From assembly GCA_020532545.1 (NCBI GenBank), contig JAJBAW010000005.1, positions 1 through 64,000 on the forward strand: a stretch of 64,000 nucleotides of DNA, given 5' to 3'. Source of the DNA: Candidatus Cloacimonadota bacterium. GTDB taxonomy: Bacteria > Cloacimonadota > Cloacimonadia > Cloacimonadales > Cloacimonadaceae. The notes under the pieces were generated by a model, which was not told where the DNA came from, ran no database searches, and saw only the letters and a program-made list of their open reading frames with translations. Both the position numbers and the translations under genes were made by a program. Shown piece after piece: positions 1 through 64,000 of this stretch (positions within the stretch are counted from its first letter, which is position 1; every line of letters starts with the position of its first letter).

Positions 1-1163
1 TCCTTCCGATCGAGGGTGCTAAATTTGACGGCAAAGAATGGCACGACGATGGGTTTACTGCCACCCCCCTGCGCACCCGCAAGGGTACGGTGAGTAAATT
101 TGCGGAGACGTATCGTGGGCCGCTGATTCAACCGGCGAGTACGAATAAGGTAACGTGTCGGAAGAGTAATCCGGTGGATACGACGAATATCACGAAGGTT
201 GGCGATGCGGCCGCTGTTTTGTCGGTGGTGGATGACTCGGCCGCTCTGGCTTCTGCTGGTCTGGATAATATCTGTACTAGTGGCAAGGTGTATAAGTTAG
301 ATAATACCGAGGGAATAACCGAAGCCCGAGTAAATATCTCAGGCGCATCAGGTAGCATAAACCAACACTGGCTAGGCTGTCACATTCGCATGACGGGATG
401 CGAAGCAAACTACCCATCTCTTAGAATTTCAGCTGGTACAGCTGTGCCGGGGTATGATTCGTCTGTTTCAACAGGGTATATCCGTAAAACTATCGGCTAT
501 TCAGAGGTGTCGTCGTCAGCTATTCTCCAAGTGTGGGCTCCACCAGGAGCAATCGTCTACTTCATCCTCCCCCAACTCGAAGAAGGTGCGTTCCTCACCA
601 GCCCCATTTGCAAGGACTCCACCGGGGCAGACCCTTTAACCTCTCTCACCCGCCCCGCTGCCAACCTGACCCGCCCCACGGCAGGGACGGCTTTAGCTGC
701 TCAAAATAACTTTGCGATTTATGGCAGGGTGATTCCGAAGGCTGGAGGTGGTACTAACGTCAAGGTTTTTTCAACAGGCTTCCCTACGATGAACTTCATT
801 GACGTGGGTAAAGGTGCCGAAACAGATTTCGAGCTTGTGAAGCGTATCAACTCAGGACCCTATATCATCGCAAAGATAACGCCTTTTGTAGAGGCAGCCA
901 ATACCCCCTTTGAATACATCGCCTACCAACACAGTGTTCACGGCATGGGTATCATGGTGAAAGAAGATGGAGGTGCATGGTCTACATGGGCCACCAACCC
1001 CAACACGCAAGACGCACCGATAGCTGCAACATACCAAATCGGCGCACGGAACAACTCCAACCACTTTGCGGCCAATTATCCGTTTACGAAGATTATCAAA
1101 ATCCCGGCGTCGGTCGAGCCGCAAGCATGGTTGATGGACCAACTGAGCAAGGGGAGGATATAA
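1..1163 (+). CDS. Surface-binding tail-fibre-like protein, 3' part
   Basis: The frame is open from base 3 with no stop, so the gene enters from the left edge. The first in-window start, GTG at 90, is internal to that frame and probably not the true start. The visible part (about 386 residues) is rich in Thr, Ser, Ala, Asn and Gly. It has a middle stretch ending in LEEGAFLTSP followed by repeated TRP motifs (SLTRPAANLTRPT), then a C-terminal half with alternating beta-like strands. This arrangement is common in the carbohydrate-binding ends of phage fibres, so a LamG/jelly-roll type binding domain is an inference. It sits one base before the next gene, suggesting co-translation. Confidence 0.45.
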   Translation, partial: LPIEGAKFDGKEWHDDGFTATPLRTRKGTVSKFAETYRGPLIQPASTNKVTCRKSNPVDTTNITKVGDAAAVLSVVDDSAALASAGLDNICTSGKVYKLDNTEGITEARVNISGASGSINQHWLGCHIRMTGCEANYPSLRISAGTAVPGYDSSVSTGYIRKTIGYSEVSSSAILQVWAPPGAIVYFILPQLEEGAFLTSPICKDSTGADPLTSLTRPAANLTRPTAGTALAAQNNFAIYGRVIPKAGGGTNVKVFSTGFPTMNFIDVGKGAETDFELVKRINSGPYIIAKITPFVEAANTPFEYIAYQHSVHGMGIMVKEDGGAWSTWATNPNTQDAPIAATYQIGARNNSNHFAANYPFTKIIKIPASVEPQAWLMDQLSKGRI

Positions 1164-1164
1164 C

Positions 1165-1614
1165 ATGGAAGACAAAGTAACCGCTATCCTCAAACTCAAA
1201 CCGCCCTACGACGCCGACCCCGATGCAGCTATCCGCGAACTGGCGCAATTCTCCCTTGACAATTTCGGGGAGGGTGGCAGACCGGACGAGGCGTGTTTTG
1301 AAAACCGCTGTGGCTATTGCAATACGCCAGTATCCAACGGCTATGTCCGTGTGCTGATCGGCAAGGCGTATGGCGTCGCTCTGGAATACATCGAGGCCAA
1401 TTACGACAACCCGATAGCCGAACTGGTGCGCGTCGAGTGGAACGGACAGGACCGCGTGCCCGTCGAGCAGCCTGTCCTTGATGAAGACGGCAATTCCACG
1501 GGTGAGATGGAAACGGTTTACGTCGAGCAACTGTTCCAAACCGGCACACAGGATGTGCTTGACGAACAGGGCAACGTGATTGCCACCACGCCCGTTTATT
1601 TGGTCAGGTTTTAG
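1165..1614 (+). CDS. Hypothetical protein, fibre-operon partner
   Basis: This 149-residue protein is not recognised. It is acidic, begins one base after the fibre-like gene and uses the SD-like GGGGAGG just before its ATG. It contains a CGYC pair (residues about 49-52) and a C-terminal half with repeated acidic hairpin-like phrases (VLDEDGNSTGE and VLDEQGNVIAT), which look like a duplicated beta-hairpin. Small proteins directly behind fibre genes are often fibre-assembly chaperones or tip proteins, but nothing here proves that. It is followed by a T-rich stretch at 1623-1635. Confidence 0.5.
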   Translation: MEDKVTAILKLKPPYDADPDAAIRELAQFSLDNFGEGGRPDEACFENRCGYCNTPVSNGYVRVLIGKAYGVALEYIEANYDNPIAELVRVEWNGQDRVPVEQPVLDEDGNSTGEMETVYVEQLFQTGTQDVLDEQGNVIATTPVYLVRF

Positions 1615-1669
1615 TAGATTGCGTTTTTTTTTTTGTTTTGCGTACCTGTGGCATTTTTTCGGGGGCTAA

Positions 1670-2212
1670 GTGGCAGATCTTTTAGAGCAGAGTTACCGTG
1701 AGACCGTACCTCAGCAAGCGTCTTCCTGTAAGCATGAGGGGGTGATCGCTACGTTGTTGGAGCGGGAAAAGTCTTCCAAAGAGGCGATCACCGAGGTTAA
1801 GGAGGAGTACCGCTACTTTCGTCAAACCATGGAAAAGCAGAGTGAACTGCTGCAGAGCATGGTGAACAACATGACGGAATTGAAGGTTACGAACCTTAAT
1901 ATACAGCAGATGGCTACGGATCTGCGTCGGGTGGATACCAACGTCTCCTGCCTGGGTAAGGAGTTGCAAAAAACCAAGGCTACTCTGTCCGCTCTGGATA
2001 AACAGGTCATGGAGAATGTCTTTATCTTTGATCGGGAGAGCCGTGAGCGTGACTTACGCCTGGAGCAGCTGATTTCGGATGCCGTGGCGGCTCCAGGCAA
2101 GGATACTCTGGCGCACTGGTCTAAAACCAAGATTTCCTTGATTGCGTCTTTGTTGGCATCCATGACCACTTTGATAGTATCAAAAATGCTCACATTAGTA
2201 GGGAGAGTGTAA
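1670..2212 (+). CDS. Coiled-coil protein with C-terminal membrane anchor
   Basis: This is a 180-residue protein starting with GTG behind GGGGGC. Residues about 25-130 are strongly heptad-like, with many Glu, Lys, Gln and Leu, predicting a long coiled coil. Residues about 155-175 (LIASLLASMTTLIVSKM) form one membrane-spanning helix near the C terminus. The topology is a cytoplasmic or virion-internal rod attached to a membrane. Its TAA overlaps the ATG of the next gene (TAATG), so the two are translationally coupled. A role in lysis (spanin- or holin-accessory-like) or in DNA ejection is possible but unproven. Confidence 0.55.
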   Translation: MADLLEQSYRETVPQQASSCKHEGVIATLLEREKSSKEAITEVKEEYRYFRQTMEKQSELLQSMVNNMTELKVTNLNIQQMATDLRRVDTNVSCLGKELQKTKATLSALDKQVMENVFIFDRESRERDLRLEQLISDAVAAPGKDTLAHWSKTKISLIASLLASMTTLIVSKMLTLVGRV

Positions 2213-2592
2213 TGCTGACCAAAGAAGCCTGGGGGTGGGCGGCAAAGACCCTGAGTAAAGCTCCCGGGGTGTTAAAGCAGCTCGGCAAGCAGTCGGTTAA
2301 GGATACGTTTTCTCCTATCTCCATGGGCATCCATGGGCTCACCTTGGCCAGCGGCATGGATGGTGCCACCAACAGTGTAGGAGGGTTTCTGGGAGGCACC
2401 CTTGGCTATAACGCGGCGACTCGTCTGACTCGCAAAATCCCGGGACCGGGGTGGTTGCGGGGAGGCATCAATCTGGTGGCGGGGACTCTGGCCGGCATCA
2501 AAGGGAGTACCTTGGCCAATAAAGTGACCAATCGCCTCCCTCAAGGTTACAAGCGGGAGCTGCCCCTGGCCCTGCGCCCTTACTCCAATTAA
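2212..2592 (+). CDS. Gly-rich hydrophobic small protein (MLTKEA type)
   Basis: This 126-residue basic protein opens with MLTKEAWGW, nearly the same opening as the protein at 7589 (MLTKEAAVY). Two Gly-rich hydrophobic stretches (about residues 40-65 and 85-105) could insert into membranes. They resemble the GGG-type segments of the genes at 2767 and 3553. No family is recognised. Its start overlaps the preceding stop codon. It may be an internal virion protein delivered with DNA, but that is inference from composition and neighbours. Confidence 0.5.
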   Translation: MLTKEAWGWAAKTLSKAPGVLKQLGKQSVKDTFSPISMGIHGLTLASGMDGATNSVGGFLGGTLGYNAATRLTRKIPGPGWLRGGINLVAGTLAGIKGSTLANKVTNRLPQGYKRELPLALRPYSN

Positions 2593-2629
2593 AATAAAAT
2601 TTTCTAATTTTATTCTTCACTTAAAAATT

Positions 2630-2670
2630 TCTTCAATATTCAAGCAGGGTCTTCCACTATTTATTAGTGA
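2630..2670 (+). promoter_or_regulatory. Putative phage promoter element upstream of head operon
   Basis: The 174-bp gap before the gene at 2767 is AT-rich at first. It contains TCTTCAAT (2630-2637), GGGTCTTC (2647-2654) and ATTTATT (2659-2665). The same three words in the same order occur upstream of the gene at 48200, with small spacing differences. No canonical -35/-10 pair was chosen. A phage-sigma promoter is inferred from the recurrence and from its position about 100 bp before the first gene of a plus-strand operon. Confidence 0.35.
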
Positions 2671-2766
2671 GGAGCACCTGCTTGGCACGAGCTCTACGTA
2701 AGGTGGAGCTTCTCCTCTTATTTGGCTTTTTGTTACATCAAACACACCCATAAGGAGTTACCCCCA

Positions 2767-3471
2767 ATGGACAAGCTTGCTTTTGTCAAGGTAGCCGAGG
2801 TTTCCGGCGTTATTGCCAGCCTGGCTGAAAATGAAATCGTGAAAATTGCCTCTGCGGAAGATTTCGACGCCATTGTCGATGCTGTTGCAGAGGACCTGCC
2901 CACCCAGTACGGGATGGACGATGTTCTGGCCAAAACGGCGGAAGTCATGGAGTACCTCTATGACAACGGCTATGGCGAAGGCCTGGAGAAGGACGCCGGA
3001 GAAGTCGATGAGCAGGAAGCACTGGCTTACATCGGTCAGCTGACTCTGGCCAAGGAAGCCGGCGAGATCTCGGAAGTTGACTTTGCCAAAGAAGCCAATC
3101 GCGTGGTGGATGCTCTGCGGGCGGCTGGTGTCCGGGCGGGCGCGGCGGGCAAGGATTTCGTAGGAGGCCTCTCGGGAAAGAAACTGCGTCAAACCCTGAA
3201 GGGTAACAAGGCCTTCAATGAGATGTTTACGGCCAAGAAAAAGAACCTGGATGACACTCTCAGCGGGGTGTTTGGCAAAGGCAAATCCAAAGTAAAAGCC
3301 GAGTATGCCAAGGGCCGCGTCGCTGACATTATCAAAGGCCTCAAGGGGGCCGGTGTCTCCAAAGGCTCCCTGAAACCTGGGGTTAAGCAGATCGCCAAAA
3401 CCTACGGCACAGTAGGCCTGGCAGGCGGCGGTATTTACGGCGCCAACAAACTGCGCAAACGCAAGCAGTAA
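2767..3471 (+). CDS. Virion-associated protein with repeated K-x-A motifs
   Basis: The start is placed at ATG 2767 because AAGGAGTT lies just upstream; an in-frame upstream start lacks such a site. The product has 234 residues. The N-terminal half is acidic and helical, with KVA, KIA, KTA, KDA and KEA triplets at intervals. The C-terminal half is very basic and ends with a Gly-rich hydrophobic segment (TVGLAGGGIYGANK) plus an Arg/Lys tail. No family is recognised. Its place at the head of the capsid module and the motif shared with neighbours suggest a virion-internal or maturation-processed protein. Confidence 0.55.
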   Translation: MDKLAFVKVAEVSGVIASLAENEIVKIASAEDFDAIVDAVAEDLPTQYGMDDVLAKTAEVMEYLYDNGYGEGLEKDAGEVDEQEALAYIGQLTLAKEAGEISEVDFAKEANRVVDALRAAGVRAGAAGKDFVGGLSGKKLRQTLKGNKAFNEMFTAKKKNLDDTLSGVFGKGKSKVKAEYAKGRVADIIKGLKGAGVSKGSLKPGVKQIAKTYGTVGLAGGGIYGANKLRKRKQ

Positions 3472-3477
3472 GTATTC

Positions 3478-3521
3478 GGGAGATACTCGGGGAGAGGACC
3501 TATTCTCTCTGGGTATCTCCC
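3478..3521 (+). terminator. Hairpin, weak terminator candidate
   Basis: GGGAGATAC (3478-3486 region) pairs with GTATCTCCC (3513-3521), with an inner AGAG/CTCT stem. Only CCTTT follows, so termination would be partial. It separates two head-module genes. Confidence 0.4.
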
Positions 3522-3552
3522 CTTTACCTAAGGCTTCTGGGAAGGAGCAGGC

Positions 3553-3975
3553 ATGGATTGGTATAACGTAGGCATGGAAAAGGTGGCTTTTCTCGGAGCC
3601 GGCAGGGCCTTTGTGTCTTCGGCTATCCGAGGGGTTAAGGCGTTACCTCGTGTAGCTAAGAATCTGAGAGTGCCTACCAACAAAATGTCTCCTTGGCAGT
3701 ATGCGCAGCAAGCGGCAACCACACAGCAGGGCTTCCGTAATAAGGCGAGCACCTTTTATCGGTCTCTGAAGGATTCCGCTGTCCGTGGCCTTGGCAGGGA
3801 CCAAGTACAGGGTCTACGCAACCTTGGCCGTGCTGGCAAGTACACCGCTTACACGGGAGGCGGACTCTACCTTGGCAACAAGGCCTTTGGCAGCAAACGT
3901 AAGGATGCAGAGCAGGCTCAGCAGTATCTAGCTGCTTACCTTCCCCAGGCTTATCCTAGATATTTTCAAAGCTAA
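3553..3975 (+). CDS. Small basic protein with Gly-rich segment
   Basis: This 140-residue protein has AAGGAG six bases before its ATG. It is strongly basic, has an EKVAF motif near the N terminus, a central Gln/Thr/Arg-rich part, and a Gly-rich segment (TAYTGGGLYLGNKAF) followed by KRK. That segment closely resembles the C-terminal end of the protein at 2767, so the two may share a membrane- or DNA-contact role. No family is recognised. A Tyr/Pro/Ala-rich tail ends the protein. Confidence 0.5.
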   Translation: MDWYNVGMEKVAFLGAGRAFVSSAIRGVKALPRVAKNLRVPTNKMSPWQYAQQAATTQQGFRNKASTFYRSLKDSAVRGLGRDQVQGLRNLGRAGKYTAYTGGGLYLGNKAFGSKRKDAEQAQQYLAAYLPQAYPRYFQS

Positions 3976-3996
3976 CTCCCACTAAAGGCTTCTTTC

Positions 3997-6027
3997 ATGG
4001 CTTTCACTCCCACCGCAATGTCCATGGGTGCAGGCATGCCTCCGCAAGGCCCTCTTCCTGTGCAGCAGCCCTCCAGTGAAGAGCAGCTTTTCAATCGCCG
4101 CTTCTCGGACCTGGCTTTCCGCACTTTCTCTGCCAAATACCCGGAACTGTCTCAAAGTGTAATCACCTTCAAGACCGTGGATTCGGATATTGAAGAGGGT
4201 AAAGCAGTCGGAGCCTTTATTCTACAACGCGGCAACGATCTGGCCTATGTGCCTGTCCTGCTGCATGGAGGAGAGATCGTTTCTTGTGAGATGGTGTACA
4301 ACAAGCAGGAGGATACCCTGCGCCCACTCAGCAAGGAAGAGGTCCAGGCCCTACTTTCGGAGAATCTGACAGCTCCGATGAAGATGGCTCCCAAGTCATA
4401 CACCGTAGACCGTTCGGAGCCTGTCTTCGATGCCATGTTCCGGCCCCCTACCCGTTCCAAAGTGCTGTTTGCTTCTGCGGAGGCCTTCCTGGAGGTACCT
4501 CAGGCGGCTCGCAAAGCCCTGTTTTCTTATTTTGAAAGTCGCCCGGAATTGCTGGCCAAGATCGCGTCGTTTTACCCAGTGGAAGCTCTGGCCCGTAAAC
4601 TGGTGCAGCCTTCGCCCGGAGCCAAGACAGCGGCAGAGCATTCCTCAATTCTCCCCGAAGTGATTAAACTTTCGGAGCTGACGCAGGAGACTGCGGCTTT
4701 CCTGGATGCTGACCAGAAGCAGGAAATCCTGCAGCATGGGTACCTGATTACCAAGCAGGCTGCTAATCAGGATCAGGTCTCTTTGGCTACCAAGACCGCT
4801 AAAGAAGAAATGGTGGACGGACTGTCCTTGGTTAACCTGGATACGAAAACCCCCATGTACGGAGTCGCCAATCTGCTCAGAATGGAGGGCAGTACGTTGA
4901 CTTTGGAACCTGCCCTGGTTTGCGGTGCCAACGTAGTGACGCGCAAAGGTACCGTCCCTGTACTTAGAGGCCTGGTACTTTCAGGGTATGAAGATGGCAT
5001 TACCGAGGATGTTCTGAGCTATTTTGGGGCTATACCCTGTGAGCAAGCCGCGTCCCTGTATGCTTCTCAGGGGGTGCCTAAAGAAGAAGGACACGCAACC
5101 AGCTACTCAAGCAAGCGTAGGAAGCTGATTACTTTTTATCCGACACGGCGTGGGACCTACAAGGCGGCCAAACAGTCGATTGTTTCTTATTCAGACCCTC
5201 CGAAGGTTACCTCCGGTAATGGAGAATTGTCCATCGAGTACGCGGGGGATATCCTTCGTTTTGTTCCTTATCTGAAGGGGACCTGCATTGAAGGTGCTCT
5301 TTGTTCAGAGGTAGAACTGAGTTCTTATTCTTTCCAAGCGGAGAGGTTTTATCCTCTGGAATCCCGCGTTTTGGCTGCGCGTGAAGATAATCGGGCCTAC
5401 CTGACTTCCTTGGATGCTGTCCATAGAACGATTATGCTGCTGGGCAACCGGGTGCGCATCCTCAAAGACGGCCCGGACTATTCCTTGCTGGATTCCCGTA
5501 CGGAGAAGACGGCTCGTTTTTCCGATCAAGGAGAAGTCGTCAAGTATCTGGTAGCCGTAAAAGGACTGACCAAAGAAGCGGTGGCGCAGGCGCTCAAGGA
5601 AAAGGATATCCTGCTGCTGCAGAAGCACGCGGAGCATCCTTACACCTACTACCCGGATCAGGGGCAACCTTCTCTGGAGCAGCCTCAGGCCGAAGGATTG
5701 GAACAGGCTCCTGACTACGAGGTAGACGAAGAGGCTCTCTCCCCATTCACGGATCTTGGAGATGAGGATCTCTTGGATACCGGTATGCTGGCCGCCCTTT
5801 CTGGAAATCAGGATATCAAGGAGCTGCTACTGGACTTTGCCCCGCACTTCGAGGATACCGTCACACACCTGGGAAAAGCTATTTTGGTGTTTTCCGGGCA
5901 CAGGAAAGAGCTGCAGGAGCAGTACGGACGGGAGCAGTACCTCGGAGTAGTGATCAGCCTGCGTAAAGCATTTCAATTGTTAGGGCGTATTCTGTGGGAT
6001 CTGAAGAAAATCGTGCAGATGCACTAA
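3997..6027 (+). CDS. Large virion structural protein, unknown function
   Basis: This 676-residue protein has a Met/Pro/Gln-rich N terminus, a long mixed alpha/beta body, and a C-terminal acidic, Pro/Gln-rich stretch (about residues 550-590). At least six K-x-A triplets are scattered through it (KIA, KTA, KQA, KTA, KTA, KEA). It lacks recognisable portal, protease or terminase motifs. By size and position in the head module it is probably structural or internal. Although a portal was considered, the helix-rich stem pattern expected of portals was not seen. Confidence 0.5.
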   Translation: MAFTPTAMSMGAGMPPQGPLPVQQPSSEEQLFNRRFSDLAFRTFSAKYPELSQSVITFKTVDSDIEEGKAVGAFILQRGNDLAYVPVLLHGGEIVSCEMVYNKQEDTLRPLSKEEVQALLSENLTAPMKMAPKSYTVDRSEPVFDAMFRPPTRSKVLFASAEAFLEVPQAARKALFSYFESRPELLAKIASFYPVEALARKLVQPSPGAKTAAEHSSILPEVIKLSELTQETAAFLDADQKQEILQHGYLITKQAANQDQVSLATKTAKEEMVDGLSLVNLDTKTPMYGVANLLRMEGSTLTLEPALVCGANVVTRKGTVPVLRGLVLSGYEDGITEDVLSYFGAIPCEQAASLYASQGVPKEEGHATSYSSKRRKLITFYPTRRGTYKAAKQSIVSYSDPPKVTSGNGELSIEYAGDILRFVPYLKGTCIEGALCSEVELSSYSFQAERFYPLESRVLAAREDNRAYLTSLDAVHRTIMLLGNRVRILKDGPDYSLLDSRTEKTARFSDQGEVVKYLVAVKGLTKEAVAQALKEKDILLLQKHAEHPYTYYPDQGQPSLEQPQAEGLEQAPDYEVDEEALSPFTDLGDEDLLDTGMLAALSGNQDIKELLLDFAPHFEDTVTHLGKAILVFSGHRKELQEQYGREQYLGVVISLRKAFQLLGRILWDLKKIVQMH

Positions 6028-6057
6028 GGAGCCTTTTCTACCGCACTTGCTATCTCT

Positions 6058-6768
6058 ATGACTATTACCGAGGCACTAATGGCGCGGGCACTGCGAGTGC
6101 AGGCGGATCTCCGGAAAAGAGATGAGCCCTCCGCAGACTACACCCCGGCCATGAAAGAGTATTTTGACTACCGTAAGGTAGGGGTGCTTCCTGGTACTCC
6201 CATGCGGGTTGCTTTGAGGATTTTTTCCGATCCCATTCAGAAAGAAATCTGTGAGGCCATGCTCCTGGCGGAAGCTTCTCCAGAGGATATTGAGGAGGCT
6301 TTCAATATCCCCAAAGAGGGGATGGAGATTTATCGTGAGTTGTTCTTCGATACCAAGGCATTTGTCACCAAGCTGGACCGTATCAGTTACATTGAAAATT
6401 ACGCAGATGCTTTCGGCAAAGATTTGAAAGTGCGGGCTTTTTCCCTGGGCCCGGAGTTTGTTTATTTCAAGTACGGAAACCTTCTTCCGAAAACGGACAA
6501 GCAGCGGGACCTGGTCAAGCGCATGTTTATGAGCAGTGCTTATCGGGCCATGGAAGCCAACTTCAATCCGATGAACTCCCAGGTGAGCAAGCAGGCTCTG
6601 GAGTGGTCGAAAAACATGTTGAAGGCCTATGAGGCCCTAGAGAAGCTGCTCAGCCAGGAAGGTGTTGGCAGTGGAGATCTGGTGCATTTCCTTTTGAATT
6701 ACAAAGAGCAGACTTCCGTCGGGGTAGTGGCTACCCAGTCTCTTGTCAGCAAAGAAGACATTATTTAG
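6058..6768 (+). CDS. Hypothetical head-module protein
   Basis: This 236-residue, mostly helical protein has a KQA triplet near residue 180. AAGGAG lies about 26 bases before the ATG, too far for a normal ribosome site, so the start is less certain. A stretch reading PEDIEEAFNIPKEGMEIYRELFFD resembles phage/host regulators in which a helix pair precedes a helix-turn-helix-like turn, but no family is claimed. It is followed closely by the gene at 6783. Confidence 0.5.
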   Translation: MTITEALMARALRVQADLRKRDEPSADYTPAMKEYFDYRKVGVLPGTPMRVALRIFSDPIQKEICEAMLLAEASPEDIEEAFNIPKEGMEIYRELFFDTKAFVTKLDRISYIENYADAFGKDLKVRAFSLGPEFVYFKYGNLLPKTDKQRDLVKRMFMSSAYRAMEANFNPMNSQVSKQALEWSKNMLKAYEALEKLLSQEGVGSGDLVHFLLNYKEQTSVGVVATQSLVSKEDII

Positions 6769-6782
6769 TGGAAGGAAGACCT

Positions 6783-7595
6783 ATGTTTCTGGAAGCAACT
6801 TCCCGGAATTTTGACCGCTTGGGAGAAGAGGCTGTTTCGTTGATGGACCGCTCGGGAGTAACTCTGACGGATGCCGTGGTGCAGATCGCCAAGCGGGAGA
6901 AGCTCAATCCTGTGGAGATTGAACGTCTGGTACAACGGGCGAACACGGCAGCCACTCTGCAAGTCCTGGGATCGGAGCATGGCGGTTCTGTGGAATTTGA
7001 GCTGGCGGAGTACAAGCCGGTAATGACTCATCTGTATCCAAAGCAACCGGAAGGGTCGAAGACTTCCACGGGAACCTCGGTAAAGACTGCCGGTGAAATC
7101 CCCCTTGAGCTGCCGAACCTGCGCCGAAGAGCTCAGGTGCAGGAACATAAAGTGCAGCTGCCTATTTTGGAAAAGACCGCACAGGAGAATACTCCACCCC
7201 TGCAGCGGCAGGTGTTTCAGGCAGCACACAAAGTAGAATCGCTGCGACAAGAGAAGCTGGCGTGTGAGTTGCGTATTCAGCAAGGTCTGGATTACCTGCT
7301 GTCAGAATTTTCCAAAGTGCGTTGCCCGGATTTTGGCAAATTCGCTGCAGAAACGTACTCTCTTCATGGGAAAGGGGCTCTTCCGGTACTGACCAGTCTG
7401 GCTCAGGCGCTGCGTGAACCCCAGGATTTCTCTAAAACCGCGGCGATTATCGATGATCGTACAGAGCTGCATACCCAATTCAAAGGCATCCTTTCAGGAT
7501 TGATGAGCTTGGTAAAGGTAGCTAAAGACTTTACCGAGGCCACCCTTACTTTGAAGGAGCAGCGCACTGCTCTGCGAGAGGCCGCCCGATGCTGA
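6783..7595 (+). CDS. Hypothetical helical head-module protein
   Basis: ATG 6783 is preferred over an upstream in-frame GTG at 6768 because GGAAGGAAG precedes it. The 270-residue product is largely helical with a proline-rich centre. Its C-terminal 100 residues look like a long helical hairpin. KTA, KTA, KTA and KVA triplets occur at widely spaced points. Its 3' end overlaps the next gene by 7 bases, giving coupled translation. No family is recognised. Confidence 0.5.
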   Translation: MFLEATSRNFDRLGEEAVSLMDRSGVTLTDAVVQIAKREKLNPVEIERLVQRANTAATLQVLGSEHGGSVEFELAEYKPVMTHLYPKQPEGSKTSTGTSVKTAGEIPLELPNLRRRAQVQEHKVQLPILEKTAQENTPPLQRQVFQAAHKVESLRQEKLACELRIQQGLDYLLSEFSKVRCPDFGKFAAETYSLHGKGALPVLTSLAQALREPQDFSKTAAIIDDRTELHTQFKGILSGLMSLVKVAKDFTEATLTLKEQRTALREAARC

Positions 7596-8047
7596 CCAAG
7601 GAAGCAGCTGTTTATCTTAATAAAGAAGCTGCGAATCTCCCGGAGACCCTAAAGCAGTTAGGGATCTGGGCTGGAAAAGGGGTACGTAAAGGCTACGAGG
7701 TGGCAAACTGGCTGATACGAAAGCCGGGAGCGGGGCTGTACAGGAATGTTGCAAAACCGGCAGCGGGCGCTGCTGTAGCTGCTTCCAGAGGAGCAGGCAA
7801 TTTTGTATACCAGCACCCCACGGTGGGTTTGCCCTTGCTGGCTACAGGGATGTATGCCGGGTACAAGACACCTGGAAGGTTGCGTAAAAACCTGCTGCAT
7901 ACGGATCCGAACATGGGTTTCACCGAGTACCGCAATTCTCCTCTCTTTGGCATCCCCAAGTCTCCTCTTATCGGGCCGACTACGCGTATTGAATATCGTA
8001 ACCCGGTAGCTCGCCAGGTGGCGGAAAAATATCCTCTCTACTATTAA
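7589..8047 (+). CDS. Gly/Ala-rich membrane-like small protein (MLTKEA type)
   Basis: This 152-residue basic protein begins MLTKEAAVYLNKEA, so it has two K-E-A triplets in 15 residues. Residues about 55-100 contain Ala/Gly-rich hydrophobic stretches (AAGAAVAASRGAGN and LPLLATGMYAGY). The C terminus is Pro/Tyr/Arg rich. It resembles the protein at 2212 in its opening and composition. The protein overlaps the preceding gene. It is a candidate internal or ejected protein by inference only. Confidence 0.5.
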   Translation: MLTKEAAVYLNKEAANLPETLKQLGIWAGKGVRKGYEVANWLIRKPGAGLYRNVAKPAAGAAVAASRGAGNFVYQHPTVGLPLLATGMYAGYKTPGRLRKNLLHTDPNMGFTEYRNSPLFGIPKSPLIGPTTRIEYRNPVARQVAEKYPLYY

Positions 8048-8068
8048 ACCTTCTGTATTGGAGCTTTT

Positions 8069-8521
8069 ATGAAGACCCCTTATTTGACCGGTCTGCACAA
8101 GGTCGCCTCCTGCGTCAAAGTTGCTTTCTCCCCCTTCCAGGTAAATAACCAAGGCATGAAGGCTTTGCACCCTGGAGTAGGCCCTGGGATGAGTTTGGCT
8201 CTGCTGACCGGCTTTGCTTTGGCTACCAAGATAAAACAGCTTAGGAACAGCATTCGTCACAAGGCCATTCTCGAGGATTTGATAGCCACAGACCCGATTA
8301 TCAAGCAAGCCCCTCGAGAGCAGGTGGTGGAGGCCTATGCCACCATATACCACCTCGCTCCGAGAGTTGCCCTGGAGAAGCAGTTGGTCCGGGAAATCCT
8401 GCAGCATGTGGTGAAATTCGGGCGTATGGATATGCAGACGGTGAAGATGCTTACCGATACAGAGAAGACCGTCAAGGACATCCACTCCGTCTCTATGCCG
8501 AATTTTCCGAAAATATTTTAA
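8069..8521 (+). CDS. Small head-module protein with one hydrophobic segment
   Basis: This 150-residue protein has GGAG six bases before ATG. Residues 10-25 carry two K-V-A triplets. Residues about 40-60 (MSLALLTGFALATK) form a single hydrophobic helix with a basic follow-on. The rest is helical and amphipathic. No family is recognised. It belongs to the same operon as its neighbours. Confidence 0.5.
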   Translation: MKTPYLTGLHKVASCVKVAFSPFQVNNQGMKALHPGVGPGMSLALLTGFALATKIKQLRNSIRHKAILEDLIATDPIIKQAPREQVVEAYATIYHLAPRVALEKQLVREILQHVVKFGRMDMQTVKMLTDTEKTVKDIHSVSMPNFPKIF

Positions 8522-8543
8522 GCCCCTGTTGAGTGGAGGCGGT

Positions 8544-8702
8544 ATGTATTCTTGTTCTGCTTTTTTATCTGAGCAGCCTTCTTTGCGGGAGGCCTTTGAA
8601 AAAATAGGGGAAGCCCTGTACCAACGACGAGCTTTCACTAAAGACGCGCAAAAGGCCCTGCAGGCTATTGAGTACCTGGAACGGGAAGGCGTGAAGCTAT
8701 GA
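8544..8702 (+). CDS. Tiny protein before the prohead protease
   Basis: This frame encodes 52 residues starting MYSCSAFLSEQPSLREAF, with GTGGAGG nine bases upstream. Its TGA overlaps the ATG of the protease gene (ATGA), so it is likely coupled to it. The product is a short amphipathic helical protein with a K-D-A triplet. Many phages carry a small capsid-assembly gene here, but no family match is claimed. Confidence 0.55.
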   Translation: MYSCSAFLSEQPSLREAFEKIGEALYQRRAFTKDAQKALQAIEYLEREGVKL

Positions 8703-10636
8703 TCAAGATCGTTGAGCTGGGCTGTGATGTTCCGGAAACCGGGGAAGCCCGCGTCTCCCTGCTTGGGAATGGGAGTTTGATTAAAACGGCTTCCAACGAT
8801 ATTCAGAAACAGTGGGAGACCTTGAAAAAGGAGGAGGGAAAGGCCTACCTGCATGTGATCGCCATGACGGATTCGGAGAAGTATGGTCCCAACAATAATG
8901 GGGATTTCTTCTATGGGGATGACTTGCGCAAGTACCACCCGACCTTTGTCTCCAATGCGCATTTTTATTTGCACCATGTGAATAAGGATCCGAAAAAATC
9001 CATTGGTCGCCCCATTTTTTCCTTCTACAACGAGCCCATGTCCCGGGTGGAGTTGATCATTGAGATTGACAAAACCAACCCTATGGCAATGGGTGTGGTG
9101 GAGAAGATAAAAAAAGGGGAGGCAATCTACGTCAGTATGGGGGTCAAGGTTTCCCATGACGTTTGCTCGATTTGTGGCAACAAAGCTAAAACACGTGCGG
9201 AGTACTGCTCTCACCTGCGCTATAACATGCGCAAAATTCTCCCGGATGGTCGCCAGGTATATGCCATCAATCCCGCTCCGCTTCATTTCTTCGACATCAG
9301 CGACGTCAACCGTCCGGCGGACCGTGTGGCTTGGGCGTTACAAAAAGCCGCCAGTCAAGGATCTTCTTTTTTTGTAGAGGGATCGATGAAAACCTCTGCG
9401 GAACTTGGAGAGGATTTTGAACTTCAAGAGGCCTGCCTGCAGGGGTTGACGAAGCTTTCCCAGATGATCAAACAGGTTGAAGGGGAAGGAATTCAGGGGG
9501 ACCTGGGGGATGGCAAGCTGAAAGCTTTGCATAAGCTTAAGGAAACGTCCAAGGCGGAGCTGGAGTATCCGGTTCTTGGGGGCAAGGAATTGGAGGCTCT
9601 GCAACTTTCTCCTGGAGGGATTCTCCGCAGCATTCTGGGTAATGGAGTAGCTCCTTCCCTGTCGGAATTGGCTTATGCTTCTGGCCGGCATCACCTTGGT
9701 GAGGATTTTTCGGCAGAACATATTCCCTTGATGCTCAGGCTGCTTCCCGCAATCTTACCCCTACTGATGCAGCATCCTCGGACTCTTATGCCTCGGGCTC
9801 TGAGTATCTTTGGCGACTATCAAGGAGAATTGGATACTCCGGAAGTGGTGGTGAGGGTCACAAAGATTATTCAGCCCGTCGCCAGACGCCGGGCTCTGAT
9901 TATCAAGCAGGCCTGTACTTCTAAGGAATATGCAAAGCTGGCTTCTGACGTTTATCAGGCTCTGCAAAGTACCCATTTTCGGGCAGCGCCTGGCAGCCAA
10001 GTAGAAGGTGCAACAGCATTTCTGCGCAGTAAGTCAGAACGGGGCTGGTCCAGCGTCGGACGCCCCATGAACGAAACCTTCCGAGTGCAGGACCAGAATG
10101 GCCACGAACTGGTGGCTTCCCGGCAGGGCATCCTCGCCGCCCAGGAAGCCCACGGCAGCGCCAAAATGGTTACAGGCCTGTTCGGCGCCCTGGCGGGTCT
10201 GGCCGCCCTTGGTGCTGTCACGGTGGAACCGTCCCTGTTTGGCAAAGTGGTAGCCCCCTCGGCACTGGGCTTCCTGGCCTACAAACTCCTCAACGGCTCG
10301 CCGCATCCCCGGGTGGAAACCGCTGAGGGTGGAGAGATTCCGGTCAGCACCGTCTTCTCCAAAACCGCGGTACAGCAGCACAACCTTGCCCCGTTGATGG
10401 GTATGTCGGTTCCCGCAGCCCTGGGGTTGGATTACCTCTACAACCGGCATCTCAAGTACCGGCAGCATCCCATGCCGGAAGCCGAAATGGGCAGGACCCG
10501 CAGAGCTCTGTACAAGGGTGGGAGGTTTGTCACGGACAATCCGGTGACCAGTCTCGCCGCGGGAGGCATCGCAGGGACTCTGCTTTCCTTCGGAGGTAGG
10601 GATTTTTTAAAAGCCCTTCGTAATCTAAAAAAATAG
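8699..10636 (+). CDS. Prohead protease with zinc knuckle and long C-terminal extension
   Basis: This 645-residue protein has an N-terminal domain (residues about 45-215) resembling herpesvirus-assemblin-like prohead proteases. The phrase NAHFYLHHVNKDP places candidate catalytic His at 92/93, and YVSMGVKV places a candidate Ser at 146. A CSIC...YCSH knuckle (C156, C159, C170, H172) follows; this variant occurs in proteases of some large phages. The remaining 430 residues carry K-T-A triplets and several hydrophobic Gly/Ala-rich helices near 490-640. This fused tail is unusual. It would cleave scaffold and head proteins during capsid maturation. The activity is inferred, not shown. Confidence 0.7.
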   Translation: MIKIVELGCDVPETGEARVSLLGNGSLIKTASNDIQKQWETLKKEEGKAYLHVIAMTDSEKYGPNNNGDFFYGDDLRKYHPTFVSNAHFYLHHVNKDPKKSIGRPIFSFYNEPMSRVELIIEIDKTNPMAMGVVEKIKKGEAIYVSMGVKVSHDVCSICGNKAKTRAEYCSHLRYNMRKILPDGRQVYAINPAPLHFFDISDVNRPADRVAWALQKAASQGSSFFVEGSMKTSAELGEDFELQEACLQGLTKLSQMIKQVEGEGIQGDLGDGKLKALHKLKETSKAELEYPVLGGKELEALQLSPGGILRSILGNGVAPSLSELAYASGRHHLGEDFSAEHIPLMLRLLPAILPLLMQHPRTLMPRALSIFGDYQGELDTPEVVVRVTKIIQPVARRRALIIKQACTSKEYAKLASDVYQALQSTHFRAAPGSQVEGATAFLRSKSERGWSSVGRPMNETFRVQDQNGHELVASRQGILAAQEAHGSAKMVTGLFGALAGLAALGAVTVEPSLFGKVVAPSALGFLAYKLLNGSPHPRVETAEGGEIPVSTVFSKTAVQQHNLAPLMGMSVPAALGLDYLYNRHLKYRQHPMPEAEMGRTRRALYKGGRFVTDNPVTSLAAGGIAGTLLSFGGRDFLKALRNLKK

Positions 10637-10659
10637 AGCCCTTTTTCAAGGGCCCTATC
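10629..10659 (-). terminator. Intrinsic terminator of small antisense gene
   Basis: On the minus strand a 9-bp stem with one mismatch (ATAGGGCCC with GGGCTCTAT) is followed by seven T. It lies just beyond the stop of the minus-strand gene at 10672-10839. On the plus strand there is no T-run. Confidence 0.7.
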
Positions 10660-10671
10660 TTCGGGCAGAGT

Positions 10672-10839
10672 TCAGTAGTACATGTCCGGGTGCTGATCCG
10701 GATGCAGGAAGTAGAAAGCTGCTCCTACTGCTACCAGACCAAGTGTGAATAGAGGTAAGTCAATTACGGCGTACCCGGTATATCCTTCCCAGCCCTTGTC
10801 CTCTTCTTCCTCTGTCTGCCCTTGCCACCATTTTTTCAT
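10672..10839 (-). CDS. Tiny single-pass membrane protein, antisense to late genes
   Basis: The minus strand encodes 55 residues beginning MKKWWQGQTEEEEDKG. An acidic N-terminal stretch is followed by one membrane helix (LPLFTLGLVAVGAAFYFL) and a short polar tail. GAGGAG precedes the ATG, and a minus-strand terminator follows, which strongly supports a real gene although it opposes every neighbour for 40 kb. The function is unknown. Small membrane proteins transcribed alone in phages often act in superinfection exclusion or lysis control; that is only an inference. Confidence 0.7.
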   Translation of the reverse strand: MKKWWQGQTEEEEDKGWEGYTGYAVIDLPLFTLGLVAVGAAFYFLHPDQHPDMYY

Positions 10840-11077
10840 ACCATGCTCCTCACTGATTTCGCCCGGCGAAATTGCCGGGCTCAGTGAGAATTAGTTTAAT
10901 ACTTCCTTATACCAAAATCTACACCATTTTTTTTATTAATAAATAATCTGAGCTTACTCATTATTTAGTATAGAGGAATGATTTTCTTTCCTCCGCTTGG
11001 ACTCGGTACCTGCACACACCTCTCTTCTTGTCGAGTTCTTTCTGTAGTCGAACAATCCTTCCCAGGAGCACTTAATA
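10840..11077. promoter_or_regulatory. Divergent control region
   Basis: This 238-bp gap separates the minus-strand membrane-protein gene from the plus-strand gene at 11078. It holds a long hairpin (CTCACTGA 10849-10856 with TCAGTGAG 10881-10888, inner GCCCGGC/GCCGGGC) whose edge overlaps the minus-gene ribosome site. An AT-rich tract (10890-10975) follows, including ACTCATTATTTAGTATAG (10956-10973), similar to elements before other operons. A leader of about 100 bases precedes ATG 11078. The region probably fires in both directions. Confidence 0.45.
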
Positions 11078-11887
11078 ATGAAAACCCCCATTTCTTTGTC
11101 CAGCATTATTGAAAGCTTTACCAAGGTAGCCGAGGAGGATGTGCTTTCTCCGGAGGAAGCACAAGAGGTTCCGGAAGATGAGATCCCGGGCCAGGAAGGT
11201 ATCCCTCCGGCACAGGAAGACACGGAAGAAGCTCTGGTTGGGGCTGCCAAAACTGTGGTGGAAGCGGACGCGGCTCAGGAAGAAGCTTTGGCTTTACTGA
11301 AGGAACTGGCGTTGGAAGCCGCCTCGGTGGATGACGCTCAGATCGCTAAGGAAGCCATGCTGCATGGCAAGGTGATGGCGCACAGCCTGTTGCAGGAGAT
11401 GGATAAGGTAGCCGCTCAGCGTACGGCCTATCAAGTCACGGAGGAGATGTTGGCAAGTAAAGCACAAGAGGATTTCGAAGCCTTGTCGGGCATCACCAAA
11501 GCGGCCTTTGACCTGACCAATGACTACCTCGCCAAGTGTGCTGCAGAAGACACCGACGAAGTGGGTGAAGGCAGTACGGAAGAAGACGCGGACGAGGGCA
11601 TCGACACCGAGACTGAGGATGACGACGTCGAGGAGATCGAAAAGGATGCAGCAGAACTGATGGCTCTCTGTAAACAGGCGTATGAAGAGGCTTTCTTCGG
11701 TACAGGAGATTACCTCGCCAAGTGTGCTGCAGAAGACACCGACGAAGTGGGTGAAGGCAGTACGGAAGAAGACGCGGACGAGGGCATCGACACCGAGACT
11801 GAGGATGACGACGTCGAGGAGATCGCCAAAGAGGCTTTCGATCAAGCATTCTCCCTGACCAATGAGTACCTCGAAAATCTTGGGTAA
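11078..11887 (+). CDS. Acidic scaffold-like protein with internal duplication
   Basis: This 269-residue, very acidic, helical protein has CAGGAG upstream of its ATG. It contains about nine K-x-A triplets and two copies of a 38-residue acidic block beginning YLAKCAAEDTDEV, separated by 62 residues. It lies shortly before decoration and capsid genes, which is the normal place of a scaffold or capsid-internal protein, and the composition fits. The K-x-A motifs may be processing sites for the protease at 8699 (inference). Confidence 0.55.
   Translation: MKTPISLSSIIESFTKVAEEDVLSPEEAQEVPEDEIPGQEGIPPAQEDTEEALVGAAKTVVEADAAQEEALALLKELALEAASVDDAQIAKEAMLHGKVMAHSLLQEMDKVAAQRTAYQVTEEMLASKAQEDFEALSGITKAAFDLTNDYLAKCAAEDTDEVGEGSTEEDADEGIDTETEDDDVEEIEKDAAELMALCKQAYEEAFFGTGDYLAKCAAEDTDEVGEGSTEEDADEGIDTETEDDDVEEIAKEAFDQAFSLTNEYLENLG
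11525..11639 (+). repeat. Perfect 115-bp direct repeat, copy 1
   Basis: This segment is identical base for base to 11711-11825, with period 186 bp. It lies in frame inside the acidic gene and encodes the duplicated acidic block. No drift even at third codon positions indicates recent duplication or ongoing homogenisation. Confidence 0.95.
11711..11825 (+). repeat. Perfect 115-bp direct repeat, copy 2
   Basis: This is the second copy of the in-frame repeat at 11525-11639. The flanks differ, so the identity is confined to the block. Confidence 0.95.
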
Positions 11888-11891
11888 GCCT

Positions 11892-12086
11892 ATGTCCTCC
11901 GACCCTAATGCTCAGGCCCAAGCCCTGCTCAAGCAGGCCAGTACGCTTCTGCGCAAAGCCGCAGAGGACTTGCCGGTAGAGGGCTTGGAGAAGCACGCCT
12001 CCGGGAATCTGCTTTTTCTTTCCGGAGGACATGCCATAGACCTTACCGCGCTTAAGGAGGCCGTAAATGCAAGACGTCTTGCGTAA
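11892..12086 (+). CDS. Small K-x-A protein
   Basis: ATG 11892, just after the preceding stop, gives 64 residues (MSSDPNAQAQALLKQAS...). A start at 11862 would lie inside the previous gene and is less likely. KQA, KAA and KHA triplets are packed in the first 40 residues. It is one of three consecutive very short genes of similar design. They may encode small scaffold-associated or virion peptides. No family is recognised. Confidence 0.5.
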   Translation: MSSDPNAQAQALLKQASTLLRKAAEDLPVEGLEKHASGNLLFLSGGHAIDLTALKEAVNARRLA

Positions 12087-12213
12087 AACCGCGGCCAACC
12101 TCCGAAAGGTGGCTTCCACTCTGCCTGTTGGGACTTCCTTGGCCAAGGTTACTCCGTTGGATTCGGAGCATATTTTAAATCTTTTTAAGTTCGCATGCAG
12201 GAGTTCCCGATGA
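12067..12213 (+). CDS. 48-residue K-x-A protein
   Basis: A frame beginning ATGCAAGACGTC encodes 48 residues with KTA and KVA in the first 20. AAGGAGG lies just upstream, inside the previous gene. It overlaps that gene by 20 bases and the next one by 4 (ATGA). The ribosome site and tight overlaps support it. It looks like a sibling of the genes on both sides. Confidence 0.5.
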   Translation: MQDVLRKTAANLRKVASTLPVGTSLAKVTPLDSEHILNLFKFACRSSR

Positions 12214-12416
12214 GTTTATCCAACACCAAGCAACAGCTTTTGTCTCTTGCGGACAATCTTGACGCCTTGGCAGAGGAAGTCGGTAACGGCGGTGTCCGTA
12301 AGACCGCCTCTGCAGTGGACTTCAGTTTCGATTTTGGGAGTGTAAGCCCCGTAGTCACGTCAGGTGCTTCCGCTGAACAAAAATTCCTGGCCTCGCTTTT
12401 TGGCAGAGACTCTTAG
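12210..12416 (+). CDS. 68-residue K-x-A protein
   Basis: ATG 12210 is chosen because CAGGAG lies six bases upstream. The product begins MSLSNTKQQLLSLADNL, a helix, and has KTASAVDFSF followed by a Ser/Gly-rich end. It shares layout with its two upstream neighbours. No family is recognised. Confidence 0.5.
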   Translation: MSLSNTKQQLLSLADNLDALAEEVGNGGVRKTASAVDFSFDFGSVSPVVTSGASAEQKFLASLFGRDS

Positions 12417-12466
12417 CCGCGGCTCGGAACAACTTCACAACGTAATCTCTTCAGGAGGATTCTCAC

Positions 12467-12868
12467 ATGTATCAGATTGTAAAAGGCTGGCCTTCCAATG
12501 CCGCTCTCGACGAGAACGTAAAAGCGGCCACCGGGCAGACCATCGTGGAAGGGCAGGTCATTACCAAAGATTCCGATGGAGCCGCCGTCGTAGCGTCCCT
12601 GGCCGCCGGGGATGACAAGACCGCGTACTTCGTTATTGGCAAGGAAACCCTCACCGGCACCTTCACTGGTCTTACCGGCAAGTTCATCGCTGAAGTGGAT
12701 GCGGATCACTTGGCTGCTGCGGTATCGACGTACGCCATTGATGAGCTGCTTACTGCTACCACGGGCAAATTCGCGGCTCTCACTGCGGGGGCCCCGGAGC
12801 AGGCTATCGCAAGGGTTGTCGGCAAAGACGCTGTCAACGGCAAACTCCGCGTCATCTGGCTCGGTTAA
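12467..12868 (+). CDS. Probable capsid decoration protein
   Basis: This 133-residue beta-rich protein starts behind AGGAGG and lies immediately upstream of the major capsid gene. Its sequence alternates short hydrophobic strands with Gly/Asp turns (EGQVITKDSDGAAVVAS). Small beta-rich proteins at this position are usually decoration or head-stabilising proteins that bind the outside of the mature shell. The assignment rests on place, size and composition. Confidence 0.5.
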   Translation: MYQIVKGWPSNAALDENVKAATGQTIVEGQVITKDSDGAAVVASLAAGDDKTAYFVIGKETLTGTFTGLTGKFIAEVDADHLAAAVSTYAIDELLTATTGKFAALTAGAPEQAIARVVGKDAVNGKLRVIWLG

Positions 12869-12889
12869 TCTTAAGAGGAGTTGTATCCC

Positions 12890-13798
12890 ATGAACGTAGA
12901 AACTACTCAGGTGAGTGCGGAGCTGATCAACGCAGCTTTTGTTGAAAAGATCGAGAACGGTCAGATCAAGGAAGCTGAGGAAGCAGCCACTGCCTATATT
13001 CGTCAGAAACTCTATGAAGAAGGTGTATTGCGGCGCCTGTTCGAACCGCGCACGGTTACTTCGGATGAACTGGATCCGGAAGTGGAAAGCGACCGTCCTT
13101 CCAAGCTGTGTGAAATCGAACCGGATGCCCCCAGTGCCACTTTTGTAAACTTCAAAGGCACAGGGGATCGCCGGTACTTCGAGGGCAAGCGTTTCCGTGT
13201 GCCCTTCGGTAAGGTGGAAAGCACCCGTGAGGCGAAAAACAAATTCGAGCTCATGTCGATCCGCATGCCGATCATGGATTGGCTGAAGGACAAGCATGTC
13301 AAGTCGGTCCAGAATGAGGAAGACTCCTATTTCATGGGCACCATTAACGACATCGTTGGGGCTGCCGCCGACCAGCGCACCACCGCAGCAGGCACCGATT
13401 CGTACAAGGACGCCTTCGTGCTGGGCCTCAAAGGGATGACTCGGCTGCGCCTGCCGGTGGGCAAAGTCCTGATGCACAAAAATACCTACCTGGAGAGCAT
13501 CAAGCTCAAAACCGACGAGATCGGCTTTGCTCCCCAGGAGAAGCGGTTCAATGAGGGCGTCGAGCAGGAAGAAAGCTTCCTCGGGTACCCGGTGGTCACC
13601 ACCATCAAGGACGACATCGTAGCCGAAGGTAAGCTGTACTTCTTTGCTCCTGCAGATTACTTCATCAAGTTCTGGTTGCTGCAGGACGCTACCCTCTTCA
13701 TGAAGACGGAAGCAGATATGTACTACTTCCATACTTATGAGGCTCCGGGCGTGGGTATTGGTAATACCCGTGGTGTGTTCTGTGTCACCCTGGCCTGA
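12890..13798 (+). CDS. Major capsid protein
   Basis: ATG 12890 follows AAGAGGAG, giving 302 residues. It begins with a helix-rich N terminus (about 1-55). Phrases such as RRLFEPRTVTSDELDP, the MPIMDWLKDK loop and a beta-rich C-terminal end (VGIGNTRGVF) fit the HK97-type shell protein of other phages. It follows a decoration-like gene and precedes a strong terminator, as expected for a very highly expressed gene. No close family can be named. Confidence 0.65.
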   Translation: MNVETTQVSAELINAAFVEKIENGQIKEAEEAATAYIRQKLYEEGVLRRLFEPRTVTSDELDPEVESDRPSKLCEIEPDAPSATFVNFKGTGDRRYFEGKRFRVPFGKVESTREAKNKFELMSIRMPIMDWLKDKHVKSVQNEEDSYFMGTINDIVGAAADQRTTAAGTDSYKDAFVLGLKGMTRLRLPVGKVLMHKNTYLESIKLKTDEIGFAPQEKRFNEGVEQEESFLGYPVVTTIKDDIVAEGKLYFFAPADYFIKFWLLQDATLFMKTEADMYYFHTYEAPGVGIGNTRGVFCVTLA

Positions 13799-13829
13799 TC
13801 TCTTTAAGGATCAGGTCCGTTAGAGACTG

Positions 13830-13863
13830 AGGGGGCCGGGTCGCAAGGCCCTGCCCCCTTTTT
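13830..13863 (+). terminator. Intrinsic terminator after capsid gene
   Basis: A GC-rich stem (AGGGGGC with GCCCCCT, inner GGG/CCC) is followed by TTTTTG. It lies 31 bases after the capsid stop and would limit read-through of the most abundant transcript. Confidence 0.75.
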
Positions 13864-13895
13864 GTTGTCCAAACTCTAGCTAGTGGAGCAAAGAA

Positions 13896-14216
13896 ATGGC
13901 GAGCGAAACAGCGACTCTTACCAACGTGTCTCCCGACCCGTTGTCTTTCGGCCCCTACACCCTTAACCCTTCCGCCACGTTCGATACAACCGACAAGGTT
14001 CTTACTGACGCAACCCTGAAGGCCATCCACTACTTCATCAACAGCGAAAAGATCACTGTGAATGAGGGTGGCACGGTCCTGACCCCTTTTGTAGGCCCCA
14101 AAGGCCCCTCTGGGGACAAAGGCCCGACTGGGGACAAAGGCCCCACTGGGGACAAAGGCCCCACTGGGGACAAAGGCCCTGATGGGGACAAAGGCCCGAC
14201 TGGAGATCCGGGCTAA
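13896..14216 (+). CDS. Head-fibre-like protein with collagen repeats
   Basis: This 106-residue protein has an N-terminal domain (about 1-65) clearly paralogous to the next gene, sharing the pattern N-x-x-x-DPL...G...A-x-HYF. The C-terminal 40 residues are collagen-like Gly-Pro-X repeats (GPTGDKGPTGDKGP) made of an 18-bp DNA unit. Collagen-like stalks in phage virions form trimeric fibres. Its position after the capsid gene suggests a head-surface fibre, though a neck whisker is possible. The ribosome site is GTGGAG. Confidence 0.6.
   Translation: MASETATLTNVSPDPLSFGPYTLNPSATFDTTDKVLTDATLKAIHYFINSEKITVNEGGTVLTPFVGPKGPSGDKGPTGDKGPTGDKGPTGDKGPDGDKGPTGDPG
14098..14210 (+). repeat. 18-bp tandem repeat encoding collagen-like segment
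   Basis: About six imperfect copies of an 18-bp unit (GGGGACAAAGGCCCNACT) encode the GDKGPT repeat. The copy number is likely to vary among relatives through slippage. Confidence 0.85.
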
Positions 14217-14304
14217 TAGAAACTGAATGGGAGGGGGAGAGGGAGTTTCCTCCCCCTACCAGATATTAATTTTTTTATTATTCCATACAAGGAGAAGTAA
14301 GCAC

Positions 14305-14697
14305 ATGGCTCAGGTCAAAAATATTCACATGGACCCCCTGGCCGTAGGACGTCACACCGTGGCTCCAGGCGAGGTCATCGATACGGAAGGCATTTCCCGA
14401 AGCCCGCAGGCCCTGGCCGCCCTGCACTACTTCGTGGGTCGGGGCTACCTGACTATGCTCGAAGGGGAACTGCCTACTGTCAAAAAAGCGGACCCTGCTC
14501 CGGCCTCGATGGAAGCCCAGGTCGAAATCCAGGCCGAACCTCAGGCCGAAGCCCCGGTCGAAGAAGCTCCGGCAGAAGAAGCTCCGGTCGAAGAAGCTCC
14601 GGTCGAAGAAGCTCCGGCAGAAGAAGCTCCGGCAGAAGAACCTCCGGCAGAAGAAGCTCCGGTACGCAAAACCCGGAAATCCAAGAAGTCTGAATAA
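14305..14697 (+). CDS. Paralogue of the collagen gene with EAP tail
   Basis: ATG 14305 has AAGGAG upstream; an in-frame earlier start lacks it. The 130-residue product shares its first 60 residues' pattern with the gene at 13896 (NIHMDPL...HYFVGRGYL). It then ends in a Glu-Ala-Pro repeat (EEAPVEEAPAEEAP) and a basic RKTRKSKK tail. EAP repeats form stiff extended rods. The two genes probably arose by duplication, then acquired different spacer types on the same head-docking domain. Confidence 0.55.
   Translation: MAQVKNIHMDPLAVGRHTVAPGEVIDTEGISRSPQALAALHYFVGRGYLTMLEGELPTVKKADPAPASMEAQVEIQAEPQAEAPVEEAPAEEAPVEEAPVEEAPAEEAPAEEPPAEEAPVRKTRKSKKSE
14558..14664 (+). repeat. 15-bp tandem repeat encoding EEAP segment
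   Basis: About seven copies of GAAGAAGCTCCGGYM-type 15-bp units, alternating GTC and GCA at the junction codon, encode the EEAPV/EEAPA repeat. Confidence 0.85.
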
Positions 14698-14708
14698 GGA
14701 ATATCCCT

Positions 14709-15155
14709 ATGGCACTAACCGTCGAAGACATCCGTGTTTTTTGTAAAGATATTCCGGAGTTGAACATCCTCCTGGAAGGGGAGACACAATCTTCTGACGA
14801 TCTTATTACCCGTGCCATACGGCTGACTGTCAGTGATTTTAACAGCTATCCCCCCGCAACCCAGTTTTCTGCAGAGGATTTTCCTTCGGAATCTACCATG
14901 CTTTTCGGAGTGCAGCATTACCTTGCCCTGGCGGAGGCTGAACGGCAGCTACGTAACCAAGTCAATTTCGCTGCACAGGGAGTAAATGCTGGGATTGATG
15001 ATAAGCACCCTCAGTATCTACAGTTGGCAGCTACCTACAGACAGCTTTTTTTGGATAAGACGCGGGAGCACAAGGTGTTTTTGAACATGCAACAGGCTTG
15101 GGGTGAAGTCTATTCACCTTATGTTGGCATCAACGAACACCACTTTCAGAACTGA
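14709..15155 (+). CDS. Head-tail connector (adaptor-like) protein
   Basis: This 148-residue protein is mostly helical with a central helix-rich region (about 30-120). It opens with VEDIRVFCKDIPELN, similar to the N-terminal helix of gp6-like head-completion adaptors. It sits right after the capsid genes and before neck genes, the usual place. AAGGAA precedes ATG. The assignment is by position and secondary-structure pattern. Confidence 0.5.
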   Translation: MALTVEDIRVFCKDIPELNILLEGETQSSDDLITRAIRLTVSDFNSYPPATQFSAEDFPSESTMLFGVQHYLALAEAERQLRNQVNFAAQGVNAGIDDKHPQYLQLAATYRQLFLDKTREHKVFLNMQQAWGEVYSPYVGINEHHFQN

Positions 15156-15162
15156 TTAAATC

Positions 15163-15717
15163 ATGAGCGAGCTCTACGGACCCCCCAGACCCAAGCATAA
15201 CGACCGCTTTAATCAGCATCGCACAGCCTACTATCTGCGAGGCATGGCGAAGAAGATGCAGCGGGATCTGTCTCGGGTGATCCGCCTCTACCTGGGTAAA
15301 GAGGTTCGATTTTACCACCTCACCGAAGAGTCTCCTCGCTGCCCGACTTGTACCGATGCATTGACCGGGGCCGTCGTCTTGTCCAATTGCCCGGACTGCT
15401 TGGGCACCGGGCACATCCCGGGATATCAGTACCATAGTGATGGCTGGGTGCTCCCTGAATTTGGAGCTCGAGTAAAAGCCGAGGGGGAATTTGGCAACAC
15501 GGAAACTACCCCTGGAGGTACCGATACTTTCCTGGTGGTTGGATTACCTCAGCTGGAAATGGGAGACATCCTTATTGTGCGGGATACCCGAGAAATTTAT
15601 CGGGTGGAGAATATGGAACCTCAGATAGCTGCCGTGCAGGGGGAGATCATTTTACAGACCGTGAACATGGTGTTCCTGACCCCAGGAGCGACTGAGTATG
15701 CCCTGATTGATTGGTAA
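15163..15717 (+). CDS. Neck protein with two CxxC zinc-binding pairs
   Basis: This 184-residue protein has CPTC (about residues 64-67) and CPDCLGTG (about 80-87), a DnaJ-like zinc-ribbon pattern. A beta-rich C terminus (about 100-180) follows. In other myoviruses a zinc-binding neck or head-closure protein lies at this site. The start has little ribosome-site support (AAATC) but follows the previous stop by seven bases, so coupling is likely. Confidence 0.5.
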   Translation: MSELYGPPRPKHNDRFNQHRTAYYLRGMAKKMQRDLSRVIRLYLGKEVRFYHLTEESPRCPTCTDALTGAVVLSNCPDCLGTGHIPGYQYHSDGWVLPEFGARVKAEGEFGNTETTPGGTDTFLVVGLPQLEMGDILIVRDTREIYRVENMEPQIAAVQGEIILQTVNMVFLTPGATEYALIDW

Positions 15718-15720
15718 GCT

Positions 15721-16359
15721 ATGTCTCTGCCTTATGGAAGTATCTTCACTCCAAGGACCACTCCGCTGCAGGTGTATCAGCTGGTCTACCATCTGATCCG
15801 GCAAACCTTCATGGAGTTGGGGGATGGACATCCTTTTCGCATGACCACGGATGCCCAGACTACCGGGCTGGTACTGGACACCTCCTTTAACAAGGAGTCC
15901 AGGGCGGTAGGTACTCGTCCCCTGGTCATCGTGACCCGGGGGGATGTCATGGCTTCTCCCCAGGTTCTTGGCGATTTTGCCGGACAGAATGAATACACGA
16001 CCAATAGCCTGAATACCACCCTGGTGGATAGCTCCGTTATGGTGCGAATAATTACCCCGGAAGCCGCCCATACCGACATCCTAGGCAATGAGATTTTTAA
16101 TCTCATGGTGTCCTGTCGCAAGTTGCTCCCTCAATTCACCTCTGTTTTGCGTGTTAACGGGGTGTCCCTCTCTACTGTATCTCCCCTAGGATCGGCGGAC
16201 GATCAGTACTTCAGCATTGTAAGCCTCGCTTATACCATGCAGTACAAGTGGCGCATGTTGGAGCCCCAGCAGCTTCTTGCTCGTATTGACGCTACCCTCA
16301 CCGAACCTGAGGGCTCCAACATGCATATTATCAGTTCCCTCGCTCCAGACCTCTCTTAG
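15721..16359 (+). CDS. Tail terminator / neck protein
   Basis: This 212-residue protein lies between the neck gene and the sheath gene. The N-terminal helical part (VYQLVYHLIRQTFMEL) and beta-rich core are like those of tail terminator or tail-completion proteins. Those proteins cap the tube and sheath and join the head. No sharp motif identifies it, so the name rests on position and fold pattern. Confidence 0.45.
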   Translation: MSLPYGSIFTPRTTPLQVYQLVYHLIRQTFMELGDGHPFRMTTDAQTTGLVLDTSFNKESRAVGTRPLVIVTRGDVMASPQVLGDFAGQNEYTTNSLNTTLVDSSVMVRIITPEAAHTDILGNEIFNLMVSCRKLLPQFTSVLRVNGVSLSTVSPLGSADDQYFSIVSLAYTMQYKWRMLEPQQLLARIDATLTEPEGSNMHIISSLAPDLS

Positions 16360-16412
16360 GTTCTATTCAGGAACTCCCGTATAACAACATTCCTTTCAAG
16401 GAAGGTGCTTCT

Positions 16413-18320
16413 ATGGCCTACATCCGCCCTATCGTCATGGTGTATCAGGAGTATGCTTCGCAGAGTATCTCTACTCAGCAGGCCACTCTGTATCCGTGTG
16501 TTATTGGACCTTGCTACCAAGTTATCAATCCGGTTGACGACCAGGAACTGGCGTATGCAGGCGTATACTCCGTAGCCGAAGGCTTTTCTGCCGTCCCGCT
16601 TCCCAGCCGTATTGCCGGAGCTGAAGTTGTTGCTTCCAGCGTGCAGGTTCTGCTGAAAGATCTGAGCTTTGTCGTAGCGGCAGGGGCCATTGCCGAGCCT
16701 GTGGCCAACACCTTCGTGCTTCCGGACGGCGTCCTCCCTGCTGACGTGAGTGTTGGAGATTACGTAGCCGTCACCTTTGGTACTGATACCCCTGTGCAGG
16801 TGGACTCCGGGTTGCGTGTTATCAGCATTGATCCCGATACCAAGGAAATCACGGTCAACCGTTCGATCCTTTTGGGAGGCAACACCGAGGTAGGTTTCCA
16901 GGTGGAGATTACCCGCCAGGTGGAGTCTTACTCCCTTCCCGCAGGGAGTGCTGCTCTCACCGTAGACGCGGAGAATAACACCGTGTCTTTGGTGGCGGTT
17001 ACCTACTTAGAGTACACAGTGGATACGGCTTCTGTCTACGTGGGATACAAAGCCCTGCGTACGGATCTGACCACGGTAGGGACCGTGGAGTCTGCTACAG
17101 AGGCTGCCTCTGTACTGGGCACTCTGACTTCGGACAACCCTCTTGGTCTGGGGGTGCTGCTGACCCTCGCCAATACCGATACTCCTGTGAAGTTTCTTGG
17201 GGTGACGGAGGACAGTCTCGCCGGGTACACCGCGGCCAAGGACACTTTAGAGCTGGTAGACAACGTCTACGGTCTGGTGCCCTTGACGCAGAATCCCGCT
17301 ATCTTGAATATCTTCAAGGCGCATTGCGAGGCTATGAGTCAGCCTGAAGTCGGTCTGTGGCGTCGCTGCTTTGTCAGTACCCAACTGATGACAGACAAGG
17401 TGTTGTCTGAGGGCACTACCGGTGCCGTTGAAACCAAGTCGGGGGAAGGCCGGCTGCTGTTCCGGGACGTATCTGGGTCGTTCATGTCTGATCTGGTTTC
17501 TGCGGCAGACCAACTTGAATTGCTGAATCCGGATGGCTCGGTTGCCTTTTCGGTTCTTGTGGAAGAGGTTATCGGAGACGACCTGCTGGAAGTGACCTCG
17601 GTGTTCCCCGATGCGGAAGCCGAAGCTCTGACTTCCTGGGCAGGGGCTTATCAGATCAAGACCTTCCTGGATAAGACACAGCAGGCTGCAGAACTTCGGT
17701 TGGTCAGCCAGAGCTTCGGCTCCCAGCGTGTCTGTCATATTTGGCCGGATACCGCGGTTGTTGAGGGGGAACAGGTACCCGGGTATTACTTGGGCTGTGC
17801 CGTAGCAGGCATGGTTGCCGGACTGCCCAGCCACCAAGGACTGACCCGTATCAGCGTAGCCGGCATTGAGGGCCTGTACAATGCCAATGACTACTTCACT
17901 CAGAGCCAGCTGGACACCATCGCAGACGGTGGCACATTCATTTTCCTGCAGCAGAATACCTCGTCCCCTCCGTACATTCGGCACCAATTGACGACCGACA
18001 TGTCTACCCTGGAACTTCGGGAACTCTCGTTCTGTAAGAACTTTGATTATGTCTGCGTTCTTTTGAAAGAGGTCCTGGACCAGTTTCTTGGCAAGTACAA
18101 CATTGTCCCCTCTACCCTGGCACTGTTGCAGACCGCTGCAGAAGCCGTCCTGGAGTCCTTGCGTCTTAACAACCTGCCCAAGATTGGTTCCCCTGTACTG
18201 AATTACAAAGTGGACAGCGTGGCACAGCTGGAAGCCATCCGGGACCGGGTGGAGATGTATGTCAGTGTCAACTTCCCGTACGTTCTCAACACTATCGGGC
18301 TGCACGTCGTCAGCCAGTAA
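16413..18320 (+). CDS. Tail sheath protein
   Basis: This 635-residue protein opens MAYIRPIVMVYQEYAS, like the RPGVYIxE opening of contractile-tail sheath proteins. It ends with a helical-beta C-terminal domain (about 540-635). The next gene encodes a 238-residue tube candidate, a diagnostic sheath-tube pair. It polymerises around the tube and contracts to drive injection. AAGGAAGG lies upstream of ATG. The central part (about 100-400) is an insertion-rich surface domain. Confidence 0.75.
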   Translation: MAYIRPIVMVYQEYASQSISTQQATLYPCVIGPCYQVINPVDDQELAYAGVYSVAEGFSAVPLPSRIAGAEVVASSVQVLLKDLSFVVAAGAIAEPVANTFVLPDGVLPADVSVGDYVAVTFGTDTPVQVDSGLRVISIDPDTKEITVNRSILLGGNTEVGFQVEITRQVESYSLPAGSAALTVDAENNTVSLVAVTYLEYTVDTASVYVGYKALRTDLTTVGTVESATEAASVLGTLTSDNPLGLGVLLTLANTDTPVKFLGVTEDSLAGYTAAKDTLELVDNVYGLVPLTQNPAILNIFKAHCEAMSQPEVGLWRRCFVSTQLMTDKVLSEGTTGAVETKSGEGRLLFRDVSGSFMSDLVSAADQLELLNPDGSVAFSVLVEEVIGDDLLEVTSVFPDAEAEALTSWAGAYQIKTFLDKTQQAAELRLVSQSFGSQRVCHIWPDTAVVEGEQVPGYYLGCAVAGMVAGLPSHQGLTRISVAGIEGLYNANDYFTQSQLDTIADGGTFIFLQQNTSSPPYIRHQLTTDMSTLELRELSFCKNFDYVCVLLKEVLDQFLGKYNIVPSTLALLQTAAEAVLESLRLNNLPKIGSPVLNYKVDSVAQLEAIRDRVEMYVSVNFPYVLNTIGLHVVSQ

Positions 18321-18339
18321 CTCCTGAGGAGGAACCACA

Positions 18340-19056
18340 ATGAGTGGCTACAATATCATGAAAAACCCCAATGTGACTCCCGCTACCTCCCTGGAGCAGT
18401 GGGCGTCCAACTACAAAGAGCGCAACATCGAGGTTATCCACGATCACGCTCTGATGAACCTGGCCACCCCGGACGACTCCATCCTGGTGGTCGGACCTCC
18501 GCGATTGGCACAGGCCAATGGCGAGGCCTCTTTCTATACCGTGGGACTGGTAAACATGATCCAGTACGCGGAAGCTTCTCAGATTGCTCCGATGAAGGCC
18601 ATTGGTTCCCGTCGGCACATCTTCTCGAAAAGCAACGCACCTGTTTCGGGTTCCATTGGGCGTCTGGTAATTCTAGGGGCTAACCTGTTTCGGGCCCTGT
18701 ATGCCGTAACCGAGATTGGCAGCATGGTCAACAACCCTACCGGTACACGGTTTTCCAAAAATAACGATGGGGAGGATTCCTGGTTTGTCAACCTGGAGGA
18801 GGATCTGTTCCGGATCCCTATCGGCATCGGGGTCATCTATGCTTCTCCTTCCACTTCGAATGCCGGGGGCAAGACAGGTGTGGGCGCTGATTACCTGGAG
18901 TCTGTAGTCCTGCAAAGCCGTAATGTCGCGCAGCAGACCGGAGCAACAATGATCATGGAGCAGGTCTCCTTCATGGCAGACCGTGTGGTGCCTTGGGGCC
19001 CCTACTGTGGCAACAACAAGTTCAGTTCTAAAAATCCGGCAGAGGATCTGCTATGA
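18340..19056 (+). CDS. Tail tube protein
   Basis: This 238-residue beta-rich protein follows the sheath gene by 20 bases and has GAGGAGG before ATG. Tail tube proteins are often 140-200 residues; this one is larger and carries an extra N-terminal part. Its place between sheath and chaperone genes supports the call. It would form the inner tube for DNA passage. Confidence 0.6.
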   Translation: MSGYNIMKNPNVTPATSLEQWASNYKERNIEVIHDHALMNLATPDDSILVVGPPRLAQANGEASFYTVGLVNMIQYAEASQIAPMKAIGSRRHIFSKSNAPVSGSIGRLVILGANLFRALYAVTEIGSMVNNPTGTRFSKNNDGEDSWFVNLEEDLFRIPIGIGVIYASPSTSNAGGKTGVGADYLESVVLQSRNVAQQTGATMIMEQVSFMADRVVPWGPYCGNNKFSSKNPAEDLL

Positions 19057-19652
19057 GGGATCTCTTCTATGTGACCCCTCTGTGGGTTGTCTTGTTGGTA
19101 CTTAGGCAGGTCGTTGCTTTGGCCGGACTCCTGGTGACTCCAGTGGCTCTTCTGTTCGCTCGGGAGGTGGAGAGTCAGCGACCTCAGATGGAAAGGGCTT
19201 TGGGGAAACTTGTCTGGGAGGATTGGAAGTTGATTCGGCTCCCAGCGTGGGCATGGCCCTGGGATAATCTGAGGGATGGCGCCATGGGGGATATCCGGGG
19301 CCTGTATTGGTTTGAGCAGGCTCCAAAGTGGCTGAAGACAGATTACCTTAAACAGCTATGGTGGCTGGCCTGGCGAAACCCTTGCAATAACTTTTCTCGA
19401 TTTATCCCCCTACTTGGAGTCAATCTTGTAAACAAAGAGGTTGTGACTCTCGCCAGCTCAGATGCTTATCGGTTTTATAAAGTAAAGAGACACCCTTACT
19501 GGAATTTGCATCTGCGCCTCTTTAATGGTACTTTGAAGCTGGGACATAAGATTTTTCCCAAGCACAACCTGACAGACTGGTCCAGAGATCCTCAGAAGGC
19601 GATTAAAGGGATAACCTTTCGATATGACCTGAGTTTGGATACCTTAAGCTGA
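19053..19652 (+). CDS. Conserved phage membrane-anchored protein, unknown role
   Basis: This 199-residue protein has one N-terminal membrane segment (about residues 9-33, PLWVVLLVLRQVVALAGLL). A soluble part with many Trp, Tyr and Arg follows (YWFEQAPKW and WLAWRNPCNNFSRF). The W-x-RNP-x-NN-F phrase recalls a phage family seen elsewhere without known function. Its ATG overlaps the preceding stop (ATGA). A membrane-anchored gene between tube and spike genes is unexpected; it may be a late moron-type gene. The following hairpin ends this unit. Confidence 0.5.
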   Translation: MRDLFYVTPLWVVLLVLRQVVALAGLLVTPVALLFAREVESQRPQMERALGKLVWEDWKLIRLPAWAWPWDNLRDGAMGDIRGLYWFEQAPKWLKTDYLKQLWWLAWRNPCNNFSRFIPLLGVNLVNKEVVTLASSDAYRFYKVKRHPYWNLHLRLFNGTLKLGHKIFPKHNLTDWSRDPQKAIKGITFRYDLSLDTLS

Positions 19653-19690
19653 TTTTCTAAAGCTAAAATAAGTTCATAAAAACCCCTCTG

Positions 19691-19738
19691 AAGCCCAATA
19701 TCTAATGGAATCAACTTTTAGGTATTGGGCTTTCTTTT
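19691..19738 (+). terminator. Terminator directly before spike start codon
   Basis: AAGCCCAATA (19691-19700) pairs with TATTGGGCTT (19723-19732), with a 22-base loop and a T-rich tail ending at the ATG of the next gene. The same hairpin leaves no ribosome-binding sequence beside the start codon. Confidence 0.6.
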
Positions 19739-20782
19739 ATGAAAAGTAACTACACGTCTCCATATACTCCGGCGCAGGCTGCAAGCGGACCTTTGTTTGA
19801 GGTAGGCATTGTAGTGGATTGTAACCCTCAGGCGTACACCGTGGATATCAAGATGGAGGGATTACGGCTGCTGACGGGGGTGCCCCTCCTGGATGTTTAT
19901 GGGGCTCCCCACAGCCGGGATGTGTCATGGCTGCGCGATCTACGGGGGGCCAGGGTCCTGGTAGGGAAGATCGGAGGCACTCCCATTGTTTTTGGCACGC
20001 TGCCTGTGGAAGGCGTTGGCGGTAGTACAGAGGAGGTGCCTCCTTTGGCAGAGGCCGGCTACGGGGGCTCCGAGGCGCATACCTACCTTCGGTCCTCGGA
20101 GAAGCACTACAGTGGAGGCCGTCCTGTAGATATGTTCCCACAGGACAAAGTACTCCGGACTTCCAGCGGTGTTCTCCTGAATCTGCTCAACGAAGGCCTA
20201 GCTGTGCTCAAGGCCTCCCCTCTTTGCCAGATCGTACTGGGGAGATTTAGGGATTTTGTCCGGGTGGTCGCCCGCCGGTTTCAGCTCTATACCGACTTTG
20301 GTGAGGTGGAAACCACACATGAAGCCGGACGGGTAGGACTGAGTTTTCGTGGAGGTGCCGATTTCGCTGCAGAGACACACCCAGAGGTTGCGGAGTGGAC
20401 GGTAAGGGCATGGCTGGGACATGATCCTTCCGATGTGGATGCGCGTTTGCATCTTCTGGTAAACAATGTTGCCCAGGATCAGTACGTGGATTTGGTGTTT
20501 GATCAGAATGGTAATATCAAGCTGCAGGCAACGCATGACGCCACTATGCAGGTAGGCAACAATATCGGGCTTGTTAGTGAGTCTGGGCACCTTACCGTAG
20601 ATGTTCAAACAGGTAACACCACGGTACACACTAAGGGCAAGACCATCATTCATAGTGAGGGCACCATTGATATTGATGGTGGTAGCGGGGATCTTTCTGG
20701 AGCTGTAACACAGAAGTGCATCTGTCCTTTTACCGGGCATCCCCATTCAGATTGGAGTGGGGATGTGGTGATTAGCAAATAG
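19739..20782 (+). CDS. Baseplate central spike protein
   Basis: This 347-residue protein has an N-terminal OB-fold-like domain (about 18-90, EVGIVVDCNPQAYTVDIKMEG then IVFGTLP). A middle part follows. The C terminus (about 235-325) alternates 8- to 10-residue beta repeats (NIKLQATHDATMQVGNN; GHLTVDVQTGNTTVHT) typical of a trimeric beta-helix spike. The last residues CICPFTGHPHSDWSG resemble a metal-binding tip. It would pierce the cell surface. No ribosome-binding sequence precedes ATG 19739. Confidence 0.65.
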   Translation: MKSNYTSPYTPAQAASGPLFEVGIVVDCNPQAYTVDIKMEGLRLLTGVPLLDVYGAPHSRDVSWLRDLRGARVLVGKIGGTPIVFGTLPVEGVGGSTEEVPPLAEAGYGGSEAHTYLRSSEKHYSGGRPVDMFPQDKVLRTSSGVLLNLLNEGLAVLKASPLCQIVLGRFRDFVRVVARRFQLYTDFGEVETTHEAGRVGLSFRGGADFAAETHPEVAEWTVRAWLGHDPSDVDARLHLLVNNVAQDQYVDLVFDQNGNIKLQATHDATMQVGNNIGLVSESGHLTVDVQTGNTTVHTKGKTIIHSEGTIDIDGGSGDLSGAVTQKCICPFTGHPHSDWSGDVVISK

Positions 20783-20783
20783 T

Positions 20784-20814
20784 TTGGCCCACCCTTTCCC
20801 GTAGGGTAGGCCAA
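20784..20814 (+). other. Intergenic hairpin
   Basis: TTGGCC and ACCC pair with GGGT and GGCCAA with one mismatch between; no T-run follows. It lies between the spike gene and a tiny gene and may stabilise mRNA ends. Confidence 0.45.
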
Positions 20815-20829
20815 CTCTAAGGAAAAATT

Positions 20830-21021
20830 ATGGCAATGAGCAAGGAGGGGCTCTCCTCCAGGATACAGCAAGCGTTAACTGATGCCGGGTTTAATTTATC
20901 CGGAACAGGCAAAGACAACACCTCTTGGCTATTGCTGCTGTCGGATGCCCTTGCAGAAGCAGTGGTAGACCACATTCAGACGCATGCTCGTACCTCCAGT
21001 GACAATGAAAGCATTTTGTAG
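20830..21021 (+). CDS. 63-residue hypothetical protein
   Basis: This short protein lies between spike and tail-chaperone genes, with AAGGAAA before ATG. It is helical with a central LLLLSDALAEAVVDHI stretch that looks amphipathic rather than membrane spanning. Second ATG 20836 is also possible. No family is recognised; tail loci often carry a small gene here. Confidence 0.45.
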   Translation: MAMSKEGLSSRIQQALTDAGFNLSGTGKDNTSWLLLLSDALAEAVVDHIQTHARTSSDNESIL

Positions 21022-21050
21022 CCTGTATTTTTTATCCAAAGGAGCGTTTT

Positions 21051-21674
21051 GTGGAAACCCCTGACATTCTTTCTTTAAGCAAGCCCCACCTGAAAACATC
21101 TTCCAGTCTCCCGGGCACTCCGGGACCAACCCAAGTGACAGCCCCCGTAAAAGCTGCGGATAGAGCCCCTGAGGAGGACACCGAGGTCACGGAATTTCCC
21201 TTGGAGACCGCTACAGAGGATGCTCGAGTCCAGGAATACCTGGAGTTTCTCGCAGAGCATGACATCAGCCAGGACGACATTGCTTCCGTGCTGGATACTC
21301 TGGTTACCGAAGGGGATGTTAAGTGGGGATTCGATCTGTTGGGGAGAATCCCTGTGGTGTTTCGGGTGCGCCCCACTTGGGTAAACACTCTGCTGCTCAA
21401 GGAGCTGGAGGTATCCAGTCCGAAACTGTATACGCAGTTTAACTCTGTGGTAGGCATGTATAATCTGGCGGGGTCTCTGGAAAAATATGGGGACAGGACG
21501 TTTGCCCTCAGCAATGAGGATGAGTTTCGGGACTGCCTGACCTTTGTACGTAACCTCAGCTTCATTCTGCAGGGACGCCTCATTGAGCAGCTGGCGATCT
21601 TTGATCGGGTGGTCTCCGTGGCGACCAGTGAGTGGGCGGTCGAAAATTTTACGACACCCCGGTCGGAAGACTAA
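21051..21674 (+). CDS. Tail assembly chaperone, short form
   Basis: GTG 21051 follows AAAGGAG. The 207-residue product ends shortly after an A AAT TTT slippery site at 21644-21650. It is helical with an acidic Pro-rich N terminus (about 1-55). A following frame in the -1 position, ending directly at the tape-measure start, shows the lambda gpG/gpGT arrangement. The short form coats the tape measure during tail assembly. Confidence 0.8.
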   Translation: METPDILSLSKPHLKTSSSLPGTPGPTQVTAPVKAADRAPEEDTEVTEFPLETATEDARVQEYLEFLAEHDISQDDIASVLDTLVTEGDVKWGFDLLGRIPVVFRVRPTWVNTLLLKELEVSSPKLYTQFNSVVGMYNLAGSLEKYGDRTFALSNEDEFRDCLTFVRNLSFILQGRLIEQLAIFDRVVSVATSEWAVENFTTPRSED

Positions 21675-21701
21675 GGGCAGAGGCTCTTGCCCTGACCGGG
21701 G
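21644..21701 (+). promoter_or_regulatory. Programmed -1 frameshift site
   Basis: The heptamer AAATTTT (21644-21650) sits in register A AAT TTT with the upstream frame. Six bases later begins a strong stem: CCCCGGTC (21657-21664) pairs with GACCGGGG (21694-21701), and AGGGCA (21674-21679) pairs with TGCCCT (21688-21693). The zero-frame stop TAA (21672-21674) lies in the bulge. This heptamer, spacer and hairpin match the classical -1 frameshift signal. Confidence 0.9.
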
Positions 21702-22123
21702 CGATGTACCATGCAGACTCCGTGCAATTCAAATTGCTGCGAGTCCGCCTTGAGCGTCAGGTGCTCAACAGTATGCACCGGGATCAGCTGCTGTATTCTT
21801 TGCTGTCCGAGCTGTACATGGTGACCGCTCCGGAGAATCACCGTAAGTACGCTTTTAATCTCCTGCGGACGTTGGACAATAACCAGAATCGTCTTATGCA
21901 GCAGCAATCCTTGAAAAACTTCGGACAGCGCCCTTTGGTTTTTAGGGATCCAGGACCGGATCTTTTTGAAGACTCTCCTCAGGAACAGACTTCCGATGAA
22001 GACAAACTCCGCTACCTGGAGGCTTTGTCTTCCGCAACGGAAGGTTCTACCTCTTTCTCGGAAGTGCTGAATCGCGTTTCCGGGCTCCTTAACAGAATTC
22101 ATACACTGAAGAGCACGGCATGA
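21644..22123 (+). CDS. Tail assembly chaperone, frameshift extension
   Basis: After slipping -1 at 21644-21650 the ribosome continues in this frame to TGA 22121-22123, adding about 157 residues to the first 200 for a fusion of about 357. The extension starts YDTPVGRLRAE and is helical and basic at first, then acidic. There is no good independent ribosome site in front of it, so the fusion is the likely product. It is the T-like domain that links the chaperone to the tail tube. Its end overlaps the tape-measure ATG (ATGA). Confidence 0.8.
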   Translation, partial: KFYDTPVGRLRAEALALTGAMYHADSVQFKLLRVRLERQVLNSMHRDQLLYSLLSELYMVTAPENHRKYAFNLLRTLDNNQNRLMQQQSLKNFGQRPLVFRDPGPDLFEDSPQEQTSDEDKLRYLEALSSATEGSTSFSEVLNRVSGLLNRIHTLKSTA

Positions 22124-24999
22124 TTACACCTTCCAATCAGGGAGCAGCCTTCCCAACGTATGACCCTTTGGCCACACAGTTTATGACCGGTGGTCAGATG
22201 GGGTACATGCCGGAGGCACAGTTTCTTACCGGAGCGCAGTATGGGGCTTTTCGTACCATGCCGGCCCCAACTACACAATACTCTCAGGCTTACCAGCAGC
22301 AGACCCTCTGGCAATCTTACTTGATGGCCAATCAAGGTGGGTTACCTGGCATCCCCGGTAAGTACTGGGTGGATATCTACAATCCTGGGGTGAATTTTCA
22401 TCTGCAGAGGACGATGGCCAGTCGGCGCATGTCCGATGCCAAAAGTGCTTTTATGGGGACCATGGCGGATGCTGGGTTTTCCATGGGAGCTTCGGCTTTG
22501 ACAGGGGCCGCCGCAGGGCTCGCTTTTGGCGGACCGGTGGGTGCAGCGGTGGGGTTGGGTGCCGGGTTTCTGGCTCCAGCTATTTCCCAAGGGTATACCG
22601 ACCGTATGCGTGGTGCCCGTGAAATGCAGATGACTTCTATGGCCAAAATATTTTCCGGTACCGACGTATCCGCCACTCTGGGGCAAGGCTTTTCCATGTC
22701 GGCGGCTTCTCGGGTGGATGAGCATATGCGACGCAGTGCTTCTCGGGACATGGCGTATAAATACGACGATTACAAGGGGTTTACCCGTGAGGCCATGTCT
22801 GCTGGGCTTATGGATTTTAGTAATGATGTCGAGCAGTACAAGCAGGCCATCACACGAGGCATGAAGAATCTCAAGGTTATCTCGGGCCTGTTGGGTTCAC
22901 AGGACTACAAGGAGGTCGTGACTCACATGAAGCGCCTGATGACTATGGGTGCGGACATGGGGGCTCACCAGGGGATGATGGCCAATGAGCATACCTTTGC
23001 GCGTATGGCAGGCATGACCATCAGCCAGATGGTAGATACCTATGGGCAGCAAGGGGCCATGGTTTATAACCAGTACGGCCTGACTCCTGTGCATGGCTCT
23101 CAGATGGCTATGTCCAATGCTGCTCGGGTGGAGTTCATGAAGCGTACGGGTATTGTGTCTGCTGCGGAAGTGGCTCGTCTCGGAGGGGTCTCTGGGATGG
23201 CACAGACTATGACAGAAGATGACGCCAGGTTTCAGAAAGAGACTTCCTGGGCTTTTCTACCCGCGATGCTTAACCAGGACGGTTCCTTGAATAAGCAAAA
23301 GGCTCTTGGAATCCTCAGTGGGAAGACCAGTTATCGAGACACCCTGCTGCAAAGCGTATCGCATGCCAAGACCCCCGGACAGTACTCAACCTTGCAGGCG
23401 GTAATGCCGGAGCGCCTTTCCGAGTTGAGTGAGATGATGGGGCCTAATGGTATGAAGGCTCTAAAAATGCAGTTTATCATGGGGTATGCCCGACAGGCAG
23501 GTTTGCCCATGAACGTGGAAGGTTTGACACAGGCGGCTCAGATCGCGGGCAAAATGTCTCCTGAGCAGGCACGTCGTTTTGTCCTGGAGATGGGACAGTC
23601 TTCGGGTGTCATGGCGGACCAGATGGAGCACACCGAAGGGGAGATCCTGTACAACCAGCAGGAAGAATACATTCGGGACGCGAACCCTCTGGGACGGTTG
23701 AGACGCTGGTGGCGCAAGACGGCCTATGACAGTGTCGGATCTCTCTATGGGTCTTGGGCTTCAAGCAGCGCGAAAGCCAAGGATCGTGCTGAGGCCATAA
23801 AAATGGGACGAGGCCCTTCAGGCTTGATTGCTTGGGAGGGTGCAGCCTATAGCAAGGCGGATTTCAAGCGAAATTCTTCCCGAGGAGCGCTTTCCAGGGA
23901 TAAGGATTATCTCTCTCTGGAGAGGGCGAACAAGCTCCTGTTTAAGGATGAGAAAGCCTTGGAGTCGGCAGAAGCCGGCAGAAAGGAATTGCTGGCAGCA
24001 GGCTTGGACGTCAATGAGGTGAGCCGCTACATGCGGGATCACTTGACCAGTGCTTCTGATTTTACAGAACTTGGAGTCAGGAGGGCGTTTCAGCATTACC
24101 GCATGTCTCAGGGGGCCTCTTTTGAGGAAGCGGCGGAGTGGGTGGGTTCTCTGAATGTTTCTCAAAATATGGCAGCCTACGGGTTTCAGGCGGCCCTGGA
24201 GGATGAAGGAACCGCCGCTACTGTACGTGGTGCTTTTGCCAAGAAAAATCGTAAAGCGGCTCAGATGGACAGTAAGAAGGCCCATGAGCTGCGGGCTCAG
24301 TATGAACAGCGCATCAAATGGTTGACCACCTCTCCCGGGATGCGTGGGGCACTTTTCCATGATATGGAGAGTGCGGATGCCATCTTGGGGATCGGGCAGA
24401 AAAAGGGCTCGAAGAATATTGGCTTGATGTATGCCGCATCCTCCATGCTGGGACGCCTCAGCGGAGGGGATTTGAATACACGAGAGAAGAAGATCCTTCC
24501 TGAAAAATTGAAGGAGATCCTCCGTAAAGGGCATATGTCTGAGGAGCAGATCAAAGAGCTGATGACTGCCAATGCCGAGGGGGATGTGGCCCGTGTCGAT
24601 GAGCTTCTGCGAGGGATGCTGTCTGAAGAAGCTGCTCAGGACGAGCGCGTTTCCGGTGTTCTGAAAGCCAGCCGAAAGGATGGCAGATCCAAAAATGTCA
24701 GCCAGTTGGGCGCTCTTACCAACAATGCACTGGCGTTACAACGTACGCATGACAAGGCTCAGGCGGCTCAAGAGGCTCTGGAGAACGACAAGGCCAGCCA
24801 AACCAGTACGCTCACTAAAGAGAAGGCAGAGGAGTTGGCCATGAATCGGGAGATGGTCAAGGTCCTCCGGCAGCTGGCTGCCGTCCTGGCGGGAGTCGCT
24901 GGAGGCAATCCCGCCGTTCTTGGGAAGACTTTCACGGAGGGTGGCGGCGGGGGCAACCCTCTGGTGAGCACCATGTTTCCCACCTATCGGGGTAGGTAA
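22120..24999 (+). CDS. Tape measure protein
   Basis: This 959-residue protein directly follows the frameshifted chaperone, the diagnostic position. It is Met-, Ala- and Gln-rich and largely helical. A Gly/Ala-rich hydrophobic stretch (about residues 115-155, SALTGAAAGLAFGGPVG) may form a membrane pore during ejection. A C-terminal Gly-rich tail follows. At about 1.5 angstrom per residue it implies a tail near 140 nm. No lytic domain is evident inside it. Confidence 0.85.
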   Translation: MITPSNQGAAFPTYDPLATQFMTGGQMGYMPEAQFLTGAQYGAFRTMPAPTTQYSQAYQQQTLWQSYLMANQGGLPGIPGKYWVDIYNPGVNFHLQRTMASRRMSDAKSAFMGTMADAGFSMGASALTGAAAGLAFGGPVGAAVGLGAGFLAPAISQGYTDRMRGAREMQMTSMAKIFSGTDVSATLGQGFSMSAASRVDEHMRRSASRDMAYKYDDYKGFTREAMSAGLMDFSNDVEQYKQAITRGMKNLKVISGLLGSQDYKEVVTHMKRLMTMGADMGAHQGMMANEHTFARMAGMTISQMVDTYGQQGAMVYNQYGLTPVHGSQMAMSNAARVEFMKRTGIVSAAEVARLGGVSGMAQTMTEDDARFQKETSWAFLPAMLNQDGSLNKQKALGILSGKTSYRDTLLQSVSHAKTPGQYSTLQAVMPERLSELSEMMGPNGMKALKMQFIMGYARQAGLPMNVEGLTQAAQIAGKMSPEQARRFVLEMGQSSGVMADQMEHTEGEILYNQQEEYIRDANPLGRLRRWWRKTAYDSVGSLYGSWASSSAKAKDRAEAIKMGRGPSGLIAWEGAAYSKADFKRNSSRGALSRDKDYLSLERANKLLFKDEKALESAEAGRKELLAAGLDVNEVSRYMRDHLTSASDFTELGVRRAFQHYRMSQGASFEEAAEWVGSLNVSQNMAAYGFQAALEDEGTAATVRGAFAKKNRKAAQMDSKKAHELRAQYEQRIKWLTTSPGMRGALFHDMESADAILGIGQKKGSKNIGLMYAASSMLGRLSGGDLNTREKKILPEKLKEILRKGHMSEEQIKELMTANAEGDVARVDELLRGMLSEEAAQDERVSGVLKASRKDGRSKNVSQLGALTNNALALQRTHDKAQAAQEALENDKASQTSTLTKEKAEELAMNREMVKVLRQLAAVLAGVAGGNPAVLGKTFTEGGGGGNPLVSTMFPTYRGR

Positions 25000-25002
25000 G
25001 CC

Positions 25003-25722
25003 ATGTTCCCTGTAGACGAAGCCTCCTGGAAAGGCCGGCAGACTTCCTGGGCGGCTAAAGGTGACTTTACGCGTAAAGGGTACCTAAGTTTCCCCCGGGA
25101 TGACGTTACGCGTAAGCATCTGACCCAACTGCTCGGGTCCTCCGAGCTGGCGGAACGTATGATCACTCAGGGTTTTTGGGAGCTGATCATTTCCTCCTAT
25201 GCAGAAAGACATGCAGATACTGCCTCTATACAAGACGTGCTGGCGGATACTTTCATCGTTTTTTCTGGAGGGGCAGAGCCCATTCAAGTGCAGTTCTCCG
25301 GATACGTTTGGGTAACAAACAAAGAGGATCATCGGCTGGCCCTCTTATATATGTACGAGAAACTGTTCCGAGGCAGCAAGCTGCAAGCTACCCATCCCAG
25401 ACTTAGTATGAATCTTACTCTGCGGGATACTACGGAGCGCTTTTTCCCCACGGTTTTGCAGTTGTCGGAAAGTGCCCTTATGCAGGGGGCCACAACCTTC
25501 GCCATGTCCGGTTTTGCTTGTCGCTATAAGATACTCCCGTCGGCAGCCAGTACTCCTGAGCAAACCAACACTGCTCAGAGTGTGGACGCCGTACGGTCTG
25601 AAGCTACTCCTACTCAGAAGGTCCTGCAGGCTAACGCAGCGACCGGTTCCCCTGAAAATCCGGGAGCACCAAACAGTGCCCTCGCAGCGGATCCCCTTCA
25701 GATCAAAGTTATAAAGGTCTAG
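25003..25722 (+). CDS. Baseplate/tail-end protein
   Basis: This 239-residue protein begins three bases after the tape-measure stop. It is beta-rich in the middle (about 75-170) and ends in a Ser/Thr/Ala/Pro-rich disordered tail (about 175-230). Its position between tape measure and hub is that of a distal tail or baseplate-initiation protein. No domain is recognised. Confidence 0.5.
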   Translation: MFPVDEASWKGRQTSWAAKGDFTRKGYLSFPRDDVTRKHLTQLLGSSELAERMITQGFWELIISSYAERHADTASIQDVLADTFIVFSGGAEPIQVQFSGYVWVTNKEDHRLALLYMYEKLFRGSKLQATHPRLSMNLTLRDTTERFFPTVLQLSESALMQGATTFAMSGFACRYKILPSAASTPEQTNTAQSVDAVRSEATPTQKVLQANAATGSPENPGAPNSALAADPLQIKVIKV

Positions 25723-25727
25723 CCCTT

Positions 25728-26819
25728 ATGCAGATCCAGGTTGCAAACAATTACATCTACGGGGCTCCGGGAACAGGCTTCACGGTACTTGATACGGCTG
25801 ATTTTTCCGGGATGGCGGGCTTTCTCTTGACCTCGGAGGATACAGAGGTTCTGAAGAACACCACAGTCCCTGCTCGGCTGCTGTCCACTTCTCTGGACGC
25901 TGCAGGGAATATCCTTGGGGATCTGCTGATTACCGATGTGACGTTTGCTTACACGGATCATCACCACCTTACTCCCTATATAGGGGATTATTTCAGCCTC
26001 CACTACTTTGGAAAAGCTCCTTTAGTCCTGAATGTGCAGGGAGTGCTCTTAGACACCTCCAGTAATCTGGGTAAGGAGAACTTTCAATCCTGGTACCGCC
26101 ATGTCCTCCGCCTCTCTCAGGTGGCGCTCACCGGGGTAGCACCTCATCTGTGTTTTCGCGGCTACATGGTACAGGGGGCTATGCTGGGCCTGTCTTTGTC
26201 CGAGTCGGCAGAAGGGGAAGGCCAGGTAGCTTTTAGCTTCGAATATCTGGTGTTTACCTTAAAGCTGAACAACCCCACCAACACGGCTTTGGGTATTACC
26301 GGGGTAGAAGTTGAGTATAACCGGGTTTTGACTCCTTCTGCCTATGAAGAGGCCGCGGAAGCTTCCTACTCCGTCAAAGAGATTAAGGTTTCCTCAGGCG
26401 GAGAGCCCGTCTCAGTTACGGATGAAGAAGGGAATCGGGTTTCTCAGGCTTCCGATTATCTGACGTACCCGACGACAGGGCCCTACTATGCCAGCGAATT
26501 CAAGTGCCGTTGCAATGGCAAATACTGCACGGATAACAAAATCTCTTCTCGCCTCATTTCTTTGCTGAATGAATCTGCCAAGTCCTTGGGGAAATTCCCG
26601 GTAAACAGTGGCTATCGCTGCTATTTGTACAATGCAGCCGTAGGGGGGAAGAGCAGCAGCTACCATACCAGGGGGTTGGCTGCAGATTTGGCTATTCCAA
26701 AGTCTATGCAAGCTAAGGCCTGTCAGGTGTTCAAGCAGCTCGGGTTTAAGGGTTTCGGATTTTATAACACGTTTTTGCATGTGGACCTGCGTAGCTACCA
26801 TGCTACTTGGAAGGGATAA
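25728..26819 (+). CDS. Baseplate protein with C-terminal M15 peptidase
   Basis: This 363-residue protein has residues about 1-200 forming a beta-rich tail domain. The C-terminal 105 residues carry the peptidase M15 pattern: FKCRCNGKYC, SGYR, SSYHTRGLAADLA (H and D zinc ligands) and FLHVDLR (H ligand). Such tail-borne domains cut peptidoglycan cross-links during entry. Both the zinc residues and the Arg of SGYR are present, so the domain looks active. The spanning of a tail domain and lysin in one chain fits a virion-attached entry enzyme. Confidence 0.8.
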   Translation: MQIQVANNYIYGAPGTGFTVLDTADFSGMAGFLLTSEDTEVLKNTTVPARLLSTSLDAAGNILGDLLITDVTFAYTDHHHLTPYIGDYFSLHYFGKAPLVLNVQGVLLDTSSNLGKENFQSWYRHVLRLSQVALTGVAPHLCFRGYMVQGAMLGLSLSESAEGEGQVAFSFEYLVFTLKLNNPTNTALGITGVEVEYNRVLTPSAYEEAAEASYSVKEIKVSSGGEPVSVTDEEGNRVSQASDYLTYPTTGPYYASEFKCRCNGKYCTDNKISSRLISLLNESAKSLGKFPVNSGYRCYLYNAAVGGKSSSYHTRGLAADLAIPKSMQAKACQVFKQLGFKGFGFYNTFLHVDLRSYHATWKG

Positions 26820-26822
26820 ATT

Positions 26823-28664
26823 ATGCCCACCAATGCCTACAGCCTTTCCTACAAAGTTTTTATCGCGGGAGTGGAGGTACCCTGCCATTCCGTACAGGTG
26901 ATGCAGAGCTTTAACGCGCTGCCTCGGTGCACTCTTGGGTTGGAACCAGATTCTCGGTTGTTTGGTCTGGGGCGCCAGGACCGTGTGCCTGTACAGGTAT
27001 TTGTTTCCAACCACTTCCAAGGCAAGGCGGAGGAATATCTGCTGCTTTTCGAAGGAGAAGTAGAAAGCTCCGGGTACACCAACACCGCGACAGGCCGTAA
27101 TTTTGTCATCAACTGTCAGAGCATCCTGGCTTTTCTGCAGGATATCAAGGTACAGCTGATGCAAAACCTGAATGACGAGGCTTACAAGCTGTCTCCAGGA
27201 AACACTTATTCCTATATTCACGGGGGGTTCATCCCGGAGCATGGCTTTCCCATGTGCCTGTTCCTGCGCGGGGTAGGAGGCTATACCAGCTCTGATGGGG
27301 GCTCCGAGGTGTTCAAGTACCCTTCTGAGTTCCTGATCAACGCGCTGCAGCTTGTCTCCTCCACTTCAGGGCAATCTGAAATCGGCAAGTTTTACGCGGA
27401 GTACATGCGCCGCTGGCGGGTGGATCTGCGGTACGCTATTCTGCCCTACTTTGATGACAATCAAGCCTCTTTTAACGGAGACGGCTTTCCCTTGCTCCGA
27501 GGCACCAGCCTGGCTGCCAGAAGTCAGCAGTTATCCAAACTGATCGGGGCGGTGCCGAGCAATGACTCTTTGTTCGGGCTGCTGACTTATATCGTCAGCC
27601 ATATGGAGTATGAGTTCGCGTTTTTCTCCACTCCGCGCTACAGCCAGGGGCGTCTTCACAGCATGTGTCTTAAGCCTTTGATGTACGACGCTCTGCCTCC
27701 TCGATGCAACGTGATGTTTCGATCCATGGTGGAAAGCCTCTCCTGTGGAGAAACCGTATACGGAGTACCCACGCGGATTCGGACGGCGGACTCCTCCAGT
27801 GTCGGGGCCCTACTTACTCAGGGGGACAACACTCCCTTGGCAGAACAAATCACCCTGCAGTATTACCCACGTACCCTGCAAGGAGAGCGTCCCTCCGCGG
27901 GCAGCAGTACCCACCCCATGGTGTCTGAGATTCTTGAAAACGAGAAGTACACCGGACCTTTTCTGTTCGATACCATTGCTCCTCCCTGGCTGACGTACAT
28001 CAGTCCCAAATACACAGCGCCTAAGTTGGACAGCGCTGTTCCGGAGAACGAAGGTGGGCAGCAGTTCACTCAGGACCTGGAGTTTGCCGACAGGGCGCGT
28101 CAGAGCATGCTGCTTTTAAAACGGTATGAACCGACCTCTGCTCAGGTGGCTCTGGCGTTTAATCCGTTCATTACCCCGGGTTTTCCCGGAGTGGTGTACG
28201 ACAACGTGGACCTTGGCGTAAAAAGCTTCACTATGGTGGGCCAGGTGTTGTCGTTAACCCATACCCTTGGCAAGAACGTGGCCAGCACTACCGTGGAGAT
28301 GGGCTTCGTGCGTACCCTGGAAGATGCCTATAAGGACGGTAAGCCTACCCTCAAAAATAGCTATGCCATCATTTCTGAGGAAGTGACCCATGTACCTGAA
28401 AAGATAGGAGGCCTGTATAAGAGTCTGCTGGGCTGTTCTGCCGCTTCGTTTGAAGAGATCGAAAAGCTGGGCACAGGCAATGAGCAGGAGGAGCCTCGTT
28501 TGGCTTATAGGTACAACAATCGAGAGATAGTTACTTTGCAGCAGTACTTCGAGTTTGTTAATGACAAGGAAACCGGAGTGCTCAGCCAACGACGAAATTC
28601 TGGCTTGCGCAGTTTGTTGGAAGAAATTGCACAGGAAGTTACCAGCAATGTTATCTATGATTAG
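26823..28664 (+). CDS. Baseplate hub-like protein
   Basis: This 613-residue protein lies four bases after the M15 gene. The N-terminal half has repeated beta strands around VFIAGVEVPCHS and LLFEGEVESSGYTN, resembling the gp27/gpD hub domain that binds the tail spike. A C-terminal helical end follows (about 560-613). The adjacency to the M15 and spike genes supports a hub role. The evidence is position plus general pattern. Confidence 0.55.
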   Translation: MPTNAYSLSYKVFIAGVEVPCHSVQVMQSFNALPRCTLGLEPDSRLFGLGRQDRVPVQVFVSNHFQGKAEEYLLLFEGEVESSGYTNTATGRNFVINCQSILAFLQDIKVQLMQNLNDEAYKLSPGNTYSYIHGGFIPEHGFPMCLFLRGVGGYTSSDGGSEVFKYPSEFLINALQLVSSTSGQSEIGKFYAEYMRRWRVDLRYAILPYFDDNQASFNGDGFPLLRGTSLAARSQQLSKLIGAVPSNDSLFGLLTYIVSHMEYEFAFFSTPRYSQGRLHSMCLKPLMYDALPPRCNVMFRSMVESLSCGETVYGVPTRIRTADSSSVGALLTQGDNTPLAEQITLQYYPRTLQGERPSAGSSTHPMVSEILENEKYTGPFLFDTIAPPWLTYISPKYTAPKLDSAVPENEGGQQFTQDLEFADRARQSMLLLKRYEPTSAQVALAFNPFITPGFPGVVYDNVDLGVKSFTMVGQVLSLTHTLGKNVASTTVEMGFVRTLEDAYKDGKPTLKNSYAIISEEVTHVPEKIGGLYKSLLGCSAASFEEIEKLGTGNEQEEPRLAYRYNNREIVTLQQYFEFVNDKETGVLSQRRNSGLRSLLEEIAQEVTSNVIYD

Positions 28665-28678
28665 GTTAGGAGATTTTC

Positions 28679-29434
28679 ATGCCCACAGCTCTGTCGGCGG
28701 CTATAGGTGCTTCAGCTTCCCCCTCTTCCAAGGAGGAAGATCTCCGTTTATGGAAGGTTTACCACACTTCCCGGTCTCCCAAGGATCGGGAGGCTCTGCT
28801 TAAGCGTCTGGATCCGATACTGCAATCCCAAGTCAACAAGTGGGCAGGCCCGGTACCTCGCGGGGTATTGGAGAATGAGGCTATGGTTTTGGCAGCGAAG
28901 GCCTTGGATACCTACAACCCCAATCTGGGAGCGGCTCTGTCTACGCATATTGTGAACAACCTCGCACCCATCAGTCGCCTGGTCTACACCTACCAGAATG
29001 CTGCGCGGATTCCAGAGAATATCACTTTGAAACTGCGCACCTTCAACGATGCCAAGGAACGGTTGACGGTGACCCACGGTTTTACTCCCACTGTGGATCA
29101 GCTCCACCAGGAACTGGGGTGGAGTGTAAATGAGCTTAACCGTGTCGAGAACTCGATGCGTAACGATTTGGTGGAGTCCGTAGGGGGCTTGGATGACCGC
29201 TTTTTCAGCTCGGTTGCAGACGACGAGGAGGATATGCTGGAGGCCCTCTATTTTGATCTTCTTCCGGAGGAGAAAAAGCTGTTTGAATTGGTAACCGGGT
29301 TTCATGGGCGCAAGGTGTGCTCTAACCCGGAGATCATGCAGGCTATGGGGTGGTCACAGGCTCAGCTGTCTTATAAAAAAAGGTTGCTCACCAAGCGTAT
29401 TGCAGAGCTGAGCCAGAGGTATAAACATGCGTAG
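28679..29434 (+). CDS. Sigma-70-like transcription factor inside baseplate locus
   Basis: This 251-residue protein carries a sigma region-2/3-like pattern: ENEAMVLAAKALDTYNPNLG, ALSTHIVNNLAPISRLVY, then RIPENITLKL and HGFTPTVDQLHQELGWS. The C terminus has a second helix-turn-helix (CSNPEIMQAMGWSQAQLSY) like region 4. GGAG precedes ATG. It sits among baseplate genes, so it is made with late tail proteins or carried in the virion. It would redirect host polymerase to phage promoters. The match is by motif, not search. Confidence 0.7.
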   Translation: MPTALSAAIGASASPSSKEEDLRLWKVYHTSRSPKDREALLKRLDPILQSQVNKWAGPVPRGVLENEAMVLAAKALDTYNPNLGAALSTHIVNNLAPISRLVYTYQNAARIPENITLKLRTFNDAKERLTVTHGFTPTVDQLHQELGWSVNELNRVENSMRNDLVESVGGLDDRFFSSVADDEEDMLEALYFDLLPEEKKLFELVTGFHGRKVCSNPEIMQAMGWSQAQLSYKKRLLTKRIAELSQRYKHA

Positions 29435-29789
29435 TGCATTGGCGCAAGCGGTTACCGTTCTGCAGGGTATGCTGGAGGGACAGATGGCTCTTGCAGCAAA
29501 CTCCGGGGGGGATTCCATTGATCTGCAGGATCTGAAATTATCTCAAGATGTTTTGGACGCTATGGCTGAATTGGCTTTTTCCCCGAAAGCCGTAGCTGCA
29601 ACTTCTCAGATCGCTCGACGGGAAACCTACGATTTTTTACGCGCATTGGGCAGACTTACCGATGTTCATCAACTTACACGAGCCACCTATTATCAGCGCG
29701 TGGCCAGTGAGGCGGCAACACAGATAACTCAGCTGCAATATCTGCAAGCCGTCCTTTCTTCCTTTGAGCAGCATGGGGCAGGTGCTTGA
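29427..29789 (+). CDS. Small helical tail protein
   Basis: This 120-residue helical protein overlaps the sigma gene by 8 bases and the next gene by one to two bases. It contains phrases such as DLQDLKLSQDVLDAMAELAF. No family is recognised. Its place between sigma and gp25 genes suggests a baseplate assembly helper or sigma partner, but that is speculative. Confidence 0.45.
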   Translation: MRSALAQAVTVLQGMLEGQMALAANSGGDSIDLQDLKLSQDVLDAMAELAFSPKAVAATSQIARRETYDFLRALGRLTDVHQLTRATYYQRVASEAATQITQLQYLQAVLSSFEQHGAGA

Positions 29790-30235
29790 TGCAGGACCTA
29801 CGAATATACCGCAGGACCGGGAATTTTGACGTGATTTATCAAGGGGCTGAGGAGATGGAGGGCAGCCTCCTTTCAGAGGCCCCGGCAGCTGCTATCGAGG
29901 TGCTGGCCAATCGAGTGGTCAAGTTCATGCTGACCTCTCGAGGTACCGACGTATTTGATTCGGATTATGGCTCCTACTTGCCTACCTATACACAGGTAGC
30001 ACAGAGCCTGGTTCCACGGATGCGCTTGGAGGTGATGGATGATCTGAAGCGCTGCCAAGCATATCTTCAGCAAGCAGATCAGGAGCAAGACAACAGTTAC
30101 AAGCTGTTTTCCCTGACCTTGCGGGAATTCCGTTATGATCCTACCAAGGACCGTGGACGGATCGATGTGGTGATAGAAGTGCTATCCGTAGAGGGGGAAA
30201 AAGCCTTGTTGGATCTTCCTTACACCTTCAAATAG
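29789..30235 (+). CDS. Baseplate wedge protein, gp25-like
   Basis: ATG 29789 overlaps the preceding TGA (TGATG), giving 148 residues. The core phrase VVKFMLTSRGTDVFDSDYGS is the signature of the gp25/W wedge family, and the length fits. A C-terminal beta part follows (RGRIDVVIEVLSVEG). It links baseplate wedges to the sheath. It lies directly before gpJ-like, the usual order. Confidence 0.75.
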   Translation: MQDLRIYRRTGNFDVIYQGAEEMEGSLLSEAPAAAIEVLANRVVKFMLTSRGTDVFDSDYGSYLPTYTQVAQSLVPRMRLEVMDDLKRCQAYLQQADQEQDNSYKLFSLTLREFRYDPTKDRGRIDVVIEVLSVEGEKALLDLPYTFK

Positions 30236-30289
30236 CTCAGGCTTTTATCCATTATATTGTAACCTTTCCTATGAATAGGTAGCTACCCT

Positions 30290-31867
30290 ATGGCAAATAT
30301 CACGTTCTCTTCCTCGGATCTTCAGGAAGCCCGCAACTTTTTGATTCAGTACCTTCGGGATGCCAACTATCTCGGGTCTTTGAATGAGGGCACCGCAGCC
30401 AATGATATTCTGGTGCGCGGGATGTCCCTGCTGTACCAGCTTTTCAAGTACGACGTACAGCGGGCTTCTGCCTACCTGTCCTTGGCGCGGGCGCAGGAAC
30501 TGCAGACCGAGCTGGGCACCGAATATGACACGGTGGTGGATGCTATCCTGAGCAATTGGTTTGTGACGCGCAAGCAGGGGGATAAGGCTTTCGGCACTCT
30601 CCGGTTGTTCTTTTCCAAACCTGTAGGCTTTTTGGAGATCAATCAGAGCCAGGCGCTGGCATTGATCGGGGGTGAGGTTTTTTACCCGGCTGCGGATACG
30701 GTACTGACCCCGGCCAGCTTCACCTCTATCGTCAATGCCATCGAACATGTCACAGAGTTCTACGTGGATATCCTGGTGCGAGCAGCGAATCCATCGGATG
30801 TGGAGGTCAAGGCCGGAGCGGAGGCTACCTCCTACCTGACCAACGTCTTTTTTCTACGCAGTGAAGTTCCAGATAACTTCTACGTAGGAAGCACCGTGGA
30901 GACCTCTGAGGAATTCATTACCCGCACGCGAAAGGTCATCACCACTCGGGAAATGATTACCGATAGGGCTATCAACACCGTCCTGTTGGATGCCTACCTA
31001 GGTATTCAGAACCTGTATATCGCGGGGTATGGAAGTACCGAACAGATGCGGGATGTGGTGCAGTTTGATTTGATTGATGTGCATGTCGGCAACAAAGCGG
31101 ACATCTACGTCAAGCAGGCTCTGGAGAAAAAAGAACAGCTGCTGCAGGTTGTAGACGGCAAGGTCAGCTATCTGGGGATCTCTGACGGAATCGATAGCAC
31201 TACGGAACCTGTGGTGACTCAGCTTGCCGGGATAGTCTCTTTGATGACTGCGGAAGACCCTGATGCCGAACCTGACCCCGCTTTTACTCCCCAACCGGTA
31301 GCTTACACTCTGAGCAATACTTCGGAAACCACCTGGGCCTGCTATGGAAAGCTGCCCGACATTACGCCTTCCGGGGTGGCGGAGGGATCTTTCGTTACAC
31401 TGACCTATCTCACAGATAGCGTGGTGGATTCAGTACACGCCTTTGTCTATGCTGAGGAAAACCGTGTCGTGTGCTACGATCCGGTGGTAAAAACTCTGTT
31501 TCCGGTATGCTTGTCAGGCACTTTGACGTTGCGGGTTTCCGTGGCATTGGGACAAACTCTGGAGGAGATCGCGGCTTCGGCACGGGCGGTCGTCAAGAAC
31601 CATATCAACACCATCCCTCCTGGCAGCACTCTCATTCTTTCGGATCTTATCAAGGAAATTCATCAGAAAGTCCCCGGGCTGTTGCATGTGGTGCTGCCTG
31701 CTACTCTCAGCTATTCCCTGTTTGACCCCTTGTCTTTGACTGAGGTGACGGGATCCATCTCCGACAAGTTCGCCATTCCGGAGAGCCTTTCCAAACAAAT
31801 TTCCTGGAATACCCTACAGTTCTACACGGATTCTGATTTCCTGACTCTGCAGCTGGAGGAATACTGA
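30290..31867 (+). CDS. Baseplate J-like wedge protein
   Basis: This 525-residue protein contains the gpJ family core, including TREMITDRAINTVLLD and YLGIQNLYIAGYGS. It begins with a helical N-terminal part (about 10-75). The 54-bp gap before it has AT-rich sequence and only a weak ribosome site (AGGTAG). It forms baseplate wedges that contact sheath and fibres. Confidence 0.75.
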   Translation: MANITFSSSDLQEARNFLIQYLRDANYLGSLNEGTAANDILVRGMSLLYQLFKYDVQRASAYLSLARAQELQTELGTEYDTVVDAILSNWFVTRKQGDKAFGTLRLFFSKPVGFLEINQSQALALIGGEVFYPAADTVLTPASFTSIVNAIEHVTEFYVDILVRAANPSDVEVKAGAEATSYLTNVFFLRSEVPDNFYVGSTVETSEEFITRTRKVITTREMITDRAINTVLLDAYLGIQNLYIAGYGSTEQMRDVVQFDLIDVHVGNKADIYVKQALEKKEQLLQVVDGKVSYLGISDGIDSTTEPVVTQLAGIVSLMTAEDPDAEPDPAFTPQPVAYTLSNTSETTWACYGKLPDITPSGVAEGSFVTLTYLTDSVVDSVHAFVYAEENRVVCYDPVVKTLFPVCLSGTLTLRVSVALGQTLEEIAASARAVVKNHINTIPPGSTLILSDLIKEIHQKVPGLLHVVLPATLSYSLFDPLSLTEVTGSISDKFAIPESLSKQISWNTLQFYTDSDFLTLQLEEY

Positions 31868-33321
31868 TGGCTCTCATCTCGTATACCCGTGATCCTGAGC
31901 TGTACGGATACTCCGACCGGTACATGAAGGAGGCTTTGGAGCGGGGCGCAACTACCCGTAACTTCCTCAGTGCTCTTGGGGACTATTGGACGGAGTACTT
32001 CAAAGACCGGGAGTCCCTGCAACGGGTACTGTCCGGATCTTTTGAACTGCTGGCAACCCAGTACAACAGCCTCCTGGGCCGGGTCCTGTGCAGCTCACTG
32101 ATTACGGCTCCGATTCATCTGCCGATTAAGCACAGGCTATTGGTGTTTGACCGTACCCAGGCCACTTATGTCTCTGATCCGGGTACTGGAGAGCTTCTGT
32201 ATCTGGACTACCCTTTGAAAGGGATGGAGGACTTATCCTATCTGGTGAGCTCACTCTTTGAGCCGAATGTAGCTCTGCAGCAGGGGGTGCATTTCTCTCT
32301 GGAAGATGAGACTCTGCGCTTTTACGTGGATATTTTCACGGATCCCGTAATCATCGAGGGGGCGTACTCCGTGGAGATGCCCTCCTCTCAGTATGTCTTG
32401 TTCTGGGCTACCAATGTCTTGCTTATTGAGAGCTACCTGTATGAGCGCTTTGGACACTTCCTGTATCAGCAGGAAGTTAATAGCCTCGAGTACAAGTTGC
32501 TATTGGAGGCATTGCAGTTTTTCTTCGTCAATGCCAAGAGCGTGACAAACATTGAGTCCATCCTTAACATTTTGTACGGGTTCCCCTATGCCCGGTATGC
32601 TGGGGAGGTCGTTCAAGCGATCAATCCCCGAATCACTTTTCTGGAATCCGGAGATATCGACCCCTCTTCTTACTACGAGGTAGTCACCGACCATAACACT
32701 TACCAGGTGTTTTTCTACGGGGAACTCTTGGTGGAGGTGGGCACTCCTCTGCAGAAGTACCAACTGATTGCTCGCTGGAACCGGGTAAATGACTACATCT
32801 CAAACCCGGACTGGTACAACGATGTCATGCTGCCCAAGGATTTGGTGGAGGACTTTAGGCACCCGGATCACCTGTTGGACCCTAAGCCTTTCTACCTGGC
32901 GCGTAATGGAGGCTCTTCCACCGAGCAGTACCTGTATGATTTAATGGATCAGGTGTTGAAATACAACCTGGTTTATATCTCGGCACAGATCAATGACCAC
33001 ACAGCAACCAATACCAGAAACCGTCTGCTTAATCTTTACGAGATTATTCGGGAGGGCTTTCCTGTCTATTTGTATCCGCTGATAGACATGTTTATGCGGA
33101 TCACCTATGCGGAAGTGGGACCGAAATCTCAGGAAGACAGCACCTTTACACTTGGAATGGCGCCCAGTGGAGACCTTTCCTACCGTATAAGTATGGGCAA
33201 GTATCACAACGGGCAGCACTATCGTTTCGGAACCATCACTCGGCAACCTGCCAGCGTAGACACAGCTACCATGTCCGTTTTCAACACAGATAATGAGGAA
33301 TTGGAAGCACAGTCTTTTTGA
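31867..33321 (+). CDS. Baseplate protein downstream of J
   Basis: This 484-residue protein starts TGATGG overlapping the J stop. It lies where gpI-like baseplate proteins occur but is about twice as long as gpI. The sequence is rich in Tyr, Leu and Asp, with helical and beta parts. It likely connects baseplate to fibres. A T-tract (33320-33330) and an element resembling a promoter follow. Confidence 0.55.
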   Translation: MALISYTRDPELYGYSDRYMKEALERGATTRNFLSALGDYWTEYFKDRESLQRVLSGSFELLATQYNSLLGRVLCSSLITAPIHLPIKHRLLVFDRTQATYVSDPGTGELLYLDYPLKGMEDLSYLVSSLFEPNVALQQGVHFSLEDETLRFYVDIFTDPVIIEGAYSVEMPSSQYVLFWATNVLLIESYLYERFGHFLYQQEVNSLEYKLLLEALQFFFVNAKSVTNIESILNILYGFPYARYAGEVVQAINPRITFLESGDIDPSSYYEVVTDHNTYQVFFYGELLVEVGTPLQKYQLIARWNRVNDYISNPDWYNDVMLPKDLVEDFRHPDHLLDPKPFYLARNGGSSTEQYLYDLMDQVLKYNLVYISAQINDHTATNTRNRLLNLYEIIREGFPVYLYPLIDMFMRITYAEVGPKSQEDSTFTLGMAPSGDLSYRISMGKYHNGQHYRFGTITRQPASVDTATMSVFNTDNEELEAQSF

Positions 33322-33352
33322 CTTTTTTTTTATTAAGAAATACCCCTCCTGT

Positions 33353-33373
33353 GTCCACTATCTAATAGTTCAT
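33353..33373 (+). promoter_or_regulatory. Putative late promoter element for fibre genes
   Basis: The 89-bp gap before 33411 contains GTCCACTATCTAATAGTTCAT. Its CACTATCTAATAG core resembles elements at 2655-2667, 10956-10973 and 48102-48114. No -35 was identified. Confidence 0.3.
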
Positions 33374-33410
33374 CCCTGAAACACTCCTTCGTCCTGCCAA
33401 AGGAACTTCT

Positions 33411-33914
33411 ATGCAAGAAGCCTATCCCACCCTGGGTAAATGCCGGGGTCATATCCACATTGATGCCTATGATCGACAAGATTTTCTGGTGCACTCCTGG
33501 GATTTTGAGAACCTGATTGTTCAGGGAGCCTGCCGTATTTCTGCACAGACCTTGTCCGGGAATACTGACTATCGTATCAGTCGGGTAGCTCTCGGGAACG
33601 ACAGTGCTGCCCCGACCACTAACGACACCAACATCGGGGGAATCTTCACGGAGGCTCTGGTTCTCGGAGCCAATACCGTTGGAGAAGATATGGTCGCTTG
33701 GGTAGCTTCCATCACGGGAGTGCCGGAGTTTCCAGATGCCGCAACAATGCGCGTTTCTTGGAATGTCGGCTACGATGAAGCCAATGGCCTGTCCGTCTGT
33801 GAGTTGGGGTTGCTGTCTGAGAATAATGTGCTGTTTTCTCGAAAGACGCGTTCCATGGTGGTTAAGGACGCTTCCATCCGTTTGGCGGGCACCTGGTCGA
33901 TAACCTTCGTTTAA
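33411..33914 (+). CDS. Fibre-locus protein, unknown
   Basis: This 167-residue beta-rich protein has AAAGGAA before ATG. It contains phrases typical of phage collar/fibre parts such as YRISRVALGNDSAAPTTND and CELGLLSENNVLFSR. Those phrases resemble a domain at the base of fibres in other phages. It lies at the start of the fibre operon, after the baseplate, and may be a fibre-attachment protein. Confidence 0.5.
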   Translation: MQEAYPTLGKCRGHIHIDAYDRQDFLVHSWDFENLIVQGACRISAQTLSGNTDYRISRVALGNDSAAPTTNDTNIGGIFTEALVLGANTVGEDMVAWVASITGVPEFPDAATMRVSWNVGYDEANGLSVCELGLLSENNVLFSRKTRSMVVKDASIRLAGTWSITFV

Positions 33915-33929
33915 TAAAGGATACTGCAC

Positions 33930-36896
33930 GTGGCTAAGAGGAATTACAGCTCCGCGGTCATAAAAAATGGTGAGCTCTGGGTTACGGGAGCCAATGCCCT
34001 GGGTGAACTTGGCCTTGGCGACCTGACAGATCATTGGGAGTTAACCCGTGTAGGTTCGGATAGTGACTGGGCACAGGTGGATATCGGGGAAAGCTTTATG
34101 CTGGCCCGAAAAACCAGTGGCTCGTTGTGGGCGTCTGGAGATAACACCTATGGACAAGCGGGCCTTGGAGCTCTCACGTCGGTAGACATACTGACTCAGG
34201 TTGGCACGGATACCGATTGGGCGGCCTGTTCCTGTGGGGCACAGCATGGGGCCGCCATTAAGAGCGATGGCACCTTGTGGACGTGGGGTCAGTACACCTA
34301 TGGGCGTCTGGGTCTTGGGGACTTAATCGATGCCCCGGTAACGGCTCCGACACAGGTTGGTACAGGCACGGATTGGGTAGCTGTAGCCGCCGGAGAAACG
34401 ATAACTCTGGCATTGAAGTCGGATGGATCTCTGTGGGGGTTTGGCTATAACTCTCTAGGAGAGCTAGGCCTGGGTAACACGGCTACGGTCTATGCCCCTA
34501 CCTGTTTATGGGAGGGCCAGGCTTTCGAGCATATCGACTGCGCTCAGGATGGCGCGGTGCTGGTACGCTCGGACGGTACTCTGTGGGCTTCCGGACATAA
34601 TCTGAACAACCGGTTCACTTCTGACATTTCTCTGACCGTTGAGACCTGGACACAGGTAGGCGTGCGTACTGACTGGGCAAAAGCCGTACTGGCAACCTCG
34701 GAAGGGGCCATGCTGGCGTTGGATACCTCCGGGGCCCTGTGGAGTGTCGGCAGAAACTCCTCTGGCGCGGACGGTCTGCTGGGTCTCGGGGATACCACGG
34801 ATCGTTCCGATCTGACCAATGTCACAACCCCTGCAGCTACTTGGAGCAAAATCACCGCCGGTTCCAATACCGCTTTTGCTGAGACTTCCACCGGGGACCT
34901 TTATTCTTTCGGTTCCAATACTTACGGGGCTGCAGCCCTGGGAGACCCTGGAGTCACGGCTTACGTCACCTCCCCTACCCTGCTGACTTCTGGAACCTGG
35001 AGTCTTATGGGAGAGTGTCTTTTTGTAGAGCTTCCTGAAGAAGAAGACCCCATCATTGAAGACCCGAACTACCCCGGCAATGAGGACCCTGGTGATCCTA
35101 CGATCACTTCAGGAGAGTTCCCCGGCCCCTATTTCAACGAGACCCCAGAGTGGCAGTCGGTGCACCGCTGGCTTAACAGTGAGCCCCTTCTGGCTCAGTT
35201 TGCTGACGGAGAGTTGGCTTACGATAACTGGCAGGGGCAGACTCTGACCAATCGGACCAAGCTGCTGCGGGACCGGATGGAGCTGTTTGGCAACTATCTG
35301 GATCTTACTCAATATCAACACCGTGGGCAGAATGTCATTCCGAACGTGGTGTTTGATATTTCTGTGGGAGAGCGAGATGCAGTTTATTACAACCCCGTTG
35401 ATCAGACCTTTTACCCTGCCATAGCGAACAATACAGGCAAAGATGCGGTAGTCGGCCTGGCGGACGTTGCCAACAGCCTGGTGCTGTGCTCCGGGGTGGT
35501 TTCCAGACCTGATCTCTCCGGTCTAGGATTGGGACCCGGAGAAAGCCTGTACCTGTCAGCAACCGTACCGGGAGCTCTGACCAATGAAGCCAGCTACCGG
35601 TTGGTAGGACGCTTTTTTTATGGGGACCTGGTGCAGCTTGGGGGCCCTGGAGGTGGAGGTGCCGGGACGGGGGATATCACTTTCGAGGACGTGTTTTATC
35701 ATACCCTGAGAGAGTATTCAGGCTTCAGCAGGGTTGTGTACGACATCCTCAACAGTCCCAACTCAGTGCAGCCTTCGGCAGGTCTTAAGCACATTATCGG
35801 GGAGACCGCTTGGGAAGGTACGACAGGAGATACTTTTCTTACCTCTGAGATTCTGCCTCAGGAGCTGATCGATGAAGAGGTTTCTCTGAACGATTATTAC
35901 GTTCATGTGGTGGCAGATGCCGCTGCGGACGTTTCTGTGGAAGCCTCTTATGACGGAGGCACAACCTACCAAAGTATTGATCACCTCGCAGTGCAGTCGG
36001 TTACTTTGGGATTTACTTCTCTGCAGCTTCGGGTCTCCCTGGGGGGCAGTGGCAAAGTATATTCCTACGGGGTGCTGCTTCAAGTGGCTGAAACGGTAGC
36101 ACAGAACTGCTCTCGAGCCGCCATGTATGAGACGCTGACCCTGCCGCAAGACATTCCCGAAGGGGCTGCGATCAGTATCCCAAATGGTAATTATTTTAAT
36201 GCCGACGGGATTTCTCTGCATGTGCACTATGATACGATCCGCTTGTTTGAGGGGTATCACTACCACGAAAATGTAAATGCTCAGGGGTTTGGTGTATCTA
36301 TTACACCAATCTATGAGAAATGGCGCCCTGAGGCCGGCCATACTTTGGTATTCGAAGAGTATTACGGTTATGTTGATACTTCAGAGGAGAATCGACAGGA
36401 ACTGATCAGGCTGAGCAACCTGGTGGAAACCTTTACGGGAACCCCCGGGCAGATTCTTATGTGGCCGACTACGGTGGCCCCTGTTGGATGGCTGCTGTAC
36501 CGTAAGGCAACTCTGAATATTGCCGATTATCCGAGTCTGTTTGCTGTGATTGGCACGACCTTCGGAGGGGATGGCACGACGACCTTCTGTTTACAGGATA
36601 CCGCGGGGCGGAGCCCTCTGGCTGCCGGACAGGGCGATGGGCTGACCAACCGGGTTCTCGGAGATCTCGGAGGGGAGGAGCAGCATACCCTTTCCATAGA
36701 AGAGATGCCGGAACATACTCACACAGTCAACGTGGACAACAAAAACAACGTCGATCCCAACACGAGTGCTCACTCCGTAGGCTCAGACGGCAATGCCGAT
36801 TATGGTTTGGATATCACTTCTTCTTCGGCAGGAGGAGGACAGCCCCATAATACTATGCACCCGTTCTTTGTCATTAACTTCATCATCAAGTATTAA
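33930..36896 (+). CDS. RCC1-propeller tail fibre with tail-collar domain
   Basis: GTG 33930 has AAAGGA upstream. The 988-residue product carries seven RCC1-type repeats in residues about 10-365, each with a core like G-x-LW-x-x-G-x-N-x-x-G-x-LGLGD (GSLWASGDNTYGQAGLG; GTLWTWGQYTYGRLGLGD). An acidic Pro-rich linker (about 370-405) and a long beta/helical rod follow. The end (about 840-988) is a tail-collar domain (GQILMWP...APVGWLLYRKATLN...HTHTVN). It is probably a receptor-binding fibre with a propeller head at the other end. The fold is inferred from repeat pattern. Confidence 0.75.
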   Translation: MAKRNYSSAVIKNGELWVTGANALGELGLGDLTDHWELTRVGSDSDWAQVDIGESFMLARKTSGSLWASGDNTYGQAGLGALTSVDILTQVGTDTDWAACSCGAQHGAAIKSDGTLWTWGQYTYGRLGLGDLIDAPVTAPTQVGTGTDWVAVAAGETITLALKSDGSLWGFGYNSLGELGLGNTATVYAPTCLWEGQAFEHIDCAQDGAVLVRSDGTLWASGHNLNNRFTSDISLTVETWTQVGVRTDWAKAVLATSEGAMLALDTSGALWSVGRNSSGADGLLGLGDTTDRSDLTNVTTPAATWSKITAGSNTAFAETSTGDLYSFGSNTYGAAALGDPGVTAYVTSPTLLTSGTWSLMGECLFVELPEEEDPIIEDPNYPGNEDPGDPTITSGEFPGPYFNETPEWQSVHRWLNSEPLLAQFADGELAYDNWQGQTLTNRTKLLRDRMELFGNYLDLTQYQHRGQNVIPNVVFDISVGERDAVYYNPVDQTFYPAIANNTGKDAVVGLADVANSLVLCSGVVSRPDLSGLGLGPGESLYLSATVPGALTNEASYRLVGRFFYGDLVQLGGPGGGGAGTGDITFEDVFYHTLREYSGFSRVVYDILNSPNSVQPSAGLKHIIGETAWEGTTGDTFLTSEILPQELIDEEVSLNDYYVHVVADAAADVSVEASYDGGTTYQSIDHLAVQSVTLGFTSLQLRVSLGGSGKVYSYGVLLQVAETVAQNCSRAAMYETLTLPQDIPEGAAISIPNGNYFNADGISLHVHYDTIRLFEGYHYHENVNAQGFGVSITPIYEKWRPEAGHTLVFEEYYGYVDTSEENRQELIRLSNLVETFTGTPGQILMWPTTVAPVGWLLYRKATLNIADYPSLFAVIGTTFGGDGTTTFCLQDTAGRSPLAAGQGDGLTNRVLGDLGGEEQHTLSIEEMPEHTHTVNVDNKNNVDPNTSAHSVGSDGNADYGLDITSSSAGGGQPHNTMHPFFVINFIIKY

Positions 36897-36923
36897 CCTT
36901 TGCTCCCTGCTTAGGATCTTAAT

Positions 36924-37400
36924 GTGCCAGCAGTAGTCTATACCCCAAGAGTGGACGGTAAGCGGGAGTTTCAGGCGAAACCCACGGCAGCAGATCGTCC
37001 AGTGCTAAATCCTATGCTACTCCTGAACGAAATGGAGTCGTTACGGGAGGAGGTGCGCAAGCACTACGAAGTGATGGGCTGCGTTCCTGGACTGGTTCCG
37101 GGGGATGCTACACTGACCCTCTTTGTGTGTGGGTGGGATATGTATCTTCCTCAGGTCGTCGGAGTATCTACGGCACGAGCCTGTGTTGCCGCCAGTGCGG
37201 ATTTTGTCTTGAGCCTTTGGCGGAATGAAACACAGATCGGAACTTTGACATTTGCCGCAGGGGAGACTACCGGAGTGTTTTCCTGGGAAGAAACGTCTCC
37301 GGCTTTTCAGGTAGGAGACATTTTTCGGATAGTGTCTCAGGCACAGGAAGACTTAACCCTGGCAGACATTGCATGGCGCATGCTGTTTTATCGGAGCTAG
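36924..37400 (+). CDS. Fibre-like protein with shared N-terminal anchor
   Basis: GTG 36924 follows AGGATC. The first 35 residues (VVYTPRVDGKREFQ...TAADRPVLNPM) match those of the gene at 41740 almost residue for residue in pattern (VSYSSRLDGKREFK...SAADRPALNPM). After this anchor the two differ completely. The 158-residue remainder is beta-rich. The shared anchor probably docks these proteins onto the same virion site. Confidence 0.55.
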   Translation: MPAVVYTPRVDGKREFQAKPTAADRPVLNPMLLLNEMESLREEVRKHYEVMGCVPGLVPGDATLTLFVCGWDMYLPQVVGVSTARACVAASADFVLSLWRNETQIGTLTFAAGETTGVFSWEETSPAFQVGDIFRIVSQAQEDLTLADIAWRMLFYRS

Positions 37401-37401
37401 G

Positions 37402-38292
37402 ATGCTGGTCAACCTGCAGACATACCGGGCAACCCTCTGCTATTTTTCGAACTACGACGTAGCTTTTGCCGATACAGACAGTGGGGAGCGTTGGGAGGCC
37501 TACACTAAAAATAGCACGGAGATTTATGTACGACGTCGCTCTGCTTTGGGTGTTTGGGATCCGGAGATTCTGGTATCGATTGGGATCCACCTAGACATCC
37601 TGTACTTGAATGGTCATATCAATCTGGTCTTTGAACATAATGGCAAGATCTACTGGAGGGCTTGGCCTGAGAATACCTCTCCTGCATTCATCAAGCCGCC
37701 AGGCTTGTTGACAGAGAGTGTTTATTTTGAGTTTGAGGATCTAAGCGCTTTTTCTATGACCCGTGTCGATCCCATTGAGCCTCGGTCTTACGATGAGGTG
37801 TCTTTGACCTATGGGGATCTCAGCTTCCTCGCCTATGATGTACAGGAAGCTCCTGGTGTCGTGTCCCGGGAAGACGCCTTTACGGTATTTTGGGCTGCTC
37901 CCGGATCTTTGCGAGGCAGTCATCTGCTTGGGTACCGCCTTTATCACAAAGACCTTACAGGTGTCGTTACCTGCGTCAACAGTACCCTGCTCCCGACCCC
38001 CCAGTATATTGGAGACGTCTTTCCAGGCACCTACTTTGCCACGGCTTGCATTTCCCCAGGCCCTGCTGGGGAGTTGTGGGAGGAGAGCCCTGCGGGAAGC
38101 AGTCTTACCGTATTGGAGACAGAAACTTGGCAGCAAGAAACTGTTCCTGTGGTAGGTGCGGATTTTTCCCTGGCAGCTTTGACCAACTTTGAATTTTACA
38201 GCGAGAACAAAAAAGACGAGGTGGTTTTTCTCTACAGCGACCTCGCCTTTTTTTCGATGACGAGCACTGTGCTGGACTACACGCCTATTTAA
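37402..38292 (+). CDS. Tail fibre part with repeated beta units
   Basis: ATG 37402 has GGAG nine bases upstream; an earlier in-frame start lies in the previous gene. The 296-residue protein is Tyr/Trp/Phe-rich and beta-rich. A phrase pair DEVSLTYGDLSFLAYD and DEVVFLYSDLAFFSMT, plus FEFEDLSAFSMTR, indicates a repeated beta unit. It looks like a fibre tip or collar. No family is recognised. Confidence 0.45.
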   Translation: MLVNLQTYRATLCYFSNYDVAFADTDSGERWEAYTKNSTEIYVRRRSALGVWDPEILVSIGIHLDILYLNGHINLVFEHNGKIYWRAWPENTSPAFIKPPGLLTESVYFEFEDLSAFSMTRVDPIEPRSYDEVSLTYGDLSFLAYDVQEAPGVVSREDAFTVFWAAPGSLRGSHLLGYRLYHKDLTGVVTCVNSTLLPTPQYIGDVFPGTYFATACISPGPAGELWEESPAGSSLTVLETETWQQETVPVVGADFSLAALTNFEFYSENKKDEVVFLYSDLAFFSMTSTVLDYTPI

Positions 38293-38328
38293 GGTGGTTT
38301 ATTCATTGTTTACTGAGGAGCATCGGGT

Positions 38329-38787
38329 ATGGATGGGTTGTCGTTAAATATCAAGGGGTATGTCGAGGTAGCTCTGCGGGATGCCAGGACTTTGGAATTG
38401 AAGGCGGAGAGTAACCAGCCGAATCTGGTTGTGCCCAATGGGCGCAAGATTCTGCTGACACCTTTCAGTAACCCTTACCTATACCTTAGCAGCTTTACCG
38501 GTCCGGTAACTCGGTCATTGACCACTGTGCCCAATTCTCTGACCTACTCCAGTGTGGCTTCCGGAGATATTTTAGCCAAGGTCACGGGGACTACGTTCAG
38601 TAAGCGCTACCGTAACCAGTTCGGAGCCCCCACATCGACACGCACCATCTATTCGGTGGCTTTGGCTTATAGTACGTCTTCTGGGAACCTGGTGGCTATG
38701 ACCACTCTCCTGACCCCTATTGAGCAGACTGTGAATGATATTGTGGATGTGTACTACACCATTATTATGAGCCCCTACACGGCTTGA
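38329..38787 (+). CDS. Fibre-locus beta protein
   Basis: This 152-residue protein has GAGGAG eight bases before ATG. It is Ser/Thr-rich and beta-strand-rich and opens LSLNIKGYVEVALRDARTLELK. This may be a small fibre attachment domain, as seen near collar genes elsewhere. Position alone supports the call. Confidence 0.45.
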   Translation: MDGLSLNIKGYVEVALRDARTLELKAESNQPNLVVPNGRKILLTPFSNPYLYLSSFTGPVTRSLTTVPNSLTYSSVASGDILAKVTGTTFSKRYRNQFGAPTSTRTIYSVALAYSTSSGNLVAMTTLLTPIEQTVNDIVDVYYTIIMSPYTA

Positions 38788-38802
38788 CTAGGAGCAGGTA
38801 GC

Positions 38803-41085
38803 ATGAACGGTTACGCCTTTTTGTCTTTGGTTAACGAAGACGGATCACTTCAGGAACAGCAAGGTCGCAAGAACGCTGTTATGGCCCTTGGGGTGGATCG
38901 ATTTTTGTATTACATGTTTACGGGTTCTAACCATTATTCAGACCATCTCACTACCTCTTCTGGGAATTACGGGGAGGGGTACATCAGCATTTGCCCTTTT
39001 ACAGAGTTGAATACAGAGGATTTTCGGCAGGCAGATGGTTTTATGGGGTACACGGAAACCTTGGGACGAGCCTCCAATCTGAGCACCTCCTACTATAAGA
39101 GATATGCTGAGAAAACCTGGGCTACTGGGGATGTAATTGGCAATTTTAAGTCTTTGACTCTCGCTGTGAATGATTATGGCTATGCTCGCCCCCTGATGGC
39201 GGTGCGGCCTTTCAACTTCAGCAGTGTGGGACGTACTTGGGGGCATGCCCCGGTAGATACCTCTGTAAGAGTTCCTTATCTTCTCTATGACTCTGGGTAC
39301 ACGGGGGAATCGGAAGGGAAAGCCGTATTTGGAGGAACCCCGTCCTGTACAGAGGCCGACTGCAACAAATTTTTTGCGGTATTGACTCAGGGTGGGGTTA
39401 CCGGGCAGAGTGCTTATAAGGTATTGGCTGCTCCCATGTACCCAAAGCAGCTAAGTTTTTATAATTATTACCGAAAAGAGTTGACCGCTTTTCCAGGTTT
39501 TTATGTCAAGCCATACCAGTCGCGCTTGCGCTACCGCGCTCGGGATGGGGTGGTCTGGGCTTACAATTATTGGAGCTACTCTTCCAAGGTTACCTATGTC
39601 GGAGCGCTGTATGCCTATGATACGAAACGGGGGATAAACAATGGCCTAGCACAAACACACTACCGGCCAGAGGTCACGGCCTCAGCTCGTTACGACATGA
39701 ACGGGGTGGCCATTGAAGAGGGGGGGCGCTCTGCCTGGTGTACATTGACTCCGGTGTCTCAGGGAGACGCTTACCAGCCAGTTGTGCTGCATGCCACCAT
39801 AAACACAGCTTCCGGGAATCTCCTTCATGAGAGGTACAGTACTCAGGATATCCTGACCAGCAGCGGCCTCACTCAGACCACACCGGAATACTACGATTTC
39901 AGTTCACCAATGATCTGCCCGTTGACAGGGGATTTGTTTATCTGGACCTCTGATGAAAAAGAGCATACCGGGCTGTACCGGAGAAATACTACCACCGGAC
40001 AGTGGGCTCGCCTCCCAAATACGCAGGATAAACGCCCTTGCTTTGCACTGAGCACAATTGATTCTCGGGGATATATTTATTGGGTGGTTGCAGCTACGGG
40101 AGAGCTGATCAAGTACAATACGGTAACCAATCTGATTGAGGCTACCTACAGCACTTCCAGCACCCCGGCTCTGGCCTTTCCAATCACAGACAGTTCCTAT
40201 ATGTCAACGCGTGGAGACTTACTGTGCGTGGATTTGCAGGATAATCTCTGGATTGCCCACAACACCGACAATGCTGGGGTATCTTGCCTGTCGGCAGACG
40301 GTACAACCCTCATAAATTACAACACCTCTGCAGCAGCTAACAGCTTTTTTAATCGAGATGCTCCCGGGCTTCCAAGCAATTTGAAGATTGTGGCTCTGGC
40401 GTGTGACCCCTTCGGTCGGATGTTGGCTCTGCCGGCAAACTATGCTTCTATCGGAGTGTTTGAGGCAGGGCAGTGGTTTTCTTGGCATTATGGGGGAGAT
40501 AGCGCCATTCTCGACATCACGCCCTTTGAATACGGGATTTTGCTGACTCGGACTACTCATCAGACAGCCTACGCCTACTATTTTGAGCATGTCCCTTATC
40601 CTCTGGTCAGCTACGGCTGGGATGGCTCTCAGTGGGTTATGGGGCATTCGGGATCCAAGCCTACCCATGCCACGGAAGAGGATGTCGTGGATGGCCTGAC
40701 CCTGCGGTTTGAGGCAGATAAGAGCTACATTGAAGGGGAGTGGTTCTCCACCGTAGCTGGAACCGGCATCGTCAAGGACAATCTGCAGACCTTGACTGTG
40801 CGCTACAACTGGTACGCCGCAAATCTGATCTATACAGAAAATGAAACAATGACTGCGGCAGAGGGTTTGTCTCTGGCGTGTGCCCAGGACCCCGCTTTTC
40901 TGATTTGCGAGAGGGATGAATTGGTTTCTTGGAGTGCCACCTTGGATGGCATTCCAATTACCTTGCAGACAACTACACCTTCAACCTCTGGGCAGGTCTA
41001 TGTTTCCACTGGAGGAAGCCTGACCTTCCACGCGGAGGACCTTGGGAAAACTTTTAGTATCAGCTATTACTGGCTCAAGGAGTAA
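38803..41085 (+). CDS. Large fibre protein with propeller-like region
   Basis: This 760-residue protein is Tyr/Ser/Thr-rich. Residues about 370-590 show repeated G-D-L-F-x-W / G-x-I-Y-W / D-L-Q-D-N-L-W-I strands, suggesting a beta-propeller of the NHL or two-component-regulator type. The C-terminal 140 residues are beta-rich. AGGAGCAGG precedes ATG. It is probably a receptor-binding component. The propeller is a pattern-based inference. Confidence 0.5.
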   Translation: MNGYAFLSLVNEDGSLQEQQGRKNAVMALGVDRFLYYMFTGSNHYSDHLTTSSGNYGEGYISICPFTELNTEDFRQADGFMGYTETLGRASNLSTSYYKRYAEKTWATGDVIGNFKSLTLAVNDYGYARPLMAVRPFNFSSVGRTWGHAPVDTSVRVPYLLYDSGYTGESEGKAVFGGTPSCTEADCNKFFAVLTQGGVTGQSAYKVLAAPMYPKQLSFYNYYRKELTAFPGFYVKPYQSRLRYRARDGVVWAYNYWSYSSKVTYVGALYAYDTKRGINNGLAQTHYRPEVTASARYDMNGVAIEEGGRSAWCTLTPVSQGDAYQPVVLHATINTASGNLLHERYSTQDILTSSGLTQTTPEYYDFSSPMICPLTGDLFIWTSDEKEHTGLYRRNTTTGQWARLPNTQDKRPCFALSTIDSRGYIYWVVAATGELIKYNTVTNLIEATYSTSSTPALAFPITDSSYMSTRGDLLCVDLQDNLWIAHNTDNAGVSCLSADGTTLINYNTSAAANSFFNRDAPGLPSNLKIVALACDPFGRMLALPANYASIGVFEAGQWFSWHYGGDSAILDITPFEYGILLTRTTHQTAYAYYFEHVPYPLVSYGWDGSQWVMGHSGSKPTHATEEDVVDGLTLRFEADKSYIEGEWFSTVAGTGIVKDNLQTLTVRYNWYAANLIYTENETMTAAEGLSLACAQDPAFLICERDELVSWSATLDGIPITLQTTTPSTSGQVYVSTGGSLTFHAEDLGKTFSISYYWLKE

Positions 41086-41090
41086 GCTGC

Positions 41091-41702
41091 ATGGCCACTC
41101 CTGTATCCATCGATCCGGAGCACCTCTATCGTATCACGGGAGACGGGTACGTGGTGCGCCCTTTGCTGCTTCGGCGAGACAGCACTCTGTATTTTTTCGG
41201 TCTGAAAAAAGTCTCGGAGGATGCCGATTACGGCCAGCTGGTTTACCGGGAACTCACTTTGACAGATGAGGCTATGCTGCCTCTGATGGAGGAGTTCCCT
41301 TACGATTACTACATCTACTACTCCGAGCCTTATATCCTGGTAGGCAGTGAGCGGGTGCTGTCTGAGACTTCCTTGAAGGTGTCCGAGCCTTTTTACCTGG
41401 TGGATGACACGCAGGTGTTTATCGCCAGTACCAGTGACTCTGGCATTCAGGTAGGCAAGTACGATTTCACCTCACAGCATTATTATACCCAGCAGATCTC
41501 TCCAACTGGTCATACGCCTGCTGTGCTCAAAAATTTATCGGACGGAGGCCACTACCTGTTTTTCTTGGACCTGGACGAAAAAAACGAGGAGAGCCTGTTC
41601 TTCTCGGTAAACCTGTCGGAGGATGTCTGGTCGCCTCCTGCCAAAGCTACCAAAACTCAGGAGCGGGGCCCCTGGTCCCGCCCGATACGTTTTATCAAGT
41701 AA
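41091..41702 (+). CDS. Fibre-locus protein, unknown
   Basis: This 203-residue, Tyr- and Asp-rich beta protein follows the large fibre gene by five bases. It contains YDYYIYYSEPYILVG and ends in a basic RGPWSRPIRFIK tail. No family is recognised. It is likely a small fibre or its helper. Confidence 0.4.
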   Translation: MATPVSIDPEHLYRITGDGYVVRPLLLRRDSTLYFFGLKKVSEDADYGQLVYRELTLTDEAMLPLMEEFPYDYYIYYSEPYILVGSERVLSETSLKVSEPFYLVDDTQVFIASTSDSGIQVGKYDFTSQHYYTQQISPTGHTPAVLKNLSDGGHYLFFLDLDEKNEESLFFSVNLSEDVWSPPAKATKTQERGPWSRPIRFIK

Positions 41703-41739
41703 CTACCCTTCTCCTTAATTTTGCCTCAGGAGCCTGAGC

Positions 41740-42297
41740 ATGCCAGCTGTATCCTATTCCTCCCGCCTGGACGGAAAAAGGGAATTTAAAAGTACCCCCT
41801 CTGCGGCGGACCGACCTGCCTTGAACCCCATGCAGATTGTCAACGAGCTGGAAGCCGCTAAAGCTACCGTACTGGAAGCGACCATTTGGCAAAGTGTGGA
41901 TCTGTCTACGCTGCTGACGGATGCCAGTTATATTGGCCAGACCCGTGTGGATGGCACGGTGGCGGAAAATGCCCTGGGAGCAGGGGCGGCCCTGCGAGTC
42001 AATCAATATGGACAGTACGTTCTCGCCAGTGCTGATGCAGAAACCTTGTGCCCATGCGTGGCCTTGGCCTTGGAGGACGGTACCGGGGTCAAAAAAGTGC
42101 TAACGGATGGATGGTTTCGGAAGTTCAGCTGGAGTTTCACTCCGGGGGCCCTTCTGTTTCTGGATCTCACTTCGGGTCTGATCAGTTCTACTCGGCCCAC
42201 CGGGGAGAATAAGATGGTGCAGATCCTCGGATATGCCGAAGCCCCCTCCATTATCCGGTTCAGACCCTCCTTGAATCTTATCAAACTCGTTGAGTAG
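41740..42297 (+). CDS. Fibre protein with shared N-terminal anchor
   Basis: CAGGAGCC precedes ATG. The first 35 residues share the VDGKREF/DRP-LNPM pattern with the gene at 36924. Residues about 60-185 are a compact beta domain (GAGAALRVNQYGQYVLA; GYAEAPSIIRFRPS), similar in flavour to capsid/tail fibre trimerisation heads. The pair appears to use one docking module with different heads. Confidence 0.5.
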   Translation: MPAVSYSSRLDGKREFKSTPSAADRPALNPMQIVNELEAAKATVLEATIWQSVDLSTLLTDASYIGQTRVDGTVAENALGAGAALRVNQYGQYVLASADAETLCPCVALALEDGTGVKKVLTDGWFRKFSWSFTPGALLFLDLTSGLISSTRPTGENKMVQILGYAEAPSIIRFRPSLNLIKLVE

Positions 42298-42308
42298 GAG
42301 ATTTATCC

Positions 42309-42818
42309 ATGGCAGCACTTATATTTGTGCTTCGAAACGGAATTCCCATGCATACAGACCTTGTTCGGTCTGGAGACATTCTGGCACCGGAGCGGCCTTC
42401 TGCAGAGCACCTATGGGACAGCACGATAAACGCTTGGGTATTGCACCTCTCAGGATACAAAAGTCAGTGCCTGGAGCAGGTGTACGCAGAGTATGAGGAC
42501 GCCCTGTCTCGGGGAGTGCCTTGTACGGTCGGGGAGGCTACCTATGTCATGGACGCCGGGGAAGAGCATGCAACTCGTTTGGGCGGAGGCATCCGCTTGG
42601 CGGAAATGTTGGGTCAGGTCAGTATCACATTGACAGACTATTACAATAAGGATCACCCGGGCATTCCCTTGGAAGTGGCGCAAGAGGTACTGAAGCAGCA
42701 AGGAGCCCACTATGCTCTGCGCCGGGCTTTGCGGAATTTGAAACGTACTCGGATACAGAGTGCAACCACCCGTGCTGAGGTAGAGGCTGCTCTGAAGCTG
42801 ACCTTGGCTGATCTGTAG
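42309..42818 (+). CDS. Fibre-chaperone-like protein
   Basis: This 169-residue protein has TAGGAG before its ATG. A helical C terminus (about 115-169) holds ALRRALRNLKRTRIQSATTRAEVEAAL. The layout resembles DUF4376-type proteins found beside fibre genes, proposed as fibre assembly helpers. Confidence is modest because only the general pattern fits. Confidence 0.45.
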   Translation: MAALIFVLRNGIPMHTDLVRSGDILAPERPSAEHLWDSTINAWVLHLSGYKSQCLEQVYAEYEDALSRGVPCTVGEATYVMDAGEEHATRLGGGIRLAEMLGQVSITLTDYYNKDHPGIPLEVAQEVLKQQGAHYALRRALRNLKRTRIQSATTRAEVEAALKLTLADL

Positions 42819-42828
42819 GGGAACAACC

Positions 42829-43005
42829 ATGCGTACCATAACCGAGATCACCAAGGAATGTGACCATCTGTACCTACTGGAGATGTTTTCCGTGAGTGTG
42901 GATGCCTTGCGCCGCCGACAGGACTGTGTGCAGGTGCCCGAGCTGAAGGACCTTGCCACCACCCTGGTGGATGGCACCACTGAAATCACCCTTACCGCGG
43001 AATAG
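42829..43005 (+). CDS. 58-residue fibre-locus protein
   Basis: This short frame begins MRTITEITKECDHLYLLEM with GGGGAA upstream, ends at 43005 and lies tightly between two fibre genes. The protein has an amphipathic helix and a beta-like end. No family is recognised. The spacing supports translation. Confidence 0.5.
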   Translation: MRTITEITKECDHLYLLEMFSVSVDALRRRQDCVQVPELKDLATTLVDGTTEITLTAE

Positions 43006-43021
43006 CTGAGAAAGACAGGGC

Positions 43022-44326
43022 ATGAAAAAAATTACGCATCAATTCGTGGAAATGCTGGATACTCCAGTGCATCAGACCGTGCTGTATGGAAAGCGGTACA
43101 CAGCCCTGGATGCTCCCTCTGCCGGGTACATAGGTCGGGAAGGCTTTTTGGCCTTAACAGAGGGAAACACTCGGGTAGCTACCCTGGCTACAGAGGAGGA
43201 GCCCCTGATTGTCTCTTTTTCCGGAGGCTTTTCCGCGGACGGTCTTCAGGATGATATCCTCAAAATGACTTCCGGGTTGGAAGTCAACCTTCCCCCTGTG
43301 GGAAGAACACCCTACCAGTATATTTATGTTGAGCTTTCTGAAGACGGGACCCCGAGTCTGGGGGTTACCAACTACGCTCCGGTATATCTGAATGCTCTGC
43401 GTCCGGTTGTCTTGAATCCCTGGATGCGTAGCAATGAGGAGCTTGGATTTTCTGTAGCCGTCAACAACTTTTCTTCCGGAAATTACCCTTACCAGGCTAC
43501 CCGTTACGGGGGAGGAAACTGGCAGACTACGCACGTAGCCTCAGTAGCTTCTCCGAATTGGTTTGAGATGACCTTTGATCAGCCGGTTTTTCTGCACTCG
43601 GCAGAGCTGATGTGCTGCTGGGAAGGGACCTCGAACGATGTCTACCTGATTGACTTTGAGCTGCAGGTATGGGACGGCGCAGATTGGGTGACTGTAGCCT
43701 CCAAAACCGGGGGTACTCGGGTCACCAAGCAGATTCATGTCCTGGAAGCTGCCAGTATGATGCGCACAAGCAAAGCGCGTATTTTGATTACTGACGATTC
43801 CGGAGCCTCGGACATCGACTTCATCCAGTTCAAGGGTATTCCCGCTGGGGACGTGTTTGATATTGGCAGAATGCAGATGCTGTCCGGGGAAGACCTGGTT
43901 ACTCCCGTGCGACGGGTTTATCTGGGGGAACTGGACCGTTCCGGAGAAACTCCGGCACTTACAATCTACGCGTTACGGGGACAGGCTCAGCTGGAAACCC
44001 AGGTTCTGAGCTACGCGCATATGGTGACGCTGTCTCACAACCTTGGCGTGCCCCCGGAGCATTACAGCTACTCGGCGTACTTCAGGGAGGGGTACGGAAA
44101 CTATGTGCCTTTTCACAACCGAACCAATACCGACTCCGATTCCAACGAAAATGCTTTCTGTGGAGCACATCGACAGACACATCGTACCCAGTTCTCCTTC
44201 TGGGACGGTCGTCCGGATTTGCCGAACAATGCCGCGGTGCAATGCCCTACCGTAGAGGAGCCTACCAGCCGGAGTTCTTACCGAGCTCAGGGGATCTACT
44301 ACGTGACTTTCCGACGAAACTTTTGA
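43022..44326 (+). CDS. Tail fibre with discoidin-like domain
   Basis: This 434-residue protein has residues about 145-275 resembling the F5/8 type C (discoidin) carbohydrate-binding pattern: PYQATRYGGGNWQTTH, WFEMTFDQPVFLHSAEL, and IDFELQVWDGADWVTVAS. The N-terminal part could dock to the virion and the C terminus ends RRNF. It is the last late gene before a terminator. Binding to cell-surface sugars is inferred from the domain pattern. Confidence 0.55.
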   Translation: MKKITHQFVEMLDTPVHQTVLYGKRYTALDAPSAGYIGREGFLALTEGNTRVATLATEEEPLIVSFSGGFSADGLQDDILKMTSGLEVNLPPVGRTPYQYIYVELSEDGTPSLGVTNYAPVYLNALRPVVLNPWMRSNEELGFSVAVNNFSSGNYPYQATRYGGGNWQTTHVASVASPNWFEMTFDQPVFLHSAELMCCWEGTSNDVYLIDFELQVWDGADWVTVASKTGGTRVTKQIHVLEAASMMRTSKARILITDDSGASDIDFIQFKGIPAGDVFDIGRMQMLSGEDLVTPVRRVYLGELDRSGETPALTIYALRGQAQLETQVLSYAHMVTLSHNLGVPPEHYSYSAYFREGYGNYVPFHNRTNTDSDSNENAFCGAHRQTHRTQFSFWDGRPDLPNNAAVQCPTVEEPTSRSSYRAQGIYYVTFRRNF

Positions 44327-44381
44327 CATACTCCCCCTAGATAAATCAAGGGGGTTTACGATGCTCTTGCTAAATTAAAAT

Positions 44382-44415
44382 AAAAAAAACGGGCCGATAG
44401 TGGCCCGTTTTTTAT
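44382..44415. terminator. Bidirectional terminator between convergent modules
   Basis: ACGGGCC pairs with GGCCCGT, flanked by A8 and T6 runs, so it serves both the plus fibre operon and the minus genes. A further weak stem (CCCCCT with AGGGGG) lies at 44333-44353. Confidence 0.85.
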
Positions 44416-44433
44416 TTCAATGTCAAAGAGATT

Positions 44434-44769
44434 CTATGGGAGAGGACCTTCTTCTTCTTCTTGCGGGCTCCAATACTGTAGAAATTTCTTTACCAGGGGG
44501 GATTTACTGCTTTGTGGGAAGAAGGTGGCCAGGAGGTAGCTGTCCGGATGAACGTACGTAACTACCTCCTCCAGCTCTTTAGTGTCCAAAGCCAGAGCAT
44601 CCAGTCCTCCTACCGGGATGAACATGTTGTTTTCCTGAATAAACACTGCGTGCGTGAGGGCCAGACTCCAATTACTTTCGGAAATCGGTGTTTTGCAAAA
44701 CCCGAGAAGGGAGCCGAACGAGGTGCCTACCAGCACAAGGGGCTTATCCGATGCTTGCCTGTCGGACAT
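44434..44769 (-). CDS. Hypothetical protein downstream of resolvase
   Basis: This 111-residue protein overlaps the resolvase end by 26 bases and has only a weak ribosome site. It is beta/alpha mixed, with a Glu-rich C terminus (EEEEGPLP). No motif is recognised. It is the last gene of this minus operon before the bidirectional terminator. Confidence 0.45.
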   Translation of the reverse strand: MSDRQASDKPLVLVGTSFGSLLGFCKTPISESNWSLALTHAVFIQENNMFIPVGGLDALALDTKELEEVVTYVHPDSYLLATFFPQSSKSPLVKKFLQYWSPQEEEEGPLP

Positions 44770-45364
44770 ATTCTAATCTCTTTCTCAGCCTGTCACGGCT
44801 GGTTTCGTAGGTAATGGCCTGTTTGGGGGCCTTCTGATACCATAAATACTTGGCAAGAAAATAAGCATCCGCAGCATCATCGGTTAAAGTTGCCAAGGCT
44901 GCGGAAAGCAATGAAGGGTCTTCAAACCGCATCTCTGCTTTAGCCTGCTCCAGGACAGCCTGTTTAGAAGCGGCACCCGTACCAAGGGCAAACTTCTTCA
45001 GCACCTTAGGCTCCACCAGATGCAGGGGTACCCCTTTCAACAGAAAATTACTTTTTAAAATACCTCCCAGCTCCCCCAGGGTGAACGCCCGGTGCACACT
45101 GTTGAAGGAGTAATCTTCATACGCTACCTGCAATTGATCCCAGGATACTCCAGGGCTGGCCAGGGTCACTGTTCGGTCAAGGTACGCCTGAATGCATAGC
45201 ATGCGCTGCAAGGCGTCGTGCTCTCTCGGGGTTTTTTGTCTTTTGGCACGCGGAGGCACTTCGTCATGGCTGTTCAGCAGCAGCCGGATTTCTCCTTTTG
45301 GGGAAAGGACAACGAAGGCGGTGTTTGCCAAGGAAGGATCCAACCCAGCGTAGCACTGCCTCAT
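44744..45364 (-). CDS. RuvC-like Holliday junction resolvase
   Basis: This 206-residue protein has the RNase H-fold active-site pattern of RuvC: YAGLDPSLANTAFVVL (Asp 9), AYEDYSF (Glu 83/Asp 84) and TDDAADAYFLAKY (Asp 162/163/166). The acidic residues are correctly spaced for metal binding. It overlaps the preceding gene (ATGA). It would cleave branched DNA before packaging or during recombination. Phage resolvases of this type often sit near terminase and replication genes. Confidence 0.8.
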   Translation of the reverse strand: MRQCYAGLDPSLANTAFVVLSPKGEIRLLLNSHDEVPPRAKRQKTPREHDALQRMLCIQAYLDRTVTLASPGVSWDQLQVAYEDYSFNSVHRAFTLGELGGILKSNFLLKGVPLHLVEPKVLKKFALGTGAASKQAVLEQAKAEMRFEDPSLLSAALATLTDDAADAYFLAKYLWYQKAPKQAITYETSRDRLRKRLEYVRQASIG

Positions 45365-45768
45365 GGTTTTCTTTTTCTGGAAGCCGACCGGGTTTTCTTG
45401 GAAGGCTTGTTGTCCCGCAGATAGAGGCGACGGATCTCCTCATTGCGCTTGGCACGAATCGTGGTGCCATCCTCTGAGCGGACAAACTCACCTTTTCGAC
45501 CGGAGGTCATAAGAATGTCTATCTGCTGCTGCAGGACTCCGTGGGTATAGTAGGCGCGGTTCCCGCAGTAAACGCAGGACCAGGTATAGGGTTCGGGCTG
45601 AGAAACCCAATGTTTCCCCCCACACTTATGGCAGGCTCCTGCGGGGCGAAACAGGGGGATATCATCTGTCGGACTGTTGATCTTTTCCAGCAGATCCTTC
45701 CGCAGCTGCTTCTTGCCTCTGCGCAGGCTGGAGGGGTAGTCAAAGGGAGCGGAAGAACGACACATCAC
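45361..45768 (-). CDS. Zinc-ribbon basic protein
   Basis: This 135-residue basic protein has a four-cysteine ribbon (CHKCGGKHWV...SCVYCGNRAYY) near residues 46-70 and a Lys/Arg-rich tail. GAGGTAATT precedes ATG. It is coupled to the resolvase gene by a 4-base overlap. It may bind DNA or RNA and could serve the resolvase or transcription. The family is not recognised. Confidence 0.6.
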   Translation of the reverse strand: MMCRSSAPFDYPSSLRRGKKQLRKDLLEKINSPTDDIPLFRPAGACHKCGGKHWVSQPEPYTWSCVYCGNRAYYTHGVLQQQIDILMTSGRKGEFVRSEDGTTIRAKRNEEIRRLYLRDNKPSKKTRSASRKRKP

Positions 45769-45880
45769 AAATTACCTCATTAGCAGAGCCTTGGTAGGCA
45801 AATAACATTGTCTATTCTAATTAACTTAAATTCAAAATATAATGGCTGTTTTTTCTAGATTTTTAAGTGAGCAAAGCTAA

Positions 45881-45914
45881 AAAAAAGAGCACCTTTTTAG
45901 GGGTGCTCTTTTCT
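45881..45914 (-). terminator. Terminator of the RT cassette
   Basis: AAGAGCACC pairs with GGTGCTCTT (45885-45893 with 45902-45910). On the minus strand eight T follow. It lies about 55 bases past the RT stop and ends the two-gene cassette before the next minus operon. Confidence 0.8.
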
Positions 45915-45968
45915 GGTAGGAAACAGGACGCTTCATTCCAGGAGTGGACTTTTTTAATTTTTTAATAT

Positions 45969-47261
45969 TTAAAGAACGCTCTCCCAGTGGCCTGTGTTTT
46001 CCTGGGTAAGACTTTCCGAAGAGTTCCGGGTTCTTGAACAGGCAGAAGAGAGCCTCTCCAGAAAAACTTCAACAGATTCAACTTTTCTGTTGTAGGTTTT
46101 GAGAGCCAGAAAAACAGGCTCGGCCAGTCTCTGGGATACCCCTTGGGGATTTTCCCGCAGAAAAACACAGGCTTGAAACAGTTTTTTCAGGAGACTGCCC
46201 TGTTCTTTGCTGACAGAGTCTATGTAAGCCACGTGTCCTCGCATGATAGACAAAAACTGTTCATCCCTGGCGTGTTGTGTGATAGCAAAGACCGCCCGGT
46301 CTTCCCCCACATTTTCCGTGGGAAACTCTGCCGCTCGAAAAGGATATAAAGAGAAATAGGTGTTCGCTGCCTCTGTGACAGAGGTACGGCAAGCATTGAA
46401 CAATGCAGCACGAATCCGCTGAAACCGCTCAAGGTCCACCCGGGCTTTCACATTCAAAACGACTCCGAGAAACCGCTGATTACGAAAAGGGTGGTTCTTC
46501 GGGGTAACAGACCATTTGTGCGTTTGGAATCCTCTGCGGGACATCACCACATGTACGTATTGGCGATATTCCTTAATAAGCTCTAGGGGAGCGTCTCCAT
46601 CGACAAACAGCACCAAGTTGTCACAGTAACGCACGTACTCTAGGGAGGCCCGGGGGTATTCCTTTTGCTTTCGCGCTACCCAAGCCAAAATATCCCTGTC
46701 GTACAGCGCATATCCCACCAGATTGGAAAGCAGGGCACTGCAGGGAGACCCCTGCTGCAGTGTATGTACCCAACGGTCGCTCTGTCTCCTACGTACAATG
46801 CAGTAGCGGGCAATCAGCTTCGCGCCTGCCTCCGACATAGCTCCCAGAGCACACAGTGTCTTGACTATTTTACGCATGGAAATGTTGTCAAAGTACCCTT
46901 TGATATCACAATGGACCATGTACTTCCTGCCCAGATATTTTTGCAGCTCTTTTTTGTAATTCACCCCTTTGCGGTACGCCAGTAGATGTTCATGCGGAAA
47001 GCTGTCTTGTATTTGATCAAAGGGGATATTCAGCGCGGTCTGGATACGCGCCAGAGTCGTATCTGACTTGTAGGTATCCCGTCCCTTGACTTTTACCAAG
47101 TGTTGCATATGGTTGCGGCGCAGACTCCCATTCTTATCTTTTCCTCCCACCCAGGACAAATACTTGGTCTTGATCTTCAGGAGAGCCCCCAGTTCATCCC
47201 AGCCGTGCACAAGACTCAAAGGAGAGTCAAATACCTCTTCTGTATATTTTTGGCACTTCAT
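45969..47261 (-). CDS. Retron/group II-like reverse transcriptase with YCDN active site
   Basis: This 430-residue protein has RT motifs in order. AYRKG (95-99) leads into motif A HCDIKGYFDNIS with Asp 119. Motif B is QGSPCSALLSN (170-180). Motif C is RYCDN (211-215), where the second Asp of YxDD is Asn. A later FLGVVLN (264-270) is the equivalent of the VTG-like region. Motif B is of retron/group II type and lacks the SQ signature of diversity-generating RTs. The N terminus (about 1-80) and a 150-residue C-terminal end are of unknown fold. ATG overlaps the upstream stop (TAATG). The template and product are unknown. Confidence 0.8.
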   Translation of the reverse strand: MKCQKYTEEVFDSPLSLVHGWDELGALLKIKTKYLSWVGGKDKNGSLRRNHMQHLVKVKGRDTYKSDTTLARIQTALNIPFDQIQDSFPHEHLLAYRKGVNYKKELQKYLGRKYMVHCDIKGYFDNISMRKIVKTLCALGAMSEAGAKLIARYCIVRRRQSDRWVHTLQQGSPCSALLSNLVGYALYDRDILAWVARKQKEYPRASLEYVRYCDNLVLFVDGDAPLELIKEYRQYVHVVMSRRGFQTHKWSVTPKNHPFRNQRFLGVVLNVKARVDLERFQRIRAALFNACRTSVTEAANTYFSLYPFRAAEFPTENVGEDRAVFAITQHARDEQFLSIMRGHVAYIDSVSKEQGSLLKKLFQACVFLRENPQGVSQRLAEPVFLALKTYNRKVESVEVFLERLSSACSRTRNSSESLTQENTGHWESVL

Positions 47262-48013
47262 TACAATCCTCCCGTTATTTCACAAATTGAAGTCAGGTAG
47301 GTATCCACAGCGGAAGATACTTTCTGGGCTTTACGTAATGGGCTTTCTATAGTAGCAGGAGCGCTTCTCCAACGTATATAATGAGCCAAAGGTACTGAAA
47401 TACTTTTTGGAGGCAACCACACCCCGTTATAGCAAAGCCCTACCAAAGATTGGGCCCTTCCCTCCAGGCGGAGCCCCGGAAGCTTGTACCTGTAAACTCG
47501 GGAAGACGCCCCCCTCAATCCCCCCACTATTCTATGATGGCGCGTAGCGGAATTAAGATAAGCCAGTGGGAAGAGGGCATAGTACTGAGTGAACAGTTTC
47601 TGCATCGTATAGGGGTTAGCAGCGGCAGAGAAGGTTAAATAATCGTATCTGGAAAAAGAAATTATCGCGGCGTTTGGAAATAGGCTTCTCAGACGGTATC
47701 GGTTTTCCTCCTTATTAAACCAATCCTTGTTTACAAAAAACAGGTGCCGGAAGGATTTATACGCCGTTTTTCTCGGCAAGACGGGAGTGTCTCCTGCAGC
47801 GAGATCCACCGACAAGAGGCAGGGAGGAGACTCGTTCCCATGATCCTCGTAGAAAGTCCCTTCTCGGAGATCTTCAAGGCTTAGAGTTCTTTGCTCAAAA
47901 GAGGGGGATAGGAGCTGTTCAATCTCCGCTACAAGCTGTGGAGGCAGGCTTCCAGGGTCTTCAAAGTTCTCCAAAACAAGGTCATCTCTTTGCTCATCGC
48001 TTTGCGTAGGCAT
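47261..48013 (-). CDS. Unknown partner protein of the RT cassette
   Basis: This 250-residue protein lies first in the cassette and is translationally coupled to the RT; GGGAGGA within its last codons serves the RT. AAAGGA precedes its ATG. Residues 1-85 are acidic and helical, 85-175 aromatic-rich (FRHLFFVNKDWFNKEENRYRL; ALFPLAYLNS), and 175-250 basic (RYKLPGLRLEGRAQ). No membrane helix, nuclease motif or known family was recognised. Coupling implies it acts with the RT as regulator, effector or nucleic-acid partner. Confidence 0.6.
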   Translation of the reverse strand: MPTQSDEQRDDLVLENFEDPGSLPPQLVAEIEQLLSPSFEQRTLSLEDLREGTFYEDHGNESPPCLLSVDLAAGDTPVLPRKTAYKSFRHLFFVNKDWFNKEENRYRLRSLFPNAAIISFSRYDYLTFSAAANPYTMQKLFTQYYALFPLAYLNSATRHHRIVGGLRGASSRVYRYKLPGLRLEGRAQSLVGLCYNGVWLPPKSISVPLAHYIRWRSAPATIESPLRKAQKVSSAVDTYLTSICEITGGL

Positions 48014-48056
48014 GCTTTTTCCTTTCTCTGTAAGGTTGCTAAGCTGTTACTAGGGA

Positions 48057-48072
48057 CATGTTCTTATAACAA
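48057..48072 (-). promoter_or_regulatory. 16-base element before RT cassette
   Basis: The minus strand reads TTGTTATAAGAACATG, 44 bases before the cassette start. The same sequence with one change (T for A) lies 28 bases before the Sm-like gene at 52426-52441. It contains a TGTT...AACA dyad, so it could be a promoter core or operator. Confidence 0.45.
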
Positions 48073-48077
48073 ATAAG

Positions 48078-48199
48078 TCTTCAATTTTATGGGGGTCTTC
48101 ACCATTTATTTAATAGACACCGTTCAGCTTATTACAGGAGCAGCTAAGATCTTTATCCTGCCGACGGAATAGCTCCTACCCTCCCGCTGCTTATTTTCT
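48078..48199 (+). promoter_or_regulatory. Promoter-like element and 5' leader of 48200 gene
   Basis: TCTTCAAT (48078-48085), GGGTCTTC (48093-48100) and ATTTATT (48104-48110) repeat the arrangement at 2630-2665. The leader then holds an AGGAG...CTA/TAG-CTCCT hairpin (about 48136-48177). The region also overlaps the start of the opposite cassette promoter, giving divergent transcription. Confidence 0.35.
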
Positions 48200-49243
48200 A
48201 TGAGTGGCAGAAAGAGACCACATCCCATGATCACCCTTGTTGACCAACAGAACGACCAGGATTTTTCTGTATTTCATAAAATACTCGGAGGCCTTCAAGA
48301 TGAAGTGCTATTAGGGGCTCTCAACGACATCGAGCTCGATTCAGAGATTTATGCCAAACTGCCCATGGAACAGTTTGCTCTTCCGGAATTACGGAAATTC
48401 CCCGTGAACTCCGCAGAGGATGCCCTGCTCAGTAAACTGTACTTCGAGCAACAGCGCCCTCTACTGTCGGAGGCCCTGGAGGATAAAGTCGCTGAGCGCA
48501 TCAGTACGTTCCTGAACCTGTACAATCTTCCCGAGGAAGTATTTGCCCAGGCTGGCAGTGTCAAAGAAGCTGCCGAGGAGAAAACGCCTATCTATCTCCT
48601 GCCAGAACAACGCTTATGCCGAGTTGCTGGCACGGAGGATCTTGTCAAAGCGGCTCAGCTGTTTGAACGTGAAAAAACCAAGCTGCCCATCCCTCAGCGT
48701 GTCGAGTTTTCTCAGAATTTTGTTAAGTCTGCGTCCACTTTCGGACTGTTGGAAATCCCCTGTGATATTGCCAAGTATGCCAGCTGCCTGGATACAGACC
48801 TGGGTACTACCCGTTATCTGTTGGACATCCGAGCAGCGGCTGTGCGGCGCAAAGGGGGAGATCCCAGTGTTTATGTAAAGCTGGCAAGCCTCCTGGGGCA
48901 TATTGAGGTCACTCCAGACAAGGAGGAGCTTTCCAAACTGGCGAGTCTTATCTACACCCTGGATAAGCAACATGGCCTCGATGCGCCGGCTTATGATAGG
49001 AAGCTGCCCTGTGCCTATACCACCGTGTTCAACCAGGCCGACTCTGCTGTGGAAAAGCAGGCAGCCCAGGAAGAGGTCCCCTTCCGAGAACTTACCAAAG
49101 CGGAGCTGGTTGCCCGCTATGGGGAAGACCTCGTTGCAGAGGTTGAAGGGCACGATGGCGAAGTTGACTACGATAAGTTGCAGGACATCCTGCACCGTTC
49201 CGGGGTGGGTGTACCGGGAAGCACCTCGGAGGGGGCAGACTGA
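48200..49243 (+). CDS. K-x-A-rich virion-like protein
   Basis: ATG 48200 lacks a clear ribosome site, and ATG 48227 behind AAAGAG is an alternative. The roughly 347-residue helical protein has KEA, KAA, KSA, KYA, KLA, KLA and KQA triplets, the same motif that marks the 2.7-12 kb head genes. It precedes the terminase gene by one gene, in a place where portal-related or packaging proteins might be found. It is likely a virion or scaffold component. No family is recognised. Confidence 0.5.
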   Translation: MSGRKRPHPMITLVDQQNDQDFSVFHKILGGLQDEVLLGALNDIELDSEIYAKLPMEQFALPELRKFPVNSAEDALLSKLYFEQQRPLLSEALEDKVAERISTFLNLYNLPEEVFAQAGSVKEAAEEKTPIYLLPEQRLCRVAGTEDLVKAAQLFEREKTKLPIPQRVEFSQNFVKSASTFGLLEIPCDIAKYASCLDTDLGTTRYLLDIRAAAVRRKGGDPSVYVKLASLLGHIEVTPDKEELSKLASLIYTLDKQHGLDAPAYDRKLPCAYTTVFNQADSAVEKQAAQEEVPFRELTKAELVARYGEDLVAEVEGHDGEVDYDKLQDILHRSGVGVPGSTSEGAD

Positions 49244-49923
49244 TGGACTCCTTGCAGGTATTAGCCGGCCACCCCATCGATCTTTATCGGAAGCTGGAGG
49301 CCACTTTTCCTGACTCGGAAGCTCCCTGGTTGGGGTGGGAACCGGAAACGGTGCTTGCTTCTCTCCCGGAGGTTACCGATGACCTTGCCAAAGACAAGAT
49401 TCTGGCTATCCAGGCTCTGGCTTCCAACAGTTCCTTAGGCTGTTCCGTAGCAATCGCCTTTGAAAAAGTGGTGCATGGTTTTTGTAACAACCCCTGCATA
49501 ATGGATGCTGCGCAACCCCCTGGAGTAGAGGAGATCTACTATGCCGTAACTCAAATCCGAGCTCTGGTACAGGAAGTCCATGGCAAACCGGCTGTTTTCT
49601 CTGGGCAGGTTCCTGGCTATGTCGCAGCTGCAGGCCATTATCATGGGTGGTTCTTGTTCCCGGAAGAACTCTCTTTTGCCTCCGAGTTTCTTGAGCATCT
49701 CTCCGGAGTGGTACCAGGTTCCCGTAGGTACACAGACTATGCGGATCTGTTTACACAGGGGAAAGACTTGCTGAAAGCACTTGAGAACACCTCTCTGAGT
49801 CTGGGGGATCTGAAGGCTATGGATAATCTGCCGGAGGATTCTCCGGCAGCTAACCTACTACGCAGGGTGCTGCGCTGTCTGTTGTACGATCCGACACTGC
49901 CCTACCAGGAGGGGATTTCCTAG
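49243..49923 (+). CDS. Hypothetical protein upstream of terminase
   Basis: This 226-residue protein starts at a TGATG overlap behind GGAGGGGG. It is mostly helical. The central part has YYAVTQIRALVQEVHG and GYVAAAGHYHGWFLF. No motif is recognised. A terminase small subunit would be expected here by position but usually carries a helix-turn-helix, which was not clear. Confidence 0.45.
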   Translation: MDSLQVLAGHPIDLYRKLEATFPDSEAPWLGWEPETVLASLPEVTDDLAKDKILAIQALASNSSLGCSVAIAFEKVVHGFCNNPCIMDAAQPPGVEEIYYAVTQIRALVQEVHGKPAVFSGQVPGYVAAAGHYHGWFLFPEELSFASEFLEHLSGVVPGSRRYTDYADLFTQGKDLLKALENTSLSLGDLKAMDNLPEDSPAANLLRRVLRCLLYDPTLPYQEGIS

Positions 49924-49924
49924 T

Positions 49925-51505
49925 ATGGCGGTGGTTGAAGTAGCTCTAGATTTGACAAAGGCCGATGCTGCTCAGGCGTTGCTGCACCTGGAGGGTCGGC
50001 CTTATTCATTGCGCAACTACCCAATGTTTGTGGATATCTTTAACTCTCCCTGGCCTCGAGTCCTCATGAAATCCGGGCGACAGGTATCCAAAACCATCAC
50101 TATGGCCGCGTTGATGGTGACCGATGCCTCCATGGTACCTCACAAACCTTCCCTGTACGCCAATGCCTCTGGAAATCAGACCAGTTCTTTTTCCACGTCG
50201 AAACTCGATCCCTTTCTCCTGCACAGCCCCGCGATTTATCACAACCTAATGCAGGCCAAGAACGTCTTGAATAACGTGCTGTATAAGCGCTTTGCCAACT
50301 GGTCAGAATTGCGCCTTACCTACTTTTCTGAATCGGCGGACCGAGTACGCGGTATTTCCGGACACCACTTTTACCTGGATGAGATACAGGACATTCTCTA
50401 CGACGCCATCATTGACGCAGAGGAGTGCCTGTCCGCAGCCAGTGATCCTCGATTTACCTATGCGGGGACCTCTAAAACCCTGACTTCGACCCTGGAGTTT
50501 TTCTGGACGTTGTCCACACAGAAATCCTGGGTAATCAAGTGTGAAGCTTGCGGTAAGTGGAATCTGCCTTCCATTGAAAATATTCAGCGCAAGGGCCTGT
50601 GCTGTAAAAAGTGCGGACACTTGCTGAACACTTTTAAGGGTATTTGGCGCTCCATGCGGGAGTTTGATGGAAAAGAGCCCCTTTTCGATGGCTACCATAT
50701 TCCTCAAATTATCCTGCCTTTGCACTGCAACAGCCCGGAAAAGTGGGCCAAACTCATTGAAAAAATGGAGACCTACCCCTCCTATAAATTCAATAACGAA
50801 GTTCTGGGGCTTCCCGAAGGGGAAGGTGATTCTCCCATAACCGAGGATATGCTGCGGAAGGCTTGTATACCTGAGCTTCGCATGGAAACCCGGCTGACGG
50901 AACACAACGCCGCGGGAGCTACCTATTTCGTGGCAGGTATTGACTGGGGGGGAAATGGCATTGAAGGAACCAGTCGGACTACCTTATCCGTGTACGCGGT
51001 GTATCCCGAGCGAGTACAGAGCACAAAAATCTACGGCCAAATCTTCGGGCCGGGCGATCCCACCAAGCATGTAGAAGAAATCTCCTCCGCCTTGAAGCGC
51101 TTCGGAGTGCATATGGCTTTTGGTGACCATGGCGGGGGAAACTTCGCCATGGCCATGCTGCAGAATATCACCCCTACTGTACGCATCGTGCCTGTGATGT
51201 ATACGGATCAGGCAGCCCCCTATCGTTGGGATGAGGATGCCCATCGCTATACAGTGAATCGTACCCGACTGATCGATGCCTTTTTCATGGCCATGCGCAC
51301 CGGAGAGGTTCATACCATGCGCTGGGAAGATTTCCAGAGGTTTTCTCCAGATATTCTCGCTGTCTATCAGGAAATCATCGGAGATAATCAGGGGAAAGGC
51401 CGACGTGTTTGGCGCCGCTATCCCTCGAAGCCGGATGACATCCTGCATAGCATGGTGTTTGGCTGGTTCGCCGCCCGTGTCATGAGTGGCAATATGGAGT
51501 TCTGA
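49925..51505 (+). CDS. Terminase large subunit
   Basis: This 526-residue protein has an ATPase domain with Walker A-like GRQVSKT (51-57), Walker B FYLDE (149-153) and a coupling motif GTSKT (181-185). Its nuclease domain carries Asp in AGIDWGGNG (340), FGDHGGGN (401) and SKPDDILHS (504/505). An inserted zinc ribbon CEACG...CCKKC (206-230) lies between ATPase and nuclease. It packages DNA into procapsids. The Walker A lacks the second Gly, as in several phage terminases. Confidence 0.9.
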   Translation: MAVVEVALDLTKADAAQALLHLEGRPYSLRNYPMFVDIFNSPWPRVLMKSGRQVSKTITMAALMVTDASMVPHKPSLYANASGNQTSSFSTSKLDPFLLHSPAIYHNLMQAKNVLNNVLYKRFANWSELRLTYFSESADRVRGISGHHFYLDEIQDILYDAIIDAEECLSAASDPRFTYAGTSKTLTSTLEFFWTLSTQKSWVIKCEACGKWNLPSIENIQRKGLCCKKCGHLLNTFKGIWRSMREFDGKEPLFDGYHIPQIILPLHCNSPEKWAKLIEKMETYPSYKFNNEVLGLPEGEGDSPITEDMLRKACIPELRMETRLTEHNAAGATYFVAGIDWGGNGIEGTSRTTLSVYAVYPERVQSTKIYGQIFGPGDPTKHVEEISSALKRFGVHMAFGDHGGGNFAMAMLQNITPTVRIVPVMYTDQAAPYRWDEDAHRYTVNRTRLIDAFFMAMRTGEVHTMRWEDFQRFSPDILAVYQEIIGDNQGKGRRVWRRYPSKPDDILHSMVFGWFAARVMSGNMEF

Positions 51506-51508
51506 TCT

Positions 51509-51547
51509 AAAAAAAATCCCGAGTGCTTTTGCCTCGGGATTTTCATT
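51509..51547. terminator. Bidirectional terminator at terminase end
   Basis: ATCCCGAG (51516-51523) pairs with CTCGGGAT (51533-51540), flanked by A8 and T-rich runs. On the minus strand eight T follow the stem, so it is stronger in that direction and would end any minus-strand transcript crossing the structured region to its right. Confidence 0.85.
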
Positions 51548-52170
51548 CTTTCACTCACTAAGCGGGGGAGAAGGCTAGCCTTTTGGGTAGCCTTCTGCTT
51601 GGTTTGGCAGACTATGTCTGCCTGTCAGAGATGGAAAATGACCCATCTGAGTGAAACTCTTGTCTTCTGTCTTGGGCCCGTCTGGGGCGGGTTGAGGTTA
51701 CTATGAGATCTATTCCATGCTCCAGCCGATGGTCGGTTGAAAAAGTCTTCAGAGTGCCTGTAGGAGCACCGCTCCGGAAGGCTACCTGAAGCTTTTTCAT
51801 AAGACCTCGAGCTGGAAAAAGTAAGTGCCGGACTTTGTCCGGCTTATTCTTTTTCCAAAGAATAATCTAACCTCTAAGTGTTTCCAGTACAAACCTGTTC
51901 TTTCTAGGAAGGTATGCTCCGAAAACACCCATCTTTCTGTCCTGCTTACTCCTCTCTACTATGGCTAGACCGGGTGGGATCCGATCCGCCGGCGCCGCAG
52001 GATGACTGGGTGGGGGTGACCGCGTCCGCGTGCCATCTCGGTCTCCAAGGGAAGCCTCAACCTCCGGTTGAGAGTGCCGAAGGCACGTGCTTCCTAGAGG
52101 AGACCCCTCGTAGAAGACAGACTTTGTCTGCCGATGGAGAGGTTCTTCTCCATTCAACTAGAAGGAGTTT
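51548..52170. ncRNA. Candidate large structured non-coding RNA region
   Basis: About 620 bases hold no convincing gene but many hairpins. The left part holds 51569-51596 (9 bp); 51606-51622 (7 bp); 51738-51799 (TGAAAAAG with CTTTTTCA plus CTTCAG with CTGAAG, around GGAGC/GCTCC); and 51814-51856 (a near-perfect long hairpin). The right part has a branched unit: GGTCTCC 52040-52046 with GGAGACC 52099-52105, enclosing GGAAGC/GCTTCC, which encloses two hairpins (52056-52072 and 52074-52086). Hairpins at 52118-52130 and 52135-52152 follow. Stems with G/C pairs and nested junctions are not explained by coding. Strand is unresolved; the terminator at 51509 and the Sm-like gene upstream favour minus. 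Families such as ROOL or GOLLD occur in phages, but membership was not tested. Confidence 0.55.
51612..51800 (-). CDS. Possible 62-residue protein within structured region
   Basis: A minus-strand frame starts ATGAAAAAGCTTCAG with CGAGG just upstream. It encodes a basic 62-residue protein with no recognised motif. Its first codons are part of an inverted repeat (51738-51799), so translation might be blocked or the apparent frame may be fortuitous. The terminator at 51509 would serve it. Evidence is balanced between a small gene and RNA. Confidence 0.25.
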   Translation of the reverse strand: MKKLQVAFRSGAPTGTLKTFSTDHRLEHGIDLIVTSTRPRRAQDRRQEFHSDGSFSISDRQT

Positions 52171-52398
52171 TTACTTCCGGGCAATGCTGGCTACATGGTC
52201 GAGGTTAATGAGGGCTTCCCGTACGCTGAGCTCCCCATTAGCCAGCGTGACTTCAGATCGAAGCGTAAAGAATTTACCCTTAGTGGACACGACCGTACCG
52301 GTCAGGGCCGCTCCGCCGTAGATAAATACTCTTGCCTCTTTCCCCAGCCAGGCTTGTATCGCTTCGTAGCCCATTGGTGAAAATGTCGTGTCAGTCAT
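52171..52398 (-). CDS. Sm/Hfq-like small protein
   Basis: This 75-residue protein has an N-terminal helix (about 10-20, GYEAIQAWLGKE). An Sm1-like strand set follows (RVFIYGGAALTGTVVSTKGKFFTL), where G-x-x-L-x-G matches the Sm1 core. The Sm2-like end is ALINLDHVASIAR. Sm and Hfq proteins form rings that bind U-rich RNA. AGGTGATGTC precedes its ATG. It sits next to the structured region 51548-52170. The fold is inferred from pattern; no database check was possible. Confidence 0.55.
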   Translation of the reverse strand: MTDTTFSPMGYEAIQAWLGKEARVFIYGGAALTGTVVSTKGKFFTLRSEVTLANGELSVREALINLDHVASIARK

Positions 52399-52425
52399 GA
52401 CATCACCTGCCTAAACCCGGTCTTG

Positions 52426-52441
52426 CATGTTCTTTTAACAA
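52426..52441 (-). promoter_or_regulatory. 16-base element before Sm-like gene
   Basis: Minus strand TTGTTAAAAGAACATG differs at one base from the element before the RT cassette at 48057-48072. It lies in the 94-bp gap between DNA polymerase and the Sm-like gene. Confidence 0.45.
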
Positions 52442-52492
52442 AACATGGTCCTTTTTTTGAAAAATTGAAGCAGGCAAAATATTATTATCTCC

Positions 52493-55396
52493 TTAGGCAA
52501 CGGCTTTCTTGGCCTCCCCATAGCTGGGACCATACCCAACGTCATATTTCCAGGGTACCGGAAGCCAGGGAGCTTTTTCACGGATATTCTCCATAATGAT
52601 TTTGTCCAACAGCTGCTTCATACCGGTCTGTCCTTTAGGGGCCTTGAAGCCGATGGAGTCATGCACGGTAAGAATGATTCGACCTTCCCTGGAACGGAGA
52701 GCCTCCCGCAAATCGATCATGTTGGTCTGCACCAAATCATTGCTGGTGGTCTGAATACGAGCATTCACAGCCTGCCGACTGATACCGTTAAGCAGACTGC
52801 TGTTGTACGACGCTGCGGCATACCGGCGCTTGCGCCCCGTGAAGGTGTAGGAAAATTTATGCCTTAGTGCAAAGTTGATGGTATTTCGGATATAACGGGC
52901 CACTCCAGGATAGGTTTTGAAAAACTTATCGAGATACTCCTGAGCTTCCTGCTCAGAAACCCTAATACGCATATCCGACCACAGCTGGGCAGCCAGCCCT
53001 TTGGCACTCATCATATATATAGTGCCAAAGTTAACTTTCTTAGCAATCTGCCGCAATACATAGTAGGGAGTTGACTTATCCTCTTTGTAGAGGCAGAGGT
53101 CTTCGTAGCTGTACTCCCCCAAGCCCGCAGCAGTCAGGCAATGCAAATCCTTGTCTTCCAAAAATGCCTGGGTTAAGGCAAGGTCCCGACTGTACGCTGT
53201 CAGAACACGCATCTCCGCATTGGCAATGTCCAGGTCATAGAAATCCTCCTCTTCCGGGTTATCCGGAAGGAACAAGGCCTTCAGATTGAGAAAAAGTTCT
53301 AAGTTACTGATTTTTAACAGGAAGGGGACGTTCTGAAGGTTGGGGTCACTGCTACTCAACCGGCTTGTAGCCGTCCCATTCTGATGGTACTTCCCATGCA
53401 AGAACCCATCGAGGGCGGATTTCTGCAGCCAGGGATTCAGGTACGTCCCCTTGATCTTCTCCATCCTCCGCCAATCCAGAAAATAGTTGAGGAACACATC
53501 ATCCGGAAAGTCATCTGAGAGGAACTTGATTGTCTCGGCGTCAGTGCAGGGAGCTCCGGCATCCGTTTTCTTGATGATCGGCAGCTTCTTGTCTTCATAG
53601 AGGTATTTGGCAATAGCATTGCCATTGCTCAACGGAAAAGTGTACCCTATATCCGTGAAGATCTTATCCTCCACTTCTGCCATTTTCTCTTCCAGGATTT
53701 TGATGTATTCCTTGGTGCGCTCCCGGTCCAATCGCACCCCGTAGAACTCCATCTCGGAAATCAGATCCGCCATAGGATTAACGATATTCCGCACCGTCCA
53801 CATCAACGGCTGCATCTGCAGAGGCTTTTTGATCTTTTTCTCAATCTTCAGAACCCTTAGGGCTTCCTCTTTCAGCCTCCCCAACTGCTTAAGCATGATC
53901 TTACGCGTCATTACCCCGTCTACTGCGGCATAGAGCAGCAGTTTCGGAACAGCTAGATCCTCATAGGTAACCTCGGGCGTAATCTCCGGAGGTTCGAACT
54001 CCAGCGGTATCAACAGTTCTTCCCGAGGTACCTTGCTCAGTAGCTTGAAGATCACCCCAGCCGACTTCTTGGTAAGAACAAGCTCCCCTTTGGATTTTTT
54101 ATACTTGGGCTCTGTCAACCCCTTGGATTCCGTCATGCTCAAAAATTTCCGGGAGATCCATCGGGAGTTAAGGCTGCGCCGTTCTGTATCCGTCAGGCTC
54201 AGCCAGTAGCTGACATAAGCCTCCACCAGTTTTTCCCGGTACGCTTTTACCGCCTCTTTGAGGGTTTCTTTTCGCGCCTTTTGCAAAGAAAGCTTCTCCC
54301 GCTCCAAATCCTCCTCGTAGCGGGTATCCGTAGGGAAATAGTCTGTAGCCAACACCTTCAGAGAATACTCGCCTTTCTTTCCCTCATCCAACTGGTGCTC
54401 TATCAACATGGTATCCCAAGTCACCTCGGGGGTTTTCAGGCCTTCATGATAGCGCAGCCACTGCTGGTCAAACTTTGAGTTGTGCATAACGAGAGAAAAA
54501 GCCGGGTGATGCATGACCTGCAGTAATTTATCCCGAATTCTCTGGAAGTGTTCTTTCGAGAAAGGCAAAGCCCGATGCTCCCAGGGGAACGCCAGGCCTT
54601 GATTGTCTTCCCAAGACATAGACACCATGATACAGCGCTGTTTTGGGTCGTGGGGTAACAAGGAGGTAGTCTCCGTATCCACAGCTACCGGACGTTTTTT
54701 ATTTTCTGCATGGGACTTGTCCAGTGCTGCCAGGCACTCATCCAGCTGTGCCACTATGCCTTCGCAGTCGGTCGGAGTACGGATATCCAGTTCATCACAA
54801 TTGATGCCTGAAGACAGGTACCCAAAAGCTTTTTCAATATCGCGCTTGAGGACCGTGATATATCCTGTCTCCTTCAACACTTGTACAGGTGAGATTGTTG
54901 GTAAAACTGTATACTTGACCCCTCCATAGTGGATGGTCTGAAATACTCCTCGAATCTCCCCATGCTTTTGCCGAAATCCCAAAGCCTTAGCGGCATCCGC
55001 GCCTAAGGGGATCAGAAGTTTCGGTTTGGACAGATCGAGTCGAGCTTGTAGTTGGTGACTGCACTTCTCTAAGTCTTGCTGCTTTATTTTGTAATTAAGT
55101 TCCTTGGGGACACAGCGTACAGCATAGATATACTCTGCACTAAACTGCTCAGCCCTAGGAAGCTTGCTCTTAATCTCGCTGACAAGATTACGCAACAGCC
55201 ACCCACCTTTACTGCAATACGCTCCTTTCTCTGCGTCAATATCCATGGGAAATCCTGCAATAAAAGTAATGTCCTGGTGCTGAGCCAGAGCATATTTACA
55301 GAACTCCTCTGTGTAGAGCCGACACCCAGTACAGGGCGTAGGCTTTAGACAAATAGCTTCTTCCTCTGCCAACAATTTTTTAGCTGTGTCTACCAT
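52493..55396 (-). CDS. Family A DNA polymerase with N-terminal Fe-S glycosylase-like domain
   Basis: This 967-residue protein begins with a uracil-glycosylase-superfamily-like domain. Cysteines C22 and C25 (CTGC), C95 (VRCVPK) and C112 (EKCSHQL) match the Fe-S cluster spacing of family 4 UDGs. However, the catalytic GEAPG loop is replaced by AGFPMD, so glycosylase activity is doubtful. A 3'-5' exonuclease follows (VDTETTSLL Asp 240/Glu 242; MHNSKFDQQW; YAAVDGVM). The polymerase domain has motif A DLDIANAEMR, motif B RQIAKKVNFGTIY and motif C VHDSI (912-915; the more usual residue is HDE). It replicates phage DNA. Confidence 0.85.
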   Translation of the reverse strand: MVDTAKKLLAEEEAICLKPTPCTGCRLYTEEFCKYALAQHQDITFIAGFPMDIDAEKGAYCSKGGWLLRNLVSEIKSKLPRAEQFSAEYIYAVRCVPKELNYKIKQQDLEKCSHQLQARLDLSKPKLLIPLGADAAKALGFRQKHGEIRGVFQTIHYGGVKYTVLPTISPVQVLKETGYITVLKRDIEKAFGYLSSGINCDELDIRTPTDCEGIVAQLDECLAALDKSHAENKKRPVAVDTETTSLLPHDPKQRCIMVSMSWEDNQGLAFPWEHRALPFSKEHFQRIRDKLLQVMHHPAFSLVMHNSKFDQQWLRYHEGLKTPEVTWDTMLIEHQLDEGKKGEYSLKVLATDYFPTDTRYEEDLEREKLSLQKARKETLKEAVKAYREKLVEAYVSYWLSLTDTERRSLNSRWISRKFLSMTESKGLTEPKYKKSKGELVLTKKSAGVIFKLLSKVPREELLIPLEFEPPEITPEVTYEDLAVPKLLLYAAVDGVMTRKIMLKQLGRLKEEALRVLKIEKKIKKPLQMQPLMWTVRNIVNPMADLISEMEFYGVRLDRERTKEYIKILEEKMAEVEDKIFTDIGYTFPLSNGNAIAKYLYEDKKLPIIKKTDAGAPCTDAETIKFLSDDFPDDVFLNYFLDWRRMEKIKGTYLNPWLQKSALDGFLHGKYHQNGTATSRLSSSDPNLQNVPFLLKISNLELFLNLKALFLPDNPEEEDFYDLDIANAEMRVLTAYSRDLALTQAFLEDKDLHCLTAAGLGEYSYEDLCLYKEDKSTPYYVLRQIAKKVNFGTIYMMSAKGLAAQLWSDMRIRVSEQEAQEYLDKFFKTYPGVARYIRNTINFALRHKFSYTFTGRKRRYAAASYNSSLLNGISRQAVNARIQTTSNDLVQTNMIDLREALRSREGRIILTVHDSIGFKAPKGQTGMKQLLDKIIMENIREKAPWLPVPWKYDVGYGPSYGEAKKAVA

Positions 55397-55441
55397 GAGC
55401 TTCCTTCTTTTTTGCCGGCACCCCTTTAATTAGGGCCTACC

Positions 55442-55473
55442 AGAAAGCCGGAACTGAAAAATTCCGGCTTTCT
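55442..55473 (-). other. Intergenic hairpin between primase and polymerase
   Basis: AGAAAGCCGGAA pairs with TTCCGGCTTTCT (12 bp, 8-base loop). No T-run follows on either strand. It may protect or process mRNA rather than terminate. Confidence 0.6.
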
Positions 55474-55482
55474 GCACATGTT

Positions 55483-58400
55483 TTAAATATCAAAATCCTC
55501 CACGTAAGAGAGGTCTGTGGCTGCAGCGCTCTCCTCAATCACCCCAGAGGGCTCTGCTATTTGCTTGGGGGGTATCGGTTTCATCCCGATACTGGGGAGC
55601 CCGAGATAGGCTATATCCACCACGGTGTAGTCCATGGGGGTTTGCACATCATGCAAGCCCAACGACTGCACAATAAGTTGGTGCTGTTCAGGTGTCACAG
55701 AGTCCCAGCTATGACAACAGCGAGCGGCCATATCCCGTAAAGCAACCACGGGTTTACGGATGTACTCGTAGTTGCCCTGCATCAACGAGCTGTGGACCAG
55801 ATACCGCCAGACCAGGACAATGACCTGAAGCTCTGAGACAAAGTAAACGCCAGTACGGAGGTTGTTGAGGATGTGAATTTCCCCCTCCTCCAAAAGCGTT
55901 TTAGCGGAGACCTTGCTGATCGCTCCGTCTTCTCCGTGGACAAACAGCTTATCCGGTACCAGGCAGGCATCTATGACGGGTATTGTGTTGTTGGACATGC
56001 TGATCGCAGCAAGACGATCCTTGTACTTCGTCAGAAAATCTATATACATAGCGTCCGCGTCGTAGCCCAGCATCTCGTATACGGCCAATGGAGTCAGGAC
56101 ACTCTCCATGAAACGGGTAGACCGATGCAGGTCCCCTGCAATCTCCGGGAGACGCTTTCGCAGAATGTTACGCCTGCGGTAAATCTCTGGAATCCGCGGT
56201 AGGAGGCAGATAGTGTTGTTCTGCTGCAGACGTAGATACTCCTCCTCGGTAAAGTGCTCAAAGATGTGCTGATCTGGAGGCTTACGCCCCTGATCCTTGA
56301 CCGTGCTGATGATCAGGATACGGCTCAGAAAAACACTATCCGACGGGGTGTTGATCGCTGCCAGGATAACCGGCATCTGAATTTTGTACTGCCGGACTGA
56401 CGTTCCGTCGGCGCCTCCTCGAGTTACTGTACTGCCACCTTGTGGAACCCGATACAACAAGGTCATGATCTCCCGGTTACGCTCCTCCGCCTTGGAAGCC
56501 CGGATGGCTCCGGTTTCTTCAGCTTCATCCAGTACATAGGCCAGCGTAGATTTCTGCATGGTCTGATACAAAGAAGCCGCGGTGGCATCGTTAGCGGTTA
56601 CAGCACTTTCCAGCAAGCTAGGAGGCAGGGTTTTACCTGGCTTGACTTCCTGGTTGGGGCCCCCGAGAATGCCGTGGATCAAAGAGGATTTCCCGGATTC
56701 CGCCTGACCTGTGATGAAGGTAATGGAGCTTTCCCCCACCGAGGCCATGATCGGCAGAGACATGATATAGGCCGCCAGGAAAGGGTTAATCATATCGTTG
56801 TGTTCAAGCTTCCACCCATCCAACACCGTGCGTATGGCTCTATAGTGGAATTGAAGATCCACGGTATTGGCCCGTTCCAGGTCTGTGGTCTCCTGAACAA
56901 AGGACCAACGGTGGATGGGACTGAGATTCTCAAACAGGACTTTGCCATCAATATTGCTTTTTAACTCCTCCCAAGTGAGCTGATCATCCTGAGAAAAGCG
57001 GCCACGGAAGACTTTCTTTCCATTTACGAAGTAGACCGTGTCACCTTTCCTCCGGTACTCTGCCGGGATATTGGAATAATGGATACCCTGCGTCAGGGTT
57101 GCCAGCTCTTCAACATTGATGGCGTCAGTGAGCATGGACTCTGCCACCTCTTTTAGCAGTTCCCAGGCATTCCGCTTTTTGATGGAAAGCATTCTCCCAG
57201 GCTCGGTTTCCTCGTCTATCCCTTCCAGGTAGATGTGGTTATTTCCGAGGATCTGATCAAAGAACTCCATCCCGGTACGTCCGGTACTGGCAGCTACCAG
57301 GTTGAACAGGGCATTTTCGTTCTTGGGTTCAAACTCCCAAAGTTCACTCTTATGTACTGCCCAGCATTTATACTGCGTCCGACCACCTTTCCTTTCGTAG
57401 TAAGAAACTCGCAGATAATTGCTCAGCTGTTTCTTGATAAGCGCCAAACAACTGGCTAGGGTGGTTGAGGAAGCCAGGGCCTCGTTTACTGAGGAGACCT
57501 GAGAGAGGTCCACGTTGAACCGACTGGCTACTGCAGCGATGTAGGCTTGGCACTCCGAGGGATCGCTCAGAAGCCCAAACCACTTTTTGGCTTCGTCGTA
57601 CGATTTCTTGTCTCGCTCCGCCACCAGGTTTTTCAAGCGGTTTTCATAGCCCTCCACTGTAGTGTCCAGGAGGTGCAAAGCCTGATTGTATTGCTCCTGG
57701 AGATCCTCTATGGCAGAGCAAGCCTTCTCGGTAACCCAGCTGGCTGCGTTCAGAAAATAAGCATTGCGCTGATGAAACAGGTAATTGAGCATTACCTCGT
57801 GCCCGCAGAACTGCACGGCATCATCGAGGTCCCCGCCCAGCAGCTCATGAGGCCAGGTAAAAATCCGAAGGCTTAGCGGCTGGCAATCCAAAGTCTGTGT
57901 AAAATTGGCTTTGGAATTCAGCACCCGACAGGCATACTCGTCTCCCCGCTTCTCCCCGGGCCGATCAGGCACCAGCCAAATATGCCGGACTCCGTACTCC
58001 CGTAGAAAAGCCAGGTCCACGGTGCCCGACCCACCCGAACTGACGATGATAAAATCCATGGTACCGGTCAGGTCCTGAGCCACCATGGCAGCGAAGGCAT
58101 CAAACTCCCCTTCGGTAACATAAACACTGGTTTCGTTGTGCCCCAGGAGGCGTTGGTACCGGTGCAGCCCTGTCACCCCGTTCGGAGACGTTTTATCTTC
58201 TCCGATGTTGACGATGCCACTTTTACGGAAAGCCTCCCGCAAAATGTGCGGAGGAAGTTCTTCCAGAGGAACTCCGGCATTCCTCTCTATAAAGGTGGGA
58301 TCTATCGGACGTACTTTGAAGCGGGCAATGGTGCCAGGGGAGTCGTTACTGTGGGTTACTACGCTCCCCCATTTGCTGCCGGATTTGTTCTCGGTACTAA

Positions 58401-59037
58401 AGTACTCGTCGTAGAGGGAGTGCAAATCCGGATCCTCAATATACTTCTTGGCATGTTCCGGCTTGGCAAAGACCCCCACAGGGAGGTTAGGCAGGGAGGT
58501 TACCGGGATGCTTCGTGCTTTGGTCAGATACAGAAACGCCAAATGCACATACTCCAGATGCTTGGGACGATCCCGTACCCACTCTTCCAGCACCTTTGAG
58601 AACGCTATGGCTGCAGCTTTTTTCATTTCCTGCAGCTGGTTATAATTGTTGAGTTCGTCCAGATTGGACAGAGAGGAGGAGAGGTTGAAACGGTTATGCA
58701 GAAGCAGCAATGCCTCCTGCATGGACATGTTCCCTACTTTGGCAATCAAGGACACCGGATTGGTGACAAACTTTTCACAGGTGCCAAAACATTTCCCTAA
58801 ACCCCGAGTTAGGGAGATGCGAAACGAAGGTGTCTTTTCATCATGATATGGGCAGCACCCGGAGATGGAAGCTTGACCTTTCTGCTCCCACTTATTGCCC
58901 GGAGACAGTTCCCGCAGTAAAGAGAGCCACTCGGAGGCAGATATAACTGTCCAAAGTCTCCGCAGTTCTTCTTCGGGGCGTCCTGCCTTTCTGCTTGCTG
59001 TTTTCTTTGTTCCCCGAGATCTCTTGGGAGAGGCCAT
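55483..59037 (-). CDS. DnaG-type primase fused to helicase/ATPase
   Basis: This 1184-residue protein has an N-terminal CHC2 zinc finger (CCPYH at 61-65, CFGTC at 83-87). A TOPRIM-like region follows (VTEGEFDAFAA; IWLVPDRPGEKRGDEY), then a long middle part. Near 770-850 an ATPase has Walker A GQAESGKSS and Walker B AYVLDEAE. It combines primer synthesis and DNA unwinding, acting with the polymerase. The C terminus ends SYVEDFDI. AAAGGAAATTGTT precedes ATG. A single polypeptide of this length is typical of large phages. Confidence 0.8.
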   Translation of the reverse strand: MASPKRSRGTKKTASRKAGRPEEELRRLWTVISASEWLSLLRELSPGNKWEQKGQASISGCCPYHDEKTPSFRISLTRGLGKCFGTCEKFVTNPVSLIAKVGNMSMQEALLLLHNRFNLSSSLSNLDELNNYNQLQEMKKAAAIAFSKVLEEWVRDRPKHLEYVHLAFLYLTKARSIPVTSLPNLPVGVFAKPEHAKKYIEDPDLHSLYDEYFSTENKSGSKWGSVVTHSNDSPGTIARFKVRPIDPTFIERNAGVPLEELPPHILREAFRKSGIVNIGEDKTSPNGVTGLHRYQRLLGHNETSVYVTEGEFDAFAAMVAQDLTGTMDFIIVSSGGSGTVDLAFLREYGVRHIWLVPDRPGEKRGDEYACRVLNSKANFTQTLDCQPLSLRIFTWPHELLGGDLDDAVQFCGHEVMLNYLFHQRNAYFLNAASWVTEKACSAIEDLQEQYNQALHLLDTTVEGYENRLKNLVAERDKKSYDEAKKWFGLLSDPSECQAYIAAVASRFNVDLSQVSSVNEALASSTTLASCLALIKKQLSNYLRVSYYERKGGRTQYKCWAVHKSELWEFEPKNENALFNLVAASTGRTGMEFFDQILGNNHIYLEGIDEETEPGRMLSIKKRNAWELLKEVAESMLTDAINVEELATLTQGIHYSNIPAEYRRKGDTVYFVNGKKVFRGRFSQDDQLTWEELKSNIDGKVLFENLSPIHRWSFVQETTDLERANTVDLQFHYRAIRTVLDGWKLEHNDMINPFLAAYIMSLPIMASVGESSITFITGQAESGKSSLIHGILGGPNQEVKPGKTLPPSLLESAVTANDATAASLYQTMQKSTLAYVLDEAEETGAIRASKAEERNREIMTLLYRVPQGGSTVTRGGADGTSVRQYKIQMPVILAAINTPSDSVFLSRILIISTVKDQGRKPPDQHIFEHFTEEEYLRLQQNNTICLLPRIPEIYRRRNILRKRLPEIAGDLHRSTRFMESVLTPLAVYEMLGYDADAMYIDFLTKYKDRLAAISMSNNTIPVIDACLVPDKLFVHGEDGAISKVSAKTLLEEGEIHILNNLRTGVYFVSELQVIVLVWRYLVHSSLMQGNYEYIRKPVVALRDMAARCCHSWDSVTPEQHQLIVQSLGLHDVQTPMDYTVVDIAYLGLPSIGMKPIPPKQIAEPSGVIEESAAATDLSYVEDFDI

Positions 59038-59069
59038 AACAATTTCCTTTCTAGAAGCACAGACAGCAA

Positions 59070-59087
59070 GAGGGGCCGAAGCCCCTC
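59070..59087 (-). other. UUCG-loop hairpin upstream of primase
   Basis: GAGGGGC-CGAA-GCCCCTC (minus strand GAGGGGC-TTCG-GCCCCTC) is a perfect 7-bp stem with a stable TTCG loop and no T-run. It lies between nuclease and primase genes. Confidence 0.65.
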
Positions 59088-59120
59088 ACTAAATCCCCTG
59101 TAAATCCACTGTAAAAACGC

Positions 59121-60005
59121 CTACTTTGTTCGAGAGCGTTTTTTCTTTTTGCTGAGGTAGTTCTGCCCCTCTGGGCAGCCCTCAGTAAAATTGCACCACT
59201 CACAAGCCTTACCTGGACACGCCTCAAATACTTCCCCCTCCTTAGGGTGTTTCTCTATAAAATCCTCAAGAAAACCAAGGACGGAGGAGGCCAGTTCTCC
59301 CAGTCGATCCCGCGTATAGGTGGTGAGGATAATCTCCTCTGCCGGAATAAAAGCCCCACCGGCCTGCACCTTCTGGACCTGTGGATGCTGCAGAAAAGTA
59401 GCCAGAGCATAAATCTGGGTCTGCACATCCGCAGCACTTTGATTCTCTTCTGTCGGAGCGTGGGACTTATAGTCCACGATCACCGCCTGTGTCCGTGGAG
59501 CATTCAGTGCCTTCAGGTCTTGATAGCCATACAGCAACCGATCTTTCCAGCCACAGGCAGGCATTCCCTTGCCATTGCGAGCAAGCACAAACATTTGCTC
59601 AGGGTATAGTTGCAATTGGTACCGAGAGGCCATGGCCAGCACCCGTTTCAGGGTACGCTCCGTGGGGCCCCGTAAGGGCTCGAGCAGGTCCTTCTCCTCC
59701 AGGGTCAGTGAGTAGCCGTGGTACAGGTCTCCCCACACCTTATCGAAGTCCGCTGCTTCCTCCGAAATACCAAAAATCATGGTGCGTTTAACGCAAGCCT
59801 CCAGTACCCCATGTACAAATTTCCCGACAATGGCAGGCGAGGGATCAAACGGCGTGCCCTTGGTACCTTTGTCCAGATAGGTTTTGCAGTACCGGCGGCC
59901 ACACCCAAGAAGAGCTTTTGCTTTGGAATAACTCAAAGGAAGTGCTTTTGGCAGGAGAGTGAGGCGCTGGGCTATTTCTGCAAAAAGCTGTTGTGTAGTC
60001 TGCAT
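59121..60005 (-). CDS. RecB/Cas4-like Fe-S PD-(D/E)XK nuclease
   Basis: ATG 60005 is favoured because AGGA lies just upstream. An alternative at 60029 sits inside a hairpin. The 294-residue product has GKFVHGVLEACVK, a CGWKDRLLYGYQDL region, and AVIVDYKSHAPTEEN then ADVQTQIYAL, matching the PD-(D/E)XK active-site order. Cysteines in CGRRYC plus CPGKACEWC...GCPEG make a four-cysteine Fe-S cluster. Such nucleases process DNA ends for recombination. Confidence 0.75.
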   Translation of the reverse strand: MQTTQQLFAEIAQRLTLLPKALPLSYSKAKALLGCGRRYCKTYLDKGTKGTPFDPSPAIVGKFVHGVLEACVKRTMIFGISEEAADFDKVWGDLYHGYSLTLEEKDLLEPLRGPTERTLKRVLAMASRYQLQLYPEQMFVLARNGKGMPACGWKDRLLYGYQDLKALNAPRTQAVIVDYKSHAPTEENQSAADVQTQIYALATFLQHPQVQKVQAGGAFIPAEEIILTTYTRDRLGELASSVLGFLEDFIEKHPKEGEVFEACPGKACEWCNFTEGCPEGQNYLSKKKKRSRTK

Positions 60006-60029
60006 ATAGGGTCCTATACGAAGGAGCAT

Positions 60030-60063
60030 CAGGGCCTAGCCAAAGACGCTTAGCTAGGCCCTG
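60030..60063 (-). other. Intergenic hairpin beyond HU-like gene
   Basis: CAGGGCCTAGC pairs with GCTAGGCCCTG (11 bp, 12-base loop). No T-run is next to it. It resembles the other T-less hairpins between replication genes. Confidence 0.6.
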
Positions 60064-60073
60064 AAAGGTGGTC

Positions 60074-60322
60074 TTACACGGCGAATTTATACCGGATGGT
60101 CACTTTTTCCGGCTTCTGCTGAATCTCGTTGGCCTGGATATTGTAAAACGCTCCAGCCGGCGAAACCTTTTTGTAAAACCGATGCTTGCCGAAGCGCACT
60201 TCTCCATCCTCCGAAGCCGCTTTGATGAAGGTAGTAAAAATCCTGTCCAACATTTCCCGGGCCTTGGCTTTGGAAAGGCCTTCCTGCTCTGCAACAGCTG
60301 CGACAACTTGATCCGTGGTCAT
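60074..60322 (-). CDS. HU/IHF-like DNA-binding protein
   Basis: ATG 60322 follows AGGAGAAAAATAGC; a longer frame would add residues with no ribosome site. The 82-residue protein has HU traits: N-terminal helices (MTTDQVVAAVAEQEGLSK), a helix-loop (AREMLDRIFTTFIKAA), then beta strands (GEVRFGKHRFYKK) and a basic end. It would bend or coat phage DNA. Phage-encoded HU-like proteins are known, but this one lacks the classic long RNPxTG arm. Confidence 0.65.
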   Translation of the reverse strand: MTTDQVVAAVAEQEGLSKAKAREMLDRIFTTFIKAASEDGEVRFGKHRFYKKVSPAGAFYNIQANEIQQKPEKVTIRYKFAV

Positions 60323-60408
60323 GCTATTTTTCTCTCCTGTGGTTGATTGTGGAGGGGAGAAGTCTCCCCTCCAAGAATTAAGAAACAAAAGCCGAAAGAA
60401 GACTTTAC

Positions 60409-61368
60409 TTACACGTCAAAATCTTCTCCGACAGCATTGGCAATCTGAGCATCCAGATCAGCCGATCCGTCCAAAGTGGCTCCTTCCAGATCAGCCGAAC
60501 CATCCTCGCCGGAATAATCCTGGTCCTCAGGCCGCGAACGATTTTTCAAAGCATTGCAGTAGAACTGTGCCAAGGGCAGATACAGCGTGCCATCGATCTT
60601 TTCATCTTTGGCAAAATCCAAAGTCATCTCGTAGTACGGGCCTTTCTTGGAACGAACAGCACGAGCCTTGATAACGTAGGAAAAGATGCTTTCTCCCAGG
60701 ATTTCAGCGGCATTGCTGTATGTCTGATAGGACCGCACAAACTTTTTCCACACCGAGATGGACTTCCCATGAAAGTTATACTTCACAGGGAAAGCCCGAT
60801 CCCCAAGAATTGCCAGGAAAGCCACTTCCGCGTATTCCCGACAACGGGGAGCCCCACCCTCCGGAGGAAATTTAGCTTCGTCACAAAGGACACCGTACTT
60901 TTTCTTACCGTCCTTGGCATCGGTATACCAGCCAGTACAGGCAGCACTGTACGGAGCTTCGACTTTGGCATTCGGGCAGACCCCGTCGGTGGAGTAACAA
61001 TCCGGCTTGTTTTCCCCTTCGCCATCAAATTTGGGGAAACGTGAGCGCCCCTCCCGCAGAATGCAGATAGGCAGCAAGACCAGCTCCTCCAGAAAACCCA
61101 GAGTGACGATAGGAGTCTTGTTGCTGATCATGCCCACAAAGTAACTGCCCTCTTTTTTCTCCCACTGCGGACGGTTGGTGACATGCGCAGGCTGAATCAG
61201 CACTGCCTCAAACAGAGCCTCCCAGGGGCTGGCTTCATTGAATCCCATGATGGTCATGGGCTTATCCCCGATCATAATTTCTTTTTTACCGTCCGGTCGG
61301 ATGGTCACCAGCTCCGTATCTGCGGTTGCTGCTACGAAAGTGGTAAGCCCTTTGTCCTCTTCTGCCAT
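60409..61368 (-). CDS. ssDNA-binding-like protein with acidic tail
   Basis: ATG 61368 follows AAGGAGTGCATC; the longer frame above it lacks support. The 319-residue protein has a mixed beta core. Cysteines occur in a cluster (CYSTDGVCPNA; CTGWY; CDEA; CREY) around 130-180. An acidic C terminus follows, ending VGEDFDV. This tail is like those SSB proteins use to recruit replication partners. Its location between sigma and HU/nuclease genes supports a replication role. The fold is inferred. Confidence 0.55.
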   Translation of the reverse strand: MAEEDKGLTTFVAATADTELVTIRPDGKKEIMIGDKPMTIMGFNEASPWEALFEAVLIQPAHVTNRPQWEKKEGSYFVGMISNKTPIVTLGFLEELVLLPICILREGRSRFPKFDGEGENKPDCYSTDGVCPNAKVEAPYSAACTGWYTDAKDGKKKYGVLCDEAKFPPEGGAPRCREYAEVAFLAILGDRAFPVKYNFHGKSISVWKKFVRSYQTYSNAAEILGESIFSYVIKARAVRSKKGPYYEMTLDFAKDEKIDGTLYLPLAQFYCNALKNRSRPEDQDYSGEDGSADLEGATLDGSADLDAQIANAVGEDFDV

Positions 61369-61455
61369 GATGCACTCCTTCTTGGTTAATTTGTTCCGAC
61401 GGCTAAATCGTGAACAATATTGGTAAGGGCAGCCGTAATTTTTAAGCAACTGCCA

Positions 61456-61498
61456 GAAAAAAAGTAAGGCCACCAAGGACTTATCCCTGGTGGCCTTA
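61456..61498 (-). terminator. Terminator of sigma factor transcript
   Basis: TAAGGCCACCA pairs with TGGTGGCCTTA (61465-61498), followed on the minus strand by C and seven T. It separates the sigma gene from the ssDNA-binding-like gene. A second stem (TTTGCGCC / GACGCAAAC region) lies before it. Confidence 0.85.
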
Positions 61499-61550
61499 AA
61501 TGTTTGCGCCAAAATAGACGCAAACGGCTTGATTTTATTTTTTTTCTAAA

Positions 61551-62525
61551 CTAAATAAATGGAGATTCCACCCCTGCACGTTGGAAAAATACACGGACCT
61601 TTTCCAAAGCCTTTCTCTGCAGCTGGAAAATCCACTCCGTAGTACCCTTCCAACCAAAAGAACGGAACAGGTCGGAAACCTGAGACAACGTCAGCTTCGG
61701 CGTTCCGAATACTCCAAACCGATAAGTAATGACGACTTTCTCCTTTTCGCTGAGCACGGAACATCCGGGATTGAGAAGAAATTCCAACATCTGAATAACC
61801 CGACGTTGGTCTACAATCTCTTCCAGAGCAGGGGAATCCTCAGACAACAGGTACTCCCATTCCAAGGTGTCCGCTTCGTTGGCATTCATCGCCCACGACA
61901 AGGTTCTCCCTGCCGGATAAGTGTCCTGAGAGAACTGCTGTGAGGTATCTACTCCTGGTTCCGTCCCCTCCTCGCCTTTAGATTCCTCGGGAGCACCCGC
62001 CTCCTCTTTAAAATCGTCCTCTGTCAAAGGTTGAGCAAGAGCTTCCGCCAACTCCCTTCGGGCATGCCGCGGAATCTTGACCACCCCATCGTTCATTCGG
62101 GACGTCTCTATCGCCTCTTTGAGGTACCAGGCGATATAGCTCGTGAATTTACTGCCTCGAGTAACATCGAACTTTTCTATGGCGGTGAGTACAGACACCA
62201 CCATATTTTGCAAAGCATCTTCAAACAGGCTGGCACGCAGGGCATAATGCCGGCGCAGTAGGTAGGGCAACAGAAAATAGACATTTAACAGAATGCAGTC
62301 TCGACAGCGAAATTTCCTGGGGGGTGAGGTTTCCGGAGCGTGGTACTCTAAGAGCCAGGCCTGAATCGCCTGATCCCTCTCCTTTCCGTAATAGACCGGA
62401 ATGTCTGAAAAGGATAAATACCGTGAAATAAACTTTACGGTATCCGTCTCTCTAGGAGAAAATGCTTCGGAAACTCTGTTGCTGACATATGCACCACCCT
62501 GACTCTGAGTCTCTGCCTGTTGCAT
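61551..62525 (-). CDS. Sigma-70-like transcription factor
   Basis: This 324-residue protein has AGGAGG before ATG. Region 2 is clear: LFEDALQNMVVSVLTAIEKFDVTRGSKF then TSYIAWYLKEAIETSR. A DNA-reading part follows (VKIPRHARREL). A Glu-rich spacer (about 165-200) and a C-terminal helix-turn-helix (LSQVSDLFRSFGW) resemble region 4. It would direct host polymerase to middle or late phage promoters. It is a second sigma factor beside the one at 28679. Confidence 0.75.
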   Translation of the reverse strand: MQQAETQSQGGAYVSNRVSEAFSPRETDTVKFISRYLSFSDIPVYYGKERDQAIQAWLLEYHAPETSPPRKFRCRDCILLNVYFLLPYLLRRHYALRASLFEDALQNMVVSVLTAIEKFDVTRGSKFTSYIAWYLKEAIETSRMNDGVVKIPRHARRELAEALAQPLTEDDFKEEAGAPEESKGEEGTEPGVDTSQQFSQDTYPAGRTLSWAMNANEADTLEWEYLLSEDSPALEEIVDQRRVIQMLEFLLNPGCSVLSEKEKVVITYRFGVFGTPKLTLSQVSDLFRSFGWKGTTEWIFQLQRKALEKVRVFFQRAGVESPFI

Positions 62526-62625
62526 CGTACTGCCTCCTGCACAATCGTCTGTTAACTGAATAAGAACATCCCCTACTTATGTGCTGCCACCACAAAAAAA
62601 ATTCTAAATTAATACATTGATTAAT

Positions 62626-62937
62626 TTAGAATTTTATATTATTTTTCGCTACTTTGCAATATCTGGTACTGAAAGTTATCCAAAAAAAAATATGACAGGC
62701 CGGGCAAACCAGTACCAAAGTTTCCTGTGCCAGGGCTTTTTGCTTAGGGGACGCTCCCGGGCGTGTCAGCAGCAGAGAAACCTCATGCTCAGTGCCCTCC
62801 ATGAGTGTGCCGCAGTTCGGGCACGTCACCACTTTTTCTGCTTCCCTCATCAGACAATCGAAGCATAAAAACCCGTTGTGCGTTTTCATAGCTTTATCCC
62901 CAAGTGTCAATACTCGGTTACATTTACAGCATTTCAC
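62626..62937 (-). CDS. Zinc-ribbon protein
   Basis: GTG 62937 follows GAGG. This 103-residue protein has CxxC pairs at the N terminus (CCKCN), near 25 (CFDC) and near 39 (CPNC), and a further pair at about 78 (CPACH). Several pairs suggest one or two zinc ribbons. Such small proteins can bind DNA, RNA or RNA polymerase. Next to a sigma gene, a transcription role is an attractive inference. Confidence 0.5.
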   Translation of the reverse strand: MKCCKCNRVLTLGDKAMKTHNGFLCFDCLMREAEKVVTCPNCGTLMEGTEHEVSLLLTRPGASPKQKALAQETLVLVCPACHIFFWITFSTRYCKVAKNNIKF

Positions 62938-62986
62938 CGGGCCTCACTTTGCCTCTTACCAAGGCGCCCCTTTGGGGTCTTCATAA

Positions 62987-64000
62987 TTAGCGTTTTCCAC
63001 GGCACAAGTCCCAATAGCCGCACCATTGCGGATTACAGCACCAGGCCTCCGGGTCACAGCGAGGAAAAATCCCTGCGGAGATCTGCTTCGCCGCGTCCTC
63101 GACAATGTTCTCCACATGAGTAAATTCCCCCGGATCGAATCGATGCCGGAGTATACGTACGTTGCTCCCTACATCCTGTACCGGAGCCAGCAGATCAGGC
63201 AGAGCCTCCTGCCCCTCCTCAAGCTCCACTACCTTTTTCCGAGCTGCTCTGGGTTTTCTGGGTTTTTCCGAAGAGGAATCCTTTTTCGCAGAGCCCTTTA
63301 CCAGGTTGTGGATCTCCACATTCAAAATCCCGGAACCCATGGAGTACAGATAAAACTGAAGGGAATTCTGCAGTTTCGTGGAGGCCCACTTCTTACCGGT
63401 AAATTTGTGGTCTCCCATGTGAAGCCCACCGTAGTCCAGAACATGCTCAGCCGTCATTTCTATGGCATAGGGTTTTCTGAGCAAGTCAATAAAGCCTAAC
63501 ACAGGAACCCCACATTTGGAAAGAAAATTCAACCGAACCTCTACTTCTTTTGGTTCGATAAACTGAGCAACTCCGGGTATATAGGAAGTTAGCAATTTAT
63601 CGAGAGTTTGTGCTGTTTCGTCTCGCTCACTGACACTTACGGGTACATCCAGTTCCAAAATTTTCTCGTCATGGATGACCATCGCCAGATCTAATAGCTG
63701 CTTCTCATTAAGCAAGGGGGCTTTGCGAATCTTGTCCCCATAATACTGCTCGAAAGCTGCATGTCCCGAAATGCCGATAACAGCTGCGTACCCGGGAGGC
63801 CGCCGAATTCCGAGAATGTACCGAAGGTAGTACTGATAGGCGCAGCGCTGCAGCATCCCTATCTGGGAAGGTGACAAGTACCCTTGAGGCAGGGTGTAAG
63901 GACTTTTGTTTTCCAGAAGTCCGTCCTTGTCCCTCTCTCCCGAAGCCCCTAGAGCCTCGGGAGAAGGCGTCTCCGTACTCAGTTCTTCCAAGGGAGCTTT
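62987..64000 (-). CDS. Second RecB/Cas4-like Fe-S PD-(D/E)XK nuclease, partial
   Basis: The frame is open through the right edge, so the start lies outside; the TTG at 63991 is not required. It has YLSPSQIGMLQRCAYQYYL, a GISGHAAFEQ helix, PVLGFIDLL, MGDHKFTGKKW and a cluster of cysteines at the end (CDPEAWCCNPQWCGYWDLC). These match PD-(D/E)XK nucleases with a Fe-S cluster. It belongs to the same family as the gene at 59121 but is only distantly similar. Its function is probably DNA end processing. Confidence 0.75.
   Translation of the reverse strand, partial: KAPLEELSTETPSPEALGASGERDKDGLLENKSPYTLPQGYLSPSQIGMLQRCAYQYYLRYILGIRRPPGYAAVIGISGHAAFEQYYGDKIRKAPLLNEKQLLDLAMVIHDEKILELDVPVSVSERDETAQTLDKLLTSYIPGVAQFIEPKEVEVRLNFLSKCGVPVLGFIDLLRKPYAIEMTAEHVLDYGGLHMGDHKFTGKKWASTKLQNSLQFYLYSMGSGILNVEIHNLVKGSAKKDSSSEKPRKPRAARKKVVELEEGQEALPDLLAPVQDVGSNVRILRHRFDPGEFTHVENIVEDAAKQISAGIFPRCDPEAWCCNPQWCGYWDLCRGKR

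Follow-up and report, generated by a model that had tools for sequence, protein, structure and literature searches.

The locus and its neighbors

The DNA analyzed here is a stretch of 64,000 nucleotides (the window, in whose numbering positions are given) of an 89,983-nt phage contig that lies in a bacterial genome bin. A non-coding segment, 51506-52170, separates the large terminase gene terL, which is read on the plus strand and ends at 51505, from a 75-aa ORF on the minus strand (52171-52398). The gene order on the minus strand is a primase-like protein (55483-59037), family A DNA polymerase, the 75-aa ORF, a tandem array of RNA modules and a putative terminator hairpin (Table 1). Judged by its sequence, the hairpin is a strong terminator that would serve as the end of both the array transcript and terL. 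T-run hairpins are found on the minus strand at the equivalent position of the related loci L008, L010, L015 and L016; in L009 and L014 the hairpin at this position is missing or in the opposite orientation.

Table 1. Features of the array locus, in window positions
Feature	Position	Strand	Evidence and details
Large terminase gene terL	49925-51505	+	PHROG 675, E=1.7e-47; convergent with the array; relatives 51-68% identical
Predicted terminator hairpin, CCCGAG..CTCGGG	51509-51545	.	8 T on the minus-strand side, TTTT on the plus side
Tandem RNA module array, 3 modules	51549-52163	-	Folding, descriptor scan, relatives
Module 3	51549-51656	-	P1 51649-51656 / 51549-51556; P4 51629-51648; P3 51606-51622; P2 about 51567-51598
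Module 2	51694-51874	-	P1 GAGGTTA/TAACCTC (51868-51874 / 51694-51700), then GA; P4 51844-51865; P3 51827-51843
Module 1	about 52034-52163	-	P4 52134-52153; P3 52116-52132 (GGCAGAC AAA GTCTGTC); branched P2 52040-52106
Predicted Sm/Hfq-like protein gene, 75 aa	52171-52398	-	AlphaFold2 model, PDB fold matches, homologues in 12/12 genomes
Promoter-like TGTTAAAAG	52432-52440	-	Upstream of the Sm-like gene; recurrent motif, putative function
Family A DNA polymerase gene	52493-55396	-	PHROG 17, E=1.8e-125; upstream, on the array's strand

The predicted fold energy of the non-coding segment is -296 kcal/mol on the plus strand and -280 on the minus strand (z = -9.07 and -8.41, respectively), none of 20 shuffles folds as well, and a 200-nt piece of the segment ranks second among the 255 windows of a structure scan of the whole 64 kb. 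The top-ranked 200-nt window of that scan lies in the area 3340-3560, just past a gene end, where a very stable long hairpin of ~19 bp (fold z = -5.3) is possibly a terminator. Two mechanically called ORFs, of 96 and 135 aa, overlap the segment. Neither is conserved: blastn gives no significant match between this region and the corresponding loci of relatives, yet its structure recurs in them, which argues that no protein is conserved here, and a protein-coding reading is rejected. Direct DNA similarity to the region was found neither in phages nor in 60 related genomes. An earlier note on this DNA had described 51548-52170 as hairpin-rich, non-coding and of little coding potential, and it is borne out by the z of about -9, the shuffles and the lack of a conserved ORF. 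The sequence confirms the three-level nested junction that it had placed at 52040-52105: inside the stem GGTCTCC/GGAGACC lies a second, GGAAGC/GCTTCC, and inside that are two hairpins, the whole constituting the branched P2 of module 1. Its picture of a single large ornate phage RNA survives in part: the RNA would be large and structured, with compensating changes among relatives, but is organized as a series of modules on the minus strand rather than as one 620-nt fold.

Relatives of the locus

Relatives were reached through the neighboring terminase and polymerase genes. Locus searches with single proteins yielded none, whereas alignment-based searches succeeded: the terminase, aligned with two distant phage terminases, retrieved ten viral contigs (51-68% identity), and later alignment searches added L056, L064 and L071. 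With duplicates counted once, the genomes number 12, that of the window among them, all from one phage group: L017 equals L008 (identical over the 3.1 kb compared), L067 equals L009 (identical over the array), L072 is taken as a duplicate of L015 (matching sequences), and L012 and L064, whose ends overlap, are read as one genome; the viral contigs among these relatives may be partial. Two of the relatives' records come from isolates of Desulfovibrio (D. piger PG-251-APC-1 and Desulfovibrio sp. An276), which suggests that the window phage's own host is probably a Desulfovibrio-type bacterium. A descriptor scan of the distant terminase relatives L018-L048 gave scattered background matches and no array. 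In the related-order genome G039, the terminase (L003, 54-2201, minus strand) has an apparent intein-like insertion between RQVGK and SETSAV.

Architecture of the modules

At the equivalent site the DNA of the relatives is non-coding and strongly structured over 0.5-1.3 kb, with 3-9 modules per array where counted and a module length of about 95-235 nt. The modules share one plan: a closing helix P1, hairpin P4, hairpin P3, an unpaired linker, a long and variable P2, a second linker, and P1'. P1 is often 7-12 bp, differs in sequence from module to module and is followed by one to a few nucleotides, mostly with G first. P3 consists of 7 bp capped by an NAA triloop and is followed by about 10 A/U-rich unpaired nucleotides before P2 (mostly about 9-11 nt where measured). 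The linker from P2 to P1' usually ends in AG; that motif is missing in L015 and L016, which mostly have AUC, UCU or UUC at this place. The length of P2 varies too much to suit a covariance model of the whole module. The clearest array is that of L015, with six tandem modules of 126-143 nt each. In L010 the array is at a different place in the locus, still directly behind the Sm-like gene, and in L014 some modules also lie upstream of that gene.

The modules of the window conform to the plan to differing degrees. Module 2 has a P3 of GCCGGAC AAA GTCCGGC, a 9-nt U-rich linker, a long P2 and an AG preceding P1', its P1 taken alone not being significant against shuffles. The P1 of module 3 scores 9 against a shuffle mean of 6.2 (p=0.024), and its P3 triloop, AUA, is the sole exception to NAA. 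For module 1 there is no confident P1 candidate, none scoring better than shuffles.

Pairing, covariation and strand

The 10.4 kb of arrays contain 49 hairpins with an NAA triloop whose stem has 6 or more bp, against a mean of 1.9 and a maximum of 5 in shuffles; 40 of the 49 have a stem of exactly 7 bp. Among 42 distinct P3 sequences, 98.3% of cells are paired and the covariation score is 0.981 (0.244 when shuffled, at most 0.25 when slid), counts that are inflated towards structure by the selection of P3 hairpins for pairing, a bias with little effect on the wobble and AG tests. The compensating changes that the earlier note had asked of relatives are found at all 7 pairs of P3, each altered on both sides. 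Read on the minus strand, the wobbles of P3 in a set of 46 modules comprise 36 G-U and 4 A-C (p = 1.9e-7, an approximate value, some members having been added by known P3 sequence or by eye); without the loop-closing pair the count is 23 to 4. The first module search scored G-U and A-C equally. This bias argues that P3 acts as minus-strand RNA.

Single P1 helices often fall short of significance: P1 reaches p<=0.05 against shuffled downstream sequence in 19 of 46 modules, with a mean score of 8.4 versus 6.6, and AG stands immediately 5' of P1' in 19 of 33 modules where 2.1 are expected (p = 8e-15), this motif having played no part in the detection of P1.

A predicted Sm/Hfq-fold protein beside the array

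A small ORF adjoins the array on the same strand in all 12 genomes, with the pattern VRVYL..GAVLSG......GK...V.N....ALVNLDH.VSIT. This tie between gene and array is absent from the earlier note. The AlphaFold2 model of the window's protein (pLDDT 85.5) has one helix and five strands; a second member, 24% identical to it, is modeled at pLDDT 82.5, and both models have one or two N-terminal helices followed by five strands. In the PDB, the folds that they match are mostly those of Gemin6/7, Hfq, archaeal Sm and LSm proteins (E about 1e-3, prob 1.0). The 75-aa protein is accordingly modeled as having the Sm/Hfq fold. Its sequence does not reach the cut-offs of the curated Sm/Hfq families: the Pfam-type matches all lie below cut-off (Hfq_1, E=0.004; Hfq, 0.02; DUF6897, 7e-4; MM0924, 0.001) and the PDB profile matches are weak (E 0.02-0.7).

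Beyond its own phage group the protein was found in none of 50,697 phage records, scans of viral contigs recovered only loci of the group itself, and order-level host genomes gave only weak matches, mostly within long open frames. Canonical Hfq (PF17209) was found in none of 40 genomes of the host's order in a search whose controls (E. coli, B. subtilis and Caulobacter) were positive.

The motif TGTTA(A/T)AAG precedes the Sm-like gene in eight phages, that of the window among them, and close variants of it do so in two more. The window has a second copy, TGTTATAAG, at 48063-48071 (minus strand), upstream of the minus-strand gene 47261-48013. A sigma-factor-like protein of RNA polymerase is encoded by the phage itself (61551-62525, minus strand; PHROG 351, E=2.7e-16). 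The recurrence of the motif, together with the contig's own sigma-like factor, suggests that the Sm-like gene and the array may form one transcription unit.

A proposed phage ribonucleoprotein

The recurrence of the modules, their strand, their helices and the linkage of the Sm-like gene come directly out of the computation. The explanation that best accommodates them, and that is fairly probable, is that the region is a minus-strand array of modules which would form a phage-encoded ribonucleoprotein with the phage's own Sm-like protein. The array would be transcribed on the minus strand together with the Sm-like gene upstream of it, the transcript ending at the predicted terminator beside terL; the Sm-like protein would then assemble on the modules. 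The probable binding site is the A/U-rich stretch that links P3 to P2, because unpaired RNA flanked by stems is what rings of Sm and Hfq proteins bind. Conserved gene order alone could, on the other hand, explain the position of the Sm-like gene. The role of such a particle would most likely be phage-owned RNA regulation, or RNA stabilization, in hosts that lack Hfq; this is the least certain step, and any particular role is put forward with much less confidence than the ribonucleoprotein itself. The notion that the ribonucleoprotein is of a new phage class, in which the Sm-like protein is combined with an array processed into separate trans-acting RNAs for RNA regulation, guiding or counter-defense in Hfq-free bacteria, is a possible one against which the balance is tilted.

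The eleven other phages keep the combination of array and Sm-like gene despite wholly changed RNA sequences, which points to an undescribed RNA-protein system; no description of an Sm-like gene arranged with an RNA array was found in the open-license literature. Because the locus is compact, comes with a candidate protein partner and belongs to phages with relatives in sequenced Desulfovibrio isolates, binding, processing and knock-out can be tested directly.

Alternatives and comparison with known systems

Rfam has no match for the window or for nine relatives' loci, and permissive scans of three arrays found no family. Judged by the Rfam covariance models, the RNA belongs to none of ROOL, GOLLD, OLE and HEARO, the families against which the earlier note had proposed a check. 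The low-score Rfam matches (BSnc120, MicC and similar) fall on the terminator hairpin, far below cut-off. Elsewhere in the loci the only Rfam matches are a tRNA in L010 and a group I intron, the latter beside the DNA polymerase gene of L009 (9593-9804, minus strand). The L010 tRNA (9915-9990, minus strand, CAU anticodon) sits between two modules of the array; it is the sole match of ARAGORN and the tRNA covariance model, and a tRNA or tRNA-like nature of the modules is rejected. The window and seven other relatives contain no tRNA genes.

ROOL and GOLLD are large structured phage RNAs whose function is not known, and are located near tRNA islands; ROOL is without a known protein partner (PMC12286853). 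The array resembles them in being a large elaborate phage non-coding RNA, in one relative with a tRNA gene nearby, and differs from them in its variable number of tandem modules and in the Sm-like protein gene that is always adjacent. That it should be an ornate particle of RNA alone, folding and multimerizing in their manner with the Sm-like gene merely neighboring, is rather unlikely. Its phage origin, a comparable total size (0.5-1.3 kb), the L010 tRNA between modules, and a P3 whose constant length and NAA loop resemble a tertiary docking element would all suit such a particle; the lack of an Rfam match, an organization in 3-9 modules rather than one conserved fold, and the presence of the Sm-like gene in every genome do not.

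Unlikely, too, is a structured 3' untranslated region acting in cis only, which stabilizes the Sm-like mRNA or autoregulates it as a sponge that takes up the encoded protein. The array does lie directly downstream of the gene, on the same strand and with the putative terminator after it, but up to 8-9 modules, and in L014 modules upstream of the gene, are in excess of what the stabilizing of a 3' end would call for.

The stem-loop arrays of TIGR-Tas systems are tandem, occur in phages, adjoin a gene for an RNA-binding protein and have 8-12-nt spacers (PMC12045711). Here, likewise, tandem phage hairpin modules lie by the gene for a small candidate RNA-binding protein, with a terminator after them, and the P3-P2 linker of about 9-11 nt invites comparison with those spacers. 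A guide-RNA array of this type, its modules cut apart and its unpaired linkers serving as spacers for the partner protein, is nevertheless distinctly improbable. The protein here is Sm/Hfq-like and there Nop; the modules here measure about 95-235 nt and are built as four-helix junctions; no dual-spacer layout was recognized, the P3-P2 linker having about 10 nt and the other, where measured, an unequal 15-20 nt; and no complementarity to the rest of the window is longer than 15 nt. No box C/D pattern was recognized by eye in the modules. The Nop domain of Tas (PF01798) was found neither in the phage's own genome bin, with the 90-kb phage contig, nor in ten relatives' records, in a search that could miss a very divergent Nop domain and in which most viral records may be fragments.

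An element acting as DNA hairpins (a replication origin, a packaging or a recombination site) would fit a place rich in inverted repeats between terminase and polymerase genes, but is extremely improbable because the strand-biased wobbles (36:4) are what is expected of RNA and not of DNA hairpins.

The preferred reading, a ribonucleoprotein of array and Sm-like protein, has two further counterparts. OLE RNA is an ornate RNA with dedicated Oap protein partners; the array is like it in being an ornate RNA with a dedicated, here candidate, protein partner, and unlike it in lacking a match to the OLE model, in its phage locus, in its repeated modules and perhaps in its Sm-like candidate partner. 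From Hfq-sRNA and Sm/LSm ribonucleoproteins the system differs in being encoded by a phage at a single compact locus that includes an RNA array, in belonging to no known sRNA family and in having a protein that falls below family cut-offs; with them it shares a predicted Sm-fold protein and a structured RNA with an A/U-rich unpaired stretch between stems. If an Sm-type protein does pair here with its own RNA array, the Sm/Hfq theme would be extended to a virus-owned ribonucleoprotein.
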